Shown here: one piece after another, positions 1-64,000 of the stretch
Layout of the letters: every line of letters begins with the position of its first letter
How positions within the stretch are numbered: position 1 is the first letter of the stretch
Source: Acinetobacter calcoaceticus
Lineage (GTDB): Bacteria; Pseudomonadota; Gammaproteobacteria; Pseudomonadales; Moraxellaceae
DNA length: 64,000 nucleotides
Assembly: GCF_900520355.1 (NCBI RefSeq)
Contig: NZ_LS999521.1
Location: 2,418,001 to 2,482,000, forward strand
Reading direction: 5' to 3'
The notes under the pieces: model-generated
Told to the model about the DNA's origin: nothing
The model's database searches: none
The model's input: only the letters and a program-made list of their open reading frames with translations
Program-made: the position numbers and the translations under genes

Positions 1-34
1 GATATTCCCAATTAAAAGTCATTTTTTAAATATT

Positions 35-502
35 CTATTCAGGTCTTTCTAAAATTCGGGGGCCCGATCCGTCTTGTCCTAAAATATCTTCAGGATTTCT
101 TAAGGGGCATTGCTCTAATGATAAACAGCCACAACCAATACACCAGTCCATTTCATCTCTTAAGCGAGTTAATTTTTGAATTCGATCATCCAGACTTTCT
201 CGCCAATGACTCGATAGATCTTTCCATTGCTTAGCGGTTAATTTGCTACCTATCGGATACTGACTTAAAGCTTCTTTAATTTCATTTAAAGGAATACCGA
301 CCCTTTGAGCAACTTTAATAATCGCAATATATCTTAAAATAATTAAAGGATACCGACGTTGATTACCATTTGTTCTTATACTTTTTATAAGCCCTTTCGC
401 TTCATAAAAATGTAGGGTTGAAACAGGAACTCCACTCCTTTTTGCAACGTCACCCACGGTCAAAACTCGACTAGGGTCAGCTTTTTTATTTCCATTCATC
501 AT
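35..502 (-). CDS. soxR: Redox-sensitive regulator SoxR (MerR family)
   Basis: A MerR-family activator that senses superoxide or redox-cycling compounds through a [2Fe-2S] cluster. The N-terminal winged helix carries the family's [19 protein letters not shown] stretch, followed by a dimerisation helix. The C-terminal cluster motif [12 protein letters not shown], followed by PLRNP, matches E. coli SoxR closely, and all four cysteines are present. The open frame extends to 541, but the ATG at 502 is preferred. It gives the usual length of about 155 residues, it has GAGG six bases upstream, and the upstream codons would lie inside the promoter and operator. The gene is monocistronic. A palindromic SoxR box sits directly upstream, which implies autoregulation. 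No soxS is adjacent, as expected outside the enterics. Confidence 0.93.
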
Positions 503-508
503 GATTGA

Positions 509-526
509 CCTCAACTTTACTTGAGG
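509..526. promoter_or_regulatory. SoxR-binding box
   Basis: CCTCAACTTTACTTGAGG is a near-perfect inverted repeat. It differs at only a few central positions from the E. coli soxS operator (CCTCAAGTTAACTTGAGG). It lies seven bases upstream of the soxR start codon and just downstream of the -10 of the soxR promoter. On the plus strand the same box is flanked by TTGACC (505-510) and TATAAG (529-534) with an 18-bp spacer, which is the stretched layout of SoxR-activated promoters. Confidence 0.8.
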
Positions 527-555
527 TTTATAAGAGCACACTTTTATTTTGTCAA
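527..555 (-). promoter_or_regulatory. soxR promoter
   Basis: On the minus strand TTGACA (550-555) and TATAAA (527-532) are separated by 17 bases, close to a consensus sigma-70 promoter. The predicted start of transcription falls inside the SoxR box, a position that suggests repression of soxR by its own product. Confidence 0.65.
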
Positions 556-700
556 ATAAATCACAGAGATTCTCTTATAGACTGTGAACCACTTTCCTAA
601 AGTTATAGGTCTTATCTATAAAAGCTGATAACAAAAATGGATGTGATGATTAACTCAGTTCAATCTATAAAATAGTTTGCTGTCAGTTAAATTTAAGAAA

Positions 701-994
701 TTAGTTTTGTAGAGTACACGGACACCCACAAATCCAAAACATGTTGTAAACAAAAGGCATTGGGGCACCTAATGGATAGACTTTTATCTGCTCGATCTTA
801 TACGTTTTTTTACGTGACTCAATGTGTAATATATTATCGTAACGGGCAACCACAACTCCCTTTTTATATAATTTTTTCCTTTCATTCTTTGCGTCAAATT
901 TATATACCAAAAAGTAAACTTTTTCTCCTACACCAATCTTTGAATGATTAACCATAATGTAACCATTACAATACTTACATTGCCAATCTTCCAT
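701..994 (-). CDS. Small protein of unknown function with Cys pairs at both ends
   Basis: 97 residues, family not recognised. The N-terminus has CKYC (residues 6-9) and the C-terminus has CGCPC. These Cys clusters could bind zinc if the ends come together. The middle is a basic, beta-rich segment (KKGVVVARYDNILHIESRKK) resembling a small SH3-like or Tudor-like barrel. A GAG lies about five bases before the ATG, so the ribosome site is weak. It stands alone between soxR and a long AT-rich spacer. Codon use looks protein-like, but the gene remains hypothetical. Confidence 0.5.
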   Translation of the reverse strand: MEDWQCKYCNGYIMVNHSKIGVGEKVYFLVYKFDAKNERKKLYKKGVVVARYDNILHIESRKKTYKIEQIKVYPLGAPMPFVYNMFWICGCPCTLQN

Positions 995-1447
995 ATCTCA
1001 AATTATCACACGCTTAAATTAAAAAAACACACTGAATTTTATAGTATAAATTTATTAAAGATATAAATCTAAAGAAATATTTTAATTGAAAAAATAAGGT
1101 TTATTTGTGATACATATCACAATAAAAAACCCTAAAAATTTCAAATTATATTTAGATACATCAATTACTTATCAAAAATGTTTAAGGTTTATTATTTTTG
1201 AATATATAAAACCCATCCATAATTTATTTAATTATATAGTATATTTAGCAATAACTTTAAATTTAATTATAAATCTAGTATCAATATATAACATGACATT
1301 TATTTACATTCAATTTAACCTTAAATATAACAATAGATTTTCCTTAAAATATTAAATTAATTTCACAGTAAAATTGAAAATAATTCATTTCACATTATAC
1401 AAATATTAAATATATAATTAATGGCATTACAATTTAATTTTTTTATT
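995..1447. other. AT-rich intergenic spacer
   Basis: About 450 bases of very AT-rich DNA between the 97-aa gene and queH. It contains an 82-codon frame (1107-1355) rich in Ile, Asn, Tyr and Leu, which is what random AT-rich DNA gives, and no ribosome site. I see no clear promoter, RNA or repeat in it. Confidence 0.6.
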
Positions 1448-2107
1448 ATGTCAACTCAACGTTTAAAATTAGAACTCCCTTCTGGACACGATCAATTATT
1501 ACTTCACTCTTGTTGCGCTCCTTGTTCAGGAGAAGTTATGGAAGCATTAATCGACTCAGAAATTAAATTTTCAATATTTTTTTATAATCCTAATATTCAT
1601 CCAGTAAAAGAATATCTAATCCGTAAAGAAGAAAATATTCGTTTTGCAGAAAAGCATAATATTCCATTTATCGATGCAGATTATGACACTGACAATTGGT
1701 TTGCTCGAGCAAAAGGGATGGAAGATGAACCCGAACGCGGTATTCGTTGTACCATGTGTTTCGATATGAGATTTGAACGAACTGCCCTTTACGCACATGA
1801 ACACGGCTTTAGTCTCATCAGTAGTTCGTTAGGAATTTCTCGTTGGAAAAATATGGCGCAAATCAATGACTGCGGAATTCGCTCTGCTGCTCACTATCCT
1901 GAAATTCAGTACTGGGACTATAACTGGCGTAAAAATGGTGGCTCAAGCCGCATGATTGAAATCAGTAAACGAGAAGAGTTTTATCAGCAAGAATATTGTG
2001 GCTGTGTATATTCTTTACGAGATACTAACCGCTGGCGTATGGGTAATGGGCGTGATCGTATTAAACTAGGCGTTAAGTTTTACAGTAATGCGATGGAAGA
2101 AGATTAA
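1448..2107 (+). CDS. queH: Epoxyqueuosine reductase QueH
   Basis: Catalyses the last step of queuosine synthesis in tRNA anticodons, reducing epoxyqueuosine to queuosine. QueH is the iron-sulfur, cobalamin-independent alternative to QueG. The N-terminal [11 protein letters not shown] carries the Cys motif of the family (former DUF208). Further cysteines lie in RCTMC and EYCGC, which together can hold a [4Fe-4S] cluster and metal. The frame is open from an ATG at 1421, but family members begin shortly before the CCAPC motif, so the ATG at 1448 is preferred. Neither start has a good ribosome site. The gene is monocistronic. Confidence 0.85.
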
Positions 2108-2160
2108 TTTTTACTTCTATTAAAAAATTAATTAATTTGTTCTGAGCTATATTTATTTTT

Positions 2161-2194
2161 TATAAAAAAAGAGCCACATCTGGAGAATGTGGCT
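2161..2194 (-). terminator. Terminator downstream of the MocR gene
   Basis: AGCCACAT and ATGTGGCT form an 8-bp stem with a 7-base loop (2172-2194), followed on the minus strand by a run of seven T. It would end transcription of the minus-strand MocR-type gene about 180 bases upstream. Confidence 0.6.
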
Positions 2195-2374
2195 AAAAGG
2201 TGTACTAAATAAGCTTTGATGTAATTAGATTAATTGTGTTAGCTTAAAATAAAATTAATTTTATAAAAATCTTAATAACATCTCTAGTTTCATATAACCA
2301 ATTGATCGTCATAAAATTTGCATTTAAGTATTTGAATAACGATTAAATTTATCTACATAACGTAACTTAGGCTA

Positions 2375-3853
2375 TTATTTAGTTTTTAAATATTGTGCAA
2401 TTTTTTGAATGTTTTCAATAATTTCATTAGGTGTGTGGGCTGCATAGCCAATAAGTACAGCGGCCTTCTTGTTTAGCATCTGACAATATCTTGATAACGG
2501 CTGAACAGCCAAGTTTAAAACTGAACACTGGTCAATAAATTCTTGCTCTGTCCACGCACCTTTTAACCAGCATACCGCATGAATACCTGAATCGGTGGGT
2601 TGGACGTCGAGTACCTCCGAGAGATGCTCATCAATAGCTTTAATTAATGCTTGTTGGCGCTCATAGCATGCTTTTCTAACTTTACGCACATGCCGAGCAT
2701 AGTGCCCTTTTTGTATAAATAGCGACAAAGCCACCTGTTCTAAATAAGAACTTCGTACGTCAGTGTAGTATTTAGCAGCACTAAAAGTTTCGATTAATGC
2801 TTCAGGCACAACCATAAATCCTAACCGAAACTCAGGAAACATCATTTTAGTAAAAGTACCAGAGTAAATAACTCTTTGTTGCTGATCTAAACCCTGAAGA
2901 GCCTGAATGGGATGTGTGCCATAACGAAACTCACTATTATAATCATCTTCAAAAATCCATTTCTCTTGTTGGGATGCCCAATCGAGTAACGAAAAACGGC
3001 GAGCTAGGCTTAAAGTTCCTCCTACAGGAAACTGATGTGAAGGTGCTGTATAAACAAGTTTGCTTTTGAAATAATGATCTGTAATGTCAGAGATTCGCAT
3101 TCCCTCTTCATCACTTTCAATTAAATTGACCTGAGCACCAAAACTTCGAAAAATATTAAAAGCTGCGTCGTAACCTGGTTCATCTAGGCACACCTGATCA
3201 TTTGCTTGAAGTAAGGCATATGCAGTCAAATGAATGGCTTGCTGCGTTCCATTTACAATAATAATTTGCTCTTCGTTGCAGTTTAGACCTCGGGTTGAGC
3301 GGACATATTCACAGATTGCCTGACGCAATGGTAAATAGCCCCGTGGGTCGTGAAATTGACCCAGCTGATAATACGACTGTCGCCAAGCTTGTATTAATAA
3401 TTTTCCCCAAAGCTGATGAGGAAATAAATCAATACAACCCACTCCTACATGGAACATTTTTTTCTTTTGACTTGACCATGACTGTTCTCGCCATGAAGTT
3501 AATAATCCCTCAAGATTCGGATTAATATTTAAAGAATGATGATTGGTTAGCGTAGTTTTTTTTGAATTTTCTTGAATATGTATTAGCTGATCTGGCACAA
3601 CCTCAGCAACATAAGTACCTGAACTCGGTTTGGTAAATAAGTATCCTTCATCGAGTAACCGTTCAAGCGCAGCTAACACAGAGTTTCGTGAAATCGACAT
3701 CATCTCTGCCAAGGCCCGACTTGAAGGTAATTTTGTTCCAGCACTCAGTCTTCCATCTAAAATAGCATCACGCAGAGCCGAATATAGCCCATCTTTAATC
3801 TGACCTTTAGGCAAAATCAAATGTGGAAAAGATGCAGAAATCGAAGTTGCCAT
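2375..3853 (-). CDS. MocR-family (PdxR-like) transcriptional regulator
   Basis: 492 residues with the two-part MocR layout. A GntR winged helix occupies about residues 15-85 (the KLPSSRALAEMMSISRNSV region). A fold-type I aminotransferase domain runs from about 130 to the end. The PLP-binding lysine is in SGTFTK (about residue 336) and the PLP-facing acidic motif is FEDDY (about 302). Such proteins use PLP as an effector and commonly regulate a divergent neighbour. Here the divergent gene is a GNAT acetyltransferase that starts about 110 bases away. PdxR itself controls PLP synthesis, but no pdxST lies nearby, so the exact target is open. Confidence 0.85.
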   Translation of the reverse strand: MATSISASFPHLILPKGQIKDGLYSALRDAILDGRLSAGTKLPSSRALAEMMSISRNSVLAALERLLDEGYLFTKPSSGTYVAEVVPDQLIHIQENSKKTTLTNHHSLNINPNLEGLLTSWREQSWSSQKKKMFHVGVGCIDLFPHQLWGKLLIQAWRQSYYQLGQFHDPRGYLPLRQAICEYVRSTRGLNCNEEQIIIVNGTQQAIHLTAYALLQANDQVCLDEPGYDAAFNIFRSFGAQVNLIESDEEGMRISDITDHYFKSKLVYTAPSHQFPVGGTLSLARRFSLLDWASQQEKWIFEDDYNSEFRYGTHPIQALQGLDQQQRVIYSGTFTKMMFPEFRLGFMVVPEALIETFSAAKYYTDVRSSYLEQVALSLFIQKGHYARHVRKVRKACYERQQALIKAIDEHLSEVLDVQPTDSGIHAVCWLKGAWTEQEFIDQCSVLNLAVQPLSRYCQMLNKKAAVLIGYAAHTPNEIIENIQKIAQYLKTK

Positions 3854-3964
3854 AACAAACTGGTACTGTGAAAGATATTGAAAGTGTACCTTACAAAAAT
3901 ACCACTAGCAAAACTACACTTTAGTTCTCAACTTTCTAAAACTTTAAAACAGAGTGTAATTATT

Positions 3965-4420
3965 ATGCAAAATCAAGACATTCAGATTGTCCCTGTTCAA
4001 CAGCAGGACTATTCACAGTGGGAGAAATATTGGCTTGCCTATCAAAATTTCTATCAGGTAAATTTACCTTTTCATGTCACAAAAGTGACTTGGGAACGCT
4101 TTTTCAATGAAAATGAGCCCGTTTATTGTGCTGTTGCCAAACAAGGCGAGCAAGTTTTAGGAATTGTGCATTATGTTATTCATCGCTCAACATGGGCAGA
4201 GAATAATTATTGTTATTTAGAAGACCTCTATGTTTCACCTGAAGTCCGTGGTCAACACATTGGTAAGCAACTCATTGAATATGTACAAAAGCAGGCCATT
4301 GAGCAAAACTGTGATCGTTTATATTGGCACACGCAAGAAACCAATCACACGGCTCAAAAACTCTATGACTGGATTGCACAAAAACCAGGAATAATTGAAT
4401 ACCGCATGTCTTTAATCTAG
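3965..4420 (+). CDS. GNAT-family N-acetyltransferase
   Basis: About 151 residues. The acetyl-CoA pyrophosphate loop is visible as RGQHIGKQL, preceded by the beta-4 strand YLEDLYVSPEV. The C-terminal YWHTQETNHTAQKLYDWI is typical of GNAT enzymes acting on small amines or amino acids. The frame is open upstream to 3878, but residues before the ATG at 3965 do not look like the family, so this start is preferred. Divergent from the MocR regulator, which probably controls it. Substrate not predictable from the sequence. Confidence 0.85.
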   Translation: MQNQDIQIVPVQQQDYSQWEKYWLAYQNFYQVNLPFHVTKVTWERFFNENEPVYCAVAKQGEQVLGIVHYVIHRSTWAENNYCYLEDLYVSPEVRGQHIGKQLIEYVQKQAIEQNCDRLYWHTQETNHTAQKLYDWIAQKPGIIEYRMSLI

Positions 4421-4428
4421 ACCAATTG

Positions 4429-4462
4429 AAAACACCAAAAGCTTTAATTCTTTTGGTGTTTT
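4429..4462. terminator. Bidirectional terminator
   Basis: AAAACACCAAAAG and CTTTTGGTGTTTT form a 13-bp stem with an 8-base loop, with A and T runs on both sides. It separates the convergent acetyltransferase and ycaQ genes and can serve both strands. Confidence 0.85.
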
Positions 4463-4510
4463 ATCTTAAATATATTTTATTTGAAACTCCAATAGTTCCC
4501 TACTTACACC

Positions 4511-5659
4511 TTAGCGAATGAGCTTGATGACTTTGTCATTAATGATGGTGCATTGATTAAACTCTGCAAAACGCTTGAGCTCTTGCTCTAATTCGAAAAA
4601 GAAAAGCTCTTCATCTTTGATTGTTTTTTCTAGATGTAGACTAATCACCTCTAGCTCTTTTACCGTCCGATGTGCTTTGCAATCTATGCGGCCCACTAGC
4701 TCATCTTGATAAAGAATAGGTAAGCAAAAATAACCAAATACCCGTTTGGCTGCTGGTACATAACATTCGATCCGATAATCAAATTCAAATAAAGATGTTA
4801 AGCGATCACGATGAATAAGCGAGTTATCAAACGGTGAAAGTATTTTTAAGCCAAAATCAGTATTCACTTTTTGTTCTATTGCAGCTACATGGACATATAG
4901 AGTTTGCCCATCAACAAGTTTAATTGCTGACACTACACCCGCATCAACCTGCTCATTAAGCACTAAACGCATAGTTTCTTTTAAATTTTTTCCCTTTAAA
5001 TGAACCAATTGTTTCCATGTAAATGCGCCATGTGCTCGAAGCGTTGTATTAAATAAATACTGCGCATATTCATGAAGCGTAGGCATACTTAAATCAATAT
5101 TTTCAGGTAAGCAGCGTTCGGTCAAATCATAGACTTTTTCCATTCCGTTACGTTCACAAATCATCAGGTCACCCTGCATGTATAACTGCTCAAAAGCACG
5201 GCGACCAGGACCTGTATTCCACCAACCACCCGAATTATTTTTATTATTCTTATCAATATCTCGTAATCGAATTCGACCCTCTGCACGAACGCGGGCTAAG
5301 ATTTCATTCATGAGATGTTGATCACCTCTATTGAAATAACGGCTTTCTCCCTTTCTAACCGACATCATGGCAGGCAGCGCATAACGGTAATCTTTCATTG
5401 GTAGATAAGACGCCGCATGATACCAATATTCAAAAATCTGGCGCTCTCGAACCAAGTTATTTAAATGACTTAAATCATAATCAGGCACTCGATTCCATAA
5501 TATATGGTGATGAGCGCGCTCAACGACCGATATGGTATCAATCTGCACATAACCCAAATGTTCAATAGCCTGTAAAGTCCCCTCCACACCTTTTGCAAAC
5601 GGACTAATCTTTCCTAAGCCTTGATTAAATAGAGCCAACCGTTTTAAAGATGAAGTCAT
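4511..5659 (-). CDS. ycaQ: YcaQ/AlkX-type winged-helix DNA glycosylase
   Basis: 382 residues of the HTH_42 (AlkZ/YcaQ) superfamily, which excises alkylated bases and unhooks interstrand crosslinks. The N-terminal region has LGYVQIDTISVVERAHHHI. Its QID triplet is the Q-hydrophobic-D motif of the YcaQ/AlkX branch rather than the Q-hydrophobic-Q of AlkZ. The following YWYHAASYLP and the C-terminal CLPILY..VGRIDCKAHR are also family features. Its ATG overlaps by four bases the stop of a 22-codon reading frame that follows tagX, so the gene may be translationally coupled to the tail of the T6SS transcript. Its function is housekeeping DNA repair, not secretion. Confidence 0.87.
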   Translation of the reverse strand: MTSSLKRLALFNQGLGKISPFAKGVEGTLQAIEHLGYVQIDTISVVERAHHHILWNRVPDYDLSHLNNLVRERQIFEYWYHAASYLPMKDYRYALPAMMSVRKGESRYFNRGDQHLMNEILARVRAEGRIRLRDIDKNNKNNSGGWWNTGPGRRAFEQLYMQGDLMICERNGMEKVYDLTERCLPENIDLSMPTLHEYAQYLFNTTLRAHGAFTWKQLVHLKGKNLKETMRLVLNEQVDAGVVSAIKLVDGQTLYVHVAAIEQKVNTDFGLKILSPFDNSLIHRDRLTSLFEFDYRIECYVPAAKRVFGYFCLPILYQDELVGRIDCKAHRTVKELEVISLHLEKTIKDEELFFFELEQELKRFAEFNQCTIINDKVIKLIR

Positions 5660-5724
5660 AGAAAGCTCAATTGGCTAATCACTGAATCAATTTTAATGTC
5701 CTGTATTTTAGGTTCTGTAAACAT
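5656..5724 (-). CDS. 22-aa leader-like small ORF between tagX and ycaQ
   Basis: An ATG 12 bases after the tagX stop, with AAGAGA upstream, opens a 22-codon frame starting MFTEPKIQDIKID. Its TGA overlaps the ATG of ycaQ in the arrangement ATGA. This geometry is typical of translational coupling. The peptide has no recognisable family. It may be a leader peptide, a short gene or coincidence. Confidence 0.35.
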   Translation of the reverse strand: MFTEPKIQDIKIDSVISQLSFL

Positions 5725-5736
5725 ATTTTTCTCTTT

Positions 5737-6690
5737 TTAATTTATATCATTCAAACTTTCGGCAATGAGTTTTTCTGCCATTTCTTGAGTTTTTCTTAAT
5801 CCCGGCATGCGGAACTCAGTATGTCCATAATCTTGGATAGATTTCCAACGTCCGCCCCACGTGAGACCAACCGATTCAGCAACTTGTCCATATAAACGAT
5901 AACCTTGCATAGCCCAAGGGTCTCTTTCAGAAATAACCACTTTTCCATTTCGCTTAAAGGCTATATCTGCTGCCAAACCAAATTGATGATAACTCTGATA
6001 CCCTTTTGCTCTGGTCGTATTCGGATTACCCGCCAGCATATTCTGACGAACAGGACTACGATACCCCTCCAATAGAACCAACTCATAGCCATATTGTTCT
6101 TTCATAATTTTAAAAACCATGAGTAAACGCTGCTTATAGCGTGGGTTCATTTTGTTCCATTTACGATCTACTAAACTTGTATCTAAAATAGCTCGCCCAT
6201 CGAAACTCGAATTATCAATAGGTGAAGAATTAATAGCGCCACTACTTTGAGCAGAATATTGTTGCTCTAATTGTGTGGCCTCTACAATCGCAGCTTCAAT
6301 TAGGCTTTCATCCACTTCTGGTGGTGGTGATAATATTTCACCATTCAAAAGTGCATAAATTTGAGGATCTGTTTTTTTGAGATATTCAGCTTCAATTCGA
6401 GTTGAGCTAATAGGTCGAGTGAAAGCAAACACTAAAATACTGGCAAACAAGAAAAAGCCTGCAATGACAATCCACCACTGTTGTAAATGCCAATGGGATT
6501 GTAGCTTTTCAGGCGCAGCTGCCTGATTCATGGTTTGAGCAAATTGTCTAACTTGATTAAGCTGCTTACGACCTTGTGGCAGTAATGACAAAACAAAATC
6601 TTTGCTTCTACTCCTTAGCTCATAAGACATTAAAAACGCTAAACCAATTGCCAAGCATGTAAAGCAAAAGAAAATGAGAAAAATCATCAT
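5737..6690 (-). CDS. tagX: T6SS-associated peptidoglycan L,D-endopeptidase TagX
   Basis: 317 residues. An N-terminal membrane segment (about 3-22) and a second at about 70-90 precede a periplasmic VanY/peptidase M15 domain. Zinc-binding residues are visible in SYHQFGLAADIAF and in DYGHTEFRM. TagX of A. baumannii is an L,D-endopeptidase encoded in the T6SS locus. It is thought to open the cell wall locally so that the apparatus can be inserted, and not to be an effector. It is the last gene of the minus-strand T6SS operon and starts 8 bases after the preceding stop. The two membrane segments distinguish it from secreted M15 carboxypeptidases. Confidence 0.88.
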   Translation of the reverse strand: MMIFLIFFCFTCLAIGLAFLMSYELRSRSKDFVLSLLPQGRKQLNQVRQFAQTMNQAAAPEKLQSHWHLQQWWIVIAGFFLFASILVFAFTRPISSTRIEAEYLKKTDPQIYALLNGEILSPPPEVDESLIEAAIVEATQLEQQYSAQSSGAINSSPIDNSSFDGRAILDTSLVDRKWNKMNPRYKQRLLMVFKIMKEQYGYELVLLEGYRSPVRQNMLAGNPNTTRAKGYQSYHQFGLAADIAFKRNGKVVISERDPWAMQGYRLYGQVAESVGLTWGGRWKSIQDYGHTEFRMPGLRKTQEMAEKLIAESLNDIN

Positions 6691-6697
6691 CAGTTCA

Positions 6698-7318
6698 TTA
6701 ATTCACAGCAAAAGGACTTCGTGTAATTTTAATATCTACCGATGCCTTAGGTGGTTCAACCTCAGCTTCTGGCTCGGCTGGAGCTTTATTCTCAACAACA
6801 GGTTTGGTCTGCGCTACTTGTTGTGGCTTAATCACTGGTTTTTGTTGAGTAGGCTGAACTTTCGCTTGGGCCGACTTAGGTATCGTCCCTGTTTGTAGTT
6901 GAGGCGCAGGCTGAACTTTCTTTTCACCCGTGAGCTGTTCATCGAACGGAGAAACTCGCTGTTCATTAGTAGTAGCGGACTTATGCGGAACAGGTTTAAA
7001 GATACTACTTAATTCATTATCTTTAGGTTGTTCAAAGCCATCACGACTCATTGAATCTGTTTCGTTGTCTTGACTTACAGCAACCTGATTTTGTTCATCA
7101 GTAGAATGAGCAGTCTCTTGATTTAAAATCTGTTCTTCTGTTGATTTATTCTCAATTGCAGTTGATTCTGACGAATACGGTTGAGACAAGAACAGGAATA
7201 GCGAGATGCTTACAAACACCCCGGCAATAACACCAATGACAATATAAAGTATTGGTGATTTCGGCTTTTTTTTATTCGACTGTAAAACTCGAATAGAAGT
7301 TGGTTTTTCCTGAGCCAT
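6698..7318 (-). CDS. T6SS-associated single-TM protein, Pro/Gln/Lys-rich
   Basis: 206 residues. A short cytoplasmic N-terminus with a basic patch (NKKKPK) is followed by one membrane segment (about 24-46). A long periplasmic tail rich in Pro, Gln, Lys and Glu has low complexity (QPAPQLQT, KPVIKPQQVAQTKP). The extreme C-terminus ends RSPFAVN. It lies between tssL and tagX and corresponds by position to one of the Acinetobacter-specific T6SS genes (the asa series; possibly asaC, assigned from memory of gene order). A periplasm-spanning or peptidoglycan-contacting role is plausible but is inference. Confidence 0.72.
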   Translation of the reverse strand: MAQEKPTSIRVLQSNKKKPKSPILYIVIGVIAGVFVSISLFLFLSQPYSSESTAIENKSTEEQILNQETAHSTDEQNQVAVSQDNETDSMSRDGFEQPKDNELSSIFKPVPHKSATTNEQRVSPFDEQLTGEKKVQPAPQLQTGTIPKSAQAKVQPTQQKPVIKPQQVAQTKPVVENKAPAEPEAEVEPPKASVDIKITRSPFAVN

Positions 7319-7330
7319 TTCGTACCATCA

Positions 7331-8137
7331 TCAAGGTAAATAAATTGTAATATGTGCTTGCTCTTGAGGAGCAGAAATCACATTTTGATAATTAGATAAT
7401 GCTTTATCATTTTGATTATTCAGCATAAATCTTAGCCCTGCAAAGGTAAGAAATGCAAAAATCAATAAAAAAATCAAAATCCAGAAGAAAGGTACTTCGC
7501 GATGGATAATATTTCGTATCTGATCAGGAATTGCCGAGAACGGCGAAAATGCAACCTTTTTTCCTTTCAAATAGTCAATTTCATCACCCACTCTTGATAC
7601 TAAATGGTTGAGACTTTCCGTAGACTCGATTCGGTACTTGCCCTGAAAACCTAATAAAAGGCAGTAATGAAATACTTCTAGAGCAGCTAGACGTTCTTTT
7701 CCACGGCTACGTAATTGCTCCAAAATTTCAAAGAAGCGATAGCCCGCTAATTGAGAACCAAACAAGCTCAATTGTAATGGGCTAATCAACCAAGCATTTT
7801 GTAAATTAAAATAGCTTGGGTCTTGTTGCGTTACAATCGTTTCATCAATCAAAGCACAAAATGCATATTTAGAATCATGAATATCATCAGCTGAAAATTG
7901 CAACTTTTTGGCTTGTTGCTCAAATTGATTAAGTAAATTTAAGATTTTTTCACGAAACTGCTGCGCATCTGCTGGCACATACTGATTTCGAATTAAGAAA
8001 ACCAAATAAAAGCCATCATGCAATAAATCAATAAGATTGATTGCCTGTAATTTTGCTTGAGACTGGCTATTATTGCTCCCGCCCGTTCCAATTTGCCCAT
8101 CATCAAATAAAGAAGGAGCACCTGTGGATTGTGACAT
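7331..8137 (-). CDS. tssL: T6SS inner-membrane protein TssL (DotU/IcmH family)
   Basis: 268 residues. The cytoplasmic helical DotU domain (about 30-210) includes KYAFCALIDETIV, a family hallmark. It is followed by one C-terminal membrane helix (FFWILIFLLIFAFLTFAGL, about 218-238). It lacks a peptidoglycan-binding extension, so wall anchoring must come from other proteins such as TagN. It pairs with TssM in the membrane complex. A GGAGAG site lies just upstream of the ATG. It follows tssK by 17 bases. Confidence 0.93.
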   Translation of the reverse strand: MSQSTGAPSLFDDGQIGTGGSNNSQSQAKLQAINLIDLLHDGFYLVFLIRNQYVPADAQQFREKILNLLNQFEQQAKKLQFSADDIHDSKYAFCALIDETIVTQQDPSYFNLQNAWLISPLQLSLFGSQLAGYRFFEILEQLRSRGKERLAALEVFHYCLLLGFQGKYRIESTESLNHLVSRVGDEIDYLKGKKVAFSPFSAIPDQIRNIIHREVPFFWILIFLLIFAFLTFAGLRFMLNNQNDKALSNYQNVISAPQEQAHITIYLP

Positions 8138-8154
8138 TTTTCTCTCCTTTACCG

Positions 8155-9519
8155 TTAAGCGTTCATGACCGCAATCAGTTCAATACTGATATCTTGGAAA
8201 CCAGCCGGAACATAAATACAAATCGTCTCTGAATCTAACATGCGCTGATATAACTCATGATGTGGTTCAATTTCAAAATAGCTCACACCAGAGCGCACAG
8301 GAATAGCAGTTGGAACTTGAATTAAGTGATGCAATGGAATTGCAGGCAATGCAGCAACCACACGTTGCTCTACATCTAAAGTGCTACCAACCTTGAATCG
8401 TAAAGGTACAATCTGGATCAACTCATGTGTCTGCATTGCACTACTTGATACTGCAATATAAAGTCGAGTGTCTCGAGTAATCTTATCGGTCTCAAGGCTT
8501 CCCACCCAATATGAAGGTCGGATTTCTTTAAGTGCGATGCTGATGTAACGACTCGAAATAATCGTATCGAGTAAATCACGCAAAATTGTGTCTAACTGCG
8601 AAAAACTTTCTTGTAAATTATGGTGTTTATAGGCAGGTAATTGATCGACATCATAGGCCGTCGAGAAAGTTAATAATGAACCTGCTAAACGCAATAATTC
8701 AAAGAACAAACGCTCTGGATGGATTTGTGGATATTGCACAAAATGATTAAGCCCCGCATGAGCTGTATTTAATGCATTCACTAACCAGAATGAAACAATA
8801 TCACCTGAACGAAATTCAATTAATTTCTGTTCATTTTCTCTGTTATTGGTTTGAATCGTCTTAATTTTTGCCTTAATAACGTTCAGTGTTCTTTTTAAAT
8901 TTGAAATGAGTGTTTCAGATGCATCTACATGCAAAATTGGCGGAATAAACTTTCGATCAATTTCGAAAGCACCCGAACTTTGACGCTTAATCTTTCCAAT
9001 AGGTAAATATAAAAAACCATCTAAATTATGGTCAGGATTACTATGTACATCTAATAGTTTAAAAACAGCACGACGGCGTAACAAACTAATATCTGCTTCG
9101 GTAGCGTTAGTAAATAGATCATGCGTCTCGACAAGATGAGATTGATATCTACCCTTTTGCGCTTGGTTCTGATCAATGAGATTTTGCTTATTTGCTTGTA
9201 AGAGTGGCAATGCTAAATAGATTAACATTTCACCACGTAAATTAAGATCATCCAATAAAATTGGCTCAGGCAATAAATCGTAAGCAGGTGCCTGATAAAT
9301 TTCTCCGTCTTGCCAAATCATCTCTACAGACTCAAGAGCAAGAATATGTGTGCTCAATTGAGCCTCATCGAAATTTAATTTCTGAATACCATATGAAAAA
9401 GGTACAACCGCTCGAACCGTATGATTTAACCGTTGTTCATGATAGGTATCTTGAATTTGGAAATGTTGAGGTCTTAAAAATAAACCTTCGCCCCAAAGGA
9501 CTTTTTCAGCTTTAAACAT
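8155..9519 (-). CDS. tssK: T6SS baseplate protein TssK
   Basis: 454 residues. TssK trimers link the baseplate wedge (TssE, F, G) to the TssL-TssM membrane complex. The N-terminus (VLWGEGLFLRPQHFQIQD) is the strongest family signature. The C-terminal head domain (about 320-454) ends in the conserved IYVPAGFQDISIELIAV. Length is as expected. It lies between tssA and tssL in the operon. Confidence 0.95.
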   Translation of the reverse strand: MFKAEKVLWGEGLFLRPQHFQIQDTYHEQRLNHTVRAVVPFSYGIQKLNFDEAQLSTHILALESVEMIWQDGEIYQAPAYDLLPEPILLDDLNLRGEMLIYLALPLLQANKQNLIDQNQAQKGRYQSHLVETHDLFTNATEADISLLRRRAVFKLLDVHSNPDHNLDGFLYLPIGKIKRQSSGAFEIDRKFIPPILHVDASETLISNLKRTLNVIKAKIKTIQTNNRENEQKLIEFRSGDIVSFWLVNALNTAHAGLNHFVQYPQIHPERLFFELLRLAGSLLTFSTAYDVDQLPAYKHHNLQESFSQLDTILRDLLDTIISSRYISIALKEIRPSYWVGSLETDKITRDTRLYIAVSSSAMQTHELIQIVPLRFKVGSTLDVEQRVVAALPAIPLHHLIQVPTAIPVRSGVSYFEIEPHHELYQRMLDSETICIYVPAGFQDISIELIAVMNA

Positions 9520-9535
9520 ATGTCTTTACCAATCT

Positions 9536-10630
9536 TTATTCGTATTCATTTTTAGGTTGTACACCTAACATTTCCTGAACCATTTGTAATGGATGCTCAT
9601 CTTTAATGACTTGTGCTAACCATTCATGTAACGGCATTTGACTCCATTTAATGGTTTTTTGAAGCATATAACTCACAGGGCTATGAGGCTCATTTGCTTG
9701 AAAGTAATCCGCGATTTCTTGCAGCACTTTCATTGCTTGCTCACGATTCGCCAAGTGTGTTTGAGCTTGAGGCTGAAAAGCAGGCTGATCTGAAACAACT
9801 TGTACAGGCACTTGATTTTCCATAGATGAGCTCGTGATGACTGTCGCCTGCTCTTGGATTGGCGCAAGCCCAGTACCAAAAGCTTCTGCTTTATAAATCT
9901 TGCGTAATGTGCTGTGAATGGTTTCAAATGCTGAATCAATTGCACCAAAACTCGGCGAATCTAGTCCCATTAAATGATCAAGGGTTTGCTTTAAAACATC
10001 CCATTCGGTTAAGACTGAACTAAAATCTTGATAATTAGAATATTGAAAAGTTTTAGACGTATTGAAAATAGCCTGATCGAATTGTTCTAATTCCGATGGC
10101 CCCGACTGACTATCGTAATCTTCTGTTTGTTTACGGCGAATATTCTCGTGATATAGAAAATTATCATAATCAAGCAAATTATAATAAGGAGCTGTATTGG
10201 TTAAAGAAACTTTCTTTAACAACATCGGAAGTTGATTAATTAAACCCTGTAATAAACCGATGCGCTGATCTAAGTCATCATCTTCAATAACAGGGTGAAT
10301 TTCCTGCCAATATTGATTTAACATGGTATGGCTCAAGGTTAGACCTTTAGCCATACCATCAAAACCATAAAGATGCGTCCAAGCTTCTAAGAGCCAAGTT
10401 AATAGACGAATATCTTTTGTATTCTCTTTTAGCAAAACACTCGTTTTATTGGATACAAAGTCCCAATCGGCCTGTTTGCGCTCGGCAACCCAATCACCTT
10501 GATCTAGCAATAGATCATCTTGTGTCTTCGCTTTTTTTATTTCATGAAATTCATTAGAAAATGAAAAGTCGTCACCACAAGGTAAGCTATCACTAATGGG
10601 TTCAAGGAGTTCAGAAATATCAATATTCAT
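9536..10630 (-). CDS. tssA: T6SS assembly protein TssA (ImpA family)
   Basis: 364 residues. The N-terminal ImpA domain (about 5-125) begins LLEPISDSLPCGDDFSF, with DWDFV and ATHLYGFDG-like conserved segments (here EAWTHLYGFDG). The C-terminal region holds the multimerisation helices (SPVSYMLQKTIKWSQMPL). TssA primes and caps sheath polymerisation. It is placed between tssH and tssK, 22 bases after the tssH stop. Confidence 0.93.
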   Translation of the reverse strand: MNIDISELLEPISDSLPCGDDFSFSNEFHEIKKAKTQDDLLLDQGDWVAERKQADWDFVSNKTSVLLKENTKDIRLLTWLLEAWTHLYGFDGMAKGLTLSHTMLNQYWQEIHPVIEDDDLDQRIGLLQGLINQLPMLLKKVSLTNTAPYYNLLDYDNFLYHENIRRKQTEDYDSQSGPSELEQFDQAIFNTSKTFQYSNYQDFSSVLTEWDVLKQTLDHLMGLDSPSFGAIDSAFETIHSTLRKIYKAEAFGTGLAPIQEQATVITSSSMENQVPVQVVSDQPAFQPQAQTHLANREQAMKVLQEIADYFQANEPHSPVSYMLQKTIKWSQMPLHEWLAQVIKDEHPLQMVQEMLGVQPKNEYE

Positions 10631-10652
10631 CTAATTTTAGCTCTATTCAATT

Positions 10653-13331
10653 TTAAACTTCTGACTTCAACTTTTTACTTGTCCTTTTTTTAGCAGCTTT
10701 CGCAACTGGATCTAGTAAATATTGAATTTCATCATCTTTAGCATCAATCATGATAATTTTTGGCAATTTTTGCTCTGCTAAAGCCACCAAAATTTCTGTA
10801 GCTAACGCAGGTAAAACCGTAGAATTTAAAATATTATCGACATTACGAGCACCACTATCGACTTCTGTGCAACGGCTTAAGAGCAGCTCTACTAAATCAT
10901 CAGAATATTGGACTTGTGTGCCGTATTGTTTTTCAATTCTGGCTGTGATTTTTCCTAGCTTATGTTTAATGATTCGTACGAGTAAATCGTCGTGCAATGG
11001 GAAATACGGCACAACTCTCATTCGGCCTAAAAATGCAGGCTTGAATTGCTTGTACAAACTTGGTTTTAAATGGTCAATCAACTCTTCAGCTGTTGGCCAT
11101 TCTTCTACAGGCGTATTTAAGCACGCTTGCATAATGGCACTTGAGCCAGCATTTGAAGTCAACAAAATAGTGGTGTTTTTAAAGTCAATAACTCGACCTT
11201 CACCATCTTCTAAAGTGCCTTTATCAAATACTTGATAAAACAGTTCCTGAACATCACTATGTGCTTTTTCAATTTCATCAAGTAAGACAACGCTATAAGG
11301 ATTACGGCGAACAGCTTCTGTTAAAACCCCGCCTTGACCATATCCCACATACCCTGGAGGTGCACCTTTAAGTGAAGATACCGTATGTGCTTCCTGGTAT
11401 TCCGACATATTAATCGTGATTAAATGCTGCTCACCACCATATAATTCATTTGCCAAAGTTAATGCAGTTTCAGTTTTCCCCACACCACTTGGCCCAACTA
11501 AAAGAAATACACCTTGTGGCTTATTCGGATCTTCAAGTCTTGCTTTTGAAGTTTTAATGCCCTGAACTAATTGTGTGAGTGCATAATCTTGCCCCATTAC
11601 ACGTTCGCCCAATTTATCTTCAAGCGTTAATATCTGTTTAATTTCATCATTTACCATTTTTCCGACAGGAATACCGGTCCAATCAGAAATAATTTCATTA
11701 ATGATTTGAGAGTTTACTCTTTCAAATACTAATGGTTGCTGGCCTTGAATCTCAGCAAGATTCTTACGCAATAGATTGATCTGGTCATAAGCCTCAGATT
11801 CATTAGTATGATTCTGTGCTTCTAATTCCTGAATTTTATGAACAAGCTCTAATTCTTTTTGCCACTGCTCTTGGGTTTCATGAATCTCTTTTTGCAAAGA
11901 TTCTAAATTAACTTTTAAAGTTTCCAATCGTTCATGATGAATTGGAATCTGACGATGCTCATTTTCTAAAATCTGCTGTTCAAGCTTTAAGTTATACTCT
12001 TGTGCTTTTAACTGATCGAGTTTTACCGGTTGTGCATTTTGGGTTAATGCAACACGTGCTGCTGCTGTATCAAGCACACTCACTGCTTTATCTGGAAGTT
12101 GGCGACCACTAATATATCGATGTGAAGAATGAACCGCAGTAACGATCGCTTCATCATCAATTTGTAGATTAAAGTGCTGCTGCATCACAGGAATCATTGC
12201 ACGTAACATATCAACGGCAACTTCTTCGGTTGGCTCTTCTACTTTTATCACTTGAAAACGTCGGCTCAAGGCAGCATCTTTTTCAAAGTATTGCTTGTAT
12301 TCCGCCCATGTTGTTGCAGCAATGGTACGCAATTCACCACGTGCAAGTGCTGGTTTTAAAAGATTTGCAGCGTCATTTTGCCCTGCTTGCCCACCTGCAC
12401 CAATTAAGGTATGTGCTTCATCAATAAATAAAATAATAGGATGGGCAGAAGCTTGAACTTCTTGAATCACTTGTTTTAAACGGTTCTCAAACTCGCCTTT
12501 AACACTTGCGCCAGCCTGTAACAGCCCCATATCAAGCACATGTAAATGGACATTTTTTAAGGCGTTAGGCACTAAACCTTGAGCAATTTTTAAAGCCAAA
12601 CCTTCGACCACTGCTGTTTTACCAACTCCCGGTTCTCCAGTTAAGATCGGGTTATTTTGGCGTCGACGCATTAAAATATCGAGCATTAAGCGAATTTCAT
12701 ATTCACGCCCAATAACTGGATCTATACCGCCTTGTTTAGCTTTTTCAGTTAGATTAATCGTGTACTGATCAAGCGCAGGAGTTTTAACTACTTTTGTATT
12801 TGTTGTAGCGACTTCTTCTGGCTCATCTTCTTTCGAAAGTGTTTTTGTTTCATCTTGTTGTTCAACACTCTTCTCACAAATTTCAAGAAACTTATGTTTC
12901 ATTGAATCAATTGGTAAAAGATCGAATAAACTCGAAGCTCGAGTAGCAATTTGATATAAATCAGGTGCCGTTAATAACGCAACTAATAAGTGACCACTAC
13001 GAATAACTGGATTTTGCTCAGCGGAAGCTAATAACCAAGCTTGTTCAAACAAACGAACGATAGATTTAGCAAAAATAGGAGTTCGAGAATTACCTTTCGG
13101 TAATTGCGAAATTGTTTCTTTTAAATCATCAGCCAAAGCTTCAGGTGAAATTTTATATTTCTTTAATAAAATTTTTAAATCATTTTCTAGAGATTGATTA
13201 AGTAACTCTAAAAATAAATGTTCAATTTCAATTTCGTAATTCTGTTGAATAACACAAGCATTAGCCGATTTTTCTAAAGCAGTACGCGCAACTGTAGAAA
13301 GTTTTGTAATTAAAATTTTTAAATTACTCAT
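10653..13331 (-). CDS. tssH: T6SS AAA+ ATPase TssH (ClpV)
   Basis: About 892 residues. An N-terminal Clp domain (about 5-150, which recognises contracted sheath) is followed by two AAA+ modules. Walker A motifs are GEPGVGKT (about 240) and GPSGVGKT (about 625), with Walker B LFIDEAHTLIGAG and VVLLDEIEKAH and an intervening coiled coil (about 420-530). It disassembles contracted TssB-TssC sheath for reuse. Two adjacent ATGs (13334 and 13331) follow GAGAG; family members start MSNLK. About 140 bases separate it from the PAAR gene, and that gap holds a candidate internal promoter. Confidence 0.95.
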   Translation of the reverse strand: MSNLKILITKLSTVARTALEKSANACVIQQNYEIEIEHLFLELLNQSLENDLKILLKKYKISPEALADDLKETISQLPKGNSRTPIFAKSIVRLFEQAWLLASAEQNPVIRSGHLLVALLTAPDLYQIATRASSLFDLLPIDSMKHKFLEICEKSVEQQDETKTLSKEDEPEEVATTNTKVVKTPALDQYTINLTEKAKQGGIDPVIGREYEIRLMLDILMRRRQNNPILTGEPGVGKTAVVEGLALKIAQGLVPNALKNVHLHVLDMGLLQAGASVKGEFENRLKQVIQEVQASAHPIILFIDEAHTLIGAGGQAGQNDAANLLKPALARGELRTIAATTWAEYKQYFEKDAALSRRFQVIKVEEPTEEVAVDMLRAMIPVMQQHFNLQIDDEAIVTAVHSSHRYISGRQLPDKAVSVLDTAAARVALTQNAQPVKLDQLKAQEYNLKLEQQILENEHRQIPIHHERLETLKVNLESLQKEIHETQEQWQKELELVHKIQELEAQNHTNESEAYDQINLLRKNLAEIQGQQPLVFERVNSQIINEIISDWTGIPVGKMVNDEIKQILTLEDKLGERVMGQDYALTQLVQGIKTSKARLEDPNKPQGVFLLVGPSGVGKTETALTLANELYGGEQHLITINMSEYQEAHTVSSLKGAPPGYVGYGQGGVLTEAVRRNPYSVVLLDEIEKAHSDVQELFYQVFDKGTLEDGEGRVIDFKNTTILLTSNAGSSAIMQACLNTPVEEWPTAEELIDHLKPSLYKQFKPAFLGRMRVVPYFPLHDDLLVRIIKHKLGKITARIEKQYGTQVQYSDDLVELLLSRCTEVDSGARNVDNILNSTVLPALATEILVALAEQKLPKIIMIDAKDDEIQYLLDPVAKAAKKRTSKKLKSEV

Positions 13332-13365
13332 CATTACTCTCAATATTTTTAAATAATTTAATGCT

Positions 13366-13421
13366 TAAAATCATAATGCCTGTATATTAACAAAATTCAG
13401 CTTTATCAGACAAACTACTCA
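13366..13421 (-). promoter_or_regulatory. Possible internal promoter before tssH
   Basis: The gap of about 140 bases between the PAAR gene and tssH is the longest inside the operon. On the minus strand it contains TTGTCT, then 18 bases, then TAATAT. This could allow separate expression of tssH-tssA-tssK-tssL-tagX. The evidence is only the match to a sigma-70 promoter and the unusual spacing. Confidence 0.3.
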
Positions 13422-13475
13422 TCATTTCAAGCGTTAATATGTTCTAGTAGATATTTATATAAAATATCTCTACCC

Positions 13476-13739
13476 TTATCCTTGATTAACTAAACTCTGT
13501 TTTGGCAATAATTTACAGCCGCATGATAATGAATCATTTACGCGCGCTCCAGATTTTCCCATAACAAGCATATTCGGATCACCCGATACAATCGTAGAAA
13601 CCGTTTTGTGTAACGGACAAGTGGCCTTGTCTCCTACACACGCAATTGCAATTCCTTCAATTAAAAACGTACTGTTCCCTGAAATGACTTGCCCTCCACC
13701 AGTGGTTGGGCATCCAATCGTAATGTAAGGGCTAGCCAT
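13476..13739 (-). CDS. PAAR-domain spike-tip protein
   Basis: About 87 residues with start at the ATG preceded by AAGGAGA. The PAAR fold sharpens the VgrG spike. The metal-binding pattern is recognisable (GCPTTGGGQVISG, then CPLHKTV and the C-terminal CGC). The protein consists of a single PAAR domain with no toxin extension, so it is a general tip rather than an evolved effector. The frame is open further upstream to 13820, overlapping tagN, but those residues do not belong to the family. Confidence 0.92.
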   Translation of the reverse strand: MASPYITIGCPTTGGGQVISGNSTFLIEGIAIACVGDKATCPLHKTVSTIVSGDPNMLVMGKSGARVNDSLSCGCKLLPKQSLVNQG

Positions 13740-13755
13740 GTTTTTCTCCTTATAT

Positions 13756-14523
13756 TTATAGAACAGTAAACTCAATTCGACGGTTTTTCTTTCTTCCTTC
13801 TGGAGACGTATTATCTGCAACTGGCTTAGAGGAACCTAAACCTTCTGTAGATAAATGATCTGCCGGAATACTTCTACTAATTAAATAGTTTTTTACTGCC
13901 AAAGCACGATCTTGACTAAGTTTTAAGTTTTTAGTTGCATCGCCAGAACTATCTGTATGTCCAATGATTTTGACTTTTTTACCACCCACTTTGTTTAAAG
14001 CAATAGCCATCTCATCTAGAATTTTTTGACCCGCATCAGTTAAAACTGCACTGCCAGATTCAAACTCAATAATTCGATTTTTCAGTGCATCATCAATGAT
14101 TTTCTGCTCAGCCTGATTGACTGATAACTGTGGATACAGTTGATACGGTGGCTGAACTAACCCTTGAAAAGATTGAATGGTAGGCTGGATCTCTGCTGGA
14201 TTCAGCATTTTTCCACTCAGCTCAAATCGAGTACCGTTTACACTTAATTTGCCTTGTGAAACTTTTTTTAAGTCAGGTGTAATAACTCGTGTAACCGAAT
14301 CACTCCATCCATTTGGAGCAGCTACTGGTCTCACTTGTATTTTATCTACGACTTGATCTGCGCCATAAACAGACTGCATTTTTAATAAGATAGCCTGTTT
14401 ACTGGCTTCGTTAGGAACTACGCCTTCTACAACAATGGGCTGAGCCAAAGCATAATTAGCTACGGCATAGATAAAACAGCCTTTTATGAGCTGTGAAAGT
14501 TTAGTTTGATATCGTTTATTCAT
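13756..14523 (-). CDS. tagN: OmpA-family T6SS protein TagN
   Basis: 255 residues. An N-terminal signal peptide (about 1-28, ending ANYALAQ) is followed by a BON-like region and a C-terminal OmpA peptidoglycan-binding domain (about 140-255). That domain has IIGHTDSSGD, LSQDRALAVKNYL and the terminal GRKKNRRIEF. The domain binds meso-diaminopimelate in the wall. It probably anchors the membrane complex, since TssL here has no such domain. Follows tagF by 2 bases. Confidence 0.88.
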   Translation of the reverse strand: MNKRYQTKLSQLIKGCFIYAVANYALAQPIVVEGVVPNEASKQAILLKMQSVYGADQVVDKIQVRPVAAPNGWSDSVTRVITPDLKKVSQGKLSVNGTRFELSGKMLNPAEIQPTIQSFQGLVQPPYQLYPQLSVNQAEQKIIDDALKNRIIEFESGSAVLTDAGQKILDEMAIALNKVGGKKVKIIGHTDSSGDATKNLKLSQDRALAVKNYLISRSIPADHLSTEGLGSSKPVADNTSPEGRKKNRRIEFTVL

Positions 14524-14525
14524 TA

Positions 14526-15485
14526 TTATTCACCCAAAAAAGTCTGTCTAAATAGTTTTAAGCCTTGATTTAAACTTAATTGGCGTTGGCATAATGATTG
14601 TTCTAGCGTCGCTAAACCAGCATTCTGCTCCAAATAAGTGTCAATCCACTGAGCTTCTATTAAAGAAACCCAGTGTTTACTATCCATATTCTGAGTAAAA
14701 ATATCGCTAAGGGCTAAAATATCAGCACCTTGAAAACCGAAGAATAATACGGGTTGCTCTCGATGTAACAAGCCGATGAGTACCTCAGTATTATGTTCCT
14801 TTAAAAACCGACAAATAATACTGACCCAAAAAGCAGCTATTTCATAACTATAAGCAGGATTATTAATAGGTAAAATCAGGACTTTATTTAACCGACTAGT
14901 TCCATTTTGTAAAATTGGCTGTAGTAATAATCCCAGCCCAATCATACTTTGCGCTAACTCATAAATACTCAACTTCATTAACTGAGCAAATGAGTGCATC
15001 GTATGATTTTCATAAAAGCCTACACATTCTCGTTCAGTTAAAACCTGAATTTGATTTTGTAAGTGACCTAATTTTCCAAGTAACAAATCTGAATCTTTAA
15101 TGCCTTTTAAAGCGCGATTGTTTTGAAATAAATCAACAAGCACATGTTTATAGCTATATGGTGCATATAACAAATTATCATACGGCAAATCAATTTCTAA
15201 TAAATGGCTCAGCACCATTGGAAAAGATCGACCCGAACTATCTTCACTTGCGAGTAGATTCGCAACCAAAAACATATTTTCTTTTGGATTGGCAATAAAG
15301 AAATCCAGTGAAGGCAACGTGCTATAAGCTTCTTTAAAGTTGCCCGATTGCATCGCATATTCCAATGCTTCAGTAATCCACTGATCAAGCAACTGTATTA
15401 AAACATTCTGACCTTTTGTTTTTAAAAAGTCGCCTCGTGCAGGACTTTTGCCGTAATACAAAGGAGTGGTTTTTAATGTTTGCAT
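14526..15485 (-). CDS. tagF: T6SS protein TagF (ImpM/DUF2094 family)
   Basis: About 319 residues from the ATG at 15485, which has a very strong AGGAGG site at 15491-15500. Upstream in-frame codons overlap tssM in another frame and are not family-like. TagF begins with the typical [13 protein letters not shown] and contains the conserved SFPMVLS region. In other bacteria TagF represses T6SS assembly after translation, in balance with the PpkA kinase and PppA phosphatase. Neither is in this window, so it may work independently here. Confidence 0.9.
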
Positions 15486-15522
15486 TAGTGCTCCTCCTTT
15501 CGCATAGAGGTTATTTTCCATG

Positions 15523-18500
15523 TCATGGTTTAACTCCCGCAGAAGGCTGAGCGAGTGCTGCAACAGGATTTTCTGTTTTTGCTGGAGCCGCTTGAGCTGG
15601 TGCCTGCTGAGCAGATACCACTCGAGCTGCTTTATCGGCAGTGACTTTATCAACCAGTTGCATACCAGAATAACCACGGCTTGAACCAATACTGCCTGAA
15701 TTACTGCTGATTAAACGGAAATTCATTTTCACAACTAATGATGGGTCCGTCTTACTACGCCAAAGCATTTCAAATCCGCCATTTTGTTCTTTACGTTGAG
15801 CACTATCAATTAAACGGTTAATACCATATTCACCTGGCTCATCAAAAATCGTGTGCGTTTGACCTTGTAAATCCACAGCAGTAATACGAGCACCCGGAAT
15901 GCTTCCTTGGTTTGGCCAAATGAAGTTAACCCACTGCTGCACACCATTTTCATAAGTCATACGCTGACCATCAATATCAACGGTATATGAAAGCAATTGT
16001 GGATTTGGAATTGGGTAGAACTGGAAGTTAGATTGGTTGGTTGCTGGTGCCGCTGGAGCTTGAGCATTCAACTCACCGGTTGCCATACCATTCGCTGGAG
16101 TAACATATCTTTGGAAATTCATGACGAATTGAGGATTTAAACTAATTCCTAAATCTTTCCATGTCTTAGACGTTAACGTATAACCACGACGGATCACAAA
16201 TGGATCAAGACTTTCTTTTACAAAGCGTGAAATACTACCGTTCTCGCCCAAGATTTGACCAATTTCACTACTTGTCGCCTGCAAAGAAGCTGATGAGTTA
16301 AATGGATATTTCTTGGCAAGATTTGCTGTAAATGGCTGATAAGCTTGCATTACCCACAATTTATTAATTTCATCTTGTGTCGGTGTAATTAAACTTTCAA
16401 AAGCCTGCGTAAGTGGACTAACTACCAATTTTTGTAGTAATCGCTGATCAATTTCATTGAAACCAACCGCCATTTTTTCATCTACAATTTTTTGTGTCTG
16501 GTTAAATACAGAAGTCTGCTCATTTAGGGTTTGCTTGACTAATGTCATCGCATTAGGCCCAACTTCACCTGCATTCTTAAGCTCATTAAACTTGCTACGA
16601 ACTAGGGCTAAATTTGTCATATATTCATCAAGTAATGATTTACCTTGTTGATCATCACGTTTGCGAACCAACTGATAGAACATTTGGTACTCTTGAGAAA
16701 TAGCGCCCTGAGCATTTGTTGCCACTTGATTAGCAACCTTATCGTCATGATTTAAAACTTTACGTTTAAACCACGCAACAAATCCTTTTTGTGGAGCTGC
16801 GAGCTCTGCTTGCACAACTGGATTATCCCAGTTTGTTTCGATTGCAACTCGTTCAATTAAGGTACGAATCGGAGAATTTTGCGGCTCACCCAAAACATCA
16901 ATATTTTTTACTTGCTGAGCAAATTGGCCAGCTTTAGCATAATGAATACCACTTAAGAACTTTCTCCATTCCGCAATATATTCTTGCTTATAGAGTGCTG
17001 TCAGTTGTTTTCTAATTTGTTCAGGACTGCCTGAGAAAGTTAAATCATCAGATTGACGGCTATTTAGCACCCAGTCTTTACTATCTGTTGGCTTATCCGC
17101 GGCTTCTTCAATCGCTTTTTCTACATAGTCATTCCATGCTTTTTGGGTAAATACACCAGGCAATGCATAACTGCCCAATACAACATTTTTATTTGCTTCC
17201 CCTACAATTTGACTTACGGTCAGCGCAGGGAAACGTACCGCAGCACGCATTTTTATTTCATTATAAACACGATCACGGGCAGGCATTCCTCTCACAACAG
17301 AAAGCAATACTTGGCGTGTTTGATCAACAATTTGCGAATCTGCATCTAAAATTGGGAATTCTTTATCATTCGCTAAAGTCATTGCATATGACAAGATCTG
17401 TTCAGCTTCCTGAATCATATCTGCACGTGGCATTGGGCCTTTATTTGCATCTAACCAAGAGCGCCAGAAACGCGTAACCTGATCGCTTAGATGACTTGCA
17501 TCCATATATTGTGGATTACTCATCATCAAATATGCTTTTAATGCGTTATACGCATCTTGAGGATTTGTGTCTGAAGGTTCTAAATATTGTTGAGTTTGAG
17601 CGGTTTGCTTAATTTCAACATTCGTATGATTGGCTTTTAATGTTGCTTCATTATTTTTTACACGTTGCAAATATTGAGCAATATTTTGCTGTGTCGGGGT
17701 TAAAACAATTTGCTTAACACCTTTTAAATATTCAGCTTTTAACTTTTCACGAAGCTCATTGCCCTGATATAAACCAAAACTAAACTTAAGTGGTCTATTT
17801 TCATCAAACTCATCTAATTGCTGTAGACGTCTTTGAAGAATAAGTAAAGCTTCTAACTGAGTTGACAATTGCTGGCCCGAAGCTTTTTCTAACTGAACGA
17901 CTTTATTTAAATCAGCTTGGACTTCGGCAATCAATTGCTGGTTATTGCGATATGACCAAACCCAAACACCCAGAATAATTGAAACACCTGCCAAAGCACC
18001 AATAAATGCAATGTAGCGTTGACGTTTTCTGCCAGCATTTACATGCTGCTTCACAAGGTCTTTATCTTTTAAAATAACATCTGAAAACAGACCATTTAAG
18101 AAATAACCATGGTTAGGGGTAATTTTTGAATGATCTTTTAAATCAGTTTGAGCAATCTGAGTCAGTTGGAATTCTTGGGCAATTTGCTCAGTCATTGGAC
18201 TTTCAATTACACCTTCTTGCAAAGCACTAGTGAAGTAGAACCCACGGAAAACAGGTTGAAATTGATATGGATTATCTTCAAAAAGTGTCGCAATAAAGCT
18301 CTTTAAAGCTGGTTTTAATGTTTTAAATTCTAATGGGAAAGTCATTACACTTGGAGAGATATTCTGCGAATGACGACGACTTAAATGAGTCGAGCTTACC
18401 CCTTTTAGACCATCGTAAAGAATATTGTAATGTTTCTCGAACAAATCTACGGCATTATGCGAAGAACTCTGGTCATACGGAAGCGTCGCTCCCCAAGCTT

Positions 18501-19341
18501 GGTTATATTCCTGAGCTTCATAAAATTCAAAAAACTCTGTAAAACCTGCAATCAAATCCATCTTTGAAAAGACTAAATAGACAGGAACAACGACTTCTAA
18601 ACGTTCAGTTAGATCTTGAATACGAGCACGTAAATTTTTAGCAAGCTTTAACGAATTTTCAGGACTTTGACTAATCAGCTCGGCAATACTGACAATTAAA
18701 ATCAAACCATTGACCGGAGCTTTAGAACGGTTCTTTTTTAAAATATTTAAGAAACCTAGCCACTCAGAATGATCTTCGCTATACACAGAATAGCGACCTG
18801 CAGTATCAAGTAAGATACCTTCTGTAGAGAAAAACCAGTCACAATTTCGAGTACCGCTTAAACCAGCAGATACCATTTTTTGATGCGTTTCTTCAAAAGG
18901 AAACTTTAAACCAGAATTATAAATAGCTGAACTTTTACCTGCGGCTGGGTTACCAATAACCATATACCAAGGAAGTTCATAGAGTGCAGCATTTCCTTTT
19001 TTATCACCCAACTTAGATTTACGAATCAGTTGAATTGATTCTTTCATTTGTTGATTAACAAGCTGAAGCTCTTCTTTATCTTTATTTTTGCCATATTCAG
19101 CTTGATTATCTTTTTCAATCGCTTCAGCTAATTCTTCACCTTGAGCAGCATGTTTTCTTCGTTGAATAAGCCAATAGATACCATAAACAATAAGACCCAA
19201 AGCATAGGCAGTCGCTAAAGCCCAGAATATATGACGGGGAATTGAAGTATATGAAGACATCAATGCCACGAACAATGACAAGGCGATAATTGCTTTAGGA
19301 TTCGTGATGTACTGCCACAAGTAGCCTAAAATTGTATGCAT
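15523..19341 (-). CDS. tssM: T6SS membrane-complex protein TssM (IcmF family)
   Basis: 1272 residues. Two N-terminal membrane helices (about 14-31 and 37-57) and a third at about 440-462 delimit the cytoplasmic NTPase domain. Its Walker A is GNPAAGKSS (about 130-138). The large periplasmic part ends in the domain that contacts TssJ in other systems. Length is slightly above the usual 1100-1200. An Ala/Pro-rich tail ([18 protein letters not shown]) closes the protein. No tssJ lipoprotein gene is found in the cluster, consistent with what is known for Acinetobacter. Confidence 0.95.
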
Positions 19342-19371
19342 TCTATTCTCGTTCTAAGTCCAAAGTTTAAA

Positions 19372-20781
19372 TTAGTTATTCAACACCATCACATCATCTT
19401 CTGAATTTTCGGTGACACTCTGCACAAACGTATGTGCTGACACCGTATTTTCACCAAAGACAAAAGGAATGATATGTTCAGGAAAATGCATACTCAGCAT
19501 AAAGCCATAAATATCAGCTAAATGTTGGGTATGCCCTAATGAAGATTTCACATAAATATAGTGATGTGGTTCTACAGGTGTTTGAAGAAAGTGTTGCTGC
19601 AATTTCTTTGAAACTTTTATATCCGTCTGATCTGACAATATCAGCACATAAGGCTCTTCACCTTCATGCTGAGGTAAATCATGAAATTCAAAATGAGTAA
19701 AAAGCTTCGCTGTATATTGTTGGCCTATAACAACTTTCAGATTTTTAGTAGGTTCTAATTCTTGGATTTTTACTAAAGGATCTGCAAGTAAACAGCTTGC
19801 TGCAAATTCAGCAGGAATATAATCTTTAATCATCCAAGACTTTTCATCGACTAGATCTTGATCAATTTCTGAATCAGCCACGACTAAAAAGAACATCTCA
19901 TGCTCTCTTTTATGAATACCTTTTAATAAATGTATTAACTCTTGGTAAGCTAATTGCTCTCCAAAAAAATGATATTCAATGTGAATTTTTTGTGGAGCAA
20001 TCCCAATCTCAGCAAAGAACTCTAAAATTAGTTCATTACTTTGATCATCATTCCAGATATGTAGTAAATCCTCCGAAAGAAGGATATGTAGATTTAAACG
20101 ATTTAAACGATAAACTTCGACTACAGGCATTTGAGCATCGTCATATTCAGACTCGGGATCAACCCATGCCGGATGCATATGATATTCATGAGCTTGCTGC
20201 GACTCATAAAATAAAGTTGAACGTTTTAAATGCTCTGCGAGAAGATATAAGTTTTCTATATTTTGTTCTAATTGCTGTTGTATTAATGACATCATACGAA
20301 CTTGTCTTGGAGATGAGTAATCACTCTCCTCATGATTATCTTCATCCAAATCTTTAATACGATAAGATAAAAGAGGTAATCCGTAAGAGTTTAACAATTG
20401 ATCATCCAGCTCTGGACTTTTAAAGTTTTGTAGCTGCTCAATAATTGCTTCATTCTCACCCAACGCATGCACCGCAAAAGCAGAGTAAATATTGAAATCT
20501 AGCTGTTCTAATGGTTGATCAGTTACTACATTTTGATTTGGATTAGCATCATCTTTATTTTGACTTATAGCTTGTTCTTTCTTGTCTTTGTAAGTTTTAT
20601 AGGCGCTGTAAATTAACCAAGGTGATAAGATCACCAAGGTAATAATTGCAGGTAACATTAAGAAATAAAGGAAAAAATCACCTTTATCAGGATTATATTG
20701 AACGTCACGCCAATAGAAAATAATAATTCCACTAACTACTGTAAAAATAGCAATAAATGAGAGTAATATTTTTTTAATCAT
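19372..20781 (-). CDS. T6SS-associated protein with two N-terminal TM helices
   Basis: 469 residues. Two membrane helices (about 3-24 and 36-60) flank a short loop. A basic stop (KTYKDKKEQ) is followed by a large soluble, probably cytoplasmic domain rich in acidic residues. That domain includes FFLVVADSEID and EEPYVLILSDQTD, suggestive of a Rossmann-like alpha/beta fold. The gene overlaps tssG by four bases (ATGA) and precedes tssM by about 30 bases. By position it is one of the Acinetobacter-specific asa genes (possibly asaB, from memory). I recognise no enzyme motif. Confidence 0.75.
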   Translation of the reverse strand: MIKKILLSFIAIFTVVSGIIIFYWRDVQYNPDKGDFFLYFLMLPAIITLVILSPWLIYSAYKTYKDKKEQAISQNKDDANPNQNVVTDQPLEQLDFNIYSAFAVHALGENEAIIEQLQNFKSPELDDQLLNSYGLPLLSYRIKDLDEDNHEESDYSSPRQVRMMSLIQQQLEQNIENLYLLAEHLKRSTLFYESQQAHEYHMHPAWVDPESEYDDAQMPVVEVYRLNRLNLHILLSEDLLHIWNDDQSNELILEFFAEIGIAPQKIHIEYHFFGEQLAYQELIHLLKGIHKREHEMFFLVVADSEIDQDLVDEKSWMIKDYIPAEFAASCLLADPLVKIQELEPTKNLKVVIGQQYTAKLFTHFEFHDLPQHEGEEPYVLILSDQTDIKVSKKLQQHFLQTPVEPHHYIYVKSSLGHTQHLADIYGFMLSMHFPEHIIPFVFGENTVSAHTFVQSVTENSEDDVMVLNN

Positions 20782-21776
20782 ATTTTCTCTCCAATAAGGC
20801 TATAGCAAGTTTCATGACTATGCACTTTAGGTTGTTGTGATATAAGAAAAGAACCCTGCCCCAAACCATTCTGATTATGATGAGTTAGACAAATAGGTTG
20901 TATTTCAGACTCATCTAATACGAGTCGAAGATCTATCGACAAAGTTGGACTACACCAAGTTTCTACAATTTTTTTTAGTTTTAAACTTAACTCTTGATTT
21001 GGAAGAAAATTTAAATATTGCTGACGTTTTAATGGTCCAATCTGAATTTCGATTTTTCCATCAATTTGCTGAATGGTTTCCCCACAAAATGTATTAACAC
21101 CAAGTAGGCTCGGCAGAGCTCCACCTAAAGTGGTTAATTGGTCACTCGCCAACTTAAAAGATTCTTGTATAAACTCTTTAATTGTAATTTCATGCTTAAA
21201 AATACACGACAGCATCGTTTTTAATGCATGAACTGTATTATTCTGGCCCTGCATTAATCCAGAAAACTCTGCAAAATAGTCATCAAGCTCTGTTTGCTGA
21301 TGTTGCGATCGCACATAGCCATTCAACGCATGCAGAATATCTAGATAATCATTTTTATGTTCAGTCTCATATCGAATTGGCAAATTATATGTAATGCTGG
21401 ACTCTACATATTGAGCGGTAAGCTTATGGTTAAATAAACTCAGAAACTCTTTAGTTTCAGCTCTTTGCTGCCGTGGGGCCTGTTTAATCTTGTTCGTATA
21501 GGTATAAGGTAAAGCACCTTGTATGCCTGTAAGGCCAACAATCAAATTAGTGATATAAACCCGCTCATTCGATAATTCTAAATTTTCAATTTCAGTAGCA
21601 GGGAAATTTAAATTAAAGGATGTCTCAAACTTGAAATAATCACTCCAAGATGAACCAACTGCGTGACTTGAATCGTGCCTTAATAGACGTGTTGCCTGAA
21701 TAAATTCAAAAGACTTTGGCTTTGTAAACAACTCAGCTGTTATAGAAGAGTCTTGCCACCAACGTTCTGACTGCAT
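20778..21776 (-). CDS. tssG: T6SS baseplate protein TssG
   Basis: 332 residues, the usual length for the VasB/ImpH family. The N-terminal FEFIQATRLL and internal VGLTGIQGALPYTYT are hallmark segments (the common form is GLTGPLGVLP). TssG clamps two TssF subunits to make the baseplate wedge. It overlaps tssF by 37 bases and the next gene by four, so the three are tightly coupled. Confidence 0.95.
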   Translation of the reverse strand: MQSERWWQDSSITAELFTKPKSFEFIQATRLLRHDSSHAVGSSWSDYFKFETSFNLNFPATEIENLELSNERVYITNLIVGLTGIQGALPYTYTNKIKQAPRQQRAETKEFLSLFNHKLTAQYVESSITYNLPIRYETEHKNDYLDILHALNGYVRSQHQQTELDDYFAEFSGLMQGQNNTVHALKTMLSCIFKHEITIKEFIQESFKLASDQLTTLGGALPSLLGVNTFCGETIQQIDGKIEIQIGPLKRQQYLNFLPNQELSLKLKKIVETWCSPTLSIDLRLVLDESEIQPICLTHHNQNGLGQGSFLISQQPKVHSHETCYSLIGEKI

Positions 21777-23551
21777 TGGTATAACTCCTGCTGAGATGAA
21801 TAATCCTTAACAACCAAATCAACAAAACTATTAATTTGAACCTTTAAATTAAAAACACGACTTAACAATTGACTAAAAATGTATAGGCTATGACCTCTAA
21901 ATACAGATGAATCAATTTGCAACTCGGCCTTCACGCCCCTTACAAACATTGGAAATGGTTTACCATCTACCAGTTTATGAGTAAGTGAAAATTCAAGATG
22001 TTCAATTGATTCAATAATTAGATAATTTTCTTTTGATAACGGTAAGTTATATAAAGCAAGTAATTCTTTAATATGAGATACCGCATCACCTTTCATTAAA
22101 GCTAAACTATTTAATGAAAGGTGCGAAATAACCCGCCACTGTTCACTCTGGCTTTGTCCAAATTGATAAGGTTTGGTCGGTCTTTTTAAAACAATGGCAC
22201 GTCTAGCGAGGCTACTATCATTTAAGTTCAATATGTTATTAGATTGCCCCAATGCTTCGTGTGGTAAGTCACGATTTGAGCACAATAATTTTGTACTAAT
22301 AAAATCTGAACGTGTTGAAGAAGGATTTAAATTTTTAGAAATAATTGAATATCCCATTTCAACGAAATTCGGTTGTAGTTTTTGATAGTTGACCGAATAG
22401 AAAAAGCGGGCCTTGTCTGCATGGTAATGACTCATCGCAAAAAAAGGCAGCACAGGAACATAACTTTCTTCGTGACTGGTTTTTTCACGCACCATATTCA
22501 TTTCTGTAATTGAATAGACTTGATAAAACTCAGGATGATGCGCATCTGTAATTAATGGATATTCTAATTGCTTGTGTACGATTTTTTGAGGTTCAGCATA
22601 TTTTTCAAATAAATTAATGACTGGTGTAGTAAATAATTTAAAATTAGCAACATTCAGCTCAGAATAATTTCGAACCACGGCTTGATCATTTAAATTTAAT
22701 TTAAAATGAATCAGGAGTTCAAACTCACTACCTTCTAGAGATAGATTCTTTAAAAAGTCTAAATCCAGCTTAAGATAATTAAATTTTTCAGGAAAACAAA
22801 AATACTCCATGAGTAAACGATACGCATGATGAGTATGCTGATCGAGAGGTAATAAACTCTCTTGTTCTGAAAAACCAGTTAACTCAAATGGATTTTTATC
22901 CAGCGCTATAACCTTCTGCCCTATTTTGATGGCAAAAGTTGTTCCCTTCTTAAAAATACTATCTAGTACTTGAAGCGGGAAATTAGAAATTGCATCTAAA
23001 TAAATAGGAAGTTTTTCATTTATTAAACATAAATGAGCATGATTAAAAATTTCGAATTTAAAATTTAAAGTCGCATTTTGGCTCAAATGCATATGTGCAC
23101 TTGGTGTACTTTTAAACTCTAGCGCTTGCAACGTTATTGGGAGTAATTTGACTTCTTGCGTAGTATTAAACTCACATTGAACCCCCTTAAAACTACGAGA
23201 CTTCAAAACCGTATGTGCAGGCACAACATGGGCTTGTGTGAGCTGTTTAATTTTATTTATATCTTCGAAACTTACTACCGAACAAGCTGGAAAGTGCCGC
23301 AGGTATTGAGGAAACATCACCTCAAATAAAGAACGTGTAAATACGTCATAACTATCAGCAAGTTTTTTATCAATACGAGCAGCAATTAATGAAAACGCCT
23401 GTATAAGACGCTCAATATGCGGGTCATCAATCTGCTCTTGATTTAAAGATAAGCGTTGAGCAATTTTCGGATATTTTTGGGCAAATTCTCGAGATTGCTG
23501 ACCAAATTCTTGTAGTTGTTTTTCGTAAAACGGTAAAAGCTCTTCTATCAC
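21740..23551 (-). CDS. tssF: T6SS baseplate protein TssF
   Basis: 603 residues. The N-terminus LLPFYEKQLQEFGQQSREFAQKYP and the following ARIDKKLADSYDVFTRSLFEVMFPQYLRHFPA are characteristic of the VasA/ImpG family. Two TssF and one TssG form the wedge. It lies 16 bases after tssE and overlaps the start of tssG. Confidence 0.95.
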   Translation of the reverse strand: MIEELLPFYEKQLQEFGQQSREFAQKYPKIAQRLSLNQEQIDDPHIERLIQAFSLIAARIDKKLADSYDVFTRSLFEVMFPQYLRHFPACSVVSFEDINKIKQLTQAHVVPAHTVLKSRSFKGVQCEFNTTQEVKLLPITLQALEFKSTPSAHMHLSQNATLNFKFEIFNHAHLCLINEKLPIYLDAISNFPLQVLDSIFKKGTTFAIKIGQKVIALDKNPFELTGFSEQESLLPLDQHTHHAYRLLMEYFCFPEKFNYLKLDLDFLKNLSLEGSEFELLIHFKLNLNDQAVVRNYSELNVANFKLFTTPVINLFEKYAEPQKIVHKQLEYPLITDAHHPEFYQVYSITEMNMVREKTSHEESYVPVLPFFAMSHYHADKARFFYSVNYQKLQPNFVEMGYSIISKNLNPSSTRSDFISTKLLCSNRDLPHEALGQSNNILNLNDSSLARRAIVLKRPTKPYQFGQSQSEQWRVISHLSLNSLALMKGDAVSHIKELLALYNLPLSKENYLIIESIEHLEFSLTHKLVDGKPFPMFVRGVKAELQIDSSVFRGHSLYIFSQLLSRVFNLKVQINSFVDLVVKDYSSQQELYQCSQNVGGKTLL

Positions 23552-23567
23552 AACACACCCACTACGC

Positions 23568-24044
23568 TTAGGTTCTCGCTGAAATTACATATTGTTGCGT
23601 TGTCGGTTTTAGCAATGCATCAAAAACGACAGGTTCATACAGTGGATGAATATTTAGATAAGCCTGAATACTTAAACATAATGCCCCCATATTATGTCCA
23701 TCCAACAACATCTCGACCCGTATTTGTCTTAATCTAGGCTCATGAGCTGCTATTGATTGTTCAATTGATTGGCAAATCTTGTCTCGATCTAGTGGATTGG
23801 CTGTAGAAAGCCCCACAAAATCAATAATCCCGAACTGAAGTATAGATTTTTTAACTAATGGATAATCATCGACCACGTGGTCCAATTTAGCGACCCGACT
23901 ATTCAGCAAGTCTTCTAAATCTTTTGCTACCGATTCTCTTAATTGCTGAATAGAAAGACCTTTTGCATAATCTTCACTTTCAGGAATTAAACGATCAAAC
24001 AAAGTTGAACGAAATCCGTATGGATAAAGCCGATCTAAATTCAT
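23568..24044 (-). CDS. tssE: T6SS baseplate protein TssE (gp25-like)
   Basis: 158 residues. gp25-like fold: RESVAKDLEDLLNSR is the segment corresponding to the conserved xREIxxLLNTR motif that starts sheath polymerisation. It is followed by SILQFGIIDFVGLS and the strand-helix-strand typical of the family. It follows hcp by about 80 bases, a gap that leaves room for mRNA processing since hcp is usually the most abundant product. Confidence 0.94.
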   Translation of the reverse strand: MNLDRLYPYGFRSTLFDRLIPESEDYAKGLSIQQLRESVAKDLEDLLNSRVAKLDHVVDDYPLVKKSILQFGIIDFVGLSTANPLDRDKICQSIEQSIAAHEPRLRQIRVEMLLDGHNMGALCLSIQAYLNIHPLYEPVVFDALLKPTTQQYVISART

Positions 24045-24122
24045 TCAAGTTCACAACAAGCATGCTTAAAGACAGCAGAGGCTAACTTTATGTCAGCCTC
24101 CACCAAATATTCACTTAAATAA

Positions 24123-24626
24123 TTATGCTGCGTAAGAAGCAGTATTATTAGAAAGTGACCATTTCTTAGTAACAGCACCTTTAGCAGTACCGTTAATATC
24201 TTGTTGGTTATATGTCCACTCAACAGCTGCGTATTTCAAACCAAACGCTTCAGTTGGAACACCTTCTTCGTTAACTGTTGGAGTTACACTAGAAACTAGA
24301 ACATGCTTCAATTTAATTTGTAAGTACTTGATGCGTTTGTCACCATTCGCACGATAAAAATCAATTTGTACTTCATCAAATGTATAACCAGCTGAACATG
24401 CTTCCCATAATTTCGGGCTAGTTGCATCTAAGTCTTTAATAAAAAGCATATCTGAATGTTCAACACGTTCAGCAGTATGACCACCAACACTACTTGAAGT
24501 AGCAGATTTAGGTTGACGAATGTTGTGAGACCAAGAGTTAACTTCTAACCAGCCTTTGTGCTCAGAATCACGAGATTCGCCATCAACTTTATACTTACCG
24601 CGAAACTCAACGTATATATCTTTCAT
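24123..24626 (-). CDS. hcp: T6SS tube protein Hcp (TssD)
   Basis: 167 residues, the expected size. Hcp hexamers stack into the inner tube and are the classic secretion marker. It starts KDIYVEFRGKYKVDGESRD with GWLEVNSWSHNIRQP, the standard Hcp beta-barrel opening. It has no C-terminal effector extension. It is in the same operon between tssC and tssE. Confidence 0.96.
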   Translation of the reverse strand: MKDIYVEFRGKYKVDGESRDSEHKGWLEVNSWSHNIRQPKSATSSSVGGHTAERVEHSDMLFIKDLDATSPKLWEACSAGYTFDEVQIDFYRANGDKRIKYLQIKLKHVLVSSVTPTVNEEGVPTEAFGLKYAAVEWTYNQQDINGTAKGAVTKKWSLSNNTASYAA

Positions 24627-24675
24627 TTAGAACTTTCCTATTTTTAATTTAAAGTTATTCTTTCGCTGACCTTTA

Positions 24676-26157
24676 TTAATTTGAGGACTGAGGTAACTCA
24701 GTGACAAGTCGTAAAGAAACCGACAACTCATCCAGCTGGAAGTGTGGTCGCAAGAAAACCACAGACTTGTAGTGACCTGGTTGAGCAGGATCTTCTACAA
24801 CTTTTACAGACGCTTCACGTAAAGGGTATTGAGCTTTTGCTTCTTGAGAAGCGCCATCATCAAGTAATACATACTGTGACAACCACTCATTTAAAAATGC
24901 TTCAACATTTCCAGCAGAAGCAAAACTACCCACCTTATCTCTCATCATTGCTTTTAAATAATGAGCAATACGTGAAACAGCCATGATGTACTGAATTTGA
25001 CTTGATAAAGCAGAGTTTGCATTTGCTGTATCATTGTCATATTTTTTAGGTTTTTGAGTTGATTGCGCGCCAAAGAAAGCAGCGTAATCGGTATTTTTAC
25101 AATGTACTAAAGGAATAAAGCCCAAATCGCTTAATTCTTTTTCACGACGATCAGTAATAGCAATTTCTGTTGGACACTTGAATACCACTTCGCCATCTTG
25201 TGTTTTAAAAGTATGAACTGGTAAGCCTTCTACTAAACCACCACCCTCAACACCGCGAATTGCAGCACACCAACCATGCATATCAAATGCATTTGTTAAA
25301 CGCGTACCGAAAGCATAAGCAGCATTCATCCACAAATATTCATTGTGGTTTGCACCCGAAACATCCTCAGCAAAGTTAAACCCTTCTGTCGCTGTTCCTT
25401 CTTTTGGATGATAAGGAAGACGACCAAGCACGTGTGGCAAGGTTAAAGCGACATAACGAGAATCTTCACTGTCACGGAATGAACGCCATTGAACATATTC
25501 AGCCGTTTCAAAGATTTTTGAAACATCTCTAGGACGATCAATATCTGTAAATGACTCAAGACCAAGAATGCTTGGGCTAGCAGCAGAAACGAAAGGCGCA
25601 TGAGCTGCTGCGGCAACGTGAGAGATTTGCTCAAGCAAATACATATCAGAAGGCGTGCGGTCAAACTCAAAATCACCAATGAGTGCTGAATATGGTGCAC
25701 CACCAAAAGACCCATACTCTTCTTCATAGATTTTTTTGAATAAAGTACTTTGATCAAAGTCTGTAGCACCTTGAAAATCTTTTACCAACTCTTTTTTAGT
25801 CGTATTTAACATACGAATTTTAATGAGAGGATTAGAAGGTGTTTCCTGACAGAAGTAGTAAAGACCACGCCAAGTTGACTCAATTTTTTGGAATTGTTCA
25901 TTGTGCATGATCTGACTTAATTGATTTGAAATCAGTGCATCAATTTCTGCAATACGCTTATCAATTGATAAAGTCATATTTTCAGAAACTGTAATTGTCC
26001 CTGCCATTACTTCCTTGGCAAGTTCACCGATTAAGCTTTTTGCACGCGAATGTTCTTCTTCATTTCGGGCAATACGGCTTTCTTCAACAATCGAGTCTAA
26101 AAGATTAACTTGTTCATTTTCAACAAGTGGCATTGCTGCCGATTGAGCATTATTCAT
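24676..26157 (-). CDS. tssC: T6SS sheath large subunit TssC
   Basis: About 493 residues. Start chosen at the ATG at 26157, which has GGAGG six bases upstream; an upstream in-frame ATG at 26172 lies within tssB. Family hallmarks are ESTWRGLYYF, LIGDFEF, RFRDSEDSRY-like (here WRSFRDSEDSRYVALT) and PYHPKEGT. It forms the contractile sheath with TssB, and overlaps its gene by eight bases. Confidence 0.96.
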   Translation of the reverse strand: MNNAQSAAMPLVENEQVNLLDSIVEESRIARNEEEHSRAKSLIGELAKEVMAGTITVSENMTLSIDKRIAEIDALISNQLSQIMHNEQFQKIESTWRGLYYFCQETPSNPLIKIRMLNTTKKELVKDFQGATDFDQSTLFKKIYEEEYGSFGGAPYSALIGDFEFDRTPSDMYLLEQISHVAAAAHAPFVSAASPSILGLESFTDIDRPRDVSKIFETAEYVQWRSFRDSEDSRYVALTLPHVLGRLPYHPKEGTATEGFNFAEDVSGANHNEYLWMNAAYAFGTRLTNAFDMHGWCAAIRGVEGGGLVEGLPVHTFKTQDGEVVFKCPTEIAITDRREKELSDLGFIPLVHCKNTDYAAFFGAQSTQKPKKYDNDTANANSALSSQIQYIMAVSRIAHYLKAMMRDKVGSFASAGNVEAFLNEWLSQYVLLDDGASQEAKAQYPLREASVKVVEDPAQPGHYKSVVFLRPHFQLDELSVSLRLVTELPQSSN

Positions 26158-26653
26158 GATCAGCCTCCGCACTTAATTTACGGATCTGATCAGTACTTTT
26201 AAGAACTTCATCAAGTAAGTCTTCTAGACGCTCGCTGTTAGAAATCTTATTTCTCAAATCTGTTAAACGCTCACGGGCTTCAACCAGTTTTTTTAATGGG
26301 TCAACTTGTTGAACAACATTTTCCGGGCGAAAATCTTCCATTGACTTAAATGTTAAATCAACTGCAATTCTCCCACCCTCTTCAGTCAGCGTATTATCTA
26401 CTTGAAAAGCTGCTCTTGGAGACAATGACTCCATAACTTCATCAATATTATCTAAATCGACATTGATGAATTTTTTATCTTTTAATTTTGTACGTTCAAG
26501 CTCAGATGCTGCCGAAAAATCACCCATCACACCAACAACAAATGGTAATTCCTTCGCTTCTTTTGCATCACCAATTTCAACATCATATGTGAGCTGAACA
26601 CGTGGAGGTCGAATTCGCTGAAGCTTCTTTTGTACGCTTTCTCTCTTAGCCAT
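26150..26653 (-). CDS. tssB: T6SS sheath small subunit TssB
   Basis: 167 residues. It starts with the family features RIRPPRVQLTYDVEIGDA and ELPFVVGVMGDFS, and the C-terminal helix RLTDLRNKISNSERLEDLL pairs with TssC. It is the second gene of the operon, 16 bases after asaA. No effector or regulator domains are added. Confidence 0.96.
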   Translation of the reverse strand: MAKRESVQKKLQRIRPPRVQLTYDVEIGDAKEAKELPFVVGVMGDFSAASELERTKLKDKKFINVDLDNIDEVMESLSPRAAFQVDNTLTEEGGRIAVDLTFKSMEDFRPENVVQQVDPLKKLVEARERLTDLRNKISNSERLEDLLDEVLKSTDQIRKLSAEADHE

Positions 26654-26669
26654 AAGATTCTATTCCTGA

Positions 26670-27359
26670 TTATTTAATTAAAGGGTCAAAAGGCGAACTT
26701 TTTGATTTATTAACATTGGCTACAGGGGCAGTTTTTGGTTTAACCGCAGTTGCTTTTGCTGGAGTTGCTACTCGTTTAGTTACTGCTCTGGAAGTAGTAA
26801 CTCTGTTACGTGTTACAGCTTGTTTTCTATAACTTCTTCTTTCGTTATCAACTGAGCCACCTTCTGTAGCTGCCTTAACATTTGAAGTATCAGGCGCAGG
26901 CATTGAAGTATGAATATTTTCAATTAACTGTTTAGCAGGTGGATAAGTTACATCGTTGCTTAAATAACGCATTTCCTGACTTCGCATTTGCTGCAATGAG
27001 TTATTTGCAATGCTTACGCCAGATAAAAATAGAACATCTGTTATTAATGAACCGCGTATATTTTGACTTTGCAATTGGCTTGCCAAATTCAATGCTTTAA
27101 CTGGTTGATTGGTTTGGTAAAACCGCATAGCAGCTTTAGCTAATAAATCATTTTTTTGAGTCGCATTATCGCTATCACAAACTTGTTTAAAAATATTCAA
27201 TAGCTCAGGATCATTTTGACCTTCTGCTAACGGATTCTTTTTAATACAACTTTTTTTAAGTTTTACAGGCTCTAGTTCTGCTGCTTGAGCACATGATAGA
27301 CCGATAATGTTTCCAGTCAGCAAAAGTATCAAAATACTTCGTTTCAACACAACTTTCAT
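26670..27359 (-). CDS. asaA: Periplasmic T6SS protein AsaA
   Basis: 229 residues. A signal peptide (about 1-27, ending SCAQA) leads to an alpha-helical, tetratricopeptide-like region (about 50-140: LLAKAAMRFYQTNQPVKALNLA). A basic Thr/Ala/Lys/Pro-rich tail (about 165-229) ends SKSSPFDPLIK. It is the first gene of the operon, with GAGG before the ATG. This position and architecture match AsaA, an Acinetobacter-specific component reported to affect assembly or stability of the apparatus, probably through TssM. The TslA localisation factor of A. baylyi may be the same family, but I am not certain. Confidence 0.82.
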   Translation of the reverse strand: MKVVLKRSILILLLTGNIIGLSCAQAAELEPVKLKKSCIKKNPLAEGQNDPELLNIFKQVCDSDNATQKNDLLAKAAMRFYQTNQPVKALNLASQLQSQNIRGSLITDVLFLSGVSIANNSLQQMRSQEMRYLSNDVTYPPAKQLIENIHTSMPAPDTSNVKAATEGGSVDNERRSYRKQAVTRNRVTTSRAVTKRVATPAKATAVKPKTAPVANVNKSKSSPFDPLIK

Positions 27360-28170
27360 TCCTCTGTTTTCTTATTTATTCAAGGCTTTACTGAAAAGTT
27401 AATATTGATAAAACATTAAAAAATCAGCCTAAAAACCTTATATTCAAAAAATTTATGCGCAGTTTATCATATAAACAAACATATTTTATATAAAAATCAT
27501 ATCAACTTAAACTAAAAGTAAATAGTTAAGATGGTTATAAAATATAGCTTAATAAAGTTATTTTCATAAAAATATAATATTGTTATTTTTTGTAATTAAA
27601 AATAAATTATTGATTTTTATTAAAAAATTAAAATAAAAACTAAACATAAAATTGATTTAAATATCATTCATTTAGTTTTTATGAAACATTTGCTTAACAA
27701 TATTTAAGTTTATATTACTAGATGGTAATTCCATTTGGTTATGAACAAGCCATCAAAACTTATAGTAAAAGATTGCAGTACAAAAAACTATGAAACTTGT
27801 CAAGACTAATCTGTCTATCGATTATACTTTTTTAAATAAATTTAGTTTTCTGAATAAGGATTAAAAAGTACCATCCTTGGCCTCAAGCATGATTTTTCGA
27901 ATATTTTCATTAAAAATCTACAAGCAAAAAAAATTAAGTTTGTTTTTGTAAAAATATCATGACGAATTATAGATTTCTCTTTTGAAGAGCCGATTGGTTC
28001 ACACGCAATTCCCAAACCAAAGACATCTAATCTATATTTCAATTATAAACTATCTGAGTTCATTTTAATTTTTCATAAACTATAATGATTATTCACTGAG
28101 TTGAATAACAAAACCGCTATTTATATCTTTCACATCTCTTATTAAAATAGTTTCATCAATATTCAACCCA
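27360..28170. other. AT-rich upstream region of the T6SS operon
   Basis: About 810 bases between the divergent asaA and the SUMF1-like gene, extremely AT-rich with long A and T runs. It must hold the main T6SS promoter and looks like a candidate for H-NS silencing, a known mode of T6SS control in Acinetobacter. I cannot point to a convincing -35/-10 pair. A 66-codon minus-strand frame (27842-28042) has no ribosome site and no recognised family. Confidence 0.55.
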
Positions 28171-29190
28171 ATGATTTCCAACAAAATGATGAAACGGAAT
28201 ATAGCTGTTGTTTTATTTTCAAGTCTTGCTTTAAGTGCTTGTGCTAAATCTAGTGAGACAAATCATAAATCTTCAAAGCTCTCACCAGAACTTCAACAAA
28301 AAATTCAGCAATTGGTTGAAAAAACCAAAAAGAATATGATATTCGTTGAAGGTGGTAGCTACCTGATGGGTGATTTTGGACTAGCGACCCCAGAATTAGA
28401 AAAAATGGTTCCAAATAGTATGGCGGTGAAGAATCCCAAGGGTAATACTGAAAAACCTGCTAACCAACCTTTTTCGCCAGGGGATAATAATAAAATACTG
28501 CATAAAGTCACACTTAGCAGTTTTAATATGAATGCTTATAAAACAACGTTAGAAGACTTTAATATTTTTACAGCAGCCACCGGACAAAATGAGAGTGCAG
28601 ATAATAAGCGATATAATCAAAAAATCGCTCATGAAATAGCCACTGGTATGGCGTGGCAACAAGCCAAAGACTACTGCCAATGGTTGGGACAGCAAGTCGG
28701 AACACCTATGGATTTACCTAGTGAAGCACAATGGGAATATGTAGCTCGAAATAAAGGACAATATACTCTATTTGCAACTAATACAGGCCATATTGAAGAG
28801 GGAAAAAACTTATGGAGTATGGAACAATACGATCAATATATTGAGAAAAACAGCCCCTCTACTGCCGTAAACATTCCTGTTCTAGGGAAAACACCATCGA
28901 ATCCTCTAGGTTTTTACGACCTTGTTACGAATAATTATGAATGGATGAATGATTGGTACGATAAATATTATTATAAACATTCACCTATTGATAACCCAAC
29001 AGGACCTAAAACAGGGACTGAAAAGGTATTACGTAGTACATCGCCAATGGGAGCCGATAATTTGATGATGGCTGATGGAATAAACATAGCTAGAACTAAA
29101 GCTTTACCAACTCCAAATGAGGAAAGTAAAACTAAGTATCGTTTATATTCTGCGCGTTGTGTCGCTAATGTTCCACAGCCTATAAAATAA
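28171..29190 (+). CDS. SUMF1/FGE-sulfatase-domain lipoprotein, T6SS-linked
   Basis: 339 residues. A lipoprotein signal peptide ends in the lipobox LSAC (about residue 23). In-frame ATGs at 28186 and 28189 are alternative starts. The rest is a formylglycine-generating-enzyme-like fold with IFVEGGSYLMGDFG, DLPSEAQWEYVAR, GFYDLVTNNYEWM and a C-terminal YSARC. The paired catalytic cysteines of true formylglycine-generating enzyme are not evident, so enzymatic activity is doubtful. It is convergent with the VgrG-linked cargo candidate, two bases apart. A periplasmic, membrane-anchored partner or immunity protein for that cargo is the best guess. It is not the TssJ lipoprotein, which has a different, smaller fold. 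Confidence 0.8.
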   Translation: MISNKMMKRNIAVVLFSSLALSACAKSSETNHKSSKLSPELQQKIQQLVEKTKKNMIFVEGGSYLMGDFGLATPELEKMVPNSMAVKNPKGNTEKPANQPFSPGDNNKILHKVTLSSFNMNAYKTTLEDFNIFTAATGQNESADNKRYNQKIAHEIATGMAWQQAKDYCQWLGQQVGTPMDLPSEAQWEYVARNKGQYTLFATNTGHIEEGKNLWSMEQYDQYIEKNSPSTAVNIPVLGKTPSNPLGFYDLVTNNYEWMNDWYDKYYYKHSPIDNPTGPKTGTEKVLRSTSPMGADNLMMADGINIARTKALPTPNEESKTKYRLYSARCVANVPQPIK

Positions 29191-29192
29191 CT

Positions 29193-32159
29193 TTAAACCA
29201 CATATGAATCATCTGAGTTCTGTTCATAATTTGCTGCAATAAACAGTTCCGCATCAGTACCATCTATCTCAACAGATGGTACTAGTTCAGTATTTAATGC
29301 AATTAAAGTATCAGAATTGATAATACTTGGTTGTTCAGCCATTTTTTCTCTTAATTTTTCTAATTCTCTAGGATTACTCATTGGCGCTTTTTCATGTAAT
29401 GGAATAGTTTTTACGATTTTAGAACGTAATTTTTCGTATTGCTCCACATATTCACTACCACGTCCAATAGTATCTGAATTAAGAGCATATTTTTTAACAA
29501 AATCACTAGCCCTTGACCAGAATCCATCATGAAAATATACCAATAATTGTTTTTCCAAGCTTTGAATACTCTGTTGCGATTTCGCCCCTCTCAATGACAT
29601 CCTCTGGAGCACATTAAACCACTCATCTTCAGTTACAATAGTTTCAAAAATTGCAAGTACCGCTTCTTTATGTGTAGGTAAAAAAGGGCTAATTCCTGTT
29701 TTAGGCATATCGGCAGCATGAGTATATTCACTATGCCTTGTCATCTGATAAATTAACATTCCTTTAGCATTGGGTGTTGCCATTTTTAACCAATCCGGTT
29801 GACGTTTAATTTTATTTGCTAAATCGACAGATGTTTTTGCAATAGAGTATTTAGCGTTAAATGTTTCAAACTCCCCTGCGATATCACTTAAAACTTTTGC
29901 TGTTAATGAATCATTGCCTAATGCAATTACAGCCAATTGGCTTAAATTAGCAAATGCGTCTTTTGCAATAAAACCCAACACGGTAAATTGAGCTCGTAAA
30001 AGTTGATAATGTACCCATCGTAATACTTCAAGAACCTGACTAAAATCAATAACGAAATCTAGCGCACCTTTTGCCCCCAACCCAACACATAAAGCTGCTT
30101 TCGCCCTAAAACGAAATTGGTTGCGTTCTAACCAGTAAAATAATTTAAAATTAACACCCGCCCCTAAGCCTGCACTTACAGCAAAATCGACAGCTAAGCT
30201 CGCTAAAGGTTTAAAATCTTTAGCTTCAGGTGAAAGCCACTGGAACTCTCCAGATGGTTTGATTCCCGCCTCTGCACCAGCAAAAGCTTCAATTTGCCCC
30301 TCTGAACTTGCACCACTACCAGGAATGATGGTTTCATCTCGATCCATTGGCACAAATCTTGGACGGTTTTCTCCCATATTATTGGCTAGTGAAGGATTTC
30401 GATTTCTTCTACCATTAGCAGCCAATTGTTGCTGTCCATTTTTACTATAGCTTATCTCTAGGCCAATTCCAGCAGCCACTTTTGCACCTGCAAAACCATA
30501 GAGTTCCATACCAATAACAAATCGAAATGCACCTAGATCAATGTCATCAAAGTTCAGCATCCAACCTTTATCACATGGAATTACATAGGTGGTTTTTGCC
30601 TTCCCTTCAAATAGCACTAGTTTACCTTGAGCATTAACATTCGCCTTAGCATTCACCTCACCACTTTCGGGTTTCCAGCTTGCACTTGTCGATAAGCCAG
30701 CGCCACCAACACATCTTAACCATTGTGATTGAATATCAACTGTTAAGTTGTCTGAGAGCTTAATTTGTTCAACAAAACCCGCACTAAAAGCAGAGAAATC
30801 CCAAACCTTAGTTCCTGTTTGCTTGGAATATTTCGCAAGATCTAAACTAACTTTTTTAAATTCATTATGAATAGTCTCTTGGTTAATTTTCTTAAAGTCT
30901 TGTTTTATATCCTTAAGTTTCTTTAACTCCGTCCCTAAAACCGTTACCTTAAAACTTTCTTTGTTCTTTTTCTTTTGTTGCAACTGCATATATCTGTCAG
31001 TACGCAGATAGCGACGTCTGAAATCAAACTCCTGCGTGTTACCATTTGGATTTTTCTTTTGACGCGCTTCAAAAGTAATGACTTCTGTTAGATCAGCCGC
31101 TTTTTTAAAGTTTTTATTGAGTTCTTCTTCGATCTTTTTCTCTGCTTCTTTTATTTCTTCTTCTGCTTTTTTAACATTAGAAACACTGCCAGATTTTATT
31201 GCTTCTGCTAATTTATTTTTAGCATCAAAAGAGTTTCCAAATAATTTGTCTAGTTTTGAACTTTCCTTTTCAAATTCAGCATAATCCTCAGCTGAAAGAA
31301 CTATCATTTCCTCTCGATGCATATTTAAAATAACAGGTGGTTTTCCATTGCCCTGCAAAGTTACTGTCGTATTCTTATCTTGCTTTGTTATTTTCGCAAC
31401 AGACTTCAACTGTACAGTGACATAATTCTTCTTACTCATAGTTGCAAAATGCTGTATGTCTTTTTTCTCTGGTTGAGCAGACATATTTACGAATTTAAAT
31501 TTTACAAATATAACCTCACCTTTTGGCGAATATAAAGGTGGAGTAAAACCATTTTTATCTACAACAGTCATTTTGACATTAGGTAAACTAATTTTCTTTT
31601 CCTTACCCTCTTTGTCAAAAGTAAAAGTTTCAAATGGAATATTATCAGCTAGTTTAGTACCCCTAAACCCTTCTATTTTATAGCGATAATATTGTTTGAT
31701 TTGATATTCTATAGTAGTGATTCCTTGCTTTTCTTCTTTTATATAGAGACCTGAACTACCATTAATATTAATGGCTTTCTCCCACTCCGAATCCTTTCTT
31801 TTAATCCAAAGATCATACTCACCAACTGGCAGATACATTTCTTTAGTAAAACCTTTCATGTCAGTTTTAGCTTCTCGGTTCTGACTCAAGCTTGGACCTT
31901 CGTGCACATCTTTATACTTCGCCATATTTTGGGCAATCGTCTGAGCTGGAATAGGTCTATTTTTATAAATGGAGTTTAAATCCAACGGCTGCACAAGAGG
32001 CTTAGGATTCTTAGCACTTCCTATGGCTATTGCTAGTTTATTAACCTGTCCCGGCCGTTTCCCCTTTTCAGTTACAGAATAATCCATTCCATGGCAAGCA
32101 ATCGTATCGTTATCAGGCAATACATTAATAAATAGCTTTAATTTAATCTTATTCATCAT
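29193..32159 (-). CDS. Putative VgrG-linked T6SS cargo effector (988 aa)
   Basis: The start codon directly abuts the stop of the upstream vgrG, the usual place for cargo. There is no signal peptide. The N-terminal half (1-320) looks beta-rich. A charged coiled coil follows at about 320-360 (KKAEEEIKEAEKKIEEELNK). From about 540 to 750 come several glycine/alanine-rich hydrophobic stretches (YGFAGAKVAAGIGLEI, ASLAVDFAVSAGLGAGVNF, KAALCVGLGAKGAL) resembling membrane-inserting hairpins. The C-terminal 200 residues are helical. I recognise no catalytic motif. A membrane-active toxin is the inference. The convergent SUMF1-like lipoprotein may be its partner. Confidence 0.72.
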   Translation of the reverse strand: MMNKIKLKLFINVLPDNDTIACHGMDYSVTEKGKRPGQVNKLAIAIGSAKNPKPLVQPLDLNSIYKNRPIPAQTIAQNMAKYKDVHEGPSLSQNREAKTDMKGFTKEMYLPVGEYDLWIKRKDSEWEKAININGSSGLYIKEEKQGITTIEYQIKQYYRYKIEGFRGTKLADNIPFETFTFDKEGKEKKISLPNVKMTVVDKNGFTPPLYSPKGEVIFVKFKFVNMSAQPEKKDIQHFATMSKKNYVTVQLKSVAKITKQDKNTTVTLQGNGKPPVILNMHREEMIVLSAEDYAEFEKESSKLDKLFGNSFDAKNKLAEAIKSGSVSNVKKAEEEIKEAEKKIEEELNKNFKKAADLTEVITFEARQKKNPNGNTQEFDFRRRYLRTDRYMQLQQKKKNKESFKVTVLGTELKKLKDIKQDFKKINQETIHNEFKKVSLDLAKYSKQTGTKVWDFSAFSAGFVEQIKLSDNLTVDIQSQWLRCVGGAGLSTSASWKPESGEVNAKANVNAQGKLVLFEGKAKTTYVIPCDKGWMLNFDDIDLGAFRFVIGMELYGFAGAKVAAGIGLEISYSKNGQQQLAANGRRNRNPSLANNMGENRPRFVPMDRDETIIPGSGASSEGQIEAFAGAEAGIKPSGEFQWLSPEAKDFKPLASLAVDFAVSAGLGAGVNFKLFYWLERNQFRFRAKAALCVGLGAKGALDFVIDFSQVLEVLRWVHYQLLRAQFTVLGFIAKDAFANLSQLAVIALGNDSLTAKVLSDIAGEFETFNAKYSIAKTSVDLANKIKRQPDWLKMATPNAKGMLIYQMTRHSEYTHAADMPKTGISPFLPTHKEAVLAIFETIVTEDEWFNVLQRMSLRGAKSQQSIQSLEKQLLVYFHDGFWSRASDFVKKYALNSDTIGRGSEYVEQYEKLRSKIVKTIPLHEKAPMSNPRELEKLREKMAEQPSIINSDTLIALNTELVPSVEIDGTDAELFIAANYEQNSDDSYVV

Positions 32160-34946
32160 TTATTCTTCTTCAAAAGTTACAAAACCATCGTGAACATGAT
32201 CTTCTAAACTAATTTGGATTTGCTGAGGACCCTTGGTTGTGATCTTCTGTGTTTTACCTTGACCATCTGTCACACCACTGACCATTTCCCCATTCGGCAA
32301 AATCATTAAATATTTTTTATTTTTCAATGCATTTCCATCCATATCTTTTGCAATATATGTTAAATGGTAATCTGGTAACATTGCCAACTCTGGGTTTTTC
32401 GTTGCCACCTTGGCTCCGCCCATAAATAAATGCTGCCCAGCCTTCACCTCAAGCTTCCCTCCTGTGACAGGGAAAATGCCTGAACCATTCAACTTAACTT
32501 GAGACCCATTTGCAGTCAGATTAATTTCAGTTGGGCTAGTAATATAAACCGTGTCTTCAGTTGAAGTAATTTGCACGCCCTTTCGAGCAATAACATCTAA
32601 GCCATCACCTTGAGCCTGAATTTCAACTTTACCTTGACCAGCAAAAAGCCGAGCTCCTTCTTGGGCTGCAAATAGACTAATTTTTTGGCTTGCATGAGCC
32701 ACTATATTTTTTTGTGTACTGATATTAATACTATCTCCAGCACTTTGAGTAAGCTGACCATTTGCACTGAGGTGTATATCCTCATTACTACTTACAGCAA
32801 TACTTTTTGGAGATGCCAACAGCATCACAGCTGTTTGAAACTCAGCAGCTTTTTTTGGGTCTTCGTGTTTAAGAGCCTCAATAAATGACTGAATATTCTC
32901 AAGCATATCTAATGGATCAGTTTGCTGGTTTTTAGAAAATTCACTGAGTCCCTTGGCATTATTGAGGCTGCCTTCTATTTGTTGTTTTGCGTCGGCTGCA
33001 TCTAGATGTACGCCTTGAGCTTGGTCTTGTTTATGAGTACTAATAAGTAAACCACTACCTGCTCTGACTGCACCCCACTGGTCTGTTCTTAGCTCAAAGC
33101 CTTCTCCACGACCATCACTTGTCGCGCTTTCTTTTGGATGGCTTAACTTACCAAGGTTTAACTGACTGATCGCATGGCTACTTTTCAACTGGGCACTAAT
33201 TTGTCCAGTGGTATCATCAAAACGTAACTGGTTAAAGCCTTTACCATCGACTTCTTCTGAACGAATGCCGCTCAGTTTTTTGGTATCGGATAACTGGCCT
33301 TTTTGGTCAAATTGGGTTGGATGACGTTCAGCTTCATGAATACGCCCCACTACAAACGGACGGTCTATGTTGCCGTCAAAGAAATCGATAACAACAATCT
33401 CACCTACACGAGGCAAGAACCGCGCGCCGTAACCAACGCCTGCCCACGGGGTGAGTACATCTACCCAAGCCGAGTCGGTATCATTGTCATTACTTCCCGC
33501 TCCACCGTCATGATTATGGTCATCAGTTCGGGTAAATAGGAAGCGAACTTTAATACGCCCCCACTGGTCGACATGAATGCTTTCGCCTTCCAAGCCCACC
33601 ACTTTAGCGCGCTGTGGGTAAGCTGATGGTCGGTGCTCTAGCGGGTTATATTCAGGAACAGTTTTAATATTTCTGCGTGACAAGATAAGCTCATTACCCT
33701 GACGCTCTGCTTGATTATTTAGCCCTGATTGATCGTTTTGCCATTGGCTTTGACTAACAAACTGGTTGACTTGTTGTTGCAAATCTTTAGGCAAATTATT
33801 TTGCTGGTAGAAATTTTTCCCAATAATCAGGAACTCTTTGTCTGATCCACTATGCGTATCTATTTCTGGATGTTCATTGAGTTCAAACCAATAGCCAACC
33901 TGCGCATCACGTACTGTGGTTTGGGCACGGAAGTATTTCGATTGAAATGCATAATAATCGGATAGATTTTGGTTGAGTTTTTCTAGCTGTTGGTGGCCTG
34001 ATGCAGTAGCTTGATCTTCACCATTTAAATCTTGCATCCAAGCAGGGCTAATATGCCATGCCTGCTCCAGACTCAAACTAGCATTATCCTGATTAGCACT
34101 ATGACTATGCTTTGACTGAACACTGCCCATGCCTTCTTCTTGGCTTAATGCATCCGCCTGCCAGCGTTGCACATGCACGGCTGTAGATTGCAAGTTTCGA
34201 GTTGGCACAAGACTGGTCATACTATCTTGTTGTTCAACTGCGCTACTGCGGTGGTAACGGATATTTCTTCGATTTAGAGCTAAATATAATTCATTATTAT
34301 CAATTAAACGTAATTTTTGCGGTTGAATCTCATCTAAGCTATTAGTGACAAACAACTGAGCTTCATCAATTAACCAGTTAATGCCTTCACTACGCCAAAG
34401 TCGGGTTAAAAAATCATAATCCGTTTCATTACTTTGCATAACAAAAGGTCGAACATCGTAGTTTTCAGTTAAACTTTTTAAATCTAAAGTTAAGCTAGAC
34501 GCAAACAATGGGCTTTTGTTCTGCCATTCTGTAAATAGAATTTCAGTGATATCCCGTACACTTTTATTCATAAATACACGGCTATTTCGGCGTTTATGCC
34601 ATAGCGCGGTCGGGTCTTGTAGTTTCAATTTATATAGTGTTAATGAACCATCACTCTGCCCCTGACTGGCTTCTGTAATAATTCCTGTAGTTCTAAATAA
34701 TTGCCCCTGATCAGTTACTTGATCGACTGCAACCTGACAACCAATATATTGTTTTAACGAAATATGCGCATTGGTAGAAAGACAAAATAAATCGGCGGTC
34801 AGTCCCTCATTTAGCTGATGCTGCCCTTCAATACTTTGTAAAAAAACTTGAGTATTCAACGATGGATTAGAAAACTGAACATGAAGTACGCGTTTTTGCG
34901 AGCTAATACCCAAATCTTCTAGAATTCTATGTATATGAGATAACAT
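32160..34946 (-). CDS. vgrG: VgrG spike protein (TssI), first copy
   Basis: 928 residues. The order is a gp27/gp44-like base (about 1-400, with RRNSRVFMNKSVRDI and VMQSNETDYDFLTRLWRSEGINW) and a gp5 OB fold (about 445-560, GRIKVRFLFTR, ARFLPRVGEIVVIDFFDGN). A DUF2345 beta-helix spike (about 610-830) follows. A C-terminal extension of about 60 residues (the NKKYLMILPNGEMVSGVTDGQG region) resembles a transthyretin-like cargo adaptor. The core is nearly identical at DNA level to the second vgrG at 40327-43194, while the tails differ. It heads the cargo operon. Confidence 0.95.
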   Translation of the reverse strand: MLSHIHRILEDLGISSQKRVLHVQFSNPSLNTQVFLQSIEGQHQLNEGLTADLFCLSTNAHISLKQYIGCQVAVDQVTDQGQLFRTTGIITEASQGQSDGSLTLYKLKLQDPTALWHKRRNSRVFMNKSVRDITEILFTEWQNKSPLFASSLTLDLKSLTENYDVRPFVMQSNETDYDFLTRLWRSEGINWLIDEAQLFVTNSLDEIQPQKLRLIDNNELYLALNRRNIRYHRSSAVEQQDSMTSLVPTRNLQSTAVHVQRWQADALSQEEGMGSVQSKHSHSANQDNASLSLEQAWHISPAWMQDLNGEDQATASGHQQLEKLNQNLSDYYAFQSKYFRAQTTVRDAQVGYWFELNEHPEIDTHSGSDKEFLIIGKNFYQQNNLPKDLQQQVNQFVSQSQWQNDQSGLNNQAERQGNELILSRRNIKTVPEYNPLEHRPSAYPQRAKVVGLEGESIHVDQWGRIKVRFLFTRTDDHNHDGGAGSNDNDTDSAWVDVLTPWAGVGYGARFLPRVGEIVVIDFFDGNIDRPFVVGRIHEAERHPTQFDQKGQLSDTKKLSGIRSEEVDGKGFNQLRFDDTTGQISAQLKSSHAISQLNLGKLSHPKESATSDGRGEGFELRTDQWGAVRAGSGLLISTHKQDQAQGVHLDAADAKQQIEGSLNNAKGLSEFSKNQQTDPLDMLENIQSFIEALKHEDPKKAAEFQTAVMLLASPKSIAVSSNEDIHLSANGQLTQSAGDSINISTQKNIVAHASQKISLFAAQEGARLFAGQGKVEIQAQGDGLDVIARKGVQITSTEDTVYITSPTEINLTANGSQVKLNGSGIFPVTGGKLEVKAGQHLFMGGAKVATKNPELAMLPDYHLTYIAKDMDGNALKNKKYLMILPNGEMVSGVTDGQGKTQKITTKGPQQIQISLEDHVHDGFVTFEEE

Positions 34947-34978
34947 CTTTTTATGAAAATTTTGTCAGGATTGGCGTT

Positions 34979-35007
34979 ATTTTATAAAATACAGAAACAT
35001 CTGTCTA
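34979..35007 (-). promoter_or_regulatory. Candidate vgrG promoter, conserved with second vgrG
   Basis: On the minus strand TAGACA (35002-35007) and TAAAAT (34979-34984) are 17 bases apart. The same elements with the same spacing, plus a shared ATTTTATAAAA and a TCTGT-type inverted repeat, precede the second vgrG. Both genes are therefore probably controlled the same way. Confidence 0.45.
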
Positions 35008-35121
35008 TTTTGTAAAGAGAAACTTAACGATATGAATACACGAATGAATGAGAATGCTATCCGTGATAAATATAAAAAAATGAATTAACAACTTACGCTA
35101 TTAATTCACTTTTAACGATTA

Positions 35122-35394
35122 TTAATTTTTTAGTATTCCAAGAAATTCATTTTGAGTTTGTCCCTGATAACCCTTGTCATGCCCATTCAACATTAATTGC
35201 TGAGTTAAACACTCCACCCCATCATAAAGTTGTTGTTGGCTGAGACCATTTGCATAGTGGCGTAATGTTTCTCTATGTAAATCGTCACGCTCAAAACTAA
35301 CAACATCTTCACCATTTAAAGCCATGCCATAGACATGTCCACTTCCATAAGTCAGCCAATCTACTTTCTGTCCATCTGGTCGTAATTCGATTAT
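35122..35394 (-). pseudogene. Rhs-repeat fragment
   Basis: Reading in one frame from an upstream stop at 35395-35397 gives about 90 residues of Rhs/YD core sequence: LRPDGQKVDWLTYGSGHVYG then MALNGEDVVSFERDDLHRE. The later ANGLSQQQLYD is also Rhs-like. The frame has no start of its own and ends abruptly with LGILKN, so it is an internal piece of a formerly much larger gene. No rhs gene lies in the window. It marks the far edge of the second vgrG island and suggests that an Rhs effector was once here or recombined in. Confidence 0.75.
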
Positions 35395-35423
35395 TTAATT
35401 CATCTTAGAAATATTCTCTCACA

Positions 35424-35449
35424 TAAAAAAGCCTATCAATTGGATAGGC
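35424..35449 (-). terminator. Terminator after the broken immunity paralog
   Basis: GCCTATC and GATAGGC form a 7-bp stem with a 5-base loop, followed on the minus strand by six T. It lies 25 bases after the stop at 35474 and ends the second vgrG cargo operon. Confidence 0.75.
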
Positions 35450-35473
35450 CTCATACATAAAGGATTAAAAATT

Positions 35474-36629
35474 TTATTGATTTTCCATATCTAAATACCA
35501 AATAGTCTCTCCCCAAGAATTATCTTTAATTTCAGGCATGATTTCACCTTTGGTAAAGTATCTCTTCTGCATATTATTAGCTGGGCTATACCAATCTCCA
35601 GAGTATGGACAAACATCTCCAGCCTCACACTTTAATAGCTGTCTATCTAACTCATCGTTATCAGGATGGCTAATTATCTCCCAAACATTTCCGTCATAGC
35701 GTATAAGTTTTTTATATGTTAGCACCCAAAGAATATTTTCTTTAACTTCAACTGATATTACTCCTTGAACTGCTTCTAACTCTGAGACTATGGAGTATTT
35801 TCCCTCCTCATACAGATAAAGTCCTTGTTCAGAAGCTATATAAATTTTATTATTATAAAAGGCAGCATTATAAAATGTAGAATTAATACTTATATCTTTT
35901 AAATTCTTAAATCCATTATCAATATTACCTCTTAAAAGTGTTCCATATTGCCCCAGAACCAGAATGTTTTTTCCATCAGGACAAGGAACTATTGCATACA
36001 GTGCAGATGGCGTTATACGGTTAACTTCGAGCCATTTTAAGCCATTAAAAAATGCAATAAAGCCTTCATCATTTTGTGTTCCACATACATAAACATTATT
36101 ATTATCAAAACCATTTATATCATAAAGATTTTTTTTTGAAAGTTAAATCTTGATCATTATTTAGAAAAAAATTATCATTTTTAGGAATTTCTAAAGGTTT
36201 CTCTTCTAAGTTGTTGGCGATACTTTTCCAGTTTTCATCTTCATAAAAATAGATTTTTGCACCATCTCCACAAGCATAAATCCTATCTTGAATTACACGT
36301 AAACGATTAAATTGTCCATATATAAACTGCTCATTAATAACAGGACATATTTGTTGGTACTCTTCACCAGCCTGCTGAAAAATCTCTACATTTCCCTCTT
36401 TATCAAGCGAGATTAGAGATCTATTATTTAATAAATTCGCGTAAGCCACTGAAATAACTTTCCAGCCATCTAAATCATGACTAGACCAATTTGTATCTGA
36501 TTGATGACGATAAATAAATACTCTGCTAAAAGTATCCCATGAATCTAATTCGTCAATACTAGCAGAAAGGTAATAGTTGTTATTACTAATAGCACATCCA
36601 GCAGTAAAGGTAATTGGTGTTTTTTTCAT
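35474..36629 (-). pseudogene. Frameshifted paralog of the 379-aa orphan-immunity candidate
   Basis: The N-terminal part (36120-36629, starting MKKTPITFTAGCAIS) stops at 36120 just after a run of nine A on the coding strand (36129-36137). Removing one A joins it in frame to the downstream segment, including ACGDG-type repeat units and the C-terminus CPYSGDWYSPANN. The stop is at 35474, for a full length of about 384 residues. That matches the intact neighbour (379 aa) in length and layout. It could be a true pseudogene, a phase-variable gene or a sequencing error in the homopolymer. The repeated aromatic/glycine strands suggest a beta-propeller. Confidence 0.85.
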
Positions 36630-36692
36630 ATTCCAATAACTTCACTTATTTTCAAGTTTTCATTCATATCTTTAGAAAATACAAAATAGGAT
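36630..36692 (-). repeat. Toxin-tail scar, copy 2
   Basis: About 60 bases directly upstream of the broken paralog, nearly identical to the block upstream of the intact paralog (37878-37940). Translated it reads YFVFSKDMNENLK, similar to YFVFSKDLNAKLEK in the other copy, and then runs to the start region. This copy has lost the stop by a one-base deletion. It is probably the leftover 3' end of a toxin gene. Confidence 0.6.
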
Positions 36693-36710
36693 AAAGAAAA
36701 ATCTTGTGCT

Positions 36711-36735
36711 TTATAAAATGCCCTTGTGGGCATTC
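36711..36735 (-). terminator. Weak hairpin after the 379-aa gene
   Basis: ATGCCC and GGGCAT form a 6-bp stem with a 4-base loop followed by TTTTAT on the minus strand, three bases after the stop of the 379-aa gene. Short stem, so termination may be partial. Confidence 0.4.
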
Positions 36736-36737
36736 AA

Positions 36738-37877
36738 TTAATTCTCACCATCCCAAGACCAATACACTTCCCCCCAATCAGTTACTAATTGAGGGAAAGC
36801 ATCGCCTTGTTTAAAATAAGCTCTCGAATTAGGTTTCGCAACTGTATACCAATATCCAGTTTTAGGACATTTTTCATTTGCACTCACAGTTAAAGATATT
36901 TTTTGATATTCTTTATTATCTGGATGATCAAAAATTTTCCAAGAATTTCCATCATATCTACCTATAAGTTTATTAGTAAAAATCCATAATGTATTTTCAG
37001 TAGAATCTACTTTAAAAACAAGATTATTATCTATGCCCTCATGAATATTCACTTTAGTAATTTCATTTTCATAAAATTTATATAAACCGCATGCCGAACC
37101 TATATAAAGAATATCATTAAATTCAGCTAAAGAATAAAAATCATCTTTTATACTTAAGTTTGTTTTCCGATTAAGAGTAGCATCCTGATTAATTTCTATT
37201 AAATTTCCATATGTTCCACACACGATTAATTTTCCATCTTTTTTCGGAATAATTGAATATAATGTAGCAGGTGTAACTTTTTTCAATACATTCCATCGCT
37301 TACCATCATAATTAGCAATTAATCCATTATCTCCGATACGACCTACACAGAAATAATTACCACTTATTTCACATATATCTATAACAGAAATATCATCCTC
37401 TTTTTCAAGAGATTCAAAATCTAGTATTTGATTATTACTTGTTTTTAAACCATTTGATAAGTCAAGCCAGTTAAATTCGTTAATATAAACTTGACCATCA
37501 TAGCCACAAGCAAATAACTTATTATTTTGAAATTTTATTGTGGAGAGATAACCACGATCTTTACTCCATTCTTGATTTAAACCAGCTCCATCTATATTTT
37601 TAAAATTACTAACTTCACCATCAAACTCTTCAATTTCACCTTCATCACTTAATGCTATTAACTTTTTATTATTTTCAACATTATAAAAACATACATCAAC
37701 TACAATAAAATTGACATCATGATAATACCATCCCTCTCCATTCTCTTCAGTATAATCGTACATAAACAATCGACTAAACTGTTGATTGTCATCAAAGTTA
37801 TCCAGTGAGCTTGCTATATACACCATATCATCTGAGATAGCGCATGCTGCATTAAAAGTAATAGGTATTTTTTTCAT
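36738..37877 (-). CDS. Beta-propeller-like protein, orphan T6SS immunity candidate
   Basis: 379 residues with no signal peptide, therefore cytoplasmic. It starts MKKIPITFNAACAISD and is built of repeated strands with ACGYDGQ, VGRIGDNGLIANYDGKRW, VCGTYGN and GSACGLYKF, consistent with a propeller. The C-terminus has CPKTGYWYTVA followed by YFKQGDAFP and a tryptophan-rich end, shared with its frameshifted tandem paralog. It lies downstream of the Tde-Tdi pair and is preceded by a scar resembling a toxin gene's 3' end. An orphan immunity role is therefore inferred. The exact family name is not known to me. Confidence 0.75.
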   Translation of the reverse strand: MKKIPITFNAACAISDDMVYIASSLDNFDDNQQFSRLFMYDYTEENGEGWYYHDVNFIVVDVCFYNVENNKKLIALSDEGEIEEFDGEVSNFKNIDGAGLNQEWSKDRGYLSTIKFQNNKLFACGYDGQVYINEFNWLDLSNGLKTSNNQILDFESLEKEDDISVIDICEISGNYFCVGRIGDNGLIANYDGKRWNVLKKVTPATLYSIIPKKDGKLIVCGTYGNLIEINQDATLNRKTNLSIKDDFYSLAEFNDILYIGSACGLYKFYENEITKVNIHEGIDNNLVFKVDSTENTLWIFTNKLIGRYDGNSWKIFDHPDNKEYQKISLTVSANEKCPKTGYWYTVAKPNSRAYFKQGDAFPQLVTDWGEVYWSWDGEN

Positions 37878-37940
37878 ATTCCAATAACTTCACTTATTTT
37901 TCCAGTTTTGCATTCAGATCTTTAGAAAATACAAAATAGA
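37878..37940 (-). repeat. Toxin-tail scar, copy 1
   Basis: Upstream of the 379-aa gene the minus strand reads YFVFSKDLNAKLEK followed by a stop. The DNA TGAATGCAAAA(C/T)TGGAAA is shared with the last codons of the intact Tde effector (protein end GMNAKLERCKK). The AGTGAA after the stop is also shared. It looks like the 3' end of a lost effector left in front of its immunity gene. A second copy lies at 36630-36692. Confidence 0.6.
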
Positions 37941-37963
37941 AAAAAAAAGCCCTAATGGGCTTT
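37940..37963 (-). terminator. Hairpin overlapping the tdi stop
   Basis: AAAGCCC and GGGCTTT with a 4-base loop, followed on the minus strand by about eight T. It overlaps the stop codon of the immunity gene and may limit read-through into the paralog array. Confidence 0.6.
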
Positions 37964-38648
37964 AATCATCCTTACCTAGGCCTTGTTCGTCCACAAATTT
38001 TCCGATATCGAGCATCATTCGTGGTGTATCAAGAGAAGCTAAAAATTGTAAATGTGAAATAATCGGTAACTTGCGAACATTTTCAAGTTTTGCTTCACCA
38101 CCTAAAATTAAAGCGGGTTCAAAACCAAACATTTCATTTTTATTTAATTCCCCATATTTTTTTATTGCTCGATCAAATAAAGGTTTGTTTTTGTAGTCTT
38201 TTAAATTTATAAATCTTTTTTCTTTAGAAGACATAAAAATTCTTATTAATAAATCACCCTCATCTTTTTCCATAATTTCCATACTTGGAAATATTTGATT
38301 CATAAGTGGCGAAATAGTAAAGCATTGCCCATGTATAGTCCCCCAAACACTTAAATCACCAAAAGCTGTTCGAGCAATCACAAAATATTCTTCGTGAGGA
38401 GCGAGTTCAACATGCTCTAACCAAGCATCCAAAACATCTTGATAATCCTCTGGATTTACGAACCAGAATAGTCCATTGCCCCATCCTGAAAAACCATAGG
38501 CTTTCCAGTATTCGAGTAATTGATTAGGTAACTTCCCTTGATATTTTTTTATAATTTCTTCGGAAACAGTTTCTGAATAGATTGGTGGTCCAAACCCCTC
38601 ATCCTGATAGAAAATTTCAAAATTTTCATCCATCATAAATTCACTCAT
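37962..38648 (-). CDS. Tdi-type immunity protein (GAD-like and DUF1851 domains)
   Basis: 228 residues, cytoplasmic. The N-terminal GAD-like domain (about 1-110) has YQGKLPNQLLEYWKAYGFSGWGNGLFWFVNP in its core. The C-terminal DUF1851 domain (about 115-225) includes FGDLSVWG, FTISPLMN and the late FGFEPALILGG. This two-domain layout is that of Tdi1, the immunity protein of the Agrobacterium DNase effector Tde1. The start overlaps the stop of the effector by four bases (ATGA), the strongest evidence for a cognate pair. Confidence 0.88.
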   Translation of the reverse strand: MSEFMMDENFEIFYQDEGFGPPIYSETVSEEIIKKYQGKLPNQLLEYWKAYGFSGWGNGLFWFVNPEDYQDVLDAWLEHVELAPHEEYFVIARTAFGDLSVWGTIHGQCFTISPLMNQIFPSMEIMEKDEGDLLIRIFMSSKEKRFINLKDYKNKPLFDRAIKKYGELNKNEMFGFEPALILGGEAKLENVRKLPIISHLQFLASLDTPRMMLDIGKFVDEQGLGKDD

Positions 38649-40324
38649 TTTTTACACCTTTCCAATTTTGCATTCATACCTGTTTTACTTCTTTCATCTA
38701 CAGGAACCTTTTTCGCAGCATCATCTAATGCCTCAACCCTCGTTTTCCATTGGCTACCAATTGAAGAGTTAGTATTTTTTAAACCTATAGCATCTGATGC
38801 TACTTTGTTCTTCCCACCTACAATTTGGTCTGGATTATGCAATGCTGCCATTTCATTCATAATACGACTGGATTTACCAGAGGCTAGTTTCTTCGCTTCT
38901 CTGGGCCCAATACCTTGTTTTTCATATTCTTTCTGATATTTTCTAATTAATGTTTCTTCATATTTATCTCGCGCCTCAGCTGCCGGTCCACCGCCACCTC
39001 TCCCGTTATCATCAAAGGCTTTGCGCCCCTCAAGATAATCATCCACGCTCATTTCATTGAGACCTTTTTGCTGGTTCGCCAATTGCCAGTCGGTCTCTTT
39101 TTTTAAGTATTCATCAACTGTTAAATTCTTACTGCCTTTTGGATAATCCTCTTTAATCATTTTAGCTGCATTTTTTCTTGCACTATCAGTATTTACAGGG
39201 TTGAAACAGTTTACCTTTGTTTCCTTCATTTTTTTAGTAACAGGTTCTTTTACTTTTGGCTGATGTACATTTTCAGGAGTTTTTCCTGCAGCATTCGAAG
39301 CTGTGCCTGCACTATGTGCAGCATTTGCCTGAGCAGTTTGAGGGAAAGATGGTCTAACTGTTTGAGCAGGTGCAGGAACAGGCTTCACTTTTGTACCAAC
39401 AGTAGCATAAGCAGGTTCATACTTAACTGATTGTTTTAATAAGTTTTGCAAATGCTCATCAAATTCTTTAAAGCCTTGTTTAATTTTTATAGCTGATTTC
39501 TGGATCATTGAAACTAAAGCTGCTTCAAATCTCTCCATTCTTACATAAATAGATTTAGCCCATCCTAAACCCATCCAATTAATTTTAGCTCCATAGCTTA
39601 ACAGTGACTTAACACGTTTTACCAAACCTAATAATTGATTAAGTATTGACGTGATAATGTTAGTAACAGAGCTAGCATAATCTGAATACTTTATCTTTTT
39701 CAGAGTTGGAATAATATTTCCTTTCATAAAACCGTTTAGTTTAGAGACTATTGTCGCTAAATGAGGTGTTCTTTTAATAAGGAATAATCCAACACATTTA
39801 ACTACGTTTCCTATTTCACTACCAACAGTCCCTCCAATAAGACCGCCTACACCAGCTCCGGGAGCTGCACCGACACCACCAAAAACAGCCCCACCTGCTC
39901 CACCAGTTGCAGCACCTGTCGTGGCAGTTACACCAACTAAAACAAATGGAAGCAAGTAAATAGCTAATAACATCCATTCCTGTACATCATCTTGTTTCTT
40001 GGGGTCATTCAGCATCCTCATAATGACTGCAACCGCATCACGAGCACTAAATACAAGAACCGTCCCAGGAACAAAACCTGCAAGCATTTCTGTGACAATC
40101 ACAGAAACAGGACGCTCATCCGTATTGAATTCCCCATAAATGAAACTTTTAACCCAACTTTGAGCACCGTCTAAAGACTTACTATATTCTGCAATAAGCT
40201 CATTAAGCTCTTTCTCTATCCATGTTGCTGTCTGATTAAAATTGGATTGTAAACTGCTGACAGATTGATTAAAACTTTTCTGAAGCTGTCTTTGATAACC
40301 ACTAAATGTCTGTAACATATCCAT
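38645..40324 (-). CDS. Tde-type T6SS DNase effector (Ntox15)
   Basis: 559 residues. The N-terminal helical region (1-115) is followed by a membrane stretch and a glycine zipper (about 118-172: ATTGAATGGAGGAVFGG and GAGVGGLIGG). In Tde1 such repeats help the toxin cross the inner membrane of the target. A linker rich in Pro/Ala (about 310-350) leads to the C-terminal toxin type 15 domain (about 370-559). The HxxD nuclease motif is in ALHNPDQIVGG (near residue 495). It starts two bases after vgrG, which presumably delivers it. Expected action is degradation of target-cell DNA. The cognate immunity gene follows. Confidence 0.88.
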   Translation of the reverse strand: MDMLQTFSGYQRQLQKSFNQSVSSLQSNFNQTATWIEKELNELIAEYSKSLDGAQSWVKSFIYGEFNTDERPVSVIVTEMLAGFVPGTVLVFSARDAVAVIMRMLNDPKKQDDVQEWMLLAIYLLPFVLVGVTATTGAATGGAGGAVFGGVGAAPGAGVGGLIGGTVGSEIGNVVKCVGLFLIKRTPHLATIVSKLNGFMKGNIIPTLKKIKYSDYASSVTNIITSILNQLLGLVKRVKSLLSYGAKINWMGLGWAKSIYVRMERFEAALVSMIQKSAIKIKQGFKEFDEHLQNLLKQSVKYEPAYATVGTKVKPVPAPAQTVRPSFPQTAQANAAHSAGTASNAAGKTPENVHQPKVKEPVTKKMKETKVNCFNPVNTDSARKNAAKMIKEDYPKGSKNLTVDEYLKKETDWQLANQQKGLNEMSVDDYLEGRKAFDDNGRGGGGPAAEARDKYEETLIRKYQKEYEKQGIGPREAKKLASGKSSRIMNEMAALHNPDQIVGGKNKVASDAIGLKNTNSSIGSQWKTRVEALDDAAKKVPVDERSKTGMNAKLERCKK

Positions 40325-40326
40325 AA

Positions 40327-43194
40327 TTAATCTTCTGCTTGATCATCTGCAAGTGGGAGTACAAATATTTCAGTTTTAAATAAGTTATCTATTTCTTGCT
40401 CGAACCTCATTTCTAATGCTGAACCTAATGGGTTTCGATCTTCCCCATATTCAATGACAGCACGTCCATTTTTCTGGTCATTATAAAATGCCATACCATT
40501 CGAATCAGTTTTACCCTTTTGTGTGGTTCCATCAGGCAAATGAATTGTATAAGGAATATTTGGACTAGGCGTGCCATCCGCATATATCTTTCTAAATTCA
40601 AGCTGTTTCTTAGGTATCGAGAAAGCAGGTAAAATTGGTAAGTTCTGTGTTGATGAACTTCCCCCCATAAACAAATGCTGCCCAGCTTTTACCTCAAACT
40701 TGCCACCAGTGACAGGGAAAATTCCCGAGCCATTAATCTTGAGTTGAGATCCACCCGCCGTGATAACAATTTCTTTAGAAGCACTAATTTCAATTTTGTC
40801 TTCTGTTGAAATAATCTGAACCGCTTTACGGGCAATTAAATCTGCTCCGTCACCTTGCGCTTGTATCTCAACTTTGCCTTTGCCTGCATAGAGTCTCGCC
40901 CCTTCTTGAGCCGAAAAAAGGCTGATTTTATTTTGGGCGTGTGCAATCAGGTTTTTTTGAGTGGTCAGGTTAATGCTATCACCAGCAGTTTGACTTAACT
41001 GAGCATCTGCACTGAGGTGAATGTCTTCATTACTGGTTATGGCAATACTGTTAGGTGCGGTTAATATCATCAAGGCTTGCTTAAAAGCAGCAGCTTTGTC
41101 TTGATCTTTTTCTTCAATTTGCTCTATGAAGGTTTTTAAGTTCTCAAGCACTTCCAATGGATCAGTTTGTTGATTTTTAGCAACTTCACTGAGAGCCTTG
41201 GCATTGTTAAGACCGCCTTCGATTTGCTGTTTAGCTTCATTTGCGTCTAGGTGTACGCCTTGAGCTTGGTCCTGTTTATGGGTGCTAACGAGTAAACCAC
41301 TGCCAGCTCTTACCGCACCCCACTGATCTGTTCTTAGCTCAAAACCTTCACCACGGCCATCACTTTCCGCTTTGTCTTTTGGATGGCTTAAGTTGCCCAA
41401 GTTTAGCTGGCTTGCCGCATGACTGCTTTGTAGTTGGGCACTGATCTGCCCTGTCGTGTCATCAAAGCGTAGCTGGTTAAAGCCCTTACCATCGACTTCT
41501 TCGGAGCGAATACCGCTGAGTTTTTTGGTATCAGGTAGCTGGCCTTTCTGGTCAAACTGAGTTGGGTGACGTTCAGCTTCGTGAATGCGTCCGACCACAA
41601 ACGGGCAGTCAATGTTGCCGTCAAAGAAGTCGATGACAACAATCTCACCCACACGTGGCAAGAAGCGTGCGCCATAACCTGCACCTGCCCACGGGGTCAG
41701 CACATCGACCCAAGCCGAGTCGGTGTCATTGTCGTTACTTCCTGCTCCACCGTCATGGCTATGGTCGTCAGCTCTAGTAAACAGAAACCGGACTTTAATA
41801 CGTCCCCACTGGTCAACATGAATGCTTTCACCTTCCAGTCCCACCACTTTAGCTCGCTGCGGGTAAGCGGCTGGTCGGTGTTCTAGCGGGTGATATTCAG
41901 GCACAGCTTTAATGTTGCGTCGAACGACATTCAGCTCAGCAAAGTGGCGCTGCTCAGGGTTTTGCGTGTCGAATTGAGCAGCTTTGAGCTTGTCTTCTGG
42001 CAACAGACGCTCAAGTTGCTGCTGTAACTCTTTCGGTAAATTATTCTGGTTATAGTAGTGTTTGCTTAAGATTAAGAACTCTTTGTCGGCGCTGTCGTGG
42101 CGCTCAAGTTCTGGGTGATCATTCAGTTCGAACCAATAGCCTACCTGTGCATCACGAACGTTTCCTGAAACGGTAAACTGTTTAGAGCTCAGGTGATGGT
42201 AAGCATTAATATGCTGGTTAAGCTGTTCAATTTGGCTATTGCCTGAGGCAGTTGCTTGGTCTTCGCCTTTTAAGTCTTGCATCCAAGCGGGGCTGACGTG
42301 CCATGCATCTTCAAGGTTTAGGCTAGCGTTGTCATAATGTTCGCTGTGCTGCTGGGTGCCTTGTACGCTGCCACTGCCTTCTTCTTGTTGTAAGGCGTCG
42401 GCTTGCCAGCGTTGCACATGAACCGAGGTTGGTTGTAAGCGGCGTTCAGCTTTAACTTGGGTAATGGTATCGAACTGTTCCGTGGCACTGCTACGTTGGT
42501 AACGTAGGCTACGGCGTTCAAGGGCCTGATAGTTTTGGTGATCGTCAATTAAACGCAGTACTTGTGGCTGGATGGCAGCATTCGGGTCAGCGACTAAAAG
42601 CTGCGATTCATCAACCAGCCAGTTAATGCCTTCGCTACGCCACAAACGGGTTAAAAAATCGTAATCGCTTTCGTTTGACTGCATCACAAATGGACGCACA
42701 TCGTAGTCTTTGCTTAACCCTGCCGTGTCGAGTGTTAAGCTTGAAGCAAATAACGGACTTTTGCTTTGCCATTCTTTAAACAGAATTTCGCTAATATCAC
42801 GTACGCTTTTATTCATAAACACGCGGCTGTTACGGCGTTTATGCCAGAGTGCTGTTGGGTCTTTCAAGGTGAGATTATAAATGGTGAGTGAGCCGTCGCT
42901 TTGGCCTTGCCTTGCTTCGGTAATAATGCCTGTAGTTCTAAAGAACTGGCCCATGTCAGTGACCTGATCAACGGCAACCTGACAGCCAATAAATTGTTTT
43001 AATGCAATATGTGCGTTCGTCGACAGACACAGTAGCTCAGCAACGCTACCCTGATTGAGCGTATGTTCGCCTTCAATACGTTGTAAGAAGACTTGATTGT
43101 TTAATGATGGGTTGGAAAATTGCACATGAAGTACACGATTCTGTGCAACCAAACCTAAACTATCTAAAATTTGAAATATTTTATTGGACATCAT
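40327..43194 (-). CDS. vgrG: VgrG spike protein (TssI), second copy
   Basis: 955 residues with the same order as the first copy: gp27-like base, OB fold, DUF2345 spike and a C-terminal extension. The extension (about 870-955: RKIYADGTPSPNIPYTIHLP, KGKTDSNG) is transthyretin-like and differs from that of the first copy, fitting a different cargo. Its G+C looks somewhat higher than that of the cargo genes downstream. One mismatch stands out in the otherwise identical OB region (NIDCPFVVG against NIDRPFVVG). It is followed directly by the Tde effector gene. Confidence 0.95.
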   Translation of the reverse strand: MMSNKIFQILDSLGLVAQNRVLHVQFSNPSLNNQVFLQRIEGEHTLNQGSVAELLCLSTNAHIALKQFIGCQVAVDQVTDMGQFFRTTGIITEARQGQSDGSLTIYNLTLKDPTALWHKRRNSRVFMNKSVRDISEILFKEWQSKSPLFASSLTLDTAGLSKDYDVRPFVMQSNESDYDFLTRLWRSEGINWLVDESQLLVADPNAAIQPQVLRLIDDHQNYQALERRSLRYQRSSATEQFDTITQVKAERRLQPTSVHVQRWQADALQQEEGSGSVQGTQQHSEHYDNASLNLEDAWHVSPAWMQDLKGEDQATASGNSQIEQLNQHINAYHHLSSKQFTVSGNVRDAQVGYWFELNDHPELERHDSADKEFLILSKHYYNQNNLPKELQQQLERLLPEDKLKAAQFDTQNPEQRHFAELNVVRRNIKAVPEYHPLEHRPAAYPQRAKVVGLEGESIHVDQWGRIKVRFLFTRADDHSHDGGAGSNDNDTDSAWVDVLTPWAGAGYGARFLPRVGEIVVIDFFDGNIDCPFVVGRIHEAERHPTQFDQKGQLPDTKKLSGIRSEEVDGKGFNQLRFDDTTGQISAQLQSSHAASQLNLGNLSHPKDKAESDGRGEGFELRTDQWGAVRAGSGLLVSTHKQDQAQGVHLDANEAKQQIEGGLNNAKALSEVAKNQQTDPLEVLENLKTFIEQIEEKDQDKAAAFKQALMILTAPNSIAITSNEDIHLSADAQLSQTAGDSINLTTQKNLIAHAQNKISLFSAQEGARLYAGKGKVEIQAQGDGADLIARKAVQIISTEDKIEISASKEIVITAGGSQLKINGSGIFPVTGGKFEVKAGQHLFMGGSSSTQNLPILPAFSIPKKQLEFRKIYADGTPSPNIPYTIHLPDGTTQKGKTDSNGMAFYNDQKNGRAVIEYGEDRNPLGSALEMRFEQEIDNLFKTEIFVLPLADDQAED

Positions 43195-43223
43195 TATTAT
43201 AAAACTGAGTCATAATCAGCGCT

Positions 43224-43252
43224 ATTTTATAAAAAACAGACAGAATTGTCTA
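43224..43252 (-). promoter_or_regulatory. Candidate promoter of second vgrG
   Basis: Minus-strand TAGACA (43247-43252), 17-base spacer, TAAAAT (43224-43229), the same hexamers and spacing as upstream of the first vgrG. AGACA-N4-TGTCT forms a short inverted repeat that covers the -35. Confidence 0.45.
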
Positions 43253-43297
43253 TTTATATAAAATAGCTTATCGTTCATAAGTTACATATTTTTTAGT

Positions 43298-44194
43298 TTA
43301 TCTAAAAGAAAGACGGGCCACCAAAAAATCTATAAATGCCCGAGTTTTGGCCGGTAAATTAGAAGTACTAGGGTAAAGTAATTGAATATTTTGTAACGGT
43401 AATGAGAAATCAGGAAATAACCGAATTAAGCGGTTTTGTTGAATATCTTCATCAACTAACCATGCTGGGCAAATCGCAATACCTAATGATGACAGCGCCA
43501 TTTGATGAATTGCTGTTACCGAGTTTGATTCATACTGACTTCGAATAAAAGGTAATGAATATTTTTCCCCTAAATTATTCTGCAAAATATATTGTGAATC
43601 TTGCCAATTTAATAAAGTGTGACCAATCCAAGGAACACCTGCCAAATCGGATATATTTTCTACAGAATGGTCTTTTATAAACTGCGGAGTAGCCACAAGA
43701 TAAATTGGATATTCTCCGATTTTTCGAGTTTTTAGAGATGAGTTTTTTAAATTTCCTAGCCGTATAACAAGATCTAACTTTTCAGTGACTAAATCATCAA
43801 GGGAAGAATTAAATGAATACTGTAAGCGTAAATGTGGATAAAGCCGACAAAATTCAGGAAGTAAAGGCAGAATAAAACGTTGACCAAATTCATTGGTTGA
43901 TGAAAAACGTAAAGTGCCTGTAATACTTGTGCCTAAATGCTGGCTTCGCTCAAAAGCCTCATCAATCTGAAGCTGGATTTGTTTAAAATCTTGATAAAAA
44001 TGCTGGCCTATTTCAGTTAATGCAATATTACGGGTATTCCGAATTAAGAGACTTGTATTTAACTGCTTTTCTAATTGTTTTATATCAATACTGACCATTG
44101 AGCGGCTCAGCCCCAAAATTTCGGCAGCCTTCGTAAAAGATCCGGAATCGACAACTTGTAAAAAACTAGTAATTTGCTTGAGACTTTTTTGCAC
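43298..44194 (-). CDS. LysR-family transcriptional regulator
   Basis: 298 residues. The N-terminal winged helix (about 5-62: FLQVVDSGSFTKAAEILGLSRSMVSIDIKQLE) is classic LysR, followed by the linker helix and an inducer-binding domain (about 90-295). The subgroup resembles regulators of efflux or detoxification genes (CrgA/AaeR-like by layout). It is divergent from an MFS transporter with about 98 bases between the start codons, so it most likely controls that gene. Confidence 0.92.
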   Translation of the reverse strand: MQKSLKQITSFLQVVDSGSFTKAAEILGLSRSMVSIDIKQLEKQLNTSLLIRNTRNIALTEIGQHFYQDFKQIQLQIDEAFERSQHLGTSITGTLRFSSTNEFGQRFILPLLPEFCRLYPHLRLQYSFNSSLDDLVTEKLDLVIRLGNLKNSSLKTRKIGEYPIYLVATPQFIKDHSVENISDLAGVPWIGHTLLNWQDSQYILQNNLGEKYSLPFIRSQYESNSVTAIHQMALSSLGIAICPAWLVDEDIQQNRLIRLFPDFSLPLQNIQLLYPSTSNLPAKTRAFIDFLVARLSFR

Positions 44195-44292
44195 AATTCA
44201 GCCGATTGTTTGAAATTATTAAACAATGATTTTACTTCGGCTGCATCGACAATAAAAGAGCCAAATCTTACCCTGCCTGCTCGGAGGTAGGT

Positions 44293-45633
44293 ATGTCTTA
44301 TCGATATAAAATAGCAACGGTGTTTTTACTTGGGTTCTTTATTGATTGCATTAACATTTTTATGTCAGCAATTGCTTTACCTAATATTGCATCATCATTT
44401 TCAGTCAGCCAATCCATGGTCGCTTGGGTAACAAATGCCTATATTCTCGGCTTGATTTTAATCATGCCCATGAGTTTATGGTTAGCCACCAAGTTAGGAA
44501 ACCAAAAGTTATTATGTTATTCGATGCTGTTATTTTCGATAAGCATTTGCTTTATTGGCTTTAGTGAATCGATTTATAGCTTAATCTTTTGGCGTTTTAT
44601 TCAAGGTATCGCTGGAGGTTTATTAATTCCAGTCGGCCAAGCATTGGTATATGCCTTATTTCCCAATCAAGAACGCCAACGCATTTCTACAATGATTATG
44701 GCAATTGCCTTAATTGCTCCAGCTTTTTCACCCGCCCTTGGTGGTGTGATTATTGATTCATTGAATTGGCGATGGGTATTCTTATCTAACCTTCCTTTTT
44801 CTTTACTTGCCTCATTTCTAGCGTGGCTATGGGTTAAAAAAACAGAGAATGTGTCTAGTGAAAGACCAGACATAAAAGGCTTGGTTATTTTTAATATAAG
44901 CCTGTTATGTCTATTACTCTCATTTTCATTCTATAGTGATTACCACAATGTTGGACTCGCTATAAGCAGTTTTCTAATTTCGGTGGGAATGCTTATTTTT
45001 TACATTCAATATTCTAAAAAAATCGATCATCCTGTTCTTAATCTTGAGTTATTAAAAAATAAAAATTTACGCAATGCATTTATTATTTATTACGCTGTTC
45101 CCGGTATTTTTACAGGTGTTAATTTACTCAATATTTTTAATTTACAGGTTAACCTTGGCTTTAATGCAAAACAAACTGGTTCATTCATGTTGCTCTATGC
45201 AGCAGGTGCGCTGGTGGCAATGATAAGCGGTGGCCTGCTCTATCAACGGTTAGGAAAGAAATATCTACTTATTATTGGAATAGCCCTTCATAGCCTTGGT
45301 ATCTTTTTCTTATTTTTTATTTCAAACACTAGCCCCATCAGCTTTTTAGTACTCGCCTATTTATTGATGGGCATGGGAGGCGGCTTAAGCGCCAATATTG
45401 CCCAAATTAGTTCGTTAATTGATTTCAATGACCAAAATTTATTACAAGGCAGTGTACTCTGGAACATCAATCGACAAGTTTCATTTAGCATCGGTACGGT
45501 TGTTCTCATTTCAATATATAACTTGATGTCTGGCTCAAGTGATCTGCTTCGCTATCAACATACTTTTTTAATTGCAGCAGTCCTCTGCTTACTTTCACTC
45601 ATTCCCATTTTAAAGGAAAAAGCCTATGTCTAA
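44293..45633 (+). CDS. MFS transporter (DHA2-like drug/metabolite exporter)
   Basis: 446 residues with about 12-14 membrane helices. Helix 1 contains FIDCINIFMSAIALPNIA, and VAWVTNAYILGLILIMP and FWRFIQGIAGGLLIP are typical DHA signatures. GAP-like motif C appears as APAFSPALGGVI. A strong GGAGGT site precedes the ATG. It is translationally coupled to the next gene with an 8-base overlap. Substrate unknown. Divergence from a LysR regulator suggests induction by the exported compound. Confidence 0.9.
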   Translation: MSYRYKIATVFLLGFFIDCINIFMSAIALPNIASSFSVSQSMVAWVTNAYILGLILIMPMSLWLATKLGNQKLLCYSMLLFSISICFIGFSESIYSLIFWRFIQGIAGGLLIPVGQALVYALFPNQERQRISTMIMAIALIAPAFSPALGGVIIDSLNWRWVFLSNLPFSLLASFLAWLWVKKTENVSSERPDIKGLVIFNISLLCLLLSFSFYSDYHNVGLAISSFLISVGMLIFYIQYSKKIDHPVLNLELLKNKNLRNAFIIYYAVPGIFTGVNLLNIFNLQVNLGFNAKQTGSFMLLYAAGALVAMISGGLLYQRLGKKYLLIIGIALHSLGIFFLFFISNTSPISFLVLAYLLMGMGGGLSANIAQISSLIDFNDQNLLQGSVLWNINRQVSFSIGTVVLISIYNLMSGSSDLLRYQHTFLIAAVLCLLSLIPILKEKAYV

Positions 45634-46027
45634 ACAAATGAATCAAGCCATTCAAAGCGTAATTGACCTACACGTTTTGATCGAAAATGTATTTACAGGC
45701 CAAAATGCAGAACAGAGTCTTAGCCCGCTTTTAGATAGTTTTGATCAAAATTTTAAGATGGTCACGGTTCAAGGCCACTGCATTGGTTTAGCCGAAGTGA
45801 ATAGTTTATTTAGCCAAAATATCGGGAAAAAACCCTCTTTAAAAATCACTATTCTTAAAAGCACAGCTTTATACGAATTTGAAAATTATTGTTGGGTCCA
45901 ATATCAGGAGCATCAGCAAACTGATGAGACCGAGACAGTACGTACTTCCACAGCCTGCATTAAAGTAGAAGGCGAAAAATGTTATTGGGTTTATTTACAT
46001 GAAACTTTAGTTCCACTCCAAAACTAA
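45626..46027 (+). CDS. NTF2-like/DUF4440-type small protein
   Basis: 133 residues. The pattern of an N-terminal helix pair (IQSVIDLHVLIENVF), then LLDSFDQNFKMVTVQG and C-terminal strands (ENYCWVQYQEHQQ, RTSTACIKVEG) matches the NTF2/SnoaL cone-shaped fold. An AAAGGA site sits before the ATG. It overlaps the MFS gene by eight bases, so the two are co-translated. It may bind or modify the exported substrate. Function not known. Confidence 0.7.
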   Translation: MSKQMNQAIQSVIDLHVLIENVFTGQNAEQSLSPLLDSFDQNFKMVTVQGHCIGLAEVNSLFSQNIGKKPSLKITILKSTALYEFENYCWVQYQEHQQTDETETVRTSTACIKVEGEKCYWVYLHETLVPLQN

Positions 46028-46077
46028 CAACTAAGTCATATCGCTCGCCTTAAAGATGGCACTTATTTTGCTTAACA

Positions 46078-46105
46078 ATATTACGTTTTATGAAAATCGT
46101 AATAC
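46078..46105. promoter_or_regulatory. NikR-like operator 1 (before permease)
   Basis: ATATTAC (46078-46084), 14 bases, GTAATAC (46099-46105). Same half-sites and spacing as the elements at 51432-51459 and 57803-57836. It ends 24 bases before the start of the ABC permease gene. Confidence 0.65.
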
Positions 46106-46129
46106 TGATCAAAATGGGGAGCTGTCGAT

Positions 46130-47074
46130 ATGGGTTATGTTGCAAAGGAATTTACGCGAAAGAACAAGCTGATTCTCAGTATTTGTTCTTTCGTTATTCC
46201 AATATGTCTTTGGTGCGCAATCAGTTACTTACCTTTTGTTTGGCATCCTCAAGTACAAATCACGAGTTCGGGAAGTGTTTCTTACTTACAAGTGGGAAGT
46301 CGCATTGATAAAAATGTGTTCTATCTCGAAGCACAAAATGCAGTCAATCGAAATTCTGCACCACCACAAGGTATTTTAGTCAATCCGATTTATTTACCCG
46401 CTCCTCATGAAGTCGCTCAGGCTTTGGTCACCGCCTTTACCACACCACCAGAGCAACCCGATTCGCCGTGGTTTCATCAAAGTTTATGGCACAGTATTAA
46501 ACTGGTATTTTCAGCTTTTTTTATCTCTTCGCTTATGGGGATTCCACTCGGTATTTTGTGTGGTTTTTCTAAGCGCATATCGCTGTTAACAGAGCCTTTT
46601 GTCGAGTTTTTCCGTTACTTGCCTGCACCGGCTTTTGGCGCACTTGCCGTGGCAATTTTAGGAATTAATGACGCACCTAAAATCGCAATTATTGTGATTG
46701 GTACACTTTTTCAGCAAATTCTCATTATTGCCAATACCACCCGAATGGTTGATCGAAGCTTAATTGAAGCTGGCTATACGCTTGGCACCAATAAGCTGAA
46801 GAGTTTATTCCATGTAGTGATCCCCGCTGCCTTACCCGATATTTACCGTGACTTACGTGTGTTATTGGGCTGGGCATGGACCTATTTAATTGTTTCAGAG
46901 TTGATTGGTACGACTTCGGGTATTACATGGTTTATTACCCAACAAGCACGCTATCAAAACTTTGACAATGTCTATGCGGCCATTCTGATTATTGGGGTGA
47001 TTGGTCTGGTCTGTGATTGGATATTAATGAAGTTAGGTGAGCGGATGTTCACTTGGAAAGTAGGAGCAAAATAA
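46130..47074 (+). CDS. ABC transporter permease, guanidine/urea-carboxylase locus
   Basis: 314 residues. An N-terminal membrane helix (about 12-35) and a periplasmic loop (about 36-115) precede five to six helices with a BPD_transp_1 fold. The EAA loop is in LIEAGYTLGTNKLKSLFHVVIPAALPDIYRDL. It is close to the nitrate/taurine/pyrimidine permease group annotated near urea carboxylases. The ribosome site is GGGGAG. Its TAA overlaps the ATG of the ATPase gene by one base. A conserved operator-like repeat lies 24 bases upstream. Confidence 0.88.
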   Translation: MGYVAKEFTRKNKLILSICSFVIPICLWCAISYLPFVWHPQVQITSSGSVSYLQVGSRIDKNVFYLEAQNAVNRNSAPPQGILVNPIYLPAPHEVAQALVTAFTTPPEQPDSPWFHQSLWHSIKLVFSAFFISSLMGIPLGILCGFSKRISLLTEPFVEFFRYLPAPAFGALAVAILGINDAPKIAIIVIGTLFQQILIIANTTRMVDRSLIEAGYTLGTNKLKSLFHVVIPAALPDIYRDLRVLLGWAWTYLIVSELIGTTSGITWFITQQARYQNFDNVYAAILIIGVIGLVCDWILMKLGERMFTWKVGAK

Positions 47075-47955
47075 TGAATGATTCAACATTTAACGCGCAT
47101 GAATACTTTCAAAAAATTTATGAACGTCCTGTTATTTTAGAAGCTAAACAACTGAGCCAAGTCTTTAAGCATGGACAAAGCGAACGCACTGTTTTAAATA
47201 AGCTCGATTTAAAAATTCATAAAAGAGAATTTATTTGTGTGATTGGCCCTTCCGGCTGTGGTAAATCGACCCTGAGCCGTGTCATTGCAGGTTTAGACCC
47301 ATATCATAGTGGAGAAGTTTTAGTAGACGGCGAATGCATTACAGGCCCATGTCCTGAACGCGGTATGGTGTTTCAGGGCTATACCCTTTTCCCTTGGAAA
47401 ACCGTAAAAGAAAATGTGATGTTTGGTCCGCAAATGCGAGGAGCCAGTCAAATGACAGCAGAGGCGCAAGCCCGTGAATGGATCAATATTATTGGTTTAG
47501 AAAAATATGAAAATCAGTATCCACATCAACTTTCTGGTGGCATGAAACAGCGCGTTGCAATTGCGAGAGCCTTGGTCAATCAACCTAAAATTTTACTGAT
47601 GGATGAACCTTTTGGTGCGCTCGACCCTCACACTCGCCAAAAAATGCAAAAACACTTAATGGATTTATGGCAAAACATTGATATCACCATTATTTTTGTC
47701 ACCCATGACATGGATGAAGCTATTTTACTTGCAGACCGAATTGTGGCACTCAAAGCCAACCCAGGCGAAATTAAGGAAATTATTGAAGTGAATTTACCGC
47801 GCCCACGTTCACTGGACTTAATGAGTACCCCTGAGTTTAAACAGCTCCGCTCACGGGTAGATTATCTGGTACACGCCGAAGAGGACGAGCTTGACCCAGC
47901 TTTGCAAGATTTACCAAAAATTCCGCGTATGACTCAAGTCAGTACAGAAAAATAA
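47074..47955 (+). CDS. ABC transporter ATP-binding protein
   Basis: About 293 residues. Walker A GPSGCGKST, Q-loop in MVFQGYTLFPWKTV, signature LSGGMKQRVAIARAL, Walker B ILLMDEPFGAL and the switch histidine in FVTHDMDEA are all intact. It belongs to the TauB/SsuB group. Start chosen at the ATG at 47074 (TAATG overlap with the permease stop, AGGAG just upstream). It energises import of the substrate bound by the lipoprotein at 48007-49029, encoded on the opposite strand. Confidence 0.92.
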   Translation: MNDSTFNAHEYFQKIYERPVILEAKQLSQVFKHGQSERTVLNKLDLKIHKREFICVIGPSGCGKSTLSRVIAGLDPYHSGEVLVDGECITGPCPERGMVFQGYTLFPWKTVKENVMFGPQMRGASQMTAEAQAREWINIIGLEKYENQYPHQLSGGMKQRVAIARALVNQPKILLMDEPFGALDPHTRQKMQKHLMDLWQNIDITIIFVTHDMDEAILLADRIVALKANPGEIKEIIEVNLPRPRSLDLMSTPEFKQLRSRVDYLVHAEEDELDPALQDLPKIPRMTQVSTEK

Positions 47956-47965
47956 GAAAGACATT

Positions 47966-47995
47966 AAAAAGCCCAAGCTGAACTTGGGCTTTTTT
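47966..47995. terminator. Bidirectional terminator between convergent operons
   Basis: AAAAAGCCCAAG and CTTGGGCTTTTT with a 5-base loop, flanked by A and T runs. It separates the convergent ATPase and substrate-binding-protein genes. Confidence 0.9.
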
Positions 47996-48006
47996 ATTGA
48001 TTGGGC

Positions 48007-49029
48007 TTATTTGAGTTGTTCTATGAGTGTCGGATAAATCAGCCCATCTACATTTTGCTCAGTTTTATAAATACCATTTTCAACATTAAATTTATTTACG
48101 TGATAAGTCGAACCATAAATCGAGTCAAAACCATCTGATTTAGCAAATACCTTTTTATTGGCATTGATATCTAATAGATGCGTCCCGCTAACCATCAACT
48201 CATATTGTTTCGGGTCAACCCCTGAACGGTTTGCCATGATTTTAACTGCATCGGCATGGGTTGCAGGGTCATTAATATATTTAACTGTTTTGTCCCACAC
48301 CTGAATGATTTTTTTCCATTCTTCTTGATGAGCAGTTAAATGACTCATGTTGACGGTCAGAGTGTCATAAATTAAACCCGGCTTGTCTTTAGAGGTATAG
48401 ATAATTTTAGAACCCGCTACGGCTTTTAATGCTTGACCTGCAACAGGTTGCCAAACAGCAATCGCAGAAATATCTGGGCTATTGAACACTTGAGGTAATT
48501 GGTTGGTTGCTGAGTTTACCAGCTTCACGTCATTGGCTTTAATGTTATGGTCGGTTAAAGCTGTTGCTAGTAAAAGATGATCAACCAAGCCTTTTTCAAC
48601 GCCGATTGATTTTCCTTTTAAGTCTTGAATGGTATTAATTCCCTCTTTTGCAATAATGACATCATTACCCGCAGAATAATCTGTTGCCATGATCATCATG
48701 CCTTGAGTGCCGCCCGAAGCTGTTACCAAGTTATCGCCATTGGTGACCAAAACGGCATCAAGCTGATTTGCTGAAAAAGCCGAAAGTGAAGCCGAATAAT
48801 CAAACCACTTAAACTCTACATTTAAGCCGGCTTCTTTTAACCAACCTTTTTCAATAGCCACCTGCCAAGCCACCCAGCCCGGCCAATCGCTATAGCCAAT
48901 GGTAATCGGTTTTGTATTTGTGGCTGCCTGAGCGTCTTGTTTAGCCTCAGGGACTTTAGCCGTATTGTCACACCCACCCAATACAACTGCCGATAAAATA
49001 GATACGGATAAAAACGCTTTTTTAATCAT
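48007..49029 (-). CDS. Substrate-binding lipoprotein of the ABC transporter
   Basis: 340 residues. A lipoprotein signal ends at LGGC (about residue 19). The mature part is a type 2 periplasmic-binding (NMT1/SsuA-like) domain starting KPITIGYSDWPGWVAWQVAIEKGW. Homologs beside urea carboxylase genes are usually called putative urea-binding proteins. With a guanidine-I riboswitch in the locus, guanidine or a derivative is at least as likely. Its ATG overlaps the atzF stop by four bases, so it belongs to the regulator-atzF operon. Confidence 0.87.
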   Translation of the reverse strand: MIKKAFLSVSILSAVVLGGCDNTAKVPEAKQDAQAATNTKPITIGYSDWPGWVAWQVAIEKGWLKEAGLNVEFKWFDYSASLSAFSANQLDAVLVTNGDNLVTASGGTQGMMIMATDYSAGNDVIIAKEGINTIQDLKGKSIGVEKGLVDHLLLATALTDHNIKANDVKLVNSATNQLPQVFNSPDISAIAVWQPVAGQALKAVAGSKIIYTSKDKPGLIYDTLTVNMSHLTAHQEEWKKIIQVWDKTVKYINDPATHADAVKIMANRSGVDPKQYELMVSGTHLLDINANKKVFAKSDGFDSIYGSTYHVNKFNVENGIYKTEQNVDGLIYPTLIEQLK

Positions 49030-50849
49030 ATAGAAACTTCCCCAACATTTTTACTAACAACACTTTGAGCGGTTTGATTGAGTGACTGTATATAGGCTCG
49101 CCAGCCTCCAAAATGGCTAATATCGGTTGCATCATGAATGGCATAAGCTTCGCAGATAAAACCTTTGACCCATGTTCCATCTTTTAATTTAAGGTTGCCA
49201 ATACCAAGTGGTGCAGGCACTTCAGCCACAATGGCTCCGAAATTTGCAAAAGGAACATCCCACACTTCAACTTCAATTGACGTACCTGTCGCATCGCATT
49301 GCAGCCCCGGTTTTGGTGGTTTGGTATTTTTTAGGGCAAAGAGTTTATAGGCTTCTGCTGTCTGGGTTTTCTTGAGCAAAGTAGCATGGCGACTAGTCAG
49401 CTGAAAATTAAGTGGCATGCCTGTTAAGTGCGCTCCGACGACAGCAAGCTGCACTGAATGACTCGATTGGATGTTTATACTTTTTTGATAATGTTGAGTT
49501 GATTTACCTAAACTCAGCAATGTTTCGGTTTGCCAGAGCTGGGCAAAATTGGTCAGTGCCTGATCGTGCCAAGCAGGTGCAATAAAAGTTACGCCACTTG
49601 GTAAACCGTCTTTACGCAGTACATTTGGTAAGGCCAGTGCAGAAAGATCGGCAAAATTTACAAAGTTGGTATAGGCCCCCATGTGCGCGTTTTTAGTTAG
49701 CGGGTCGGCTTCAACTTCGGCAATGGTGTAAATGGTTGGTGCGGTTGGAACCATCAATGCATCAAAAGGCTGAAGTGCCAAATTAATTTTTCGGGCCAGT
49801 ACTGCACGGTTATATTCCGCTTGCAGTACATCTGTTGCTTTGAAGCGATCTGCCTGCGCAATAATCTGGGCAATAACCGGATGGGCTTTGTCACGTGTTG
49901 TCATGCGTTCAACGGCGACTGTTCTTTCTGCTACCCATGCATCATTATAAAGTGCAGCAGCAAGCTCATTAAATGCGCTGAAATCAATACTCTCAACTTC
50001 ATAACCTAGTTTTTTTACACGTTCAATTGCAACTAAAAAGGCTTTTTCAGATTCAAGATCACCATAAAACTCAAGCTGGGCAGGAATGGCAATTTTTCGT
50101 TTAGAAAACTGAGTTGGTACATTGGCTGGATGTGCTCTTGAATATTCATCTGTTTCATCATAGCCCTGCATTAGACTGGCAACTGTCCAAGCGTCATCGA
50201 TATGCAGTGCAAAAATAGAAATGACATCAATGGTCCGACAAGCAGGAATTAAACCTGTAGTAGAAAACCAGCCCTTCGTGGGCTTCAGGCCTACAATATT
50301 ATTATGGCCCGCAGGAACGCGTCCTGACCCCGCCGTGTCTGTCCCCAAACTAAAAGGCACAATACCGTTGGCAACTACCACGGATGAACCTGAGCTTGAC
50401 CCACCGCTGATATATTCAGGGTTAAAACTATTTTTTACTGCACCATAGGGAGAACGAACCCCGACCAGTCCAGTCGCAAACTGATCTAAGTTGGTTTTGC
50501 CCACCACAATCGCCCCTGCTTTTTTCAACTTGGCAACTACAGCAGCATCTTGTGTCGCTAAATATTGAACCTCTTTACAGGCAGCAGTCGTGTGAAAGCC
50601 AGCGACATCAATGTTGTCTTTAACTGCAAATGGCACACCGTATAGAGGTAGGTCAGCAATATTCTGGTCTTTTAAAACATCAATTTGCGATTGGATCTGC
50701 TCATTCGATGCAACTTCAATCCATGCATGGTCATCATTTTTAATTTCTGCAACATAGGTAATCAGATCTTTAAGATGGATTTGCCCGTTTTCATATGCTG
50801 TTTTCCAGTCTTGGATTGTCCATAAATTTTTCAACACGCTACTCCTCAT
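49026..50849 (-). CDS. atzF: Allophanate hydrolase
   Basis: 607 residues. An amidase-signature domain (about 30-440) has the Ser-cisSer-Lys triad visible in VPFAVKDNID (Lys) and GGSSSGSSVVVANG (serines). The C-terminal AtzF domain (about 475-607) is also present. It hydrolyses allophanate to two ammonia and two CO2, the last step of the urea-carboxylase or guanidine route. The ATG at 50849 directly follows the regulator stop. However, AGGAG occurs inside the first codons (50844-50848), so translation may begin at the GTG at 50837 or the TTG at 50834. Confidence 0.92.
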   Translation of the reverse strand: MRSSVLKNLWTIQDWKTAYENGQIHLKDLITYVAEIKNDDHAWIEVASNEQIQSQIDVLKDQNIADLPLYGVPFAVKDNIDVAGFHTTAACKEVQYLATQDAAVVAKLKKAGAIVVGKTNLDQFATGLVGVRSPYGAVKNSFNPEYISGGSSSGSSVVVANGIVPFSLGTDTAGSGRVPAGHNNIVGLKPTKGWFSTTGLIPACRTIDVISIFALHIDDAWTVASLMQGYDETDEYSRAHPANVPTQFSKRKIAIPAQLEFYGDLESEKAFLVAIERVKKLGYEVESIDFSAFNELAAALYNDAWVAERTVAVERMTTRDKAHPVIAQIIAQADRFKATDVLQAEYNRAVLARKINLALQPFDALMVPTAPTIYTIAEVEADPLTKNAHMGAYTNFVNFADLSALALPNVLRKDGLPSGVTFIAPAWHDQALTNFAQLWQTETLLSLGKSTQHYQKSINIQSSHSVQLAVVGAHLTGMPLNFQLTSRHATLLKKTQTAEAYKLFALKNTKPPKPGLQCDATGTSIEVEVWDVPFANFGAIVAEVPAPLGIGNLKLKDGTWVKGFICEAYAIHDATDISHFGGWRAYIQSLNQTAQSVVSKNVGEVSI

Positions 50850-51284
50850 TTAGTCATTTTGCTGTATAGGCGGCATCACGGCATCCATCAGTTCTAAATG
50901 CCCTTTGATCACCCCTTTAAGCACAATAAATTGCTGGCTAATTTGTCTGAGTTCAGAACTCGCCCCCTGCATTAACATGACTTGCAATATCTTTTGTTGG
51001 TCGAGCTGGATATGAAGTGAACTAATTACTTGTGTTAAAAACTGCTGTTGTAAATCAACCAATTGATTGCGCAAGGTCATTTGGCTAGCGTCATAAAGCA
51101 GCGTCAATGTGCCCACCATAACTTCATTGGCCTGTGCCTGCTCCGCAATCAGGTGTTTATTAATCATGTCAACAATGGCTTGCGAACGACTTTCGTAGTT
51201 CTGCTCGACAATTTTCTGATCGAGTGCGTTGAGTGTCGTTTCAGGTACGGTAATACTGATTCGAGCTAACTTTTGTTTTGCCAC
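50850..51284 (-). CDS. NikR-like ribbon-helix-helix regulator lacking the nickel site
   Basis: About 144 residues starting at a GTG (51284) with AAAGGA eight bases upstream; the frame is open further upstream but has no other ribosome site. The N-terminal ribbon-helix-helix (about 6-50: ARISITVPETTLNALDQ, RSQAIVDMI) is followed by an ACT-like domain (about 58-130) that aligns with E. coli NikR. Of the NikR nickel ligands only His87 is kept (in SSLHIQLD). His76, His89 and Cys95 align with Gln, Gln and Ile. It probably senses something other than nickel. It shares its operon with atzF and is the natural candidate to bind the three repeated operators. Confidence 0.82.
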   Translation of the reverse strand: MAKQKLARISITVPETTLNALDQKIVEQNYESRSQAIVDMINKHLIAEQAQANEVMVGTLTLLYDASQMTLRNQLVDLQQQFLTQVISSLHIQLDQQKILQVMLMQGASSELRQISQQFIVLKGVIKGHLELMDAVMPPIQQND

Positions 51285-51288
51285 AGTC

Positions 51289-51414
51289 TTATCCTTTTGT
51301 TTTAGTCGGATAATTGTTTTGTTTGATATATACGCCTGCACGAACGCTGAGCAATTCGACTAAAAAGGCTTTTAAATTTTGCTTTGGTTGAGCCACGGGT
51401 TTTACATCGTTCAT
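51289..51414 (-). CDS. 41-aa small protein upstream of the regulator
   Basis: An ATG at 51414 follows AGAGGT (about 6 bases upstream). It opens 41 codons reading MNDVKPVAQPKQNLKAFLVE and ending YPTKTKG. The stop at 51289 lies just before the GTG of the NikR-like gene, and the ribosome site of the regulator (AAAGGA) is inside the last codons, a translational coupling arrangement. Family not recognised; an amphipathic helix is likely in the middle. It is the first gene after operator 2. Its length is below common gene-calling limits. Confidence 0.6.
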   Translation of the reverse strand: MNDVKPVAQPKQNLKAFLVELLSVRAGVYIKQNNYPTKTKG

Positions 51415-51431
51415 ATCGCACCTCTAGCTTG

Positions 51432-51459
51432 GTATTACCAAATTCAGTTTTTGTATTAC
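51432..51459. promoter_or_regulatory. NikR-like operator 2 (before small ORF and regulator)
   Basis: GTATTAC (51432-51438), 14 bases, GTATTAC (51453-51459). GTATTAC and its reverse complement GTAATAC differ only at the central base, so this is a near-palindrome with the same geometry as operators 1 and 3. It lies 18 bases before the small ORF that heads the operon. Confidence 0.6.
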
Positions 51460-51541
51460 TGATAAGAGATGCAGAAAATGTGCCAGTTTTTAAGCGCGGT
51501 TTTTGATGGATTGGATGGGTATTTATGAGTGATTTTTGGGC

Positions 51542-51572
51542 AAAAAAAAGCCCCATGCACAAGGATGGGGCT
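51542..51572 (-). terminator. Terminator of the HxlR gene
   Basis: AGCCCCAT and ATGGGGCT form an 8-bp stem with an 8-base loop, followed on the minus strand by eight T. It lies about 35 bases after the HxlR stop and insulates it from the nitrogen operon. Confidence 0.85.
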
Positions 51573-51606
51573 AATATTTACGTTTTTAGAAACTGATTTT
51601 TTAATA

Positions 51607-51960
51607 TTATTTCGGATTGATCATCGTATGCGCCCATACCGATAAAGACTCTAAAACAGGCTTAAAAGTCTGGCCCAATTCGGTCATTTCATAGACAACT
51701 TTAATCGGTGCTTTTTCACCATATATAGTTCTAGAGATTAAGCCACTTTGCTCTAATTGTTTAAGTTGAAGACTTAATGTCATTTCAGTAATTGTAGGAA
51801 TGAGTTGCTTGATTTCATTAAAGCGTTTCGGTCCATCTTTTAGATAATACAAAATCACGCATTTCCATTTTCCACCCACCAAGTCCATAGCCATACTGAT
51901 ATGACATGGATAAGTTTTTCCATTCATGCTGATTTCACATTTATTTTCAGTATTTGCCAT
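51607..51960 (-). CDS. HxlR-family winged-helix regulator
   Basis: About 117 residues. The hallmark LVGGKWKCVILYYLKDGPKRFNEI, with the preceding PCHISMAMD, is diagnostic of HxlR, and the wing (SGLISRTIYGEKAPIKVVYEMT) follows. The ATG at 51960 is preferred, with AGGTGG about seven bases upstream; an in-frame GTG at 51972 overlaps that site. Such regulators usually respond to electrophiles or quinones. It is divergent from a flavodoxin-like oxidoreductase gene and shares an operator region with it. Confidence 0.9.
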   Translation of the reverse strand: MANTENKCEISMNGKTYPCHISMAMDLVGGKWKCVILYYLKDGPKRFNEIKQLIPTITEMTLSLQLKQLEQSGLISRTIYGEKAPIKVVYEMTELGQTFKPVLESLSVWAHTMINPK

Positions 51961-51972
51961 TTTTAACGCCAC

Positions 51973-52020
51973 CTATCAACTTTGATAGTTATTGTACACC
52001 CATACTATAAAAATTATAGT
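51973..52020. promoter_or_regulatory. HxlR operator region
   Basis: Two inverted repeats lie between the divergent starts: CTATCAA-N2-TTGATAG (51973-51988) and ACTATAA-N3-TTATAGT (52004-52020). Each is a plausible HxlR site, and together they could control both genes. Confidence 0.55.
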
Positions 52021-52052
52021 TACTATGATTTTTATAGCTACAAGGCATTATT

Positions 52053-52589
52053 ATGGCTTTACTTATTTTGGCCCATCCCTACTACGCTCAATCGATTGCA
52101 AATAAAACGATTGTGAATGAACTTATAAAAACCTATCCAGACCTCGAAGTACGAGATATTTTCCAGCTTTATCCGGACTATCAAATTGATGTGAATGCTG
52201 AACAAGAGGCCTTGTTACGCCACGACACCATCATTCTGCAATACCCAATGTTCTGGTTTAATATGCCGGCAATTTTGAAGTTATGGTTTGATGAAGTTTT
52301 TACTTATCAATTTGCTTATGGCTCTCAGGGCGATAAATTAAAAGACAAAAAAGTCATTATTAGTATGACAGTCGGGCAAAAAGAAGCCGACATGGTGAAT
52401 GACCGAGAAAACTTAGCAGATAGCTTTTTAAAAGCAGTTCAATATTCAATTCAATATACGCAAATGCAGTTAAGTGCCACTTACTTACTTTATGACGTAT
52501 CACCTTTATCGGGTAATTCAGAGTCTAAAATTGAGTTAAAAGCAGTTGAACATGGTCATAAAGTATTAAAGCATTTGACCGAAGCATAA
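52053..52589 (+). CDS. NAD(P)H-dependent oxidoreductase, flavodoxin-like fold (KefF/MdaB type)
   Basis: 178 residues. The N-terminal LILAHPYYAQSIANKTIVNEL is the FMN phosphate loop of the family. LQYPMFWFNMPAILKLWFDEVFTYQFAYG is the conserved core, and KKVIISMTVGQ follows. Members reduce quinones and protect against electrophiles. It is divergent from the HxlR regulator, the standard regulator/target arrangement. The pair sits inside the guanidine locus without an obvious link to it. Confidence 0.9.
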   Translation: MALLILAHPYYAQSIANKTIVNELIKTYPDLEVRDIFQLYPDYQIDVNAEQEALLRHDTIILQYPMFWFNMPAILKLWFDEVFTYQFAYGSQGDKLKDKKVIISMTVGQKEADMVNDRENLADSFLKAVQYSIQYTQMQLSATYLLYDVSPLSGNSESKIELKAVEHGHKVLKHLTEA

Positions 52590-52592
52590 TAT

Positions 52593-52625
52593 AAAAAGAG
52601 AGCATCGATATGGATGCTCTCTTTT
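52593..52625. terminator. Bidirectional terminator
   Basis: AAAAGAGAGCATC and GATGCTCTCTTTT form a stem with a 6-base loop, between the convergent oxidoreductase and carboxylase genes. Confidence 0.85.
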
Positions 52626-52628
52626 GGT

Positions 52629-55600
52629 TTAAGCGACAGGCGCCAAGGTAAATAGCACTTGTCCCGTTTTTACAGTTTGCCCTTTTTCAATGGTAATGGT
52701 TTCAACTTTCATGCGTTCAGGCGCAATAATCGGGATTTCAATTTTCATTGCCTCAATCACCGCAAGAGTTGCACCTTCTTCAACAATATCTCCCGATGCA
52801 CATTCGATTTTCCAGATTGAGCCTGGCATATGCGACTCAACTGCACAGCCCCCTTCAGGAATAACTACGGTTTCACCTTCATCAACAGCATCTAGGCTTT
52901 CAGAGATATATTCTTGCAAACCGGCTTCATGCCAACGGCGGCGTTCAGCCTCAAAGTTGGCTTGTTGCATGTCTTTAAAGGCTTGGATGCTATCTTGATG
53001 TGTTTTTAAAAACTCGTTGTATTCTTTTAAATTGAGCACACCATCTTCAATGCGAAGTTGTAGACGGCCCGCCTTAAAGTCTTCACGCATTTGCAGAAGT
53101 TCTGTTTCAGAGACTTCATAAAACTTAACTTGGTCAAAAAAGCGCAGTAGCCAAGGCTTACCCTCTTCGAAGTCGGCATTTTTACGGTAACGGCTCCACA
53201 TTTGAGTGGTACGGCCAACAAACTGGTAGCCACCCGGCCCTTCCATACCGTACACACACATATAAGCACCGCCGATACCCACGGCGTTTTCAGGTGTCCA
53301 AGTTCGTGCTGGATTATATTTTGTAGTGACTAAACGTTGGCGTGGGTCGAGTGGTGTCGCAACGGGTGCGCCTAAATACACATCGCCTAAACCCATCACC
53401 AAATAGTTCGCACTATAGACCACATTTTTAACCGCTTGCTTTGAAGCTAAGCCGTTAATACGACGAATAAACTCGACGTTATCTGGGCACCACGGCGCAT
53501 CTGGACGAACAATTTGCGTGTAGCGTTCGGTGGCAAGCTGAGTTTGTGAATCTTCCCAAGCTAAAGGTAAATAGACAGTCCGTGAAGGCACCTGCATATT
53601 TTGAATGTCGGGTAATTCGGCTTCTGCTTGTTGAAGTTTCTGTAAAAGCTCAAGTTGATCGAGCTGGATTGAATCAAAATGAATTTGTAGTGAACGGATG
53701 CCCGGTGTTAAGTCGATAATGCCCTGAATGTTTTGATCTTTGACCCATTGCATGAGTGCATGAATACGGAAGCGTAAATTTAGGTCGAGTACTAACTCAC
53801 CATATTCCACCAACAAATAGCTATTTCCTGCTGGTCGATAGGTAATACTTGGCAAGTCGCCCTCACCTTGCAAAGTTGCCAAAACTGCATCTTTTAGAGT
53901 ATCGGATTCTGCTTGAATGGCTGGATTAAAATCAATTAGCGTTGTATCAGCCGCGGTTAAGCTTTGATGATATTTTTGGTCCAGTGCTTTTGCTTGCGCA
54001 TAACTTACAGGCACAAATTTGACTTTATCGCCTGCTTTCAATTGCCCGATTTTCCAAAGCTCGGAATGAATCACCACCGCAGGACATACAAAGCCACCTA
54101 AGCTCGGACCATCGGGACCCAAAATAATTGGCATATCGCCCGTAAAATCAATCGCACCAATCGCATAAGCGTTGTCGTGAATATTGGAAGGATGTAAGCC
54201 TGCCTCACCCCCATCTTCACGTGCCCACTCAGGTTTTGGCCCAATTAAACGAATGCCTGTACGGCTTGAGTTATAGTGAATTTCAAACTCATTGGCAAAG
54301 AACGTATCAATATCTTGTTTGGTAAAAAAGTCTGGTGCGCCGTGTGGGCCATACATCACGGCAATTTCCCAGTTTTGGGTAAAGCTAGGAATTTGTGCTT
54401 GAGCTAAAGTCGTGGTCGAGTGAGTGGAATATTCAGTAATCGGTAACATATCACCAATTAATAGATTACGGCCTGCGTGCCCACCAAACTGACCCAAAGT
54501 AAAAGTAGCCTGTGACCCTAAATAGTCAGGAACATCAAAACCGCCTTTAATGCCAATATAGCTGCGGCAACCTGAACGTATAATGCCACATTTTAAAATC
54601 TGACCTTTTTGAACGTTAATGGTTTGCCACATCGGCACCAGCTCACCATCAAGCGTTGATGGCATATCACCACCTACAATCACAATTTGGCTGTCGCAGT
54701 GAAATTTTAAGGTTGGACCTTGTAAGGTGCATTCAAGCCCTGCTGTATTTGGTTCATTGGCTAAAAGCTGGTTTGCCACAGTTAAACTGAGTGGATCGAT
54801 GGCACCTGATGGTGGTACACCAACATCCCAATAACCCAATCGGCCTGTTACGTCTTGAATGGCGGTTTGAATACCAGCCTGTAACACCTCAATTTTTTGT
54901 GTTTTCCATTCAAATGTATTTAAAAAACGAGTGGTTTGAGTTCCAAGCGCAAACACATCGCAAGCAATAATATTTTGTAAATATTCCAGATTGGTTTCGA
55001 TACCTGCCACTTGCGTGTTTGCAAGACTAGCACTCATTGCCTGTATGGCTTGCTCTCGGGTTGCAGCAGTCACAATGATTTTGGCAATCATCGGGTCATA
55101 AAAAGACGACACCGTTGACCCTGTTTCTACCCATGTTTCAACACGCGCTTGTGGGTCAAACTTAACATGAGTGAGTAAGCCTGCACTCGGTTGGAACTGT
55201 TTAATCGGGTCTTCGGCATAAAGACGAACCTGAATCGAATGTCCTGTTGGCTCTAACTTTTCAGTGGGTACTGACCAGTCGCCACTTGCTAAAGTGACCA
55301 TCCACTCAACTAAATCGACACCAAACACTTGCTCGGTCACGCCATGTTCGACTTGTAAACGCGTGTTGACCTCTAAGAAATAAAATTCTTGGGTTTCAGT
55401 GTCCATGACAAACTCAACTGTGCCTGCCGAGCGGTAGTTCACCGACTGCATCAGCTGAATAGCAACTTTTTGAAGATAATCACGTTGCTGTTCATTTAAG
55501 TGAGGCGCGGGTGTTTCTTCAATGACTTTCTGATTACGGCGTTGCACTGAACAATCACGCTCACCCAAGGCTAAAACTTGCCCTTGCCCATCCCCAAATA

Positions 55601-56234
55601 TTTGAACTTCGATATGGCGTGCATGTTGTACAAATTTCTCTAGGTACAAACCAGCATCTTTAAAATTGACCTGTGCTAAATAAGAAACGGTTTGATAAGC
55701 ATCTTTTAATTCGGTTTCATTCCAGACCAGACGCATGCCAATACCACCACCACCCGCCGTACTTTTAAGCATAACCGGATAACCAATACGGGCCGCTTCG
55801 GTCAAGGCCTCGGCTTCATCGGCAAGTAGTGAACTACCCGGAAGTAAAGGTACGTTGCTTTTAATTGCGAGTTCACGTGCAGTATGTTTTAAACCAAAAT
55901 CGAGCATTTGGCTTGAAGTTGGCCCAATAAAAGCAATGCCTTGGCTTTCACACAAATCACAAAACTCAGCATTTTCAGACAAAAAACCATAACCGGGGTG
56001 AATGGCTTCTGCCCCCGACTGTTTAGCAACCTCAAGGATTTTTTCAATATTTAAATAGCTTTGATGAGCAGGCGCAGGACCAATCAAGAAAGCTTCATCA
56101 GCCAAAGTCACATGTAGAGAATCACGATCGGCTTCGGAGTAAACTGCAACCGAAGCGATGCCGAGTTTTTTTAGGGTACGAATTACGCGACAGGCAATTG
56201 CACCACGGTTAGCAATTAGAACTTTTTTAAACAT
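52629..56234 (-). CDS. Biotin-dependent guanidine/urea carboxylase
   Basis: 1201 residues in a single chain. The biotin carboxylase part (1-450) includes MLKSTAGGGGIGMRL (ATP grasp) and the EVNTRLQVEHGVTE signature. The carboxyltransferase part (about 460-1010) contains AHS2/KipA-like and AHS1/KipI-like segments. The C-terminal biotinyl domain ends with biotinylated lysine in EAMKIEI. Enzymes called urea carboxylase that sit under a guanidine-I riboswitch with CgdAB-type partners carboxylate guanidine. That context is present here, so guanidine is the likely main substrate. It is the third gene of its operon, two bases after the preceding stop. Confidence 0.93.
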   Translation of the reverse strand: MFKKVLIANRGAIACRVIRTLKKLGIASVAVYSEADRDSLHVTLADEAFLIGPAPAHQSYLNIEKILEVAKQSGAEAIHPGYGFLSENAEFCDLCESQGIAFIGPTSSQMLDFGLKHTARELAIKSNVPLLPGSSLLADEAEALTEAARIGYPVMLKSTAGGGGIGMRLVWNETELKDAYQTVSYLAQVNFKDAGLYLEKFVQHARHIEVQIFGDGQGQVLALGERDCSVQRRNQKVIEETPAPHLNEQQRDYLQKVAIQLMQSVNYRSAGTVEFVMDTETQEFYFLEVNTRLQVEHGVTEQVFGVDLVEWMVTLASGDWSVPTEKLEPTGHSIQVRLYAEDPIKQFQPSAGLLTHVKFDPQARVETWVETGSTVSSFYDPMIAKIIVTAATREQAIQAMSASLANTQVAGIETNLEYLQNIIACDVFALGTQTTRFLNTFEWKTQKIEVLQAGIQTAIQDVTGRLGYWDVGVPPSGAIDPLSLTVANQLLANEPNTAGLECTLQGPTLKFHCDSQIVIVGGDMPSTLDGELVPMWQTINVQKGQILKCGIIRSGCRSYIGIKGGFDVPDYLGSQATFTLGQFGGHAGRNLLIGDMLPITEYSTHSTTTLAQAQIPSFTQNWEIAVMYGPHGAPDFFTKQDIDTFFANEFEIHYNSSRTGIRLIGPKPEWAREDGGEAGLHPSNIHDNAYAIGAIDFTGDMPIILGPDGPSLGGFVCPAVVIHSELWKIGQLKAGDKVKFVPVSYAQAKALDQKYHQSLTAADTTLIDFNPAIQAESDTLKDAVLATLQGEGDLPSITYRPAGNSYLLVEYGELVLDLNLRFRIHALMQWVKDQNIQGIIDLTPGIRSLQIHFDSIQLDQLELLQKLQQAEAELPDIQNMQVPSRTVYLPLAWEDSQTQLATERYTQIVRPDAPWCPDNVEFIRRINGLASKQAVKNVVYSANYLVMGLGDVYLGAPVATPLDPRQRLVTTKYNPARTWTPENAVGIGGAYMCVYGMEGPGGYQFVGRTTQMWSRYRKNADFEEGKPWLLRFFDQVKFYEVSETELLQMREDFKAGRLQLRIEDGVLNLKEYNEFLKTHQDSIQAFKDMQQANFEAERRRWHEAGLQEYISESLDAVDEGETVVIPEGGCAVESHMPGSIWKIECASGDIVEEGATLAVIEAMKIEIPIIAPERMKVETITIEKGQTVKTGQVLFTLAPVA

Positions 56235-56236
56235 GG

Positions 56237-56890
56237 TTACACCCCTTCCGCTTCACGGACAACCAGTTGAATTTTGGTTGGGTTATAGGCATTACATGGG
56301 TTGTTCAGCTGCGGACAATTAGAAATTAAAACGATCAAATCCATTTCTGCCCGTACTTCTACATATTTACCTGGTGCTGAAATTCCGTCATCAAATTTAA
56401 GCTGACCGTCTGGCGTTACTGGCACATTCATAAAAAAGTTAATATTTGGACCAATATGACGAACATTTAATCCATGCTTTTTTGCAATTGGGTGTTTTGC
56501 CAAGGCATACATAAAATTGTTACGGCAACTATGCATGGGATACGTTTCATGTGCATAGCGAACCGTATTACTTTCACATGAACAAGCACCACCAATGGTG
56601 TCATGGCGACCGCAGTTATCATCATGAATAACCGCAATTGGGCGACCCAAGTTACTGTAGAGCTTCGTACCCTTTTCTAAATAAATGTGTTGGTTGATCG
56701 CCAAAGTATCCATTGCGCTATAACGCTCAGTCGGGTTTTCGGCACTCATAAACAAAGTATCGACCGCTTGGTTTCCCTCAAGATCAATAATTCGAAAATA
56801 TTGGCCTTTTTTAACCTCACACATCCACGCTTCACCCGCAGGACAAACTTCATTTAAAACTGCTTTTTCAAATGATTGTAAAATTGTCAT
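56237..56890 (-). CDS. Urea-carboxylase-associated protein (carboxyguanidine deiminase subunit)
   Basis: 217 residues of the DUF1989 type: GQYFRIIDLEGNQAVDTLF, a metal- or substrate-binding HDDNCGRHDTIGGACSC, and HPIAKKHGL with NFFMNVPVTPDG. The family was called urea carboxylase associated. In guanidine-using bacteria the two paralogs form carboxyguanidine deiminase (CgdA and CgdB), converting carboxyguanidine to allophanate and ammonia. Which of the two this is I cannot say. It is paralogous to the next upstream gene. Confidence 0.87.
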   Translation of the reverse strand: MTILQSFEKAVLNEVCPAGEAWMCEVKKGQYFRIIDLEGNQAVDTLFMSAENPTERYSAMDTLAINQHIYLEKGTKLYSNLGRPIAVIHDDNCGRHDTIGGACSCESNTVRYAHETYPMHSCRNNFMYALAKHPIAKKHGLNVRHIGPNINFFMNVPVTPDGQLKFDDGISAPGKYVEVRAEMDLIVLISNCPQLNNPCNAYNPTKIQLVVREAEGV

Positions 56891-56905
56891 GATGCTTCTC
56901 CTGAT

Positions 56906-57646
56906 TTAAATATTGCTAAGCGCGTAGTAGCGGGCTGTGTTTTGAAACGCACGCTGATTTTGCGAACACGCATCACGACAAATATCGCTGTCTGTTAGAG
57001 AATTGGCTTTAAATAAACTGAGTTGAATATCGGCAGGTTGATAGGTTTGGCTGGTGTCTAAACCATGCGGCGCGGCAGATAAAAATAACAGGCAGTCCAT
57101 TTCAAAACGCAGCTCAATGGTTTGATCGGTGTTATCTGAATTTACATAAGACAAAGCACCGCTTTCATCTGCCGCAACTTTAGAAAACAGGTTAACCGCG
57201 GCACTAAGGTCTTGGCTGGCAAGTCCGTATTTACACATTTCAATGAGTAAACTATCTAAGCCGTTTTGGTACATATCATTGCGGGCATCTTGAAATGTAC
57301 AAGTACCAAATTGCTTTTGAATCTGTTCTGGTCGGCTTGGGCCACAAAGTGCATCGTTCCAACCATGATCGTCATGAACAATTGAAGCCATGACACGGCC
57401 AAGGTCTGAATACAGCACATTGGAAGCTTTTAAATAGGCGGTGTGTTGCCCTTTTAAAGTGTCGGGCATGTTAAAACGTTCCAGCACATCGGCAGCATTT
57501 ACACAAAATACGGACACGTTTGCATGAGCGCCAAGTGATTTAAATCTAAGAATTGTTCCTTTTTGAATACGGCCCGACCAGTGATGTCCACCGGGTAAAA
57601 GTTCGGTCCAAATCGCCTGATTGTTATGATAACTTACAGTGTTCAT
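56906..57646 (-). CDS. Urea-carboxylase-associated protein, second paralog (carboxyguanidine deiminase subunit)
   Basis: 246 residues, DUF1989 family. GTILRFKSLGAHANVSVFC, SIVHDDHGWNDALCGPSRP and the later NLFSKVAADESG correspond to the same segments in its neighbour. Cys pairs near the C-terminus (CRDACSQ) are extra. It is the first gene of the operon, with an AAGGAG ribosome site at 57652-57657. The guanidine-I riboswitch ends about 15 bases upstream of that site. It acts with the downstream paralog as a heteromeric deiminase, by family knowledge. Confidence 0.87.
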   Translation of the reverse strand: MNTVSYHNNQAIWTELLPGGHHWSGRIQKGTILRFKSLGAHANVSVFCVNAADVLERFNMPDTLKGQHTAYLKASNVLYSDLGRVMASIVHDDHGWNDALCGPSRPEQIQKQFGTCTFQDARNDMYQNGLDSLLIEMCKYGLASQDLSAAVNLFSKVAADESGALSYVNSDNTDQTIELRFEMDCLLFLSAAPHGLDTSQTYQPADIQLSLFKANSLTDSDICRDACSQNQRAFQNTARYYALSNI

Positions 57647-57671
57647 AGCTACTCCTTGTCGGATAGTTTTA

Positions 57672-57762
57672 GACTTCCTCCCGGGCTTTTATCCCTCCGT
57701 GTAGTTCGCTAGGAACCGTGAACTCTCGGTCCAGTCATACATGAAGTATCGGAACCCTAGAT
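57672..57762 (-). ncRNA. Guanidine-I riboswitch (ykkC leader)
   Basis: Read on the minus strand the leader has CTAGGGTTCCG, then ACTGGACCGAGAG, then ACACGGAGGGATAAAAGCCC followed by GGGAG, in the order and spacing of the ykkC class 1 guanidine aptamer. It directly precedes the deiminase-carboxylase operon. No clear intrinsic terminator follows it, so the expression platform may act on translation or on a weak hairpin with the CTATCC segment. Its presence argues that guanidine is the signal for this operon. Confidence 0.9.
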
Positions 57763-57802
57763 CACTTTTGATTGTTTATAACTATGCAAATGACATGCCA
57801 GC

Positions 57803-57836
57803 TTAGTATTACGTTTTTGGTTAAAAGTAATACTAA
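57803..57836. promoter_or_regulatory. NikR-like operator 3 (before riboswitch operon)
   Basis: TTAGTATTAC and GTAATACTAA form a perfect 10-bp inverted repeat with a 14-base spacer. Written as GTATTA-N16-TAATAC it has exactly the NikR geometry (GTATGA-N16-TCATAC in E. coli). It lies about 40 bases upstream of the riboswitch, where the promoter should be. Confidence 0.75.
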
Positions 57837-57934
57837 ACTTGGTCAATTGGGGTGCAATTTAGAGTAGAGAATGGATGGCTGCATAAAAAATAGTGCATTT
57901 TTTAAATTAGCTGCAACTTTAAAACTGATATAAG

Positions 57935-57961
57935 AAAGTCCCCAAATCATTAGGGACTTTT
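57935..57961. terminator. Hairpin between adh and the carboxylase operon
   Basis: AAAGTCCC and GGGACTTT form an 8-bp stem with a 10-base loop; on the minus strand it is followed by a short T-rich stretch. Probably ends the alcohol dehydrogenase transcript. Confidence 0.6.
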
Positions 57962-57999
57962 AAGACAAATGGGCGAACGAATAAAATACTAGACACATT

Positions 58000-59163
58000 T
58001 TAAGGGATCAGAATTACCTTACGGCAGTCCTCTTCTCTTTTATTAAAAATACGATATCCCTCTGCGGCATCTTCTAATTTCATGCGGTGAGTAATGATAG
58101 CTTCAGGTGTTAATTCACCACGCTCAATATGTTCTAATAGTTGTGGTAAATATTGATGAACATGGGTCTGCCCCATTTTAAAGGTCAAGCCTTTATCAAA
58201 AGCATCGCCAAATAAGAAACCATGAATCGGTCCTGCATATACACCCGGTACACTCACCACACCACCACGGCGAACCGCTGCAATACATTGGCGTAAAGCA
58301 GCCCCACTTGAGCCTTCAAGTTTGAGAGTTGTTAGCGCAGTTTCAATGATGCTACCTTTCGCCTCGAAACCAATCGCATCAATCACCGCATCTACACCAC
58401 GGTAGTTGTCTGTATTTTGAATAATATATTCAGCAGCATCTACTTCTTCAAAATTGACTGGAATAGCCCCATAAGTGGTAGCCGCATATTCCAATCGATA
58501 TTGATTGTGATCAACCATAAATATTTTTTCTGCACCTAACATCTTGGCACAAGCAGCACTTAATAGCCCAACTGGACCAGCACCATAAATAGCAACGGTT
58601 GAGCCACGTTTGACTTGGGCATTGGTCACTGCCTGCCAAGCAGTCGGCAAAATATCAGTCAAGAAAAGTACTTTTTCATCTGACAATGAGGTTGGTACTT
58701 TAAAAGGACCTTTATTGGCTTTTGGCACACGCACATATTCTGCTTGGCCACCGGGAATACCGCCGTATAAGTGGCTATAGCCAAATAAAGCTGCACCGGG
58801 TGGAATTTGTTTTTTATTAATAATTGCACCGCGCCCTGTATTGGTTTTTTCACATGCAGCAGTCAGGTCGAGTTGGCAATAGAAACATTCGCCACAAGCA
58901 ATCACAAAAGGAACAATCACACGATCACCCTTTTTCACTTGGGTAACGGCGGGGCCAACTTCCTCTACAACTCCCATAAACTCATGACCAAAGATATCTC
59001 CATGTTCAGTCTTTGGAATTTTTCCTCGATATAAATGTAGGTCAGAACCACATATTGCGGTTGCTGTTACTCTTAAAATAATGTCATCTGGTTCTTGAAT
59101 AATAGGGTCCGCGACCGTTTCAACTCGGACATCTTCGGCACCGTGATAGGTAAGAGCGCGCAT
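58000..59163 (-). CDS. Zinc-dependent alcohol dehydrogenase (formaldehyde-dehydrogenase-like)
   Basis: About 387 residues. The start at 59163 ([12 protein letters not shown]) is chosen because GAGAGGA lies six bases before it. Catalytic zinc ligands are in CGSDLH and GHEF. The structural zinc motif is CGECFYC with a fourth Cys in AACE. The NAD-binding GxGPVG is in [10 protein letters not shown] long insert ([15 protein letters not shown]) resembles glutathione-independent formaldehyde dehydrogenases, so the substrate is a small alcohol or aldehyde. Monocistronic. No functional link to the neighbours is visible. Confidence 0.9.
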
Positions 59164-59343
59164 TTTCATTCCTCTCATTTTTATGATGTCATTTGATTAT
59201 GAAGAGGCTTTCTTTACCGTTTGCAACGATTCTTATTTTTCACGTAAGGCATATAGTTCAAATGCAACGGGATAGAGATTTGAGTAACAATTAATGAATG
59301 AGCAATCATTTTCAGCGAGGGATGTTTTTCTTATCTGACCTTG

Positions 59344-59380
59344 TAAAAAGCCAATCATCTCTATAATAAAATGATTGGCT
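59344..59380 (-). terminator. Terminator after the dehydrogenase-like gene
   Basis: AGCCAATCAT and ATGATTGGCT form a 10-bp stem with a 12-base loop, followed on the minus strand by five T. It lies about 20 bases after the stop at 59398. Confidence 0.75.
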
Positions 59381-59397
59381 CTGCCCTAAAAACTAAC

Positions 59398-60348
59398 CTA
59401 ATCTAACTTGAGCTGCTGTCTGAGCTTTAAAATATCAACCAGCCCTTTGTCTCTTGTTTGATATAAATCTCTATCTTTATAATGGGCTAAAAGCTGATTT
59501 GTTTCTGCTTCGAGTAAATCCGTTGTCTCGTCTGAATGTTGAAATGCTTGCATGTCATTCCACCACTCTGTCATTGGTGGACCTAAATGGTGAATCGCCT
59601 CTTTAAAACCCTTTTGGTTTGCGAGTTGCATATTAATATAGGGACCAAATAGCGCCCATCTTAATCCCGGCCCGCTGGTAATCGCGACGTCAACATCTTC
59701 GGCAGAGCACACGCCTTGTTCAACCAGAGAAAATGCTTCTCGCCATAGCGCAGCCTGCAAGCGGTTTGCCACATGTCCTTTTACTTCTTTATTTAAAATG
59801 ATTGGGTTCTTACCTAACTGTTTATAAAACTCAGAAGCCTGTTTTAAAATTTGTGGATCTGTCAAATTACCGCCAACGATTTCAACCAAAGGCAAAAGAT
59901 GAGGAGGATTAAAAGGATGACCTAATAAAATACGTTCAGGATATTGAGTCTCTTTTTGAAAATCAGACACTTTTAAGCCCGATGAGCTTGAAGCAATAAT
60001 AGTGTGTTCAGGGCAATATGACGTGATTTCTTGATATAGCTTTTGTTTTAAATCTAAACGCTCTGGAGCATTTTCTTGAATAAAATCTACATCTGAAACC
60101 GCATCTTTTAAATGATTAAAAACTTCCAGATTAAGCAACACATCTTGTAGAGAATGGACGTGCTTAGCGTTTTCATCTAAAGCCAATAAATCATTTAGAT
60201 TTTTATATATTCTTTTTTTAAAGATTGCTTCATCGATAGGATAAGGGTCATAAACCTTAACTTTAAATCCTTTATATAAAAATAAGGCCGTCCAACTTGC
60301 ACCTATGACGCCTGCTCCCACAACACCAACCGTTTTAATGACTTCCAT
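59398..60348 (-). CDS. 3-hydroxyacyl-CoA dehydrogenase-family protein (carnitine 3-dehydrogenase-like)
   Basis: 316 residues. The N-terminal Rossmann motif VGVVGAGVIGASWTALF is followed by FIQENAPERLDLKQ, the conserved ASSSSGLKVSDFQ and HPFNPPHLLPLVEIVGG. A short C-terminal helical domain includes HVANRLQAALWREAF. The single-domain size and these motifs fit L-carnitine 3-dehydrogenase and related enzymes oxidising small 3-hydroxy acids rather than fatty-acid oxidation proteins. No carnitine genes are adjacent, so the substrate is uncertain. Divergent from yddG. Confidence 0.85.
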   Translation of the reverse strand: MEVIKTVGVVGAGVIGASWTALFLYKGFKVKVYDPYPIDEAIFKKRIYKNLNDLLALDENAKHVHSLQDVLLNLEVFNHLKDAVSDVDFIQENAPERLDLKQKLYQEITSYCPEHTIIASSSSGLKVSDFQKETQYPERILLGHPFNPPHLLPLVEIVGGNLTDPQILKQASEFYKQLGKNPIILNKEVKGHVANRLQAALWREAFSLVEQGVCSAEDVDVAITSGPGLRWALFGPYINMQLANQKGFKEAIHHLGPPMTEWWNDMQAFQHSDETTDLLEAETNQLLAHYKDRDLYQTRDKGLVDILKLRQQLKLD

Positions 60349-60551
60349 ATTTTCCTCGTAAAAATGTTGTTTTATTCGAAATTTCTTTACCTAATTGAAT
60401 ACTTAAACAAACATAGCAGATTCAACCAATCAATAAATTTAATTGTTTATATTTTATATAATTTGTCCTATATTCCCTATCTTGAAAATTTTATTCCTTT
60501 CGTCAATACGGCTTAATTTTTACCATTTTTAGACTTTATTTACTGAATTTT

Positions 60552-61472
60552 ATGTCAAAAAATCTAGCAACATTGATTGGTTTAAGCGCCATTCTCATGT
60601 GGGCATCTATGGTCGGTCTGATGAAACAAGTCAGTGCCGCCATTGGACCGGAAATGGGTGTCACGCTTATTTATACTCTCAGTGCGCTACTGTTACTTAT
60701 CATTTTCAGAGTTCCAGACTTTAAGCTGATTTCCAAAAAATATTTAATATTGGGTACAGTTCTGTTCGTTGCTTACGAGCTGTGTTTTTCATTTGCAATT
60801 GCTTATTCTCAAAGCCCTCAACAAGCAATTGAAGTTAGCATTGTTAACTATCTGTGGCCGAGTTTAACGGTTTTGGCTTTTGTTATTTTTAAGGAATTAA
60901 AGTTTAATTTTCTTATTATTTTCGGCTTACTTATTTCAATTTCCGGCATTGTTTTTATTCAAACTGGAAGCGGTGATTTTAGTCTAAGTAGCATTGTCGA
61001 TAATTTGCATAGCAACCCTCTAAGCTATATTTTGGCATTTGTAGGTGCCATTATTTGGGCTTTTTACTGTGTACTCACCAAAAAAATGAGTAATGGGCAA
61101 AACCCGATCTCTATTTTCTTTGTTTGTGTCGCACTCACACTATGGCTCAAGCTGCTTCTCTCTGGGCAATTCACCATTCCTTCAATGGATATTCCAACTG
61201 TAATCACCCTTTTAATTGCATCCGCTGCAATTGGCTTTGGCTATGCGGCATGGAACATTGGCATCATTCATGGAAACATTACCATGCTTGTGGTTGCCTC
61301 TTATTTCACCCCTATTATTTCATCTATTTTGGCAATGTTTGTTTTACAAACTCAATTGTCCTTAAGCTTTTGGCAAGGAACAGCCATGGTTACGGCTGGC
61401 TCCTTTATTTGCTGGATTTCAACCAACTGGTCTGTGATTCAACCTTTCTTTAAAAAATTAAGAAAAGACTAA
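60552..61472 (+). CDS. yddG: Aromatic amino acid exporter YddG (EamA/DMT family)
   Basis: 306 residues with ten membrane helices in two EamA repeats. The N-terminus (LATLIGLSAILMWASMVGLMK) and the conserved SIVNYLWPSLTVL are very like E. coli YddG, which exports aromatic amino acids and paraquat. No clear ribosome site is seen before the ATG. It is divergent from the dehydrogenase with about 200 AT-rich bases between, and ends in a strong terminator. Confidence 0.92.
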   Translation: MSKNLATLIGLSAILMWASMVGLMKQVSAAIGPEMGVTLIYTLSALLLLIIFRVPDFKLISKKYLILGTVLFVAYELCFSFAIAYSQSPQQAIEVSIVNYLWPSLTVLAFVIFKELKFNFLIIFGLLISISGIVFIQTGSGDFSLSSIVDNLHSNPLSYILAFVGAIIWAFYCVLTKKMSNGQNPISIFFVCVALTLWLKLLLSGQFTIPSMDIPTVITLLIASAAIGFGYAAWNIGIIHGNITMLVVASYFTPIISSILAMFVLQTQLSLSFWQGTAMVTAGSFICWISTNWSVIQPFFKKLRKD

Positions 61473-61504
61473 AAAGCATTGTAGATTTATTGCAATGCTT
61501 TTTT
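61471..61504 (+). terminator. Terminator of yddG
   Basis: AAAAAGCATTG and CAATGCTTTTTT form a stem that overlaps the yddG stop codon and is followed by a T run. Confidence 0.85.
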
Positions 61505-61612
61505 CAAACTTACGATAACTCCGACGGATTAGAATTCCCCCATTGCCAAAAGCGTGCTAACATCCAAATTCTGACAATCGTCCATGTCAAAATTATTTCT
61601 AGAGGGAATAAG

Positions 61613-62044
61613 ATGTTAAAAACTCAAAAAATCAACATCGTACAAGAATTTGATGCACCCATAGACAAGGTCTTTGCAATCTTGAGCGAACATGAAAACC
61701 TAAGCAAGCTTTTCGCTCCTGCTAAAGTGACTCGGATTAGCAACGGAAAAGACGCTCGTAATGGTGTCGGCTCTGCACGCAAGATGTCTATTCCATTTAC
61801 CCCTTCATTTGTAGAAACAAATTTAGTCTACAAAGAAAATGAACTCATCGAATATGCAATTACCAGCGGCATTAGCCCAATTAAGGCTCACCGTGGTGTA
61901 ATGAAATTTAGCGACTTGGGAAACAACCGTACTCGCTTGGATTACACCATTAGCTTTAAAGGTCGTGTTCCTTTTATTGGCCCAATCATTAAAGCAGCCT
62001 TACAAAATGGTGTAAGCCGTGGGCTTAAAAAACTTAAGTTTTAA
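61613..62044 (+). CDS. SRPBCC-family (START-like) protein
   Basis: About 143 residues from the ATG at 61613, with AGAGGGA upstream; the frame is open earlier but overlaps the yddG terminator. The pattern QKINIVQEFDAPIDKVFAILSEHENLSKLF is the beginning of the polyketide-cyclase/SRPBCC fold. GVGSARKMSIPF, then the closing FIGPIIKAALQNGVSRGLKKL complete it. Such small helix-grip proteins bind hydrophobic ligands or lipids. Specific function not known. Confidence 0.88.
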   Translation: MLKTQKINIVQEFDAPIDKVFAILSEHENLSKLFAPAKVTRISNGKDARNGVGSARKMSIPFTPSFVETNLVYKENELIEYAITSGISPIKAHRGVMKFSDLGNNRTRLDYTISFKGRVPFIGPIIKAALQNGVSRGLKKLKF

Positions 62045-62056
62045 TTGAGATATATC

Positions 62057-62090
62057 AAATAAAAGCCCTTTATCGGGCTTTTATTTTTAA
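62057..62090 (+). terminator. Terminator of the SRPBCC gene
   Basis: AAAAGCCC and GGGCTTTT with a 6-base loop and trailing T-rich sequence, 13 bases after the stop. Confidence 0.85.
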
Positions 62091-62092
62091 GT

Positions 62093-62458
62093 AGATTTGT
62101 TGAAGAATTGGTATATCAATTTCTAAAAATAGTAAATTCGAAAACTTAATGACAAAAACAAAAGCCGACTCGTTAAAGTCAGCTTAATTCTACAGTTTGA
62201 GAGAATTGCTTAAATAGTTTTTGTTCGTGGCAATCTTCTATCTATTTTCTTTTTCTAAAATTAATTTACACCTTAGTTATGACTGTTTGATTAAAAGAAA
62301 ACAGAAAGATGAGATAAAAAGCAAATTAACTCACACTTAACAAGAATAATGCTAAACAATTAACATTTTATAGAGATGATGTATATCAATTAAATCTTTA
62401 GAAATTTTCTAAAGTTCAGTATGCTGAAATGACCTACTATTAGAAAATAATCCATACA
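62093..62458. other. AT-rich spacer before small gene
   Basis: About 365 AT-rich bases. The only structure I see is a palindrome CTTTAGAAATTTTCTAAAG at about 62396-62414, which may be an operator or part of the promoter of the 77-aa gene. No clear -35/-10 pair, RNA or repeat. Confidence 0.5.
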
Positions 62459-62692
62459 ATGGAACATCAGTGCTTGTTAAAGGAATTAAATTCACTTATT
62501 GAATATTATTCCAAAAGAACAGATTGTCCACCTACCAGAATTCGTATAGGTTACAGAGCCTATGCGAAACTCATGCAGAATCCAAAATTTGCTGATGAAG
62601 TCTCAAACTCTGCCTTAGATCCAAATAAACGTAAATATAAAAAGATGAAAATCAAAGTCACGAAAGATGATGATCAACTTGAACTAGATTGA
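62459..62692 (+). CDS. Small hypothetical protein (77 aa)
   Basis: Basic, helical protein: ELNSLIEYYSKRTDCPPTRI, IGYRAYAKLMQNPKFADEV, then lysine-rich KRKYKKMKIKVTKDDDQ. There is no signal peptide or membrane segment. It has no strong ribosome site, but the sequence is not biased like random AT-rich DNA and a proper terminator follows. It reads like a conserved Acinetobacter small protein of unknown function, possibly nucleic-acid binding from the charge. Confidence 0.6.
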   Translation: MEHQCLLKELNSLIEYYSKRTDCPPTRIRIGYRAYAKLMQNPKFADEVSNSALDPNKRKYKKMKIKVTKDDDQLELD

Positions 62693-62697
62693 TTAAA

Positions 62698-62728
62698 ATA
62701 AAAGCCCAGCCACGGGCTTTTATTTTTA
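62698..62728 (+). terminator. Terminator (possibly bidirectional)
   Basis: AAAAGCCC and GGGCTTTT with a 6-base loop, between the convergent small gene and the TetR gene, with T-rich flank on the plus strand. Confidence 0.85.
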
Positions 62729-62748
62729 AGAAGTGTGTGGATTTAGAG

Positions 62749-63303
62749 TTAAAACAACATTATTAAAAAATAATCTAACAACTTATCTCGCTCATCTACA
62801 CTGTTTTTACTTAAAAGCTGAACCATTGCCCCATCAATCACGAACAAAAACATGTGGGCGTCTTTCATTGAAGCCGTAGTTTTGACGGTTAAAAGCAGTT
62901 TATAAATTTCGTTGATTAGCCAAGTTCTATATTCAATCACCATGCTATAGGCTTTTGGGTAGAGCTTTTCAATTTCAAAAATTGCTTTAAAGGGCAAATG
63001 ATAAAAGCCATTTAAGTCGGCATGTAAAAGGTAAATCTGCTTGAGTTTATCAAGCACCATTTGTTCACGGTAAGAATTAAGAATTGAAAATACTTTTACT
63101 TTGAGCGCATCTTTTTGAAAAGTGAGACACATCTCGATCAGTCGTGCTTTTGAGTGAAAGTCGTTATAGAAAGTCGCTTTGGGAATTTTAGCTTCCGCAA
63201 TAATTCGGTCGACACCGACCTTATGAAAGCCATATTGATTAAATAAATCTTTTGCTGCGTGAAGCACTCGCAGCGCTCTAAATGAAGATTCTAAATTTTT
63301 CAT
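62749..63303 (-). CDS. TetR-family transcriptional regulator
   Basis: 184 residues. The N-terminal helix-turn-helix (about 10-55) has AAKDLFNQYGFHKVGVDRI and KIPKATFYNDFHSKARLIEM, the usual TetR pattern. The C-terminal ligand domain is not assignable. It carries no adjacent efflux or enzyme gene on the minus side. The gene lies downstream of a phage-like C4/Icd-type leader on the same strand, which may provide or influence its transcription. Confidence 0.9.
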   Translation of the reverse strand: MKNLESSFRALRVLHAAKDLFNQYGFHKVGVDRIIAEAKIPKATFYNDFHSKARLIEMCLTFQKDALKVKVFSILNSYREQMVLDKLKQIYLLHADLNGFYHLPFKAIFEIEKLYPKAYSMVIEYRTWLINEIYKLLLTVKTTASMKDAHMFLFVIDGAMVQLLSKNSVDERDKLLDYFLIMLF

Positions 63304-63478
63304 GTATACCGCTTAAAATAATTTTTTGTTGTATCTAAAAGAGATAGAAATGCCGTCACTCTTAAAATGAGTGCTAAAAAACAGGCATGCAAAAGCGGCA
63401 CTAAAGGTGTGCTCGCCTATCTCGGGTTTATTGTTGCTATGATTTTTGAGTCGTAACGATTCTTAAGGTGTAGAAAAC

Positions 63479-63571
63479 CTAGAGTCGATTAAACCGTTTT
63501 ATAGACTGTTTAATTGGTATGGACGGAAAGATTTTGGCAAAGGCCAATAAATGAGAAGAATTAGTACGCAT
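63479..63571 (-). CDS. Short Icd/Ash-like leader ORF
   Basis: 30 codons starting MRTNSSHLLAFAKIF, with a very strong AAGGAG site about seven bases before the ATG. Following it in another frame (down to 63313) is an open stretch ending FKSDGISISFRYNK. Short frames of this style follow C4-type RNA leaders in prophages and satellites, where the product is called Icd-like or Ash. The annotation rests on resemblance and on the structured upstream DNA. Confidence 0.45.
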   Translation of the reverse strand: MRTNSSHLLAFAKIFPSIPIKQSIKRFNRL

Positions 63572-63574
63572 AGC

Positions 63575-63800
63575 GGACTCCTTTGTTAACAAAAGAAATC
63601 CTACCGATCACTGCTAAATGATGGTGGCAGGACGAAAGAGGGTTAGCAGACTGGCAACAAAGAAACCAGCACACCCGAAGGTGTCCCCCTTCCGCCCTAC
63701 CGTAGAGAAAAAGGGGGCGAACGAGATCACGATACACAAAACAAGGCTTCGTATATCGTCTTTGTTAAATAGGGTCTGCTAAAACCCGCTAGCAATGTAG
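63575..63800 (-). ncRNA. C4-like antisense RNA leader (phage type)
   Basis: GC-richer than its surroundings and without long frames. On the minus strand it has a hairpin ACACC-TTCG-GGTGT, then GGTTTCTTTGTTGCCAGTCTGCTAACCC, the motif order I associate with C4 antisense RNAs. Plus-strand TTAGCAGAC (63643-63651) is perfectly complementary to GTCTGCTAA (63774-63782), and TAGG/CCTAC elements recur. C4 controls downstream phage genes by pairing within the same transcript. The Icd-like ORF follows, as in P1-type loci. Confidence 0.45.
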
Positions 63801-64000
63801 GCCAGCCCGCAAAGGATAGTATTCGCTTTTGTTGTCGTCAAGCGTGCGGAATGACAATCGTATTAAAGTAGAGCGGTTGAGTTCTAAATTATTTTAAAAA
63901 TTTAAAAAAATAATTGAATATTGATATATAGGAAGTACTTGTCTAGTTATAACAATTAAATATAGGCTTAGGAATAAATATAATCCTATTAATCTCTGCT
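63801..64000. other. Terminal spacer
   Basis: The last 200 bases contain no frame of note. The first part continues the structured leader, and the last 110 bases are AT-rich. The promoter of the C4-like transcript would be expected here, but I cannot define it. Confidence 0.5.

Follow-up and report, generated by a model that had tools for sequence, protein, structure and literature searches.

The nickel-responsive repressor NikR, a ribbon-helix-helix protein of E. coli, H. pylori and P. horikoshii, is the closest described relative of the regulator treated here, which we call NikRL. The two have in common the domain order and fold, the R/(S,T)/(S,T) DNA-binding strand, and the register of the tandem half-sites, which read GTATGAC-N14-GTCATAC at nikA and GTAWTAC-N14-GTAWTAC for NikRL. 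Unlike NikR, NikRL has lost nickel ligands, carries clade-specific residues (M56, Q106, D77, P138), has one base changed per half-site, and has guanidine genes at sigma-54 promoters as its predicted targets.

Two other systems meet at this locus. All genes of the guanidine carboxylase pathway and its Guanidine-I riboswitch aptamer are present; unlike that pathway, the locus adds a protein regulator with its own predicted operator. As at sigma-54/NtrC nitrogen promoters, GG-N10-GC elements stand ahead of nitrogen-acquisition genes, whereas here a dedicated predicted operator is found at the promoter. The mum operon of A. baumannii (PMC5050338) also combines urea carboxylase with allophanate hydrolase in Acinetobacter. 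Unlike the locus studied here, it is controlled by the LysR regulator MumR and has an NRAMP manganese transporter, and neither NikR nor guanidine is mentioned in the main text of that paper. Passages of a 2025 review (PMC12186494) name riboswitches as the only known guanidine receptors besides transporters and enzymes, state that no guanidine-sensing transcription factor is known, and add that regulatory proteins which bind guanidine may still come to light. In the open-access literature we found no described regulator of this kind for guanidine use, which leaves its absence in print unproven.

The locus probably encodes a NikR-fold protein that represses the sigma-54 promoters of guanidine uptake and assimilation genes, acting beside the guanidine-I riboswitch. 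Its binding, repression and effector we infer from the comparisons below.

Genes and operators of the locus

Profile matches in the window (the whole 64-kb stretch of DNA analysed) identify the carboxylase, CgdAB, an allophanate hydrolase and an ABC importer, all of them guanidine uptake and assimilation genes (Table 1). The UAAP1 and UAAP2 proteins exceed the cut-offs of TIGR03425 and TIGR03424, respectively, as carboxyguanidine deiminase subunits should. The specificity of the carboxylase for guanidine is suggested by the accompanying CgdA, CgdB and riboswitch; a guanidine carboxylase differs from a urea carboxylase in having an active-site Asp instead of Asn, according to a passage of PMC12186494. 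A LysR regulator (43298-44191) and an HxlR regulator (51610-51972) are encoded close to the locus.

Table 1. Features of the guanidine locus (positions in the window)
Feature	Position	Strand	Remark
Sigma-54 promoter-like element TGGCACTTATTTTGCT (GG-N10-GC), transporter unit	46057..46072	+	
Operator 1	46078..46105	+	about -5 to +23 of the putative sigma-54 start
ABC transporter permease (BPD_transp_1; Perm)	46130..47074	+	profile match
ABC transporter ATPase	47053..47955	+	nearest model NtrCD, under its cut-off
ABC transporter substrate-binding protein	48007..49029	-	nearest model TIGR03427, under its cut-off
Allophanate hydrolase	49026..50849	-	TIGR02713 over cut-off
NikR-like regulator (NikRL; ribbon-helix-helix + NikR_C)	50850..51284	-	Q, Q and I in place of three of the four nickel ligands
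Small ORF of 41 codons, flanked by operator 2 and regulator	51289..51414	-	
Operator 2	51432..51459	-	about +1 to +28 of the putative start
Sigma-54 promoter-like element TGGCACATTTTCTGCA, regulator unit	51470..51485	-	
Urea/guanidine carboxylase	52629..56234	-	TIGR02712 over cut-off
Carboxyguanidine deiminase subunit, UAAP2 family (taken to be CgdB)	56237..56890	-	TIGR03424 over cut-off
Carboxyguanidine deiminase subunit, UAAP1 family (taken to be CgdA)	56906..57646	-	TIGR03425 over cut-off
Guanidine-I riboswitch aptamer	57676..57771	-	Rfam RF00442, 80.2 bits (gathering 63)
Sigma-54 promoter-like element TGGCATGTCATTTGCA, cgdA-cgdB-carboxylase unit	57785..57800	-	
Operator 3	57806..57833	-	no mismatch; symmetric arms reach 57803-57836; about -59 to -32
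NtrC-like palindrome TGCACTATTTTTTATGCA	57880..57897	-	97 bp upstream of sigma-54 element; weak evidence

The three ATATTAC/GTATTAC-type sites listed in an initial annotation of this DNA were all found (operators 1 to 3). Judged by gene order, each of them heads one transcription unit, as had been claimed; operator 2, ahead of the regulator unit, suggests autoregulation. Four matches to GTATTAC-N14-GTAATAC with at most two mismatches exist in the window (0.20 expected in shuffles; four reached in none of 100 shuffles). The window has 37 half-sites, and their pairs 0-40 apart show spacings of 14 (three), 20 (one) and 37 (one). Random scattering of the motif over the genome had been named as evidence against a regulon. 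The three operators (0, 1 and 1 mismatches) are instead among the four best matches, since the whole 3.93-Mb genome has only four places with at most one mismatch, the other being at 2919822 (1 mismatch) inside a 669-aa ORF.

The E. coli MG1655 nikA site on DNA reads GTATGAC-N14-GTCATAC. The operator has the same layout of two 7-bp half-sites N14 apart, with nikA having G for T in each half, and the NikR geometry first suggested for the sites is thus borne out. The site at 51432 looks like a direct repeat (GTATTAC...GTATTAC), which is consistent with a half-site GTAWTAC that reads as a palindrome around an unconstrained central base. Direct-repeat and inverted forms are both common among relatives.

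Conservation of the operator

Recurrence in orthologous loci had been proposed as a check, and the operator does recur, in Acinetobacter at the same set of three promoters, and also in other proteobacteria. Among the 63 Acinetobacter genomes for which the three promoters were all available, it is found with at most two mismatches at 61 Perm, 59 NikRL and 57 cgdA promoters, and at all three in 52; there are 3-4 mismatches at one or more promoters in 11. None of 600 random 500-bp pieces of window positions 1-45500 has a site with at most two mismatches. Chance as the origin of the sites is ruled out by shuffles, genome scan, spacing counts and this conservation. The operator is retained in genomes G122 and G066, where the locus genes stand far apart, and G014 has a fourth, perfect operator ahead of a second substrate-binding-protein gene. 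Operators are also found without a working NikRL in G052 (cgdA, 0 mismatches), G063 (Perm, 0; cgdA, 4), G089 (Perm, 2) and G121 (cgdA, 4).

Outside Acinetobacter, loci were selected by NikRL alone, and the best 80 of 160 were examined. In this set, 62 of 65 promoters of substrate-binding-protein (transporter) genes have the operator with at most two mismatches, and a sigma-54 element lies 3-19 bp upstream of the operator at 64 of the 65. Pairs of GTAWTAC in 1.44 Mb of non-Acinetobacter NikRL loci occur 41 times at spacing 14, once at spacing 7 and at no other spacing from 0 to 40. Among order-level relatives of the transporter, the operator is present in 8/8 genomes with a NikRL gene and in 0/10 without one, which ties the operator to the NikR-like protein. 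The idea of one operator shared by transporter, regulator/hydrolase and carboxylase units holds in Acinetobacter, to which the three-site layout belongs; in the other genera examined the operator is mainly ahead of the transporter operon. The regulator is often among the last genes of that operon, as is cgdA in 36 of these best 80 loci.

Sigma-54 promoters and the riboswitch

The sigma-54 promoter consensus is TGGCACG-N4-TTGC. All three units have GG-N10-GC in this context, and every operator keeps an almost constant distance from such an element. The transcription starts predicted for the three units would be near 46083 (+), 51459 (-) and 57774 (-). At the Perm promoters, an element scoring at least 9 of 12 is present within 500 bp in all 65 Acinetobacter rows of the comparison; in 64 of these the best-scoring element precedes the operator by 4-9 bp. 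The gap is 4-13 bp across 64/65 Perm and 62/63 NikRL rows. The Perm operator is 5-6 bp downstream of the element in 57/65 rows. Sigma-54-like elements alone are within chance (7 in the window; shuffle mean 3.4, maximum 10), and support for them comes from spacing and conservation, not from window counts.

The genome has both RpoN and NtrC genes. The NtrC-like palindromes at cgdA and NikRL in the window reach 11 and 10 of 12, respectively, and no site scoring at least 10 turned up at the Perm promoter, either in the window or in 62 rows. Mean best scores compared with shuffled sequence are 9.13 vs 7.80 (cgdA), 8.60 vs 7.78 (NikRL), 7.95 vs 7.73 (Perm) and 8.98 vs 7.83 (non-Acinetobacter transporter promoters). 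Because the enrichment is only modest, a role of NtrC is suggested rather than established.

The Guanidine-I aptamer begins about 3 nt past the start that the sigma-54 element predicts. One such riboswitch apiece is found in the nine Acinetobacter loci listed. In the window it heads the carboxylase unit only, and none was found at the transporter and regulator units.

Proposed regulation and its effector

Three inputs would converge on these genes. Nitrogen status would act through the sigma-54-like promoters of all three units, probably driven by NtrC. Guanidine would act at the RNA level through the riboswitch that, by family match, heads the cgdA-cgdB-carboxylase mRNA. The third would be NikRL, predicted to bind GTAWTAC-N14-GTAWTAC as two ribbon-helix-helix dimers joined in a tetramer. 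Covering the start site at the transporter promoter and its own promoter, it would be expected to repress there; at the cgdA promoter it would abut the -24 element and probably represses too. Guanidine or a close derivative would most likely relieve this repression, which is the weakest step of the model. Such relief would give the riboswitch-free transporter and regulator units a guanidine input of their own, and it would explain how importer genes without a riboswitch could join the same signal.

NikRL is a concrete and widespread candidate for a guanidine-sensing protein with a defined operator. It is conceivable, if somewhat short of an even chance, that it is the first protein transcription factor sensing guanidine, a metal pocket turned into a receptor for a small organic cation in alpha-, beta- and gammaproteobacteria under the database name 'nickel-responsive regulator'. 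Candidate pocket residues in that case are M56, D77, Q79 and Q106. A serious possibility, which we hold to be rather less than probable, is that NikRL represses but senses another transported compound (methylguanidine, a creatininase substrate) or a pathway intermediate. In the best 80 of 160 non-Acinetobacter NikRL loci, a creatininase-like gene is found in 63 and a type III glutamine-synthetase-like (GS-III-like) gene in 72, and a CgdA match is missing from the fetched stretch in 30. Four Hyphomicrobium NikRL loci have none of the guanidine genes searched for; there, creatininase-like and GS-III-like genes alone accompany NikRL. Together these neighbours, the CgdA-free loci and Hyphomicrobium imply that the effector may be something other than guanidine. 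Within Acinetobacter, a 2-oxoglutarate-dioxygenase-like gene and its neighbour (43/81 and 38/81 rows) resemble, by arrangement only, the methylguanidine genes of PMC12508155. What argues for guanidine is that its riboswitches and CgdA/CgdB are encoded in the same loci.

It is unlikely that NikRL is instead an activator or architectural factor at sigma-54 promoters, at least at cgdA. There the operator is upstream of the -24 element, ending 5 bp from it in the window and in 63/66 rows, and DNA between NtrC and polymerase loops at sigma-54 promoters. The transporter and regulator sites, however, closely follow the -12 element and cover the expected start, the usual place for a repressor.

Loss of the nickel site in NikRL

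The repressor proposed here is a NikR by fold. NikRL of the window matches PF08753 (68.3 bits) and has the ribbon-helix-helix and NikR_C architecture, although its N-terminal domain has no Pfam match of its own. Its structure model aligns with NikR chains along about 130 columns, and the regulatory domain alone reaches a TM of at least 0.9 by target length. The strand residues R, S/T and T/S, which presumably contact bases, are kept. M56 and Q106 are invariant in the clade, and D77 and P138 are near-invariant.

The fold and operator geometry would also suit an ordinary nickel-responsive NikR that couples guanidine use to nickel, which we regard as very improbable. We take the high-affinity nickel site to be H76, H87, H89 and C95. 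All four ligands are found in 8/8 NikR and in 0/146 NikRL; Cys95 is kept in none of the 146, and the window protein has Q, H, Q and I. Three ligands are kept in 14/146, the cysteine being the lost one, and in those another metal is possible. The window protein is under the cut-offs of all five NCBIfam NikR models, whereas the two non-Acinetobacter relatives scanned (L290, L357) each exceed two of the five. The ORFs scanned at the locus include guanidine genes and no recognisable nickel gene, and to our knowledge neither the carboxylase nor the deiminase nor the allophanate hydrolase is a nickel enzyme. Conversely, six true-NikR loci examined have no guanidine-pathway genes and no operator at up to one mismatch. 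Since the nickel site is lost, NikRL does not count as a NikR functionally, and nickel control is rejected. As for the initial proposal that the NikR-like protein binds all three sites, the co-occurrence of operator and NikRL and the NikR spacing speak for such binding, which is predicted here; the protein itself is not a nickel-type NikR.

That another protein (LysR, HxlR, NtrC or a nucleoid protein) binds the sites with NikRL as a bystander is the least credible reading, since, for all the nearby LysR and HxlR regulators and the operators persisting in NikRL-less genomes, the operator tracks NikRL across genera and has the geometry of the E. coli NikR site, and HxlR, present in 2/81 rows, is rejected as the binder.

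NikRL is a widespread clade, in part named NikR by NCBI models. A metalloregulator fold has here taken on what looks like a role unrelated to nickel, and some 'NikR' annotations are probably wrong. A passage of PMC2667541 mentions a supplementary NikR tree that marks organisms without nickel use, and some of these may belong to the NikRL clade.

In 54 of 63 Acinetobacter loci, the vicinity of NikRL encodes a product similar to that of the 41-codon ORF, with 46-83% identity over the aligned stretch among the 40 relatives listed.

Predicted operators, sigma-54-like elements and genes of the locus

The initial annotation claimed that three copies of one 28-bp element each head a transcription unit of the guanidine/urea locus, and all three were located (see the table). 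Matches to GTATTAC-N14-GTAATAC at ≤2 mismatches number four in the window vs 0.20 in shuffles. The whole genome, a single contig of 3,934,114 bases, has matches at ≤1 mismatch in four places: operators 1-3 and a site within a 669-aa ORF ~444 kb off. The half-site is written here as GTAWTAC because both GTATTAC and GTAATAC occur in the operators of relatives. It is a palindrome about W, a symmetry that would be expected if one symmetric ribbon-helix-helix dimer covers each half.

Features of the guanidine/urea locus and the window end (NikRL, NikR-like protein; CgdA/CgdB, carboxyguanidine deiminase subunits)
Feature	Position	Strand	Remark
operator 1	46078-46105		transporter unit; motif match
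operator 2	51432-51459		NikRL unit; motif match
operator 3	57806-57833		cgdA unit; motif match
sigma-54-like element	46057	+	flanks operator 1
sigma-54-like element	51485	-	flanks operator 2
sigma-54-like element	57800	-	flanks operator 3
permease	46130-47074	+	
ATPase	47053-47955	+	
substrate-binding protein	48007-49029	-	
allophanate hydrolase	49026-50849	-	
NikRL	50850-51284	-	
41-codon ORF	51289-51414	-	
HxlR regulator and divergent flavodoxin-like oxidoreductase	51607-52589		
carboxylase	52629-56234	-	
cgdB	56237-56890	-	
cgdA	56906-57646	-	
Guanidine-I aptamer	57676-57771		
C4 antisense RNA	63620-63707	-	RF01695, 75.6 bits

A GG-N10-GC element that agrees with the consensus at 10-11 of 12 letters flanks each operator. 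Such sigma-54-like elements are by themselves not unusual in the window (seven vs a shuffle mean of 3.4 and maximum of 10), and their support is their position and conservation, not their number. RpoN and NtrC are encoded in the genome. The cgdA transcript presumably starts at ~57774, as predicted from the sigma-54 element by the -12 rule; this is 3 nt ahead of the Guanidine-I aptamer and thus fits.

The 41-codon ORF between operator 2 and NikRL has a ribosome-binding-like AGAGGTG, and 54 of 63 Acinetobacter loci encode a comparable product close to NikRL, with a core resembling FLVELLSVRAGxYxKQ. The HxlR/oxidoreductase pair, between NikRL and the carboxylase, is found only in the window and in one other genome (G047) among 81 rows, which exclude the window's near-identical relatives. 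C4 antisense RNA is known from P1-like phages; a prophage may start close to the window end.

Conservation within Acinetobacter

NikRL is matched in 83 of the 149 same-genus genomes searched (fragmentary or broken in G018 and G063), CgdA in 84, and the permease in 83. At least one promoter was obtained from 67 genomes, and all three together with NikRL from 63 of the 81 whose NikRL match is uninterrupted; the other 18 are near-identical to the window's genome (8), belong to one similar group (6), or are split over contigs (4). The 63 genomes carry the operator at ≤2 mismatches in 61 transporter, 59 NikRL, and 57 cgdA promoters. A search of related loci had been suggested in the initial annotation, and the motif is indeed kept at this threshold in all three promoters of 52/63 Acinetobacter genomes and in 62/65 promoters from the best 80 of the more distant relatives described below. 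At ≤3 mismatches, 61/63 have all three. None of 600 random 500-bp pieces of window positions 1-45500 reaches ≤2 mismatches. Mean information per column is 1.7-1.8 bits in the half-sites vs 0.95-1.2 in the spacer.

Spacing between operator and sigma-54 element is nearly fixed within the genus. The operator is 5 bp upstream of the element at cgdA (63/66 rows), 5-6 bp downstream at the transporter (57/65), and 8-11 bp downstream at NikRL (49/63). Four genomes without a working NikRL, too few to decide, have partly kept and partly decayed operators: 0 mismatches at cgdA in G052, 2 at the transporter in G089, 0 at the transporter and 4 at cgdA in G063, and 4 at cgdA in G121.

In G014, a second substrate-binding-protein gene has a perfect operator of its own, the fourth, a short way upstream. 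In this genome (L184, 5671-7493), that gene lies between the carboxylase and NikRL, as does a biuret-amidohydrolase-like gene (251 bits to NF050097, below the cut-off of 370). A 2-oxoglutarate dioxygenase-like gene follows the ATPase in 43/81 Acinetobacter rows, with a second gene in 38/81 (e.g., L124, 2335-4268). This pair is like the methylguanidine dioxygenase/lyase of PMC12508155 in arrangement only.

NikRL as the proposed shared regulator

NikRL matches NikR_C and NikR structures. Its model (pLDDT 82.8) resembles H. pylori and other NikR chains, with a TM-score of up to 0.94 by target length for the regulatory domain. In an alignment of 146 distinct NikRLs with 8 NikRs (seven found here and that of E. 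coli), the nickel ligands H76/H87/H89/C95 are all present in 8/8 NikRs vs 0/146 NikRLs. C95 is missing throughout the NikRLs, and three ligands are retained in 14. In Acinetobacter, the four positions hold Q (56) or H (8); H (57), S (5), or T (2); Q (64); and I (50) or V (14). Four residues mark NikRL and are absent or rare in NikR: M56 and Q106, which are invariant, and D77 and P138, which are nearly so. The 146 NikRLs form one clade (support 0.96, tree rooted on the 8 NikRs). The proposal of a NikR-like protein as shared regulator is strengthened, and the nickel-type reading is replaced.

Order-level genomes with a close transporter have the operator in 8/8 cases with NikRL vs 0/10 without (best 4-6 mismatches), in a scan of ~1.5 kb upstream of the permease (313 bp in G490) that a distant promoter could escape in some. 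A sigma-54-like element scoring 11 is found in three of the ten without NikRL (G459, G420, and G353).

While the E. coli nikA site is GTATGAC-N14-GTCATAC, NikRL loci have GTAWTAC-N14-GTAWTAC. NikRL and its operator probably diverged jointly from NikR, since eight half-sites among the Acinetobacter cgdA operators read GTATGAC and GTATGAC-N14-GTCATAC stands ahead of NikRL in four Hyphomicrobium loci.

Conservation beyond the genus

Family- and order-level matches outside the genus form two groups, 39-48% (13 genomes) and 20-32% (10 genomes) identical. In the former, a transporter promoter was available for 11 loci; each carries the operator with 0-2 mismatches, and a sigma-54-like element lies 4-11 bp upstream of it. 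No operator was found within 500 bp of cgdA in the seven loci examined (best 5-6 mismatches). Five loci (L248, L251-L253, and L255) have a Guanidine-I aptamer ahead of cgdA, L254 has a Guanidine-II aptamer between cgdB and the carboxylase, and L256 has neither at gathering score. In six loci of the 20-32% group (L257-L262), a search for guanidine-pathway genes found none, and operator matches are scattered, at best with 2-3 mismatches, or absent.

Named genomes were scanned by NikRL alone, and the best 80 of 160 relatives were retained. These 80 include Thalassolituus, Methylophaga, Methylobacillus, Methylovorus, Aquabacterium, Parvibaculum, Hyphomicrobium, and three MAGs labelled outside Proteobacteria. 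Their 65 substrate-binding-protein promoters have 0 (28), 1 (31), 2 (3), 3 (2), or 4 (1) mismatches, and in 64 a sigma-54-like element is 3-19 bp upstream of the operator. Among GTAWTAC pairs at spacings 0-40 in the 1,435,394 bases of these loci, 41 are at 14, one at 7, and no others occur; a control with the motif reversed yields a single pair. cgdA closely follows NikRL on the same strand in 36/80 loci, where one operator may thus serve both transporter and carboxylase; cgdA is elsewhere in the locus in 14, and in 30 none was found within the locus stretch searched.

Proposed mechanism and effector

NikRL at operators 1 and 2 would repress open-complex formation, because these cover the predicted start site. 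The cgdA operator, at ~-59 to -32, would abut the polymerase site, where NikRL may hinder polymerase or looping. Operator 2, at NikRL's own unit, implies autoregulation. We infer that NikRL is a repurposed NikR-fold protein, a predicted repressor of guanidine genes at their sigma-54 promoters; it is widespread, and part of its clade is misnamed.

A 2025 review (PMC12186494), in its accessible part, states that a guanidine-sensing transcription factor is not known and lists one as a possible future finding. In the accessible open-access literature, no paper was found in which NikR is tied to the control of guanidine use or of urea carboxylase. In A. baumannii, the mum urea carboxylase operon is under a LysR regulator and, from what the accessible text gives, differs in arrangement (PMC5050338).

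Guanidine is the favoured effector since the regulon comprises the guanidine pathway and includes a guanidine aptamer; this is the weak step of the scheme. Another effector is suggested by the NikRL loci outside Acinetobacter (best 80 of 160), where a creatininase-like gene is found in 63/80 and a type III glutamine-synthetase-like (GS-III-like) gene in 72/80. Four Hyphomicrobium loci have only these two with NikRL, and guanidine genes, searched for there, were not found. Creatininase-family and GS-III-like genes are seen in L290 (7747-9908) and most of L283-L362, possibly an undescribed amide/guanidino pathway. In the Hyphomicrobium loci they are divergent from NikRL across the operator.
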